Positions 1 to 34,279 of a stretch of 34,279 nt of DNA are shown here, piece after piece. The stretch comes from Bacteroidota bacterium (GTDB lineage: Bacteria; Bacteroidota; Bacteroidia; Bacteroidales; WCHB1-69). Where the stretch lies: contig WRGQ01000167.1 in the NCBI GenBank assembly GCA_009787115.1, positions 1 through 34,279 of the forward strand. Direction: 5' to 3'. The position numbers and the translations under genes are program-made. The number at the start of each line of letters is the position of its first letter. The stretch's first letter is position 1. The notes below the pieces were generated by a model. That model saw only the letters and a list, made by a program, of their open reading frames with translations. It did not search any database and was not told where the DNA came from.

Positions 1-257
1 AATCAAATGGGACGGCAAAAATATAATTTTTATTATACAAAAATTTTATACCGCATTTTTTGTTGATGTTTTATGACAAAATGCTGGGTTTTAGTTTATT
101 AAAATTTTATTTTTAAGATTTTATTCTAAAGTCCCAGCATTGCATTTGCAGGAATATGCAATGTTTTGCATAACAAATGTGCAATTTTAAGAGGTTGCAT
201 ACCTACGGCATGCCTTTTGTGGTAGGGTTACGGCATTTTCTACCGAGCTTTGGGACT

Positions 258-380
258 GTTCAAAAAGTCAAAATCTTTTACCACAAAGAGTACAAGGATT
301 TTTCACAAAGTTCACAAAGAATTGTATTACACAATTTTATATTTGTGTCCTTTGTGGGTTATTTGTGTCCTTTGTATTCT
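258..380. repeat. imperfect inverted-repeat intergenic element built from CACAAAG/CTTTGTG words
   Basis: Left arm ...taccacaaagagtacaaggatttttcacaaagttcacaaag...; right arm ...tttgtgtcctttgtgggttatttgtgtcctttgtattct is roughly its reverse complement. No convincing protein in any frame. Confidence 0.5.
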
Positions 381-417
381 AAAAAAAAGGCTGCCCATTG
401 CTGAACAGCCTGTTTTT
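381..417. terminator. Rho-independent terminator-like hairpin, A-run and T-run on either side
   Basis: aaaaaaaAGGCTGcccattgctgaaCAGCCTgttttt: 6-bp stem flanked by an A-run and a T-run. Confidence 0.65.
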
Positions 418-474
418 AGGTTACCAATGCCTCAGAGTAAACTTTATTGCAATAAATTGCGGTCTTAACTTTAT

Positions 475-696
475 TTATTGGAAGACGATAGTCTTCACAT
501 TACGATATAGAATGCGGAAAAGTTCCGAATTACCGTGGTAGCAAGGAACTTGATTTAACTCGGACTTATAGTTGTTATAAACCATCCCGGACATTCGCCT
601 TTTAATTACGTCAAGGATATTGAGAATGAGAACATTACACACGTATGCGTTTCTGTGAACCATCATATTACCCCAATAATTGTCAAAGTTTTTCAT
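475..696 (-). CDS. small hypothetical ORF, doubtful
   Basis: 73-aa open frame downstream of the minus-strand pair at 745..7050. No recognised motif and no clear RBS. Confidence 0.2.
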   Translation of the reverse strand: MKNFDNYWGNMMVHRNAYVCNVLILNILDVIKRRMSGMVYNNYKSELNQVPCYHGNSELFRILYRNVKTIVFQ

Positions 697-744
697 TTTG
701 CCTAATCGCTTTGTTTTATTTAAGACTTAATAGTATTACTTTAC

Positions 745-1104
745 TCACACATTCGGCGGTTGCACCGGTAATCCTAAAATTGAGGTTAGCGTTTGATTGA
801 GCATATCCTGAAAGACTTTCTGCTCTTCTTTTACTTTTTTTGCCGCTTCTTTTTCCGCTTCTTTTGCTGCTTCTTTTTTCATTTTCATCATCAGGTTAAA
901 ATACCCTCCGATTTCGGTAATATTCTTAGGCGCAGGGATACGGGATGGTTTTACATCACTTTCACTGGCGATTCTTTCAAGAATCTTCAGTCTTATAGCT
1001 TGCACTTCCTTAGAGGTTTCCTGTTCCAGCAATTTTGCTGCCAGCGTTTCCAAATAATGGTTCTCTGCCGGATTTCCTACTGTTGTTTCTGTTTTGTCTG
1101 CCAT
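745..1104 (-). CDS. hypothetical 119-aa protein with a Lys/Glu/Ala-rich helical segment
   Basis: ATG start. Same strand and 54 nt downstream of the giant ORF. Contains RIPAPKNITEIGGYFNLMMKMKKEAAKEAEKEAAKKVKEEQKVF. Confidence 0.75.
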   Translation of the reverse strand: MADKTETTVGNPAENHYLETLAAKLLEQETSKEVQAIRLKILERIASESDVKPSRIPAPKNITEIGGYFNLMMKMKKEAAKEAEKEAAKKVKEEQKVFQDMLNQTLTSILGLPVQPPNV

Positions 1105-1158
1105 ATATTTTCTTATTTTATATGTTAATTAATTATTAGTACATACAATCGTGGTTTT

Positions 1159-4100
1159 TTATTCAGTTTTAGCTTTCTTTCCAGTTGATCCACCTGCTGC
1201 AGGTGTAACAGGTGTTTCAGGCGTAGCAGGTGTAGCAGGTGTAGCAGGTGTTCCACCGGTTCCACTTTTTCCCGATCCGCTTCCACCTCCACCTGTTCCA
1301 CCTATATTAGCGTAAGGACAAACAACTACTTGTGGAGTTCCTGATCCACTTTGTTTGTTTCCTCCTCCATCTTGTTTGTTTCCTCCTCCATCTTGTTTAT
1401 TTCCACCTCCACTTCCACCTCCACTTCCATCTCCACTTCCATCTCCACTTTTTCCTTTTGTCTCCTTACCCATTATCATCCCTGCTACCGCTACTGCCCC
1501 ATCAATTAGTTTCGCATTAAATTTAGTATTTTCTTCCAGCGCTTTATCTCTACCTTTGGAAGCGCTTTCTGTTCCTGCATTCAAAACATCTTTCAGTTGG
1601 TCAAGACCTGTAATATCTTTAAATCCAGGAGCTGTTTTGTCCGCCAATGTCTTAATCAAATCAGGCACCGGTACGCTCGCCGGTGCTGTAGCCCCCTGCA
1701 CATGCAAGGCGGCAATCTCGGCTGCGGTTTTGTCGGCAAGATAATCCTTACTGTTGAGGAAGTCCTTATTGAGTTCCATCTTATCAATAGGCGAATCTTG
1801 CCAGTTCCAGAAGCGGGTAAGGTCTATCACTTCGCTCACATTGGTTTCGCCCAACACTGCCTCGCCTATCATACCATCTGTGGGTAAAGAGATAGTAGTG
1901 GTAGGGACTCTAAAACTGTTGGTGTGATAACGGTAGAGTGCATCCTGTATTTCCGCTGCTGTTTTGCCTAACTTTTTTGCTAATTCTTTTGGATAGGTAA
2001 ACGGCAACAAAATACAATTGCCGTAGAACCCCAGCATTTTTTTGACATTCACACAATTGAGCAACGGAATATCTATTTTACTTTTATTGAGTAACGGAAT
2101 TATTGGTCTTATCAATTTTGGGGACGGCTCGGGCTTATTATTTTCAACGTCTATATTTTGTATTTCGCCAAAATCCATATCAATGGTATATTGTTCGAGT
2201 AGCATGGCGCGTTCGTCATCGCTGAGCGAAGCCCAAATTACCTGGGAATAGCGCAGGGTATCGGAAGCGATATGGTGCATCGTTGATTCTATTTCTTGTA
2301 ACTCTGAATAACGAAGAACAGGCTGGTTGTTCGCAATGCTGATTGCTAATGAAGATCTGAGGGTATTGCTTGCAGGCATCGCTGTCAATGATCCGCCGCT
2401 TCCTTCAATCTTTACATTTGAAATAATTGGATAACCTTCATTTGTAATTTGCCAGGAATAAAGGGTTACTACCGGCGTACGGTAAGCCTCCGGAAAAGAT
2501 TTAAATACGTCTCTGGGATTTCCGAGTACATAATTCTTCCAAACATCTTTTTGCCAATTGGATAATGTGGCATCATTCTGATAGAGTGTATATTCAATTT
2601 CTTCGCATGAATAGTTAAGGCTTATGTACGACAGGTCATCATTGGTAATATTGGAAGGCACAATAAACGAGCAGGTAACACTAGTATCATGAGGTATCTT
2701 GATGTCAACAAATGGAATATCTAATTTGGTTGAATAATTTTTTTTGTTTCGTACTTTACGAATCCACTGTTTCAATTCCGAAGTTGTTTCAAAACCTCTC
2801 TCCGAATCATTCTTACCAGGGATATTCAGTCTACTATAATCCACATCGCCCGCAATGACTCCTTTGCCGTTTTTCAATATCAACGTGGCAGTTAAATCAT
2901 CGCAGGATAATAGCACGCAATTAAATGTCAGCGTGATTGTTTTTGTATTTATAGTCGTTTTTTCCATTGTCCAATTCGGCATTGCCGCATATTTCTTTAT
3001 CAAAGTGAGACCTGTACGATATTTATAAGGCAAAGCATACTGCAACTTGTCGGCATATTTTAAGAGTATTTCATAGCGATAGAGAAACCGCTTTCTGTCA
3101 AACTCCTTCAAATCAGGCGAATATTTTCCATTAGGAATAAATTTGATTAATTGTAATGGAACAAAGAGTACTAATTCTATGCCGTCAATACAAGTTTCAA
3201 GGCGGAAGCGGCGCATCACCTCCCAATACTGAATGGTCATAGCATGAGAATGGTTGTGGTTGGCAATGATTTTGGTTGCCACCGACTCGTTCTCTTCGCT
3301 GGTTGCCGTGCGAATGCTGATGCGTTTGGATTGGGATATTCTGTCGGAAGCGCTTTTGATGTTGTGTTGGACGTGTTGCGCGGTAGTGGCTGCTTCGTTG
3401 TGTGCATCCGACTGTCTGGAAGATGACGAGCCGCTTCCTCTTGATGTGGAATCGGCATAATTTCCCGAAACAACTATGAGTCCAGCACTCACCGAACCAC
3501 TTTCCGTCCTCGCAGAGTAGTCATAATTAGAACTCCCTTGCGACGCTCGATTCATAGCATAACTGAAAGCTGCGGTAGAATCATCTACTTGCGACATGTC
3601 AGTTGATTGGGTATCCGTATCTATGCCCATAGCTTCGTTGGATATAGTATATGCCTGTTTGTTTTCCCTGACGATGAGGCGTTGTTCTTCTCCGGGCGCC
3701 AGCACCAACGAATAGAGTAGCGACCCTAAAGCAAAACCGTTTGGCACCCACGCCTGATGCATATTGAGTACATAACCGATCCCCAGAGAGGACATTTGCG
3801 GATAACTATGGGGATTGGTATAAAGTTTTTCCTTAAATTCCATTACATTAACCGGCGTACTCAATTTCTTCCGTACTTTTATAACAGGACCCAGTTCGGG
3901 TTCTATCAAACGCTGCAACATACCGTAATTGAAAATACGCGAAGGGGCGGTGTCGGTGGGAAGATGTATGGCATTTTCATCGTCTCCCATCAGTTTTACG
4001 CTCGGCAAGGCTTTTGCCAAGCCGGTACGATCGCCTTCAAATATATCCCTTATAATAACAAACGGTTCTTCCAATTTTGCTTCATACTTGTTGTTGCTGG

Positions 4101-7050
4101 AGACTAAATTACGCAAAATAATTTCCAAATCAGTACTGTGAGGTTTAGATTTAGTAATAATGCCATCACTCCCGTACTTGAGTGTGTTGTACTCTTCTTC
4201 TAACTCCCATATCTCTTTCTTGTCATCGCCTATTACTTTAGAATCTTTATCTATCCCCTTCTTAATACTCTCTATTTCTCTCTCTATTCTGCACTTTTCC
4301 TCTATCCAATTTGCCATTTCCAGATTTCTCTCTCTAAGTTGGGTTTTGTTCCTTTCGAAATTTTCTGTTTTCTGTATATTTTCTATTATCTCTTGTATTG
4401 ACAGTCCAGGATATTTCTTTACTAATACTTTGAGATTATCGGGGCTACTCTCTCCGTTAAGAACTTTGATTCTTTCGGTAAGGTTTTTTATCTCATCATC
4501 AAGTCTTGTTTTTTCTATTCCAACAAGATATAGATCGCTTTCCAGCATATTCAGTCGCGTTTGGCTCGTTTCTTTATACATTATTTCAGAGAGTATTGCC
4601 TGCAACTCGTAGTACTTATTCAGAATTTTCTGTTGGGGTACGGCGTCAATAATATCGGAAGCGCTCATTAAAAAGGTTTGTTTATATAAGCCGCCATTGG
4701 ATGCCGTGATGGTAATTCCCTCCTGTAAATTCAGTTTTTCCGGCAGAATAATGCGGAAATTTCCGTTACCGTCTGTATGGGCGGATGGAGTTTTCTCTTT
4801 TTCGGTTTTATCGGTAACAGAACTGGAAATACCGGTAATCTCTACCAATAGATTAGGATAGCCATTCTTAAATATCGAATTTTGTTCGCCGACAACCTTT
4901 CCACTAATCGCGTACGGTAAAGGAAGCGTCAAAGGCACTTTATCTAAAAATGCCAAACCGTCTCTAATAATGGTTCCGCTGGTTTTCAACGAAACCGGTA
5001 TATGATCAATAGAGAAAAGATGTTGCGGTTCATCATCATCGGTTTCAATGATATTTGACTTAAGAGAAGGATTTCGCGAAGCATTGAGAATTTGGTTCTT
5101 ATGATCGTTTAAGTATGCTTCTATCTGGTCATCGGTCATATCGGGTTTTTGGGCATTTATCAGTCCTTTGATAAGATTTTCAAACAATTTTTCTTCATTG
5201 ATGCAGGCATGAATAGTAGTATGTTCAGCTTCTTCAATAAGTTTTTCTAGTTCATCTTTTGTTACTATATTAAAATCTGATTGAGCTAACACTAATGATT
5301 GCAAAATAGGATATACCTTGTTTGAGTCTATTTTAGACAGATCTTCGGCATTGCGGATTCCAAGTTGTACCAGCAAATAAGCCATATCGGTGGTCATTCC
5401 CTGAACGCGCCACAGGTCTGCCTGTTTTACCCAAGTGTTTACCAATTTTACGTTCACTTCCAATTTATCCGCTAAATTATCCCTTTGTTTCTGGGTTTTA
5501 CCTTTTATCAGCAATCCGGCGGTATCGTATATGCCCAGTGGGCGCAACTTTGCCTGCATAATTTTGCTTATTCCCTTGATGGGAATAAGCGAAGAACCTA
5601 CGTTCTGATCGTTCAGTTTAATTTCAAATAATTCCAGCAACTGTCCTATCACTTTCAGGTTAAACCATTCTCCAAATATTTCAAAACGGCATTCCGAATG
5701 CCATTTTGGAGGATCGGATTCTTCTTTTCCGCTACCTAAATCTTCAAAATATTCTTGAGCAACCAGCAATTCTGCTTTTGAAATTCGTTGGCGTGGCTTT
5801 AGTTTCTTATTCTGTACATTATTTTTCAACAAGTTAAAAGGAATATTGCCATTATTATTGTTGCCGATATTTGCCAATTTAATATACAAATTCTTTTGCA
5901 TAATTTGACGGTCGTCAATTGCCCCCATAGTAGGCAGAGGATAACGGAGCCCTCTAACATTTACATCCCAACCTTTCCCTGTAGCTATTTGTACGCCACA
6001 AGTATCCGTACCAGGGTTGCCGTTTATCTCAAGTCTGTTGTCCCTATAGTTTCTGTCGGAGGATTGTATGGTGTTTAACGCCTCAAACAGTTTGTTCAAT
6101 GCTTCCGCATTCAATTTGTTATTATTGCACATTATGCAGGTCAATACATTAGGAGTGCCTACCGTCAAACTTGTTAATTGATTGTCATAACATTGCAAAT
6201 CGAATAATGCTGTATTCTTGCTTATATCCAAACTTGTTAATTGATTGCCATAACAACTTAATATTGTTAATTTATTATGCTTGCTTACATCTATACTTTT
6301 TAACTGATTTTCATAGCAAAACAACCATATCAGTTTCGAATTGTTGCTTACATCCAGCTTTGTTAATGGATTCGTACTGCAAGCCAAGATTTTCAAGTTA
6401 GAAAGAGTGCTTATATCCAAACTTGTTAACTTATTATTATTACAATACAAAGTTTTAAGATTAGCAAGACTGCCAACTATCAAATTTGTTAATTGATTGA
6501 ACTCACAATACAAATCTGTCAATGCTGTAAGAGCGCTTACATTTAAACTCGTTAAGTTATTATGGTTGCACTGAAAAAAAGTCAGATTAATAAGACCAGT
6601 TAAATTCAGACTTTTTAATTGATTATTATTGCAAACCAAACGTGTCAATTCTTGGGGTAAGCCTGATAGTTCGGTAAGACCGCTATTCTCACAAGTAAAA
6701 TGGGTGATAGTGGTTGCTTCAATTTTAACAGTATGCGTTACTGCAGGAACATCCTTGCTCAACTGTACATTTTTAACATTCACGGCAACATTCTTGACTT
6801 TAACAGTTCTGTCCAACAGAATAGTGCTTCTGCTAATACTCTTCAAAGTAGTACTACCGCTACCCGACGTAGTCGGTGTAGTTGGCGCAGTTTTTGTATC
6901 GTGACTAATCCAAGTATCTTTATCTGCTACAAGCGCAGATGAGTGAATAGGTGTAGGTACATCATCACAGTATACTTTTACGTTTCCTGTCCCTCTGAGC
7001 ATAAAACTAAAACTGTTTTGTGCTGTTTTAAATTGTATAGTTGTTGCCAT
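1159..7050 (-). CDS. giant multidomain protein (1963 aa): leucine-rich repeats, DUF4332/HhH-like region, carboxypeptidase-regulatory-like domain, coiled coil, uncharacterised core, Gly-rich repetitive tail
   Basis: Long ORF with an ATG start. LRR units of the LTSLDISKNTALFDLQCYDNQ type; GISKIMQAKLRPLGIYDTAGLLIKGKTQKQRDNLADKL...VQLGIRNAEDLSKID resembles DUF4332/HhH; AISGKVVGEQ...AHTDGNGNFRIILPE resembles a CarboxypepD_reg domain; coiled coil; tail GGGNKQDGGGNKQDGGGNKQ. No signal peptide evident. Confidence 0.9.
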   Translation of the reverse strand: MATTIQFKTAQNSFSFMLRGTGNVKVYCDDVPTPIHSSALVADKDTWISHDTKTAPTTPTTSGSGSTTLKSISRSTILLDRTVKVKNVAVNVKNVQLSKDVPAVTHTVKIEATTITHFTCENSGLTELSGLPQELTRLVCNNNQLKSLNLTGLINLTFFQCNHNNLTSLNVSALTALTDLYCEFNQLTNLIVGSLANLKTLYCNNNKLTSLDISTLSNLKILACSTNPLTKLDVSNNSKLIWLFCYENQLKSIDVSKHNKLTILSCYGNQLTSLDISKNTALFDLQCYDNQLTSLTVGTPNVLTCIMCNNNKLNAEALNKLFEALNTIQSSDRNYRDNRLEINGNPGTDTCGVQIATGKGWDVNVRGLRYPLPTMGAIDDRQIMQKNLYIKLANIGNNNNGNIPFNLLKNNVQNKKLKPRQRISKAELLVAQEYFEDLGSGKEESDPPKWHSECRFEIFGEWFNLKVIGQLLELFEIKLNDQNVGSSLIPIKGISKIMQAKLRPLGIYDTAGLLIKGKTQKQRDNLADKLEVNVKLVNTWVKQADLWRVQGMTTDMAYLLVQLGIRNAEDLSKIDSNKVYPILQSLVLAQSDFNIVTKDELEKLIEEAEHTTIHACINEEKLFENLIKGLINAQKPDMTDDQIEAYLNDHKNQILNASRNPSLKSNIIETDDDEPQHLFSIDHIPVSLKTSGTIIRDGLAFLDKVPLTLPLPYAISGKVVGEQNSIFKNGYPNLLVEITGISSSVTDKTEKEKTPSAHTDGNGNFRIILPEKLNLQEGITITASNGGLYKQTFLMSASDIIDAVPQQKILNKYYELQAILSEIMYKETSQTRLNMLESDLYLVGIEKTRLDDEIKNLTERIKVLNGESSPDNLKVLVKKYPGLSIQEIIENIQKTENFERNKTQLRERNLEMANWIEEKCRIEREIESIKKGIDKDSKVIGDDKKEIWELEEEYNTLKYGSDGIITKSKPHSTDLEIILRNLVSSNNKYEAKLEEPFVIIRDIFEGDRTGLAKALPSVKLMGDDENAIHLPTDTAPSRIFNYGMLQRLIEPELGPVIKVRKKLSTPVNVMEFKEKLYTNPHSYPQMSSLGIGYVLNMHQAWVPNGFALGSLLYSLVLAPGEEQRLIVRENKQAYTISNEAMGIDTDTQSTDMSQVDDSTAAFSYAMNRASQGSSNYDYSARTESGSVSAGLIVVSGNYADSTSRGSGSSSSRQSDAHNEAATTAQHVQHNIKSASDRISQSKRISIRTATSEENESVATKIIANHNHSHAMTIQYWEVMRRFRLETCIDGIELVLFVPLQLIKFIPNGKYSPDLKEFDRKRFLYRYEILLKYADKLQYALPYKYRTGLTLIKKYAAMPNWTMEKTTINTKTITLTFNCVLLSCDDLTATLILKNGKGVIAGDVDYSRLNIPGKNDSERGFETTSELKQWIRKVRNKKNYSTKLDIPFVDIKIPHDTSVTCSFIVPSNITNDDLSYISLNYSCEEIEYTLYQNDATLSNWQKDVWKNYVLGNPRDVFKSFPEAYRTPVVTLYSWQITNEGYPIISNVKIEGSGGSLTAMPASNTLRSSLAISIANNQPVLRYSELQEIESTMHHIASDTLRYSQVIWASLSDDERAMLLEQYTIDMDFGEIQNIDVENNKPEPSPKLIRPIIPLLNKSKIDIPLLNCVNVKKMLGFYGNCILLPFTYPKELAKKLGKTAAEIQDALYRYHTNSFRVPTTTISLPTDGMIGEAVLGETNVSEVIDLTRFWNWQDSPIDKMELNKDFLNSKDYLADKTAAEIAALHVQGATAPASVPVPDLIKTLADKTAPGFKDITGLDQLKDVLNAGTESASKGRDKALEENTKFNAKLIDGAVAVAGMIMGKETKGKSGDGSGDGSGGGSGGGNKQDGGGNKQDGGGNKQSGSGTPQVVVCPYANIGGTGGGGSGSGKSGTGGTPATPATPATPETPVTPAAGGSTGKKAKTE
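1198..1260 (-). repeat. 9-nt coding tandem repeat (GTAGCAGGT-type, encodes Thr-Pro-Ala)
   Basis: gcaggtgtaacaggtgtttcaggcgtagcaggtgtagcaggtgtagcaggtgtt on + strand; TPATPATPATPETPVTP on - strand. Confidence 0.8.
1348..1455 (-). repeat. coding tandem repeats encoding GGGNKQD (21 nt) and GSGGGSGDGSG
   Basis: tttcctcctccatcttgtttgtttcctcctccatcttgtttatttccacctccacttccacctccacttccatctccacttcc. Confidence 0.8.
6100..6700 (-). repeat. leucine-rich repeat coding array (about 21-aa units)
   Basis: Recurrent DNA words such as aaacttgttaattgattg...caa on + strand. Protein units LKTLYCNNNKLTSLDISTLSN, LKILACSTNPLTKLDVSNNSK, LIWLFCYENQLKSIDVSKHNK and others. Confidence 0.85.
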
Positions 7051-7404
7051 AATTTAATGATTTTAAATGATAAATATGTTTGTTAATGAATTTTTGTCGG
7101 TTTATGGTTGTTATATATTGTATTATTTTCTTAAAAATAAATCGCGGGAAAATTATAAAAAATATAATACGAAATGTTTATTTTTATATTTTTTTTATTT
7201 TTAATTATCAGATAGTTACATATTTTTATTGTTGTAAGATTTACAATAAAGGTGTTTTTTGGTAATTTTTCTCATTTTGTTACGAAAAACCGTAATCACT
7301 AATCATCCGTCACTTGTCACGATAAATATTAAAAAAAATGTTCTTGTTTACTGTTAAATGAAAAAAACCTTTTATTTTGCGCTTCTCTTTGAAATAGCAT
7401 TATT

Positions 7405-8241
7405 ATGATTTTAATTGAAACAATCGAGAAACTTAAAGAAGTCCTTTTCAGGATTAAAAGCAATGGTAAAACTATCGGTTTAGTCCCCACGATGGGTGCG
7501 CTGCACGAAGGTCATATTTCGTTGATTAAGAAAGCAAAAAGTGAAAATCAGGTAGTCGTACTTTCTATTTTTGTAAACCCTGTGCAGTTCGATAAACCAA
7601 ACGATTTGGAAAGATATCCCCGCGATTTGGAGAAAGATTTATTGCTGGTTGAAAGTTTTACCGACATCGTTTTTGCGCCTTCAGTGAAAGAAATCTATCC
7701 AACGGAACCCACAGAAAAGTACAACTTCGACGAATTGGAAAATATAATGGAGGGTGTTTCCCGTCCGGGACATTTCAATGGCGTTGCCATTATCGTGAAA
7801 CGATTGTTCGATTATGTACAACCCAACAGAGCCTATTTCGGCGAAAAAGATTTCCAACAGTTAGCCATTATCCGTAAATTGGTAGAGCAAACGAAAGATG
7901 ATGTTACTATTGTAGCCTGTCCTATAGTTCGTGAACCTAACGGATTGGCAATGAGTTCCCGAAATCAACTGCTCTCCTTTGCCAAGAGAAATATTGCCTC
8001 TAAAGTATATGGTATCATCAATAAATCTAAAGCATTAGGCACTCCCAATGTGAAAAAAATCAGCGAGTTTGTCCTCACAGAAGTAAAGAAATTTGAACTT
8101 GTTAAATTAGATTATTTTACGATAATTAATGATGCTACCTTACAACCTGTTGAATCGTTGGAAGACGCCAAAGGCGTGGTGGCTTGCGTGGCATTTAGTG
8201 TTGGAGATGTGCGCCTCATTGATATGATTAGATTCAAATAA
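7405..8241 (+). CDS. panC: pantoate--beta-alanine ligase
   Basis: [83 protein letters not shown]. Confidence 0.97.
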
Positions 8242-8257
8242 CCAACCACCAACCGCA

Positions 8258-8605
8258 ATGTTAATTGAAGTAGTAAAATCTAAAATTCATCAAGTTACAG
8301 TGACTGAAGCCAACCTGCATTACGTGGGGAGTATTACTATTGACGAAACGCTGATGAAGGCTGCTAATTTAATTGAAAACGAGAAGGTTCAAGTGCTCAA
8401 TATGCACAACGGCGAACGTTTGGAAACTTACGTCATTAAAGGGGAAAAAGATTCCGGAGTGATTTGCTTAAACGGACCCGCAGCCCGAAAAGTATATGTA
8501 GGCGATGCAGTGGTGGTTATCTCTTATGCCACTATGGATTTTGAAGAAGCAAAAACTTTTAAACCCTGCATTGTTTTTCCCGATGCCAATAATAGACTGA
8601 AATAA
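8258..8605 (+). CDS. panD: aspartate 1-decarboxylase
   Basis: [33 protein letters not shown] with the GS pyruvoyl self-cleavage site; [25 protein letters not shown]. Downstream of panC. Confidence 0.97.
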
Positions 8606-9844
8606 TTGAAATCCTGTTTTCACACTTTTTACAGATTGCTGTTAATGATATGTGCTTTGCACGGCATCTGTCGGGCGCAACCCCAACAGGTATCTACAGA
8701 CAGGTATGATTTTATCAACTACGATGCTGATACATTATACATCGGTCAGGATACTTCACTTCTTCAGTTCTTCATTGCTAAATTCGATTCTGCAGTAACC
8801 CATCGGAAGGGCAATATTAATATTGTACATATCGGCGCTTCGCACGTGCAGGCAGGCACTTTCCCGCACACGGTGAGGCAGGAGTTGTTCAATGCCTATC
8901 CGGATTTACATGCCGGCAGAGGAATGGTTTTCCCTTATGCCGCTGCACCAAAATGCAACAATCCAACGGATTACAGAACAAGATCAGTGGGAAGATTCGG
9001 ATTGGTGCGAAATGTGTATCAGGAACATTACAAACCGCTGGGAATAACAGGAATAGCCGTTTATACTTTAGATACTGTTTCGGAAATAAGAATTGTTCAC
9101 CGTGATTCATTGACACATTTTAACACTACTAAAATTACTTTGCTGGGGTTTGCTGAAGTTGATACCGCTTTTGTTCCCACCTTGTGGATTGATTCCGTGA
9201 GTTTTCCACCTTCTGAAATTATTCCCGAAAAACGACAGTTTATTTATGAGAATATCTGTACCACAGATTCTTTTGCTTTTTCTTTTGTGATGAGCGAGAA
9301 CGATACTTTTACCATAACCGGCATCCTGATGGAAAACGAAAATCCGGGCATTACCTACCATTCTATTGGTGTGAACGGCGCAAGTGTGGAGGCTTTTTTG
9401 CACTGTGAGCATTTTGAAGAGGAGATACCCCTCCTGTATCCTGATATGGTAATTTTTGGACTGGGCATCAACGACGCAAACGAAGCCGATTTTAACCCCT
9501 CGGTTTTTAAAGAGAATTATTTGACTTTAGTGAACCAATTTAAAAAAGTAAACCCTAACTGTTTTTTTGTATTTATAACGAACAACGACAGTTATAAAAA
9601 AGTTGGTAAAAAGTATCAGGTGAATAAAAACGCGCTGAAAGTACAGAAGATTATGTATGAGTTGGCAGATGAGACCGGCGGTGCAGTTTTTGACCAATTT
9701 GAGATTATGGGTGGTTTGCACGCTATGGAAAAATGGCGGCTCGCCAAATTAGCCCAAAACGACCGCGTGCACTTCACCAAAGCAGGGTATGAACTAATGG
9801 GAAAACTATTGTTTAATGCGATGATTAAAAAAATTTCTGATTAA
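8606..9844 (+). CDS. SGNH/GDSL-like hydrolase, exported
   Basis: INIVHIGASHVQAG, GLGINDANE and VHFTKAGYELMGKLLF fit SGNH blocks. Signal-peptide-like N-terminus if the TTG at 8606 (directly after the panD stop) is the start. Confidence 0.75.
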   Translation: MKSCFHTFYRLLLMICALHGICRAQPQQVSTDRYDFINYDADTLYIGQDTSLLQFFIAKFDSAVTHRKGNINIVHIGASHVQAGTFPHTVRQELFNAYPDLHAGRGMVFPYAAAPKCNNPTDYRTRSVGRFGLVRNVYQEHYKPLGITGIAVYTLDTVSEIRIVHRDSLTHFNTTKITLLGFAEVDTAFVPTLWIDSVSFPPSEIIPEKRQFIYENICTTDSFAFSFVMSENDTFTITGILMENENPGITYHSIGVNGASVEAFLHCEHFEEEIPLLYPDMVIFGLGINDANEADFNPSVFKENYLTLVNQFKKVNPNCFFVFITNNDSYKKVGKKYQVNKNALKVQKIMYELADETGGAVFDQFEIMGGLHAMEKWRLAKLAQNDRVHFTKAGYELMGKLLFNAMIKKISD

Positions 9845-9924
9845 TTCTTTTTTTGAATAGAAAAAAATATATTTTCGCGCCCCGAAAAAATAATATTAAT
9901 TTAAAAAAGAAAGAGGTATTTTTT

Positions 9925-10122
9925 ATGATCGTTGTATCCGTTAAAGAAGGCGAAACTATTGACAGAGCCTTAAAAAAATTAAAGAAAAAATTTGAAAAAA
10001 CCGGTGTAGTTCGCGAATTGCGCACACGCCAAAAATTCACAAAACCGTCTGTCATTAGAAGAGACCAAAAATTGAAAGCCATTTATGTTCAAAAGATGCT
10101 TTCAAAAATTGCCGAAGAATAA
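9925..10122 (+). CDS. rpsU: 30S ribosomal protein bS21
   Basis: MIVVSVKEGETIDRALKKLKKKFEKTGVVRELRTRQKFTKPSVIRR. The track ORF begins at 9853 (TTG), but the conserved N-terminus starts at the ATG at 9925. Confidence 0.95.
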   Translation: MIVVSVKEGETIDRALKKLKKKFEKTGVVRELRTRQKFTKPSVIRRDQKLKAIYVQKMLSKIAEE

Positions 10123-10140
10123 CAGTAACAAGACGTAAAG

Positions 10141-10173
10141 AAAAAAAAAGAAGTTCAATTGAACTTCTTTTTT
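10141..10173. terminator. bidirectional terminator between convergent rpsU and the DUF151 gene
   Basis: aaaaaaaaaGAAGTTCAATTGAACTTCtttttt: perfect palindrome flanked by A and T runs. Confidence 0.85.
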
Positions 10174-10176
10174 AGT

Positions 10177-10779
10177 TTATGCTTTTCTTCCATTAATTTC
10201 ATCATGAATTTTAGAGGCTAATTCAAAATCCTCACTATCAATAGCGCCCTGCAAGAGGTGTTCCAATTCTTTTAAAGGCATCTCCTGTAGTTTATTCTCA
10301 ATATAAAGTTCTAATTCTTCGGGTTGAAGATCAATTTCGGGATTAAAATCTTCCAATTTTGTTTCCTCTTTACGCGGTAAAACTGCCAATTTTTCAAAAA
10401 TATCTTTTCTAATGAAAATGGGCGCTTCCATTAACAGAGCAATAGCAATGGCATCAGAGGTTCGGGCATCCAATTCAAAAGTTACAGTATCGTTTTGAAG
10501 TAACAGATGAGCATAAAAAACACCCTCGCCATAATGGTAAATAGTAACATTACTTAATTTATAATCTGAATGTTCCATAAAATTTTTGAACAGTTCGTGG
10601 GTACCCGGACGCCGCGTTTGAATCTTATTGATTAGTAAAACTAAAGTTCTCGCTTCCTGTAATCCGATAACGATAGTCATCTCTTTCTCCCCCTCTTTTT
10701 CGCGCACAATTAAGGCAAATGCCTCTGATGGTGTTTGCGTACTTTCTACATCAATAACTTCTAATTCAATATATTCCAT
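10177..10779 (-). CDS. bifunctional nuclease family (DUF151) protein with C-terminal UVR motif
   Basis: VIGLQEARTLVLLINKIQTRRPGTHELFKNFM, ELDARTSDAIAIALLMEAPIFI; C-terminal LEHLLQGAIDSEDFELASKIHDEI (UVR). Confidence 0.92.
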   Translation of the reverse strand: MEYIELEVIDVESTQTPSEAFALIVREKEGEKEMTIVIGLQEARTLVLLINKIQTRRPGTHELFKNFMEHSDYKLSNVTIYHYGEGVFYAHLLLQNDTVTFELDARTSDAIAIALLMEAPIFIRKDIFEKLAVLPRKEETKLEDFNPEIDLQPEELELYIENKLQEMPLKELEHLLQGAIDSEDFELASKIHDEINGRKA

Positions 10780-10781
10780 AA

Positions 10782-11657
10782 TTATTTTGAAGAAGTTTTA
10801 GGGTGGGGTTCTATGTAATGAGGAATTTTATTTTTTTGAATGAAAGAATAGATTAATAATCCTAAACCGATGATAATGAACGGGATGCTGAGCCGTTGTC
10901 CAATATTTAACGTCATACCTATTTCGCTGCTTACCTGTACTTCTTTCACAAATTCTATAAAAAATCGGGCGGTAAAAATCACGGTAAGCAAAGTTCCGAC
11001 GGCTCTTCCCGCCGGAATGTTACCTTTTGTGATTTTAAAATAATAGATTAACATAAAGATATAGAGCGAAAAATAGACGAGCGATTCGTACAGTTGTGCA
11101 GGGTGGCGTAAAGTGTCGGCGACGCCATATCCGCCGTGCGTGAAGTTAAACGCCCAGGGGACAGTGGTAATACTGCCTACAATTTCGTGATTCATAAGAT
11201 TACCCAGCCGCACCATTGCCGCCGCAACAGGAATAACAATACACAAACGGTCTAACAACCACAGTACATTCATTTTATGTTTCCACGCAAAATAAGATAG
11301 AAACAGAATCAGTGCGATGACAGCCCCATGACTTGCCAACCCTTGATACCCGATGAAGTTCCAATTTTCATCTACAGGGAGTAAAACTTGCAACGGATGT
11401 TGAAACAAATAGTGGGGTTCGTAAAACAGAAAATGCGCTAATCTCAATCCGACTACTGTCCAAACAATGCACCAAATGGTAAGTTTGTCAAGCAATTGCT
11501 GTGACAGTTTTTCTGTTTTAAAAACTTTTGACAAAGTTAAATAGGCGAAGAAAAACCCTGAAGCGAGCAGTACACCGTACCAGCGCACAGAAAAACTTCC
11601 AAGTGTAAATATTTCGGGAGAAACCGACCACGTAATGAAATTTAAGGTTGTGTACAT
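10782..11657 (-). CDS. lgt: prolipoprotein diacylglyceryl transferase
   Basis: VRWYGVLLASGFFFAY, GLASHGAVIALIL, DRLCIVIPVAAAMVRLGNLMNHEIVG, HPAQLYESL. Confidence 0.96.
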   Translation of the reverse strand: MYTTLNFITWSVSPEIFTLGSFSVRWYGVLLASGFFFAYLTLSKVFKTEKLSQQLLDKLTIWCIVWTVVGLRLAHFLFYEPHYLFQHPLQVLLPVDENWNFIGYQGLASHGAVIALILFLSYFAWKHKMNVLWLLDRLCIVIPVAAAMVRLGNLMNHEIVGSITTVPWAFNFTHGGYGVADTLRHPAQLYESLVYFSLYIFMLIYYFKITKGNIPAGRAVGTLLTVIFTARFFIEFVKEVQVSSEIGMTLNIGQRLSIPFIIIGLGLLIYSFIQKNKIPHYIEPHPKTSSK

Positions 11658-11755
11658 AGGTTTAATTTTGCGGCGAAAATATAAATTTTCCGGTTAGTCT
11701 TTTAGACAGTAAGAGATATAAGATTGCTTTAATTTACTTCTTTAAACTCTTTTAC

Positions 11756-11763
11756 TATATTTG
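11756..11763 (+). promoter_or_regulatory. putative Bacteroidetes -7 box (TATATTTG) upstream of lon
   Basis: tttacTATATTTGcactc, about 36 nt before the lon ATG; matches TAnnTTTG. Confidence 0.6.
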
Positions 11764-11798
11764 CACTCTATTTGATAAAGATGTAACTGTTTGATATT

Positions 11799-14201
11799 AT
11801 GAACGAAATTATTGCAAACGAAGTAAATTTTATTCCGCTTTTTTCTTTAGAAGACGAAGAAAATCTTAAAAAAGAGAAAGTGAACGAGGTGATTCCCATT
11901 CTTCCCTTGATGAACACAGTGCTTTTTCCCGGAATGGTAATCCCAATTACGGTGGGGAGAAGCAAATCTATAAAACTAACACAGGAACATTCGCGGAGTA
12001 ACCTGCCAATAGGCGTTATTACCCATAAAGACAATGAATTGGAAGAACCGACAAAGGAAGATTTATATACGGTAGGGACGTTAGCCCGTATTATCAAATT
12101 TTTGTCTATGCCCGACGGGAGCGTTACTATTATTGTACAGGGAATCAAGCGTTTTGAATTGCTGGAAATTGTGGAAACGGAACCATTTTATAAAGCCCGC
12201 GTTTGCGAATATGTTACCAAAGAGTTTACGCCCGATTTGAAAGACAATCAGGATTTTCAAGCCCTCATAGGATCTATTCGAGATACGGCGGTTTCTATGA
12301 TTAAAATATCGCCTAACTTTCCCCGCGAAGCCACTTATATGCTTCAAAATATTGAAAGTCCTTCGTTTTTAATGAGTTTTATTTCTTCCAATTTATCAGT
12401 TTCTGTTGAAGAGAAACAGTCTATTCTGGAGATTCGGGATATTGAAGAGCGCGGAAAAGTAGTGCTGAAATTTCTGAACAAAGACCTGCAAATGGTAGAA
12501 TTGAAAAATCAGATTCAGAACAAGTCGCGGGAGGAGATGGACAAGCAAACGCGCGAATATATGCTTAATCAACAGATGAAAACGATACAGCAGGAATTGG
12601 GCGGTTCGCCGGCAGAAAAAGATACCAAACAGTTGGAAGAACGCGCCAAAGCAAAGAAATGGGGAGAAGAAACCAAAACGCTGTTTGAACGCGAATTAAA
12701 AAAATTGAACCGTACCAATCCTATGTCACCCGACTACTCCGTACAGCTTAACTATCTGGAACTGATGGTAGATTTGCCCTGGAACGAGTTTGGCGATGAC
12801 AATTTTGACTTGCAAAAAGCGACCGAGATTTTAGACCGAGACCATTTCGGTTTGGAAAAAGTGAAAGAACGCATTATTGAATATTTAGCTGTATTGAAGT
12901 TGAAAGGGGATATGAAATCGCCGATTTTATGTTTGGCAGGTCCTCCGGGTGTGGGCAAAACTTCGCTCGGAAAATCAATCGCCGAAGCGATAGGCAGAAA
13001 ATATATCCGTATGTCGTTGGGTGGATTGCGCGATGAATCTGAAATTCGCGGGCATCGCAAAACCTACATCGGCGCCATGCCCGGACGAATTATCCAAAGT
13101 ATGCGCAAAGCCGGACAAGCCAACCCTGTGTTTGTGCTGGACGAAATTGATAAAATACTTGGTATGAACGTTCAGGGCGACCCCTCCGCAGCATTGCTGG
13201 AAGTACTCGACCCTGAACAAAATTCCACATTTTACGATAATTACATAGAAACTACTTTCGATTTGTCGAAAGTGCTCTTTATTGCTACGGCAAACCATTT
13301 GGGAAATATTCACCCTGCTTTATTAGACAGAATGGAAGTGATTGATATTGCGGGTTATCTGATAGAAGAAAAGTTGAATATTGCGCAAAAACATTTAATT
13401 CCACGCCAATTGAAAGAGCATGGTATGGAAGAGTACAATCTGCAATTTTCCAATGACATTTTAGAACACATTATATCCGACTATACGCGCGAATCGGGCG
13501 TAAGAAATTTGGAGAAGTTGATTGCCAAGATGATACGCAAACGCGCTTCCCAATTTGTGAAAGTTGGAACGATGGAATCGGAAATTAAGATTGACGATTT
13601 ATCGAAAACCTACGGAGCACCTATTTTTCAAAAAGAACGTTCGTTGGATAGCAGCGTGCCCGGCGTGACTACCGGCTTGGCTTGGACACAGGTGGGAGGC
13701 GAAATTTTATTCGTGGAATCGGTAATCAATCCGAGTAAAAACGGCGGCTTAACTATGACCGGAAGTCTCGGCGAGGTAATGAAAGAATCGGCAACCATTG
13801 CTTTTGAATATCTGAAAACCTACGCCAAAGATTTCGGAATTGACGAGAAGGTTTTTGAAAATACACACGTCCATTTACACGTACCTGAAGGAGCAACCCC
13901 GAAAGATGGCCCCTCTGCCGGCATTACCATTTTGACCTCTATGATTTCGGCGTTTACGAAAAAAACGGTGCGCCCGAAAATCGCTATGACGGCAGAAATT
14001 ACCCTGCGTGGAAAACTGTTGCCGGTGGGCGGTATCAAAGAGAAAATTTTAGCCGCAAAACGTTCCGGTATTTACAACATCATTCTCTCTTCAGAAAACA
14101 AAAAAGATGTGGAAGATATTAAAGAACATTTTATTGAAGGAATGAAATTTCACTATTTCAGCGAGATGAAAGATGCAGTGGAGTTTACGGAAGTGATTTG
14201 A
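11799..14201 (+). CDS. lon: ATP-dependent protease La
   Basis: LPLMNTVLFPGMVIPITVGR, GPPGVGKTSLGKSIAEAIGRKYIRMSLGGLRDESEIRGHRKTYIGAMPGRI, proteolytic block PKDGPSAGITILTSMISAFT, GGIKEKILAAKRSGI. Confidence 0.98.
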   Translation: MNEIIANEVNFIPLFSLEDEENLKKEKVNEVIPILPLMNTVLFPGMVIPITVGRSKSIKLTQEHSRSNLPIGVITHKDNELEEPTKEDLYTVGTLARIIKFLSMPDGSVTIIVQGIKRFELLEIVETEPFYKARVCEYVTKEFTPDLKDNQDFQALIGSIRDTAVSMIKISPNFPREATYMLQNIESPSFLMSFISSNLSVSVEEKQSILEIRDIEERGKVVLKFLNKDLQMVELKNQIQNKSREEMDKQTREYMLNQQMKTIQQELGGSPAEKDTKQLEERAKAKKWGEETKTLFERELKKLNRTNPMSPDYSVQLNYLELMVDLPWNEFGDDNFDLQKATEILDRDHFGLEKVKERIIEYLAVLKLKGDMKSPILCLAGPPGVGKTSLGKSIAEAIGRKYIRMSLGGLRDESEIRGHRKTYIGAMPGRIIQSMRKAGQANPVFVLDEIDKILGMNVQGDPSAALLEVLDPEQNSTFYDNYIETTFDLSKVLFIATANHLGNIHPALLDRMEVIDIAGYLIEEKLNIAQKHLIPRQLKEHGMEEYNLQFSNDILEHIISDYTRESGVRNLEKLIAKMIRKRASQFVKVGTMESEIKIDDLSKTYGAPIFQKERSLDSSVPGVTTGLAWTQVGGEILFVESVINPSKNGGLTMTGSLGEVMKESATIAFEYLKTYAKDFGIDEKVFENTHVHLHVPEGATPKDGPSAGITILTSMISAFTKKTVRPKIAMTAEITLRGKLLPVGGIKEKILAAKRSGIYNIILSSENKKDVEDIKEHFIEGMKFHYFSEMKDAVEFTEVI

Positions 14202-14278
14202 TAATTTGAAGTAAAAGATTTAAGGTTCAAATAAAAAAAAATATGGATATTTGCGCCCTTACTAATAAAATATAACCA

Positions 14279-16027
14279 ATGCTAAGAACTTATACGTGCG
14301 GAGAATTAACAATTAACAATGTAAATCAAGAAGTTACACTTTGTGGCTGGGTGCAAAAAAATAGAAAATTGGGCGGTATGCTCTTTATTGATTTGCGCGA
14401 CAGATACGGAATCACACAGTTAGTTTTTAATAGCGAACTGAACGCCGAACTGTGCAAAATTGCCGAACATTTTGGCAGAGAGTGGGTAATTCAAGCCAAA
14501 GGAATCGTTGCAGAACGCTACAACAAAAACAAAAATATACCTACCGGCGATATTGAAATTTTGGTAAATGAAGTAACCGTTTTGAATAAGTCGGAAATTC
14601 CTCCTTTTACTATTGAAGATGAATCGGACGGGGGAGACGAACTGCGTATGAAGTACCGCTATTTGGATTTGCGCCGCAATCCGGTAAAAAACAACATTAT
14701 CTTTCGCCACAAACTTGGTATTGAAGTGCGAAACTATATGAACAGTATCGGTTTTCTGGAAATTGAAACTCCTTTTTTAATTAAATCAACCCCCGAAGGT
14801 GCCCGCGATTTTATCGTGCCTTCCCGTATGAATCAGGGAGAGTTTTACGCCCTGCCGCAATCACCGCAAACTTTTAAGCAGTTGTTGATGATTTCCGGGT
14901 ACGATAGATATTTTCAGATTGTAAGATGTTTTAGAGATGAAGACCTGCGCGCCGACCGACAACCTGAATTTACACAAATAGACTGTGAAATGTCGTTCGT
15001 TGAACAAAACGATATTTTAGAAACGTTTGAAGGATTAGTAAAACATATCTTTAAGAAAATTAAGAATATTGAAATAGAAAAGATTCCACGCATAACGTAT
15101 GAAGAAGCGATGAGACTCTATGGCTGCGACAAACCCGATATTCGTTTCGATATGCGGTTTGTGGAACTGAATGCTCAACTGAAACATCGCGATTTCTCCG
15201 TTTTTAATAATGCGGAATTGATAGTGGGTATTGTTGCCAAAGGGTGCGCTCATTACTCGCGCAAGCAGTTAGATGCCTTGACCGATTTTGTGAAACGTCC
15301 CCAAATCGGTGCAGGCGGATTAGTGTATGTGATTTGCCAAACCGATGGAACTTTTAAATCTTCCGTGGATAAATTCTATGATCAGGAAGATTTAAAGGCA
15401 GTCGCGGAGAAATGTAAAGCAGAAACAGGTGATCTCATTCTGATGATGTCGGGAGAAACGGACAAAGTGCGCAAACAACTTTGTGAGTTGCGTTTAGAAA
15501 TGGGCAAACAACTCGGTTTGCGCAAAGCCGGCGAGTACAAACCCTTGTGGGTAGTTGATTTTCCATTACTCGAATGGGACGATGAAACGCAACGCTACTA
15601 TGCTAAACATCACCCGTTTACTTCGCCCAAACCGGAACAGATACCGCTGTTAGACACTGATCCGGGCGCTGTAAATGCCAATGCCTACGATTTAGTAATC
15701 AACGGTTCCGAAATTGGCGGTGGCTCTATCCGTATCTACAACAAAGAGTTGCAACAGAAAATGTTCTCTGTGTTAGGATTTTCACCGGAAGAAGCCCAAC
15801 ACCAGTTCGGATTTCTGATGAATGCCTTCCAGTACGGCTGCCCGCCCCACGGTGGCATTGCCTTCGGATTTGACAGAATGTGCGCTATCTTATGCGACTC
15901 AGAATCTATCCGCGATTTTATTGCCTTCCCGAAAAACAACTCCGGAAGAGACGTTATGCTCGACGCTCCCTCAACTGTGTCGAAAACACAGTTGGACGAA
16001 CTTGGGATAATGAGTAATGAACAATGA
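14279..16027 (+). CDS. aspS: aspartyl-tRNA synthetase
   Basis: [11 protein letters not shown]...[85 protein letters not shown]. Confidence 0.98.
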
Positions 16028-16062
16028 ATAATGAAGGAATTTAAAACATTTAAATCTTAAAT

Positions 16063-17103
16063 ATGAATAACGAATTTAACTCATTTAGTTTAATAAACTA
16101 TGTTTGGAAATGGCGAAAGTTGTTTCTAATTGTTTGTTTTATTGTCGGCGTGCTCACCATTGTTATTACCCACAGAACAATTATTCGCCCGCGATTTACC
16201 TCCACCGCCATTATCTATGCCCCCAGAACAAACTCTGTTTCAAAAATTTTAACTAACGAAACTAACATTAATGAAAGATTGGATATAAAAGCCTACGCCA
16301 TTGAAGAAGAGACTGAACAGATGATGGAAATTCTCAATTCCAGAGAGATAAAAGATGTGTTGATTGAAAGATATGATTTATTGAATTATTATGGAATTAA
16401 AACTAATAGAAAAGCATGGAAAGCTAAACTTTATGAAACACTTGAAAATTTAATGAATATTAAGAGAACCCAATATGGAGCCATCGCCATTTCGGTTACC
16501 GATTGGGACCCTGAACGGGCAGCGAGTATGGCAAATGATATTGCCGCTGAATTAGACACTCTTAAAAACCGAATTGAACGCGAACGCGCATTGGGCGCCT
16601 GTAAAGCCTTAGAAATTCTAATTCAGGAAGCAGAAATCGAATGCCAAAAGATTACCGATTCGTTGGATGTGCTTGCAAAAAAAGGAGTTTTCTACTACGA
16701 TTATCAAGTAGAAAGAGTTATACAACAATATGCCGTTGCTTTAGGACAAGGAAATATGGCAGGAGTACAACGTTTACAGAAAGAACTTGAAAAACTTGAA
16801 AAATGGGGGAATAAAGCAAATGCACTGAGAAGAGAGCAATTAAATATAGGCGACCAAATTGGGCTTATCAGAGCTAAATTATTAGACGCCCAAATGGATG
16901 CGCACGGTATAGTTCCCGTAAAATTCGTAATTCAAAAAGCGATTGCCACAGATAAAAAAAGTTACCCGAAAAAAATTATCATTGGGATACTTGCTGAGGT
17001 GGGGGCTTTTATTTTAACCTTGATGATTCTTCTTTTTATTGACAAAATTAAGCAAGAGACAGTTTTGGTTGATCATTCGGAAAACACAACACAAAAAGAA
17101 TGA
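16063..17103 (+). CDS. Wzz/chain-length-determinant-like polysaccharide biosynthesis protein
   Basis: N-terminal TM segment (WRKLFLIVCFIVGVLTIVI), central coiled coil, second TM near the C-terminus (IIIGILAEVGAFILTLMILLFI). Confidence 0.8.
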   Translation: MNNEFNSFSLINYVWKWRKLFLIVCFIVGVLTIVITHRTIIRPRFTSTAIIYAPRTNSVSKILTNETNINERLDIKAYAIEEETEQMMEILNSREIKDVLIERYDLLNYYGIKTNRKAWKAKLYETLENLMNIKRTQYGAIAISVTDWDPERAASMANDIAAELDTLKNRIERERALGACKALEILIQEAEIECQKITDSLDVLAKKGVFYYDYQVERVIQQYAVALGQGNMAGVQRLQKELEKLEKWGNKANALRREQLNIGDQIGLIRAKLLDAQMDAHGIVPVKFVIQKAIATDKKSYPKKIIIGILAEVGAFILTLMILLFIDKIKQETVLVDHSENTTQKE

Positions 17104-18518
17104 AGAAGAAATTCTATATTGCGCTTGGAGGAAGCGTAGTATTTATTCTGCTGAATAGTATTGCATTAAAGTACGAGTTTTTCTACGTTCCTTTAATTAG
17201 CGCTGTGGCAGTTATCTTATATCTACTTTTTTTTAGAATAGATATGTTAATCTATTTGATGGCTTTTGTTACGCCATTATCCATAGAATTTGACAACGCA
17301 AAATATAATATCGGACTTTCTATTCCTGCGGAGATTATTATGCTGCTACTTACTTTACTCTTTTTTGTGCGTCTGCTTTATGATGTGAGATTAGAGAGAA
17401 AAATAGTTCTTCACCCCATTTCCATATTGATTTACATCTATTTGGCGTGGATGTTAATCACTTCTATTACCAGCCAACTCCCGTTAGTATCTTTTAAATT
17501 CCTTGCCTCCAAAATATGGTTTATTACGGCATGTTACTTTTGCGTGATTCAGTTAATTAAAAATGACTTTAAAAGAATAATTGTTTTTATTAACTGTTAT
17601 GCGTTTTCTCTGGGAGTTGTGATTGTGATGACCACTATAAAATCTGCTGCTCTTGGGTTTTCGGAGCATGGGATGCACTGGATTATGAGCCCATATTACA
17701 ATGACCACACAGCTTATGGCGCCGCCATCGCTTTTTTTATTCCGTTAATAGTGGCGCTTTTTGCCGTAAATGGCAAAACTATCCGAAAAAAACTTTACTA
17801 CCTGTTGTTGATAGCAATATTGATGACAGGGTTGATTTTGTCGTATTGTCGCGCTGCGTGGCTCAGCATACTTATTGCTTTTGCCGTATATATTGTCATC
17901 AAAATGCGTATTAAATTGTCGTGGTTGATAATAGGATTAACCATAGTTGGCTCTACTTTATACTATTTTTCTGATGATATTCTGTATAAAATGGGCAGAA
18001 ACTCTCAAGATTCTTCCGGCAAATTAATAGAGCATTTACAATCTATGAGTAATATTAAAACCGATGCCTCCAATGTAGAGCGATTGAACCGCTGGGTGGC
18101 AGCATTTGGGATGATTGAAGACCGCCCGATTTTAGGCTGGGGACCCGGTACATATCAGTTTGAATATGCCGGTTATCAAAAAGGAAAGTATAAAACCATT
18201 ATCTCTACCAACTTCGGTACCGGCGGAAATGCCCACAGCGAATTTATCGGTCCTTGCGCCGAAATGGGATTCCCAGGTGCTATTATCGTGATTATCTTAA
18301 TGATTACAGTATTTATTGTGGGAATAAAAGCATATATAAGAACAACCGAAAAGATTCCCAAAACATTATCGCTTTTTGCTGTTATTGCATTAATCTCTTA
18401 TTACATACACGGCATTATGAACAACTTCTTAGATACCGACAAACTTTCCCTTCCGTTTTGGTCTGCCATTGCGATTATCGTAGTAGTAGATGTGATGAAT
18501 AAAGATGAGATGATGTGA
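17100..18518 (+). CDS. O-antigen ligase/polymerase-like (Wzy/WaaL family) membrane protein
   Basis: Polytopic protein; LGWGPGTYQFEYAGYQ...NAHSEFIGPCAEMGFPG is typical of the Wzy_C/O-antigen ligase loop. ATGA overlap with the upstream gene. Confidence 0.85.
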   Translation: MKKKFYIALGGSVVFILLNSIALKYEFFYVPLISAVAVILYLLFFRIDMLIYLMAFVTPLSIEFDNAKYNIGLSIPAEIIMLLLTLLFFVRLLYDVRLERKIVLHPISILIYIYLAWMLITSITSQLPLVSFKFLASKIWFITACYFCVIQLIKNDFKRIIVFINCYAFSLGVVIVMTTIKSAALGFSEHGMHWIMSPYYNDHTAYGAAIAFFIPLIVALFAVNGKTIRKKLYYLLLIAILMTGLILSYCRAAWLSILIAFAVYIVIKMRIKLSWLIIGLTIVGSTLYYFSDDILYKMGRNSQDSSGKLIEHLQSMSNIKTDASNVERLNRWVAAFGMIEDRPILGWGPGTYQFEYAGYQKGKYKTIISTNFGTGGNAHSEFIGPCAEMGFPGAIIVIILMITVFIVGIKAYIRTTEKIPKTLSLFAVIALISYYIHGIMNNFLDTDKLSLPFWSAIAIIVVVDVMNKDEMM

Positions 18519-18530
18519 TGATGGTTACTT

Positions 18531-18562
18531 TATCATTTTATCATTTTATCATTTTATCATTT
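18531..18562 (+). repeat. microsatellite (TATCATTT)x4
   Basis: tatcatttTATCATTTtatcatttTATCATTT immediately 3' of the ligase gene. Confidence 0.95.
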
Positions 18563-18651
18563 CGTCAATGCGTACCCCAAAACAACATTGACGAAATCAG
18601 AAAAATATTTTCCGTGTCGGTACACCGTAACAATACCTATTCATTTTATCC

Positions 18652-18659
18652 TATATTTG
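18652..18659 (+). promoter_or_regulatory. putative -7 box (TATATTTG) for the TonB-receptor-like gene
   Basis: ttttatccTATATTTGcgccc, 31 nt before the ATG at 18690. Confidence 0.6.
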
Positions 18660-18689
18660 CGCCCTAATTGTTTAACACAACTTTTGTTT

Positions 18690-21266
18690 ATGAAGCAAGT
18701 CGTTTTTCTTTTATTGTTTTCCATTTTTTTATTTGGATACACTTATTCTCAAATAGATACAACACGATACAACTTAAAGTCCGACACGACAACCGTGCTG
18801 GATACGCAGGAAGATATTACAACTTCCATAGGCAGTATCAGCGAGGGGCAGTCGGATGATGAAGGAAACTCCAATGCTATTCCAAGTTTGCTTCATTCGG
18901 CACAGGATGTGTATCAAAGCAATACCAATTATAACTTCAGCATTGCCTATTTTCGCAGTCGTGGGTATGATAACCAGTATCAGGATATTTGCATCAATGG
19001 GTTTGCGATGAACAGTATGATTACCGGACGCGCCTCTTTTTCGCAATGGGGCGGCTTAAACCACGTAGTGCGCTGGCCCGAACGGATTATTGATATGAAC
19101 CCAGCTACTTTCACTTTTGGAAATGTGGGAGGCGCTACCAATTACGACCTCCGCGCTTCGGGATACCGAAAACAGATGCGCGCTACCTATTCTATCTCCA
19201 ACCGAACTTATATGAACCGGTTTATGTTCACCGCCGCCTCCGGAATAATGCAAAACGGCTGGTCGGTAGTAGGTTCTGCATCCGTGCGTTTCGGCGATGC
19301 CATTGCATACGTGCCCGGAACCTCCTACAAGGGATTCAGCGCTTTTTTTGGCGCCGAAAAAAAGTTTAATCAGGAACACGCCTTGAACTTAACCGCTTTT
19401 GTCTCTCCTACCGAACGTGGTATGCAAGCCGGTTCAGTGCCGGAAGCCTTTGAGTTGGCAAATTCTCACTACTACAACCCTAACTGGGGCTGGTACCAAG
19501 GCAAACAAAGAAATGCCCAGATAAGAACGGTTATTGAACCCGCTATTTTACTTACCCATTACTTTACCCCAAAAAACAATAAATATACCATCACTACCAC
19601 TTTAGCCACAAGTTTCGGAAGAAACAACAGGACAGGATTAAATTGGTACGATGTACCTGACCCCCGCCCCGATTACTATAAAAACTTACCCAATTACTAC
19701 AAGGACAGCACTAATAATATGTTCGATGAATGGAGAAATGCGTGGCTCTCAGATGAAAATAGACGCCAAATTGATTGGTATAAGATGTATAATGTTAACC
19801 AAACGGCGAAGAATTATATAGATTCACTGGGTAAACACACTCCTTTACGCGCCCAATATATGGTGGAAAACCGCATAATTGACCACTTTGAGCTGGGCGG
19901 CGCCTCTAATTTGGTAATGGATCTGTCAAAAAAAATTAAGCTATCTGCCGGCGTGGATATTCGCGGATTAAAACAACATAATTATAAAACTATTAACGAT
20001 TTGCTGGGCGGCGCGTACTGGTTGGATGTGGATAAATATTCCATAGGCGCTCAACCCGATTCGTTAACCGTTGAATATAATGACTTAAACCATATTAATG
20101 ATACCTTACACGAAGGAGATATTTTTGGCTATAATTATAACTTTTTGGTTTATACTCAAAAAGCATGGGCAATGTTGAATTTTACCTACCCGAGAATTGA
20201 TTTTCACGTGGGCGGACAATTGGGGGCTACCGAAATGTGGCGCGTAGGATTTATGAAAAACGGTCGTTTCCCTACCAATTCCGAAGGAAAATCTGAAGTG
20301 AAATCCTTTTTTGAAAGCGGCGTAAAAGCAGGGATTACTTATAAAATTACCGGTCGTAATTATTTGGTACTGAACAGCGAATTTTTATCTAACGCTCCAA
20401 GTGTCTTAAATGCGTTTTTAGCCCCCCGTATCAGAAACTCATTGATTCTTGAAAATAACACAATGAATAAGTTGGAAACCGAAAAAATTACAAGTGTGGA
20501 TTTATCTTATATCATGAAATACCCTTTTATGAAAATGCGTGCAACCCTCTATTTTACGCAATTTTTTGATATGACACAAGTAATTAGTTTCTATCATGAT
20601 GATGAAGGTACAATGGTAAACAATGCTATAGTGGGTATGAACCAACGTCATCTCGGCGCTGAATTAGGCACTGAAATAAAACTTTGTTCTTTTCTCTGGC
20701 TTATTATGGCAGGGAACTTGGGCGATTATCGCTACAGCAATAAGCCGGTGATGTACACCAATTACGAAAATGGTTTTGATCTTATAGAAACAGGTATAAC
20801 GGATACCAAAGACACTATACATTGGAAAAACTTTTTTGTTGCCGGATCACCACAAATAGCAGGGACATTAGGACTTAAATTTAATTATAAATATTGGTGG
20901 GTGAACCTCAACTGCAATTATTTCGACAGAATCTTTTGTACGATAACTCCCAGTAGAAGAACATCGGATGCAGTCGGAATACATCCCCTCGGTACTACTG
21001 AATATCACAACATTGTTGACCAAACCCGCCTGAAAGGACAATTGACATTAGACATTTCCGTAAGCAAAAGTTGGCGCATTAAACGTTATACTATAGGATT
21101 TAACCTTAATATTACTAATATTACCAATAATAAAAACTTAGTTTCTACGGCATGGGAAGCATACCGGTTTGACTATAAAAATTACAATCCGGAAGTATTT
21201 CAAAATAAATACTATTATGCCTTTGGAACAACATTTTTTGCAGGATTTAATTTTACGTTTAACTAA
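18690..21266 (+). CDS. TonB-dependent receptor-like outer membrane protein
   Basis: Signal peptide MKQVVFLLLFSIFLFGYTYSQ; plug-like DICINGFAMNSMITGRASFSQWGGLNHVVRWPERIIDMNPATFTFGNVGGATNYDLRASGYR; aromatic C-terminus FFAGFNFTFN. The track start at 18588 lies upstream of a promoter-like box, so 18690 is preferred. Confidence 0.85.
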   Translation: MKQVVFLLLFSIFLFGYTYSQIDTTRYNLKSDTTTVLDTQEDITTSIGSISEGQSDDEGNSNAIPSLLHSAQDVYQSNTNYNFSIAYFRSRGYDNQYQDICINGFAMNSMITGRASFSQWGGLNHVVRWPERIIDMNPATFTFGNVGGATNYDLRASGYRKQMRATYSISNRTYMNRFMFTAASGIMQNGWSVVGSASVRFGDAIAYVPGTSYKGFSAFFGAEKKFNQEHALNLTAFVSPTERGMQAGSVPEAFELANSHYYNPNWGWYQGKQRNAQIRTVIEPAILLTHYFTPKNNKYTITTTLATSFGRNNRTGLNWYDVPDPRPDYYKNLPNYYKDSTNNMFDEWRNAWLSDENRRQIDWYKMYNVNQTAKNYIDSLGKHTPLRAQYMVENRIIDHFELGGASNLVMDLSKKIKLSAGVDIRGLKQHNYKTINDLLGGAYWLDVDKYSIGAQPDSLTVEYNDLNHINDTLHEGDIFGYNYNFLVYTQKAWAMLNFTYPRIDFHVGGQLGATEMWRVGFMKNGRFPTNSEGKSEVKSFFESGVKAGITYKITGRNYLVLNSEFLSNAPSVLNAFLAPRIRNSLILENNTMNKLETEKITSVDLSYIMKYPFMKMRATLYFTQFFDMTQVISFYHDDEGTMVNNAIVGMNQRHLGAELGTEIKLCSFLWLIMAGNLGDYRYSNKPVMYTNYENGFDLIETGITDTKDTIHWKNFFVAGSPQIAGTLGLKFNYKYWWVNLNCNYFDRIFCTITPSRRTSDAVGIHPLGTTEYHNIVDQTRLKGQLTLDISVSKSWRIKRYTIGFNLNITNITNNKNLVSTAWEAYRFDYKNYNPEVFQNKYYYAFGTTFFAGFNFTFN

Positions 21267-21392
21267 GACTGATTTAAGATTTAAGATGTAAAATTTAAAG
21301 TTTAAATATCTTAAATCAAATATACCTTAAACATTTAAATAATAAATCAAATAAATACCTTAAATCTTATAATATTAAATTTTAAATCAAAA
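21267..21392. repeat. A+T-rich spacer built from reiterated TTTAAAT/CTTAAATC words
   Basis: gatttaagatttaagatgtaaaatttaaagtttaaatatcttaaatc...aatattaaattttaaatc; shares aatattaaattttaaatc with the rpsL-rpsG spacer. Confidence 0.6.
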
Positions 21393-21398
21393 TAGATT

Positions 21399-22694
21399 AT
21401 GATAAAAAAAAGTTTTTTACGAGTAATTATTCTTGGAATTTTATTCGCCGGATGTTTTGAACTGGACGAGGTTCCTGTGGTAAGATATGATGGACCACCG
21501 GCAAATATGACCATTGCCGAGTTTCAACAATTGCACGAATTAAGCGATACGAATCCGGCAACATTAATTGAAGATGACGTCATTATTACCGGAATTGTTA
21601 CTTCTACCGATAAGTACAGTAGCTCTTACAAAGAAATCTATTTTCAAGATGGAACCGGTGGTGTTTGTATTCGTACTTCAAACACATCATACTATAAAAA
21701 ATACCCTGTAGGGCAACGCATTTTTGTGAAAGCCAAAGGACTTTATTTAGAAAACTATGTGAGTGGCACGAGAACCGGATTTTATCAGATTGGGTTGTAT
21801 GGAGGAGATGGCGGCACGCAGTATCTTTCGAGCAAGGCGGAAAATCAGCATGTTTTCCGCGACGGAGTTCCTTTAAAACCCACAGACCCGGAATTTCCCG
21901 CTCCAAAAATTATTACCAAAACAAGCGATATTGTTACAGGAATAGGTGGTGATTATCATACTTTGGTAAAACTGACAAACTGCTATTTTACACAAGCAAA
22001 CGGAACAACAAAATATTTTGAGCCTTCCGGCACATCAACTACAATTAGCCGTTATATACATTTTAATTCAGGTACAAGTACAGATGAGGTGCAAGCACGT
22101 ATTAGTTCTTACTGTACATTTGCCAATGATATTTTGCCTGAAGGCGCATTAAATATTACAGGTCTATTAACTATGTTCGGAACTACAAAAGAACCTACCC
22201 ATCAACTTATTATTTGCAGTATTAATGATGTTGAAATTTTGCCACCGGTAAAAATTTTGAAAACTTATGATATGAATACCAATCCTTTTGAAGCAGGATG
22301 GACCAATAAACAAATAAAGGGAGAAACCGTATGGGCGTATAGTACAGGCTCTACAAATAGTGTAAAAATTCAAGCGCCGGCAGGAAATGAAACCGAATGC
22401 TGGTTTGTATCTCCCAAATTTAATTTTGCAGGCGAAAAAGACGTGGCGCTATGCTTCTCGTACAGAATCCTTAACGGAACCAGCGATAATATGAAAGTGG
22501 CATACTCGATAGACGGTACGTGGCATTTGTTAGACTTTGTTCACACAGCAGGCGCTACCGAAGCCGTGATTAAACTGCCCGACAATATTGCCACAAACCC
22601 AAATCTGCAAATTGCTTTTCAATATAAAACTACTGAGACTTACCCGATGTGGACAATTTCAAAGATTGAGTTTAAAGGAAATGTGGCGATGTGA
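21399..22694 (+). CDS. DUF5689-type lipoprotein with C-terminal choice-of-anchor/jelly-roll-like domain
   Basis: Lipobox FAGC; IAEFQQLHELSD...VIITGIVTSTDKYSSSYKEIYFQDGTGGVCIRT...YPVGQRIFVKAKGLYL; C-terminal NPFEAGWTN...ECWFVSPKFNFAG. Confidence 0.82.
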   Translation: MIKKSFLRVIILGILFAGCFELDEVPVVRYDGPPANMTIAEFQQLHELSDTNPATLIEDDVIITGIVTSTDKYSSSYKEIYFQDGTGGVCIRTSNTSYYKKYPVGQRIFVKAKGLYLENYVSGTRTGFYQIGLYGGDGGTQYLSSKAENQHVFRDGVPLKPTDPEFPAPKIITKTSDIVTGIGGDYHTLVKLTNCYFTQANGTTKYFEPSGTSTTISRYIHFNSGTSTDEVQARISSYCTFANDILPEGALNITGLLTMFGTTKEPTHQLIICSINDVEILPPVKILKTYDMNTNPFEAGWTNKQIKGETVWAYSTGSTNSVKIQAPAGNETECWFVSPKFNFAGEKDVALCFSYRILNGTSDNMKVAYSIDGTWHLLDFVHTAGATEAVIKLPDNIATNPNLQIAFQYKTTETYPMWTISKIEFKGNVAM

Positions 22695-22699
22695 TTAAT

Positions 22700-22729
22700 G
22701 ATTAGATGATTAGATGATTAGATGATTAG
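22700..22729 (+). repeat. microsatellite (GATTAGAT)x3 plus partial copy
   Basis: gattagatGATTAGATgattagatGATTAG between the lipoprotein stop and the DUF5674 ORF. Confidence 0.95.
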
Positions 22730-22734
22730 TTTAA

Positions 22735-23094
22735 ATGTTAAATATGTTAATAGTAGAGGATGTAATTTCGAGAAAAGAACTGGGGGTGTTGGCTGAAAAT
22801 CTGTTAGGAGATATGGTTAAGGCAGTAGTGGATATAGAGAAAGAGGTTTTGATATTAGATGCTGAATTACACGCAGATATGGAAGCCCTTTTGTTAGAAA
22901 ACGGCTCTGAACAGGAAAACTTGTGGGGAATTAACCTTTACCCTGATATGGACGGAGAAGATTTTATTGAATTTGATTCTATGATTAATATTAAACCAAG
23001 ACAGGGAAATAGAAGTAGAGGAGTTGAAGATGTTAATGTACGGAATAGAATAATTGAGATTATTAATAATAAAACAGAAAAAGATGTTACATAG
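22735..23094 (+). CDS. DUF5674 family protein
   Basis: LGVLAENLLGDMVKAVVDIEKEVLILDAELHADMEALLLENGSEQENLWGINLYPDMDGEDFIEFDSMINIKPRQGNRSRGVED. The start may be the second Met at 22744. Confidence 0.82.
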   Translation: MLNMLIVEDVISRKELGVLAENLLGDMVKAVVDIEKEVLILDAELHADMEALLLENGSEQENLWGINLYPDMDGEDFIEFDSMINIKPRQGNRSRGVEDVNVRNRIIEIINNKTEKDVT

Positions 23095-23404
23095 TGAATT
23101 GCATTCAGGAAGATGGGCGCAAATGAGTTTAATGGAACAATTGGCAAATGTGGGGTCTGAAGTTTCTCGCGCAAGTAAATGGAAAAAGAAAGAAAATGGA
23201 GTACACGCTCAAAACTCATTTGAAAGGGCTTTGGAATTGTTAGACTTAACTATTTCACTTTCTCCACGTTACCCGGTAACCAAAGAGTTGTGCAGAGCAA
23301 GGGAAGAGATGTGTAAACATTTTTATGAATCGGATACTAATGAATTTGAAAAATTAAATCGCTATTTTTTACCGTTTGCTTTAGCAGCAAGAAAAAATTT
23401 ATAA
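23084..23404 (+). CDS. small alpha-helical hypothetical protein, translationally overlapping the DUF5674 gene
   Basis: MLHSELHSGRWAQMSLMEQLANVGSEVSRASKWKKKENGVHAQNSFERALELLDLTISLSPRYPVTKELCRAREEMCKHF. ATG at 23084 overlaps the DUF5674 stop by 11 nt; the track start at 23054 lies deeper in the upstream gene. Confidence 0.78.
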   Translation: MLHSELHSGRWAQMSLMEQLANVGSEVSRASKWKKKENGVHAQNSFERALELLDLTISLSPRYPVTKELCRAREEMCKHFYESDTNEFEKLNRYFLPFALAARKNL

Positions 23405-23421
23405 AAAAAACTATATCAATT

Positions 23422-24759
23422 ATGAATAAATTACGAATTATTTTAGTGTTATTTTTGGGCATATTCCTACTTATGGGATGTACCAAATGGCAAGAGCCTG
23501 AGTTTAAAGCAGAAGACTGGGTACCTCCCGAAGGAACGAAGCCCGGTCAGTTTTTTACTATTAACAGTAAAAATGTAATAGGCAAACATATCAACGGTAC
23601 ACCTCCCGACTCGCTTACAGATTACAGAGATAAGTATTACAGATATATCAGAGCCGTAGTAGTGAGTTCCGATGAAGGCGGAAACTATTATAAATCTATG
23701 GTGGTTCAAGATTCTACCGGCGGTGTGGAATTGGAATTGGATATGACAGGATTATATAATTTCTACCCTGTAGGACAAAAAATTGTAATTGTTTGCAACG
23801 GATTGGATAAGAAAGGTAATGGGTTGGTAATCGGCGATTATCATAACCTCCCACAGATGGGTTGGATATATCAGAAAACTCAGGTGGGAAGAGTAAATTC
23901 TCTGTTTATTGACAACTATATCATCAAAGATGGATTGCCCAGCCAAAAAAATCTTCCAAAACCATTAACAAATAATGAGATTGATTTTTCAGGTGACAAC
24001 GACATTAACAAGTTGGTGCGGTTAGAAGGTGTTACTTTTAGAGAGAATGCCATTGGAAAACCGTTTGCTTATAACGATTTTATAACCGAATGGAAAGTCA
24101 ATGTGCCCGGAACAACGGAACTGATTACAATTCGTACTTCAAACTACGCTAAATTCAGAAATATAATCATTGAAGATAAAACATATAACCTCACCGGAAT
24201 ATTAACCGTTTATGTATCAGGCAGTAGAAGAACTTATCAATTAATGATTAGAACTAAAGATGACATTGAAATAGATAATCCAAAACCCAATGAATTTTTA
24301 GAGTTCAATTTTACAGAAAATCCGCTTGAAAAAGGTTGGAGTACGCAATCCGTGTTAGGAAATACCGGATGGATATATCGCCTCGGTTCTCAATCAATGT
24401 TGCATTTAGGAAATAATCAAACAACAATGGATGACTGGTTTATCTCTCCCGTAATCAATTATCCCGATTTGACAAACGGATATTTGACCTTTGAACATCA
24501 ACTGTCTGTTTTGAATGGCAAATATGATGCCTATCAAATTTACTATACTACATCAACTTCTACTACTTTTAATATTAACGACTGGAAACCATTAGGCACA
24601 CTGTCTTCGTTTCCTGCATCGTTTGAATGGAGTAATAGATTCCCGTTATCATCTATTAAATCCAACACTTTCAGAATAGCATTTCGCTACAACGCCTCAA
24701 ACCCTGACATTGAAACATATTTGTGGAATATCAGAAACGTGGCGATACGGAATAAATGA
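23422..24759 (+). CDS. DUF5689-type lipoprotein, paralogue of 21399..22694
   Basis: Lipobox LLMGC; RYIRAVVVSSDEGGNYYKSMVVQDSTGGVELELDMTGLYNFYPVGQKIVIVCNGL; C-terminal NPLEKGWSTQS...DDWFISPVINYPD. Confidence 0.82.
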   Translation: MNKLRIILVLFLGIFLLMGCTKWQEPEFKAEDWVPPEGTKPGQFFTINSKNVIGKHINGTPPDSLTDYRDKYYRYIRAVVVSSDEGGNYYKSMVVQDSTGGVELELDMTGLYNFYPVGQKIVIVCNGLDKKGNGLVIGDYHNLPQMGWIYQKTQVGRVNSLFIDNYIIKDGLPSQKNLPKPLTNNEIDFSGDNDINKLVRLEGVTFRENAIGKPFAYNDFITEWKVNVPGTTELITIRTSNYAKFRNIIIEDKTYNLTGILTVYVSGSRRTYQLMIRTKDDIEIDNPKPNEFLEFNFTENPLEKGWSTQSVLGNTGWIYRLGSQSMLHLGNNQTTMDDWFISPVINYPDLTNGYLTFEHQLSVLNGKYDAYQIYYTTSTSTTFNINDWKPLGTLSSFPASFEWSNRFPLSSIKSNTFRIAFRYNASNPDIETYLWNIRNVAIRNK

Positions 24760-24786
24760 TAAAATAGATAAAATGATAAAATGATA
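24754..24786 (+). repeat. microsatellite (AAATGATA)n, reverse complement of the 18531 octamer
   Basis: aaatgata-aaatagata-aaatgata-aaatgata. Confidence 0.9.
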
Positions 24787-24806
24787 AATAGAATGAACAT
24801 GTCATT

Positions 24807-24827
24807 TGTCACTTGTCACTTGTCACT
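24807..24827 (+). repeat. microsatellite (TGTCACT)x3
   Basis: tgtcactTGTCACTtgtcact just upstream of ribBA. Confidence 0.9.
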
Positions 24828-24838
24828 AAATTTTGAAT

Positions 24839-26050
24839 ATGGACATTAAACTAAATACTATTGAAGAAGCCTTAGAGGATTTTAGAGCCGGGAATTTTTT
24901 GATTGTGGTAGATGATGAAGACCGTGAAAATGAAGGCGACTTTATTATCGCTGCCGAAAAGATTACGTCGGAGAAGGTAAATTTTATGATGAGTTACGGG
25001 CGTGGCGTTTTATGCACGCCCATTAATGCTGAACGTTGCAAAGAATTGGAACTTGAAATGCAAGTATTAAGCAATACTTCTTTGCACGGCACCCCTTTTA
25101 CCGTTACTATAGATTTACTTGGATACGGTTGCTCTACGGGTGTTTCTATGCACGACAGAGCCGCCACTATCAAAGCATTAACCAACCTCCAAATGAAACC
25201 CGCCGATTTCGGACGTCCCGGACACATCAACCCATTACGCGCGCGCGATGGTGGCGTGCTGGTGCGTGCCGGTCATACCGAAGCGACAGTAGATTTAGCA
25301 CGCCTCGCAGGACTTTATCCTGCCGGCGCACTCATCGAAATTATCAATGAAGACGGTACTATGGCGCGGCTACCTCAACTTGCAAAAATTGCCCAACAAT
25401 TTAATATCAAGATTATCTCTATCAGAGACTTAATTGCCTACCGCATAAAAACCGAAACGCTAATTCATAAAGAAGCAGAAGTTACGTTGCCTACTAAATG
25501 GGGAACATTCAAACTGATTGCCTATACGCAATTAAACAACCAATTAACCCATTTAGCATTGCAAAAAGGGGAATGGGAAAAAGATGAGGAGATTATGGTG
25601 CGCGTACACTCTTCGTGCGTTACCGGCGATATTCTGGGCTCTCTAAAGTGCGATTGCGGCGACCAACTGCATACCGCTATGCACATGATTGAAGAAAAAG
25701 GAAAAGGATTAGTTCTATATATGGATCAGGAAGGTCGTGGTATTGGCTTGGTGAACAAACTGAAAGCTTATCACTTACAAGAATTAGGAAGGGATACCGT
25801 AGAAGCCAATTTAGAACTCGGCTTTCGCGCCGACGAGCGCGATTATGGCGTGGGCGCACAGATTCTCCGCGATTTGAATGCCACTAAAATTCAACTTATC
25901 ACCAACAACCCCGCAAAACGCGTAGGACTATCCGGACACGGTATCGAAATCGTCTCCACCATCCCTATCATTGTTGACCCTAAAAATGAAAACTATAAGT
26001 ATCTAAAAACCAAACAGGACAAAATGGGACACCATCTGCATTTGGGGTAA
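24839..26050 (+). CDS. ribBA: bifunctional 3,4-dihydroxy-2-butanone-4-phosphate synthase / GTP cyclohydrolase II
   Basis: [104 protein letters not shown]. Confidence 0.97.
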
Positions 26051-26080
26051 GAAAAAATCAAATAATCAAAGGATATCTGC

Positions 26081-26120
26081 AAAAAAAAAGAAGCTGCCTC
26101 CTTTTGAGACAGCCCCTTTT
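26081..26120. terminator. terminator between convergent ribBA and the T9SS protein gene
   Basis: aaaaaaaaagaaGCTGCCTCcttttGAGACAGCccctttt: 8-bp stem with one mismatch, A-run and T-run flanks. Confidence 0.75.
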
Positions 26121-26148
26121 GCGTTGTTTGTTTGGTTGTGGTTGAAGT

Positions 26149-29100
26149 TTATCTTTGAATATTTACTTTTGTTGCAGTAAATGTATCATTAGCAGATACG
26201 CGAACGGTATAGATACCGTTGGCTACATTGAGAACAATTTGATTTCCTTGCGGAATGCCTTGCCATACAATACGTCCATACATATCGAAGATAGAAAGAT
26301 TGCTGATGGGCAGATGTTTTTCATTCACGATATAAACGATATTGGTGTGGCTATAGATGTTAACGCCATCAATAGCAGGTTCATTGATACCAACAGGACC
26401 ACCGCTGGGAGCGAAGAAGGCTTCGATAGTTCCGTCTGCTTCTACTGCTGCAAAGGTGTAGGTTGTAATTGAACCCATATTGTCGCCATTTACCAATACG
26501 AAGGATATCTTATAATTTTCGTCCGGAGTAATGGTGTAGGTAATATCTTCACCGTAGTTAAGTTCTGTAATACCGGCAGGATAAATAGAGCCATTCGGAG
26601 CGGCAAGCGCTTTGATATTGAATCTTAACAGTTTGCTTATTACCTTGATGGTATGGTCTTCTTGTACATTGAGGAATGCATACCCGCCATTTTGTACAGC
26701 TTCGCCATTGGGAACATCGTCAACCAATACTTTGTCAATTTCATAGCCTGATGCTGGAGCAAAGGTAAAGAACTGGTGCTCTCCATAAGCAACGGTAATT
26801 TGACCGGACGGGGTAATAAATGAGCCTTCGTCAGCAGTTGCAGTAATTTTGTAAATTAACGGAGCCGTTATCACATCAATAGTATGAGAAGCCACTATAT
26901 TCAGAAATGTATAGGTTCCGCTGGTAATGGCTGCTCCATTATCAATACCATCTACAAATACATGGATTATTTCATATCCCGGTAATGCATAGAAATTGTA
27001 AGTTTTGTCTTCGCCATGGGATACGTAAGTAATACCTTCATCTGAAATTACACCATGATCGTTAATCTGCGCTTTAATGGGGTAGGTATATTTTTCAAAG
27101 GTAACATCTAACCATTGTTCTTGCGTAATATAATAGAATGTATAGGAACCTGTGGAGATAGCGTTCGGATAAGACTCGCCGTTAACATATACCGCAGACA
27201 CTTTGTAGCCTTCTTCCGGTGCAAAGGATATCATTTGAATATCATTATAAAATACATTGACATCAGCGCTGTGTGTTCCGGTAGAAACCATCGTGTTGCC
27301 GTACGGAACAAGCGAACCGCCATCGCTCCATCCTAAATGAATTACTAAAGCCATTCTCTTAAATGTTACAAAAATGGTGTGATTGGCTGAAATATTTACA
27401 AAATCATAGCTGCTCATGGAGCCTATCGGTTGATTATCTATATATACCTGATCTACTTCATAGCCTGTGAATGGAATGAAATCAAAATGCGGAGTTGTAC
27501 CGTAAGGAGCTATAGTATAGCCCGCCGGTTCAATGGATCCGTACATACCGGAAGAGGCAAAAATTGTATAGTCAATAGGTCTGAACACCACTCTTATTTG
27601 GTGATTTTGATGAAGATTGATAAACATAAAGTGTCCACTGGTAGCAAGATAATTGAGTATACCGTCAACATAAACAGCTTCAATTTCATAGCCGAATGAC
27701 GGTACAAAATCAAATTCAGGATTATATCCCGAACAGATTTCAATATCTCCCTGCGGATTATTATAGGGGTAATTATCATAAACAACAGCACCTGAACCTT
27801 CTATTACATAATGTATAGCAAAGGTGGGGCAAGGTTCAAATATTGCATGAATGGTATGAGGAGTGTTGCCGGAGAGGAAAGTATAAAGATTATTCACCGG
27901 AGGAATAACCGGAGAATCGTCAACCAACAGTTCGCTGGTGTAATATCCGAAGTTGGGTCTTATGATACAGGTGGCTGATGACTGACAGGTGATATAGCCG
28001 GGTAGAAGATCTATAATACCGTTGCCTCCCGTAGTTGCCGTAATATTGTAATGTACTAAATCCGTTTCTACTGTAATAACAGGTAACGTAGCATCTACAT
28101 GAGTAAATTCATAAGAAGTAACAGGTCCTTGGGATACTCCGCCAATTTTTACATCGGTAATTCTATAACAATTTGCTACAGAGAAAGTAGCGGTAGCATT
28201 ACCGTCGCATGTTATTACGGTGGGGTTTAGTGCTATTTGTGCGCCGGTACCCAGTACGTTGTTCGGATTTAATCCAAACTGTTTAGTGGTGTAGAAGTGC
28301 GTTACCGGAACATAATTATACACAGTTCCATTAGGTATTGTAGTAGGAATCTGGGTATTGTTTGCATAGGAGTATGTACGACCGGTTGCGGGGAATCGTT
28401 GGGCAATCACGCCGGAGTTATTGCTATTGTTTGCGTAAACTTTTTCTGTCATAATACATAAGTTGCCGCCTGTATATACAAAAGGTTGGGATAATTCTAT
28501 TCTCAATTCATAAACATTGGGAGAGGTTGCCGGAACGGAAACAGTTCCGGTGTAAACCGTAGTAAATTCACTATCGGCAATCCAACCGGAAAGCGTGGAT
28601 GAAGCAGTGTGTGCAAAACGAACTCTAATGGACCGCGGAGCAGCTGTTGCAGTAGTTGCTACATAGTTGTACGATATGGCAGTAATCTCTGTTCCGGGTT
28701 CCATATTCAATTCCGCTGCCGTGTAAATAGATTGAGCTCTGGAATTATTGTTGCTAAATCCGAAAGGAAAGTTTTCGTTAGTAGCTGTTCCTGAGGGAGT
28801 ACTAATTGTACCGGTAATGGTCTTTTTTGCAGAACAGAACGAAATAACATTAAGAGATAATAACGACGTTGTATTGTTGGTAAGAAGTTGATCGCCCGTA
28901 TATTCTACAACGCCTTTAATTTTCAATGGACCTTCCATTGTTCTTGGAAAAGTAATCTGAAATGGAACGGTGGTAGTGGCGTCTGTTGCCAATGTTGTTG
29001 TTACGGTTTGTTGCGCTAATAGTTCATTGTCTTCTGTCATTACTTTTACTATATAACTATTTGCGGTTAATGCACCGTTATTTCTTACGGTAACCGTATA

Positions 29101-31383
29101 AGTTTCCGGCGTTAATGCGAGAGGCAAAGCATTTCCGGTTATAGAAACGGCTTCAAGGTCGTTATTAAGAAGCGCAATAAGAGAGATATCATCTACATAA
29201 ATATTATTACCATAAACGGAAACGCCTTCAAAGATGATATATCTTTCTCCCGAAAAAACAGGAAGTGTGAAGGAATACTCATACCATCCGGCTGCCGTTA
29301 CAACAGGAGCAAGGGTTGTAAGTCTGTTAATGGTTCCGAGCAATGTGGCGCCGCTTAAGGTAGAAGTACTGCTAATATGGACATTAACTTTATCTGCAGC
29401 ACTTGACTGTCCAGCATCCCGATACATCCAGAATTTAAGTTTCAAAATTTGATTTTGTCTATCTATAGGGGGAGTAATTAATAATCCCGTATTTCCGGAA
29501 GAATAGTTATAAGAGTTATATTGCAACATACCGGCGCCTGAATGAGTGCTGCAAGTTGGGTTGCCTCCTGTTGTAACTCTTTGCCATGGCGAACTTGATG
29601 TACTTGTACTTGTCCAACAAGCAGGCGGGAAGGTTGTACCGTCGAAACTTTCCGAGAATGGGAATGTAGAAATTGTACAACTTAGCGGAGTAAAGGAACT
29701 GCCGGCGGTAGATGGATTATTAGTAGTAGCGCATATAGCGGCAACGCTCCATGTATATGGGATAGTTTGTAAACCGGTAATGGTTAATGTTGTATTTGAC
29801 GTATAATAAATTGTATTTGTGGTTCCGTTATTAATCGTTACCCGGTACGTTTGGGCATCGCCTGTCCATGAGAGCGTAACAGAATTAGGAGCGGGAACTG
29901 CAGTTAAATTTGTTGGGGCAGCGGCGTTGCAGGGAAGAGCAAAAGCCATACGAATAGCAGCAGCATAGCCCACATTACCGTCATAGATACTACCACCACT
30001 CTGAACCACATACAATATTTTGCCGGCAATTGATTCATAAGAAACTGCCACATTTTCAGCAGTAAGCTGATTTATACAAAGGATGTAGCGTTCTCCTGCT
30101 GCTAATGGGGTAGGAGGTATTGCCACAGTATTCCACCCCGGTGTTCTAAGCACCGCAAAACCTGATAATAGATCTGTGGTGTTATAGGTTAATGCGCCGG
30201 TCATTTTATAGAGTGAAAGGGTGTAAGGAAGTCCTGGTGTAGCGGTAGAGTTGAATCCAATAACTACTTGAGAAAGTGTTGTGGAAGCTGTTATTTCAAA
30301 AATATTTCCAAAAGAAAGCGCGTTACTGTTACTTCCAATTCCATTAGAAGTAGTCGTTACATTATCATACGCATATATGTTAGGTGTTCCTTGAAAAGTA
30401 GCATCAGCAGTATTGTTGGCAGGAGTGGCGTCGGGTTCGGTTTGTGTAACTGTGTAAGTCAGTGTATTTGTTCCTGTAGTCGGAAGTATGTTTCCTGTAG
30501 GGGTTAAGGTTACAGTGGTCAAAGGAGCGATGGAAGGTAGCGATGCAGTACCAAGAACCACATTATTACGTGTAACGGAAAGTTGTACATTGGTTTGGGG
30601 TAATAAACCAATATTTGCAACTTGTGCAGGAAATTTCGTTACAGGCATAGATGTCGGAACTTGAGTATAAGGGAATCTTGGAATAACTTCCAAATCGTTA
30701 TCATCTATTGTTCTAACCAAAATATCATCAACGGCGGTAAAGATTTGGTCATCGGAAGTAGAATAAAAGCCAAGATAATGGTTTCCTGTAGTTGTAGGTG
30801 TAAACACAACAGTTATTTTTGTCCAATCCAAATAATCTTCGGTGTAACTTGACCAAAGCGAGGTGGTCATACCTGCAACAGTCTGGGTAGTTCCGATTCT
30901 TACTTCCAACTCTTCATACCAGTCATATCCCTCCATGATTACCCAAAACTCTATGAGATATTTTGTACCTGCAGTAAGCGAAAAAGCGGACGTAATCATC
31001 CACGCATCATGAGGGGTGGAATTGTACGCAATATATGCAAATCTTGTTCCCGAATGGGGTGAAACATTGCCGTTCACTCCAACTATAGCTCCTCCGGATG
31101 TTCCCCATCTGGTTTTTCCTGCGGTTCCTCCGGATGCAGGGCTACTGACCCAACCTGAAGGGAGTGCACCGGCTCCATTTGCAGTTCCGCCTGTAGTTCC
31201 TTCAAAGCCATGAGAGAAGATTGTTGTGGCGCGTGGTGTAGACTCAAATGTTCCATCACTTCGCATTTCAGTAACAACCGGTTGCAATAGCAGCGAGTTG
31301 TTTCTCAATGATTTCGTTTGTTGTGCAAACACTGCACCAACTATAAGCAGCAATGCAACAAAAATAATTGTAATTTTTTTCAT
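26149..31383 (-). CDS. secreted 1744-aa T9SS cargo: two choice-of-anchor/cleaved-adhesin-like domains, FN3-like segment, tandem InlB-B-like repeats, C-terminal sorting domain
   Basis: Signal peptide MKKITIIFVALLLIVGAVFAQ; FSHGFEGTTGG...LPSGWV and FSESFDGTTFPPACW; repeated GYEIDKVLVDD...YAFLNVQEDHTIKV units; CTD LSIFDMYGRIVWQGIPQGNQIVLNVANGIYTVRV. Confidence 0.9.
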   Translation of the reverse strand: MKKITIIFVALLLIVGAVFAQQTKSLRNNSLLLQPVVTEMRSDGTFESTPRATTIFSHGFEGTTGGTANGAGALPSGWVSSPASGGTAGKTRWGTSGGAIVGVNGNVSPHSGTRFAYIAYNSTPHDAWMITSAFSLTAGTKYLIEFWVIMEGYDWYEELEVRIGTTQTVAGMTTSLWSSYTEDYLDWTKITVVFTPTTTGNHYLGFYSTSDDQIFTAVDDILVRTIDDNDLEVIPRFPYTQVPTSMPVTKFPAQVANIGLLPQTNVQLSVTRNNVVLGTASLPSIAPLTTVTLTPTGNILPTTGTNTLTYTVTQTEPDATPANNTADATFQGTPNIYAYDNVTTTSNGIGSNSNALSFGNIFEITASTTLSQVVIGFNSTATPGLPYTLSLYKMTGALTYNTTDLLSGFAVLRTPGWNTVAIPPTPLAAGERYILCINQLTAENVAVSYESIAGKILYVVQSGGSIYDGNVGYAAAIRMAFALPCNAAAPTNLTAVPAPNSVTLSWTGDAQTYRVTINNGTTNTIYYTSNTTLTITGLQTIPYTWSVAAICATTNNPSTAGSSFTPLSCTISTFPFSESFDGTTFPPACWTSTSTSSSPWQRVTTGGNPTCSTHSGAGMLQYNSYNYSSGNTGLLITPPIDRQNQILKLKFWMYRDAGQSSAADKVNVHISSTSTLSGATLLGTINRLTTLAPVVTAAGWYEYSFTLPVFSGERYIIFEGVSVYGNNIYVDDISLIALLNNDLEAVSITGNALPLALTPETYTVTVRNNGALTANSYIVKVMTEDNELLAQQTVTTTLATDATTTVPFQITFPRTMEGPLKIKGVVEYTGDQLLTNNTTSLLSLNVISFCSAKKTITGTISTPSGTATNENFPFGFSNNNSRAQSIYTAAELNMEPGTEITAISYNYVATTATAAPRSIRVRFAHTASSTLSGWIADSEFTTVYTGTVSVPATSPNVYELRIELSQPFVYTGGNLCIMTEKVYANNSNNSGVIAQRFPATGRTYSYANNTQIPTTIPNGTVYNYVPVTHFYTTKQFGLNPNNVLGTGAQIALNPTVITCDGNATATFSVANCYRITDVKIGGVSQGPVTSYEFTHVDATLPVITVETDLVHYNITATTGGNGIIDLLPGYITCQSSATCIIRPNFGYYTSELLVDDSPVIPPVNNLYTFLSGNTPHTIHAIFEPCPTFAIHYVIEGSGAVVYDNYPYNNPQGDIEICSGYNPEFDFVPSFGYEIEAVYVDGILNYLATSGHFMFINLHQNHQIRVVFRPIDYTIFASSGMYGSIEPAGYTIAPYGTTPHFDFIPFTGYEVDQVYIDNQPIGSMSSYDFVNISANHTIFVTFKRMALVIHLGWSDGGSLVPYGNTMVSTGTHSADVNVFYNDIQMISFAPEEGYKVSAVYVNGESYPNAISTGSYTFYYITQEQWLDVTFEKYTYPIKAQINDHGVISDEGITYVSHGEDKTYNFYALPGYEIIHVFVDGIDNGAAITSGTYTFLNIVASHTIDVITAPLIYKITATADEGSFITPSGQITVAYGEHQFFTFAPASGYEIDKVLVDDVPNGEAVQNGGYAFLNVQEDHTIKVISKLLRFNIKALAAPNGSIYPAGITELNYGEDITYTITPDENYKISFVLVNGDNMGSITTYTFAAVEADGTIEAFFAPSGGPVGINEPAIDGVNIYSHTNIVYIVNEKHLPISNLSIFDMYGRIVWQGIPQGNQIVLNVANGIYTVRVSANDTFTATKVNIQR
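26405..28250 (-). repeat. about 8 divergent tandem protein repeats of roughly 70-75 aa (InlB B-repeat-like)
   Basis: Recurrent pattern G-Y-E-[IV]-x-x-V-[FY]-V-D-[GD]...G-x-Y-x-F-x-N-[IV]-x-x-x-H-T-I in the translation. Confidence 0.8.
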
Positions 31384-31572
31384 AATAAATTGATTTTAGT
31401 TAATAATATTTTTTAGTTAATAATTTATACAAATATTAATACGCAAAAATACATTTTTTTCAATACGGAAGTGAAAGTGATTTTTTATGGATTATTTTTT
31501 GAGGATACTCCACAGTTATGAGTTAGAAAATAAAAAATCTTTGTTTCTGAAATTTTTATATCAAAATTTATA

Positions 31573-31580
31573 TATTTTTG
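31573..31580 (+). promoter_or_regulatory. putative -7 box (TATTTTTG) of the rpsL-rpsG operon
   Basis: tttataTATTTTTGcagccc, 61 nt upstream of the rpsL ATG; matches TAnnTTTG. Confidence 0.55.
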
Positions 31581-31640
31581 CAGCCCTCAAAAAAAGAGGG
31601 TCTTTTTATTGTAAAATTATAAAAATTAAAAAATAACGTA

Positions 31641-32039
31641 ATGCCAACAATTCAACAGTTAGTTAGAAAAGGAAGAAAACAGTTAACCTCAAAAAGTAAA
31701 TCAAGAGCATTGGATGCATGTCCGCAGAGACGTGGTGTTTGTTTGAGAGTTTATACTACAACTCCAAAAAAACCTAATTCTGCTATGCGTAAAGTAGCGA
31801 GAGTTCGTATGACCAACGGAAAAGAAGTAAACGCTTATATTCCGGGCGAAGGACACAACTTGCAGGAACACAGCATTGTATTGGTTAGAGGCGGTCGTGT
31901 GAAAGACCTTCCGGGCGTGCGTTATCACGTAGTTCGCGGTGCGTTAGACTCTGCCGGCGTGAACGGTCGTCTGCAAGGAAGAAGCAAATACGGCACAAAA
32001 CGTCCAAAGAAAAAAGCAGAAACAAGCGGCAAAAAGTAA
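31641..32039 (+). CDS. rpsL: 30S ribosomal protein uS12
   Basis: [89 protein letters not shown]. Confidence 0.98.
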
Positions 32040-32120
32040 TTATTTAAAGTTTAATATTTAAACAATCAGTCAAACAAATCTTTAAATATTAAATTTTAAA
32101 TCTTAAATATAAAACTGTTG

Positions 32121-32148
32121 CTTAGCCACCAAAATGGGTGAGACTAAG
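32121..32148 (+). ncRNA. hairpin in the rpsL-rpsG spacer, possible S7 autoregulatory element
   Basis: CTTAG-c-CACC-aaaatg-GGTG-aga-CTAAG: 5-bp plus 4-bp stems with a 1x3 internal loop. Confidence 0.4.
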
Positions 32149-32185
32149 AGTAAATATTAACCTTAAAAAATATTGAAGAAACCAA

Positions 32186-32653
32186 ATGAGAAAAGCAAAA
32201 CCAAAAAAACGGATTACCCTTCCCGATCCTAAATTTAATGATGTGTTAGTTACGAAATTTGTAAACAACCTTATGTTGGAAGGTAAAAAATCAACCGCAT
32301 TCGAAATTTTTTATGAATCAATGGATCTCATTGAACAGAAATTAAAAGAGAATCCTATTGACGTGTGGAAAAAAGCGTTGGCGAATATCACGCCTGCTTT
32401 GGAAGTAAAAAGTAGAAGAATTGGAGGCGCAACCTTCCAAATTCCTACGGAACTTCGCCCTGAAAGAAAAGAGTCGTTGGGTATCAAGAACATGATACTT
32501 TACGCTCGCAAACGTCATGAGAAAACGATGGCAGCAAAACTTTCCGCCGAAATTATGGCAGCCTACAAGGAAGAAGGCGCCGCATTTAAACGTAAAGAAG
32601 ATATCCACAGAATGGCAGAAGCAAACAAAGCATTCTCACATTTCAGATTTTAA
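32186..32653 (+). CDS. rpsG: 30S ribosomal protein uS7
   Basis: [87 protein letters not shown]. Confidence 0.98.
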
Positions 32654-32716
32654 TCCGATTCTACCTCAATGAGTATTGGCAGATATGATTTTTTGTAGAG
32701 TTTGTATTGATACCAA

Positions 32717-33253
32717 CTACTTTTTCACCACCGCTTTAATCGGGTTCAAAAACCTATCCAACAACCGCAAATCTTCCGTTATAATCTCCGCGCTGCCGGT
32801 CATCTCTTGGCTGAATACCAATTCTTTGCCGTAGTTTGTTGTTAGTTTTTCCGGAAACTCAACCTCCAGCATGTAGGCTTTTTGATTGTCGCCTACGGCT
32901 ACCGGAACTAACGAGATATTCGTGATTTGCACGCGCACCATGCCGAACTCCATGTAGGGATAATTGTCAAATTTTACGTTTACCATTTGTCCCTCTTTTA
33001 CTTTGCCTGCGCCTTGCGGGGGGAGCAAAATCTTGCCTACAATCTTTGTTTTTGCAATGGGAACAACCGTAACCAGTACTTCGCCGGCGTTGATGTTTTG
33101 GTTTTTCTGCCAATATTTAGTTAATGTAACCACGCCGTCCATTGGACTGACTAACAAATAAGTCTGCTCCCAACTTTTGATTTGCGTTTGCAGTTGGTGG
33201 TGTGCAGCATCTAATGTAATTTGCAGATTATTCAATTGTTCACTTATTAGTGG
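32717..33253 (-). pseudogene. C-terminal half of a HlyD-family secretion (membrane fusion) protein, 5'-truncated
   Basis: PLISEQLNNLQITLDAAHHQLQTQIKSWEQTYLLVSPMDGVVTLTKYWQKNQNINAGEVLVTVVPIAKTKIVGKILLPPQGAGKVKEGQMVNVKF. In-frame TGA at 33254..33256 and no lipoyl N-half or TM anchor upstream. Confidence 0.8.
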
Positions 33254-33377
33254 TCAAATAATCAACAAGAATAGAGCATGTATCATTGATACGAAAGTAC
33301 GGAATTTTTAGATATAATAACCAATTAATAACTTGGTTTGTGGATTCATCATGATCATCCGACAAAATTAATAACAT
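33240..33377 (-). pseudogene. N-terminal fragment of a GwsG-like ATP-grasp peptide maturase (grasp-with-spasm system)
   Basis: ORF read directly, below the track length cutoff: MLLILSDDHDESTNQVINWLLYLKIPYFRINDTCSILVDYLTTNK*. The 'DxSTNxVIxWLxYxxxPxxRIN' pattern fits what I recall of GwsG N-termini. Starts 17 nt after the upstream gene's stop. Confidence 0.65.
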
Positions 33378-33394
33378 AAATAAGTATGCTTTAT

Positions 33395-34279
33395 CTAATA
33401 TGTTATAAAAAATTCACTGGGAGTATTTTTTCTCTCTTCCAAAATAGGCAATCCCAAATTTGTACGATGTTTATTTACAAGGTCTTTATCAGGATTGGCG
33501 GCTTTGCCCTCATCATCCCACTCTCCATAATAACTGTATTTTGATCTTCCGCTTGTAATCATACATCTATCGTAAGTACGGGCATATTCTGTAGGTATCA
33601 ATCCATTCCCTTTCAATAATGCGTCTCGTTCTTTGGGTTCAAAATAGGTGAGCCAAAATTCAGGATATGCGGTAAAAATATGTCTGCCAATAACCCACGG
33701 TGCAAATGGATCAATAGTAAGAGGGTTTGTATATTCAGGATATTTCTCTAAAAGATCAACCAATTTTATCATGGTAATAGAATCAACATATTCCAAAATA
33801 TTTTTAGAACAATCCTTATGTTTCGGATAGTCGGTATTGTAGTATCGCGCAAATTGATCCATTGCAAATATCTCTTTTACTTCAATTAAAAGTTCTATTT
33901 CTCTTGCACTGTAATGATGCACATATTTTTCATTCAGTTCTTTTCTCTTTTGGTTATATAACAGTGTATCTTTTTCAAAATATTCTTTACGCTGTTCAAA
34001 TGCTTTAGCGCTCATTTTATTAAGAGCGAATGCCTTTTCATAATATTCAATAGATTTTTCCAATTTTCCCAATTTTGCTAATAAGTCGGCATAGCCAACA
34101 TAATGACTGCTGACATCAATATCTCTTATTTTAAATAAGGAATCATATTTTTCAAGTTTTTTTGTTAATTCATCCAAGTCTGTAACATTACGCCTCATAA
34201 ATGTAGAAGGTCCATTAATATCTTCCAATAGTTTGTAATATTGTTTTACATTTTCAGAAAGAATAAGTTCTTGCGAATA
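33395..34279 (-). CDS. TPR protein with DUF6624-like C-terminal domain (5' end beyond the window)
   Basis: Frame stays open to the window edge (YSQELILSENVKQYYKLLEDINGPST...). TPR-like HYVGYADLLAKLGKLEKSIEYYEKAFALN; C-terminal MDQFARYYN...ILEYVDSITMIKLVDLLEKYPEY...EYARTYDRCMITSGRSKYSYYGEW...VNKHRTNLGLPILEE. Confidence 0.7.
   Translation of the reverse strand, partial: YSQELILSENVKQYYKLLEDINGPSTFMRRNVTDLDELTKKLEKYDSLFKIRDIDVSSHYVGYADLLAKLGKLEKSIEYYEKAFALNKMSAKAFEQRKEYFEKDTLLYNQKRKELNEKYVHHYSAREIELLIEVKEIFAMDQFARYYNTDYPKHKDCSKNILEYVDSITMIKLVDLLEKYPEYTNPLTIDPFAPWVIGRHIFTAYPEFWLTYFEPKERDALLKGNGLIPTEYARTYDRCMITSGRSKYSYYGEWDDEGKAANPDKDLVNKHRTNLGLPILEERKNTPSEFFITY

Follow-up and report, generated by a model that had tools for sequence, protein, structure and literature searches.

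How the first codons of a maturase gene of the grasp-with-spasm (gws) type come to stand directly before the last part of an hlyD gene is the question raised by a locus close to the end of a Bacteroidales (Bacteroidota) metagenome contig, and with it comes a second one, whether this join belongs to the chromosome or to the assembly. The window analyzed here is the entire contig C167 (34,279 nt, ending at 34279) of a 1.89-Mb metagenome bin comprising 170 contigs and 94.7% complete; its genome is labeled G000 and its congeners G001 to G005. In the Bacteroidetes, branch 5 of the ATP-grasp enzymes occurs with a SPASM enzyme and with a small 'LPL' protein encoded directly upstream of the SPASM enzyme, and it also has a 'cluster 23' protein in which His and Arg are conserved; C39-peptidase ABC transporters (C39-ABC) and HlyD are among the most frequent ATP-grasp gene neighbors (PMC8939145). 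We conclude that the locus is very probably the remnant of a grasp-with-spasm RiPP cluster that has undergone one internal deletion of about 5.2-5.5 kb.

Three cluster genes at the end of the contig

The minus-strand frame from 33377 to 33240 translates to MLLILSDDHDESTNQVINWLLYLKIPYFRINDTCSILVDYLTTNK followed by a stop codon (45 aa). In a search against NCBIfam this peptide matched a single family at E<=10, TIGR04192, at positions 1-32 (E 1e-4); its score is 21.8 bits against a family cut-off of 230, only the first 32-38 family positions being present, which suffices to identify a remnant but does not make it a complete member. A GwsG profile made from 16 GwsG proteins of relatives, and run on all 963 window frames of at least 20 residues, gave this frame an E-value of 7.4e-9 and the runner-up 0.69, and aligned it to model positions 1-38, start Met included. 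Over 32 aa the remnant shares 53% identity with the GwsG of G008. Judged by these family and profile matches, the peptide represents the N-terminal end of a grasp-with-spasm ATP-grasp maturase, as the first-pass annotation of this DNA had proposed. The stop codon that closes it is supplied by the HlyD side, the GwsG and HlyD parts lying in different frames.

That annotation also had the C-terminal part of a HlyD-family exporter begin here in another frame, which the searches bear out for the C-terminal ~40% of the protein. The frame from 33253 to 32717 (minus strand) matches TIGR01843 at positions 244-415 of 422 (E 2.8e-18) and Pfam HlyD_3 above its cut-off, and it is 83% and 82% identical to the HlyD proteins of congeners G003 and G005. 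It covers the C-terminal ~175 of ~433 residues, not a full-length membrane fusion protein of about 430 aa, and is stop-free across 174 codons. Its dN/dS against the G003 and G005 genes is about 0.05, and that between G003 and G005 is 0.03; because synonymous sites are near saturation, these values show only that no relaxation is visible. The stop-free frame and the low dN/dS would also be expected of short ORFs that are expressed and functional as they are, a reading to which we give almost no credence: nothing of the ATP-grasp catalytic part is left in the GwsG remnant, the HlyD remnant has neither the membrane anchor nor the protein's first half, sister stubs have internal deletions and stops, and the low dN/dS is the same as that between congener gene copies and is explained by a recent deletion. 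A deletion of the cluster middle was probably recent, to judge from the two reading frames, because both remnants are free of stops and show no visible excess of amino-acid change.

The first-pass annotation had missed the ORF directly upstream of gwsG (Table 1), which is the gene of the ~300-380-aa accessory protein of gws clusters. A BLAST search of this ORF against the accessory proteins of relatives found no significant similarity, and a sequence search of the genome contigs found no relative of it; the link came from profile comparison only, in which hhalign of an 8-member alignment of the relatives' gene preceding gwsG against the ORF gave a probability of 92.8 and an E-value of 4e-7 over 147 columns. 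An accessory protein of ~300 aa directly before gwsG is thus present in the window. The ORF has a TPR-like motif, with TPR matches that are weak and under the Pfam cut-offs, and in the alignment of the relatives' accessory proteins Asp, His and Arg columns are invariant; the protein is possibly the 'cluster 23' family of PMC8939145. Its start is cut off because the contig stops at 34279, inside the gene, and the GG-leader precursor is therefore past the contig end or absent. A 52-bp piece of this ORF (33443-33494; 46 bp exact) recurs at G000:C75:7015-7066, near a contig end and in an unrelated context. With the ORF recognized as a cluster gene, three neighboring cluster genes stand in the correct order and on the correct strand.

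Table 1. Features of the window locus and the further remnants in the same genome.
Feature	Position	Strand	Basis or description
Accessory gene, 3' part (294 codons, 5' end past contig end)	33395..34279	(-)	hhalign profile match; 17 nt before gwsG start
gwsG 5' remnant, first ~38-45 codons, frame differs from following part	33240..33377	(-)	TIGR04192 and GwsG profile
Putative deletion junction interval	33241..33263	(-)	Where GwsG and HlyD homology stop; missing: rest of gwsG, gwsS, C39-peptidase ABC gene, 5' ~60% of hlyD
hlyD 3' remnant, last ~175 residues of a HlyD-family membrane fusion protein, frame free of internal stops	32717..33244	(-)	TIGR01843, congener identity
C53 remnant	G000:C53:4267-4800		Piece of a TIGR04148 radical-SAM peptide maturase (E 4e-18) running into a HlyD C-terminus
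C71 remnant			C39-ABC N-part, broken by short insertion, joined to HlyD; inside contig
C18 remnant			HlyD with 3' internal deletion
C91 remnant			Two HlyD pieces, deletion between; inside contig
C125 remnant			C39-ABC residues 45-83 joined to 588-743
C29 remnant			C39-ABC residues 4-53 only

Intact clusters, the junction and the size of the loss

In relatives, intact clusters run from a GG-leader precursor through a 300-380-aa protein, GwsG, often a small protein, GwsS and a C39-peptidase ABC transporter to HlyD, sometimes with a TolC-like gene. Clusters with this same order are found in G043, G026, G045, G069 and others, and the GwsS of G043:C111 exceeds the TIGR04193 cut-off. The order of ATP-grasp maturase, SPASM protein, peptidase/ABC transporter and HlyD on which the first-pass annotation had relied is therefore found in the intact relatives (TIGR04192, TIGR04193, C39-ABC and HlyD). 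An intact counterpart, sought in relatives and in the genome itself, exists in the former but not in the latter: G000 has no intact GwsG or GwsS, no TIGR04193 SPASM maturase, inside the window or outside it (best E 0.1), no complete C39-ABC and no complete HlyD of the matching kind. None of the congeners G001-G005 has a GwsG match, so that an intact allele at the window locus is not seen.

Compared with these grasp-with-spasm clusters (TIGR04192 GwsG plus TIGR04193 GwsS; branch 5 graspetide-type loci, PMC8939145), the window locus is alike in gene order, in the GwsG N-terminus, in the accessory gene before gwsG and in having HlyD at the far end, but gwsS and the exporter ATPase are absent from it, and the greater part of both gwsG and hlyD is missing. 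A locus in G045:C56 (L088 5579-6650) resembles it in that the accessory gene is directly followed by a truncated GwsG N-terminus; unlike the window locus, it has an in-frame stop in the GwsG part and no adjoining HlyD remnant was found. G045 keeps an intact cluster elsewhere (C59), besides this remnant.

When the window is aligned with eight HlyD genes of relatives, HlyD homology begins at ~33241-33244, and GwsG homology ends at ~33264, placing the join inside the interval given in Table 1; the junction predicted earlier at 33245-33255 is consistent with it. The distance between the equivalent points in three intact clusters is 5170, 5477 and 5491 bp. G+C content is 0.28-0.32 on the gwsG side and 0.44 on the hlyD side; since the G021 cluster shows the same contrast internally (0.32 vs 0.46), no foreign join is needed to account for it. 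Repeats near the junction are short and chance-like only, and a search for the junction sequence in viral contigs found none. We did not adopt a repeat-mediated deletion involving the AATTACG-type repeats described below, which are absent from the window junction.

A single internal deletion of the cluster middle, as originally suggested, is supported by both ends, by order and strand, by the accessory gene and by the match to intact clusters. The ancestral cluster would have consisted of precursor, accessory protein, gwsG, gwsS, C39-peptidase ABC exporter and hlyD, and one internal deletion would have removed everything between codon ~38-45 of gwsG and codon ~260 of hlyD. We infer a single deletion in cis, not several steps, which may have originated in replication slippage or microhomology-type recombination. 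Function would have been lost with it: the peptide would no longer be made, matured or exported, since the locus has lost both maturases along with the exporter ATPase.

The rpsG flank bears on a different origin of the join. In four congeners (G001, G002, G003 and G005) rpsG is followed directly by a gene for a 1200-aa membrane protein; in G000 this gene is on C170 (G000:C170:19601-23185) beside other genes while rpsG is in the window (32186-32720), and synteny with the congeners is broken directly beside the HlyD remnant. The break reflects either a chromosomal rearrangement at rpsG or a wrong join in the contig, located between rpsG and the HlyD remnant. The rearranged rpsG neighborhood would suit an ectopic recombination between the gws cluster and another RiPP cluster using the same HlyD family, and so would the fact that this HlyD family serves non-gws clusters, e.g. 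at G001:C51, and adjoins a TIGR04148 remnant on C53. We consider such an exchange unlikely, since order, strand and spacing fit one cluster and a single cis deletion is simpler. Elsewhere in the window, a 1744-aa ORF (26149-31383, minus strand) has a signal-peptide-like start and a C-terminus resembling, by inspection, a type IX secretion sorting domain.

Parallel remnants and the reality of the join

The genome holds six further remnants (Table 1). Their neighbor genes differ by inspection (rpsG, DNA ligase, thiolase, tyrosine phenol-lyase-like and M48-type protease genes), so the remnants are separate loci. This genome has lost GG-leader peptide clusters several times in parallel, and the scar in the window marks one such loss. 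The C53, C71, C91 and C18 remnants are like the window locus in that the hlyD 3' end is kept and the upstream genes or the hlyD 5' part are gone. On C53 and C71 the partner of HlyD is a TIGR04148 radical-SAM maturase or a C39-ABC gene, where the window has gwsG; on C91 and C18 the deletions lie within hlyD and no other cluster gene is recognized alongside. A TIGR04148 fragment with three stops also occurs in a congener (G001:C51:1950-2135; L077), at a locus that has an intact C39-ABC and HlyD pair.

Other genera of the family have 17 HlyD genes (>40% identity, open frame >400 codons) against 2 interior 3' stubs, and the genome under study has 0 against 5; these counts are rough and not independent. 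In two species from separate bins, G054 and G033, a HlyD 3' stub starts at the same HlyD position, and a 340-bp stretch including the break is 94% identical; the G033 copy has two stops. This common stub is an inherited scar, and its presence in separate assemblies of two species argues that such scars are real.

A fixed HlyD breakpoint was considered and discarded: breakpoints scatter from about residue 120 to 414. Since hlyD sits at or near the cluster end, survival of its 3' end is what internal deletions are expected to leave, and no special mechanism need be invoked. Short dispersed repeats of the AATTACG/AATTAGG type lie at the HlyD break in two congeners (L072, G003:C226; L075, G005:C27) and also beside C39-ABC fragments (repeat loci L072, L075, L014, L092 and L093). 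In G005 a HlyD piece (about residues 104-140) has over 20 further matches across the genome, the behavior expected of a dispersed repeat.

These loci also bear on the possibility that an assembler wrongly linked pieces taken from different clusters, or from a single cluster that is intact in the organism. A metagenome bin with this number of contigs and this completeness, a join only ~1 kb from the contig end, and an exact 46-bp match of the accessory gene near the end of C75 would all be compatible with it. We nevertheless regard it as unlikely. Words common to the gwsG side and to relatives' HlyD-bearing loci reach 8-12 nt at most, which makes a k-mer misjoin hard to obtain. Furthermore, parallel scars lie within contigs (C71 and C91) with different partners, scars with stops occur in relatives, and one HlyD scar has the same breakpoint in the assemblies of two species. 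We therefore favor a genomic join, on the lack of a long word across it, the parallel scars at unrelated loci and the HlyD scar common to two species.

Decay of GG-leader peptide clusters

The locus represents a known cluster type in decayed form, an ordinary case of gene-cluster decay and not a working system; no description of a decayed gws cluster was found in the literature searched. Taken alone it is a pseudogene cluster, of value as an example of RiPP cluster decay, and its interest lies in the recurrence of such losses within one genome. Several stages of decay can be seen there: some loci are two-ended scars (the window, C53 and C71), and at the other extreme HlyD tails of ~20 residues are left. 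Genome mining could otherwise count short stretches of HlyD or ATP-grasp sequence among export or RiPP genes. It is conceivable, as a tentative reading, that the GG-leader RiPP clusters of this genus are eroding repeatedly and in parallel, one genome having lost every exporter copy at at least six separate loci with HlyD 3' ends kept; this could reflect selection against the peptides or their export, or a recombination process favoring such clusters. The recurrent loss of every GG-leader exporter in one presumed gut lineage would offer a possible test case of a lineage abandoning such peptides.
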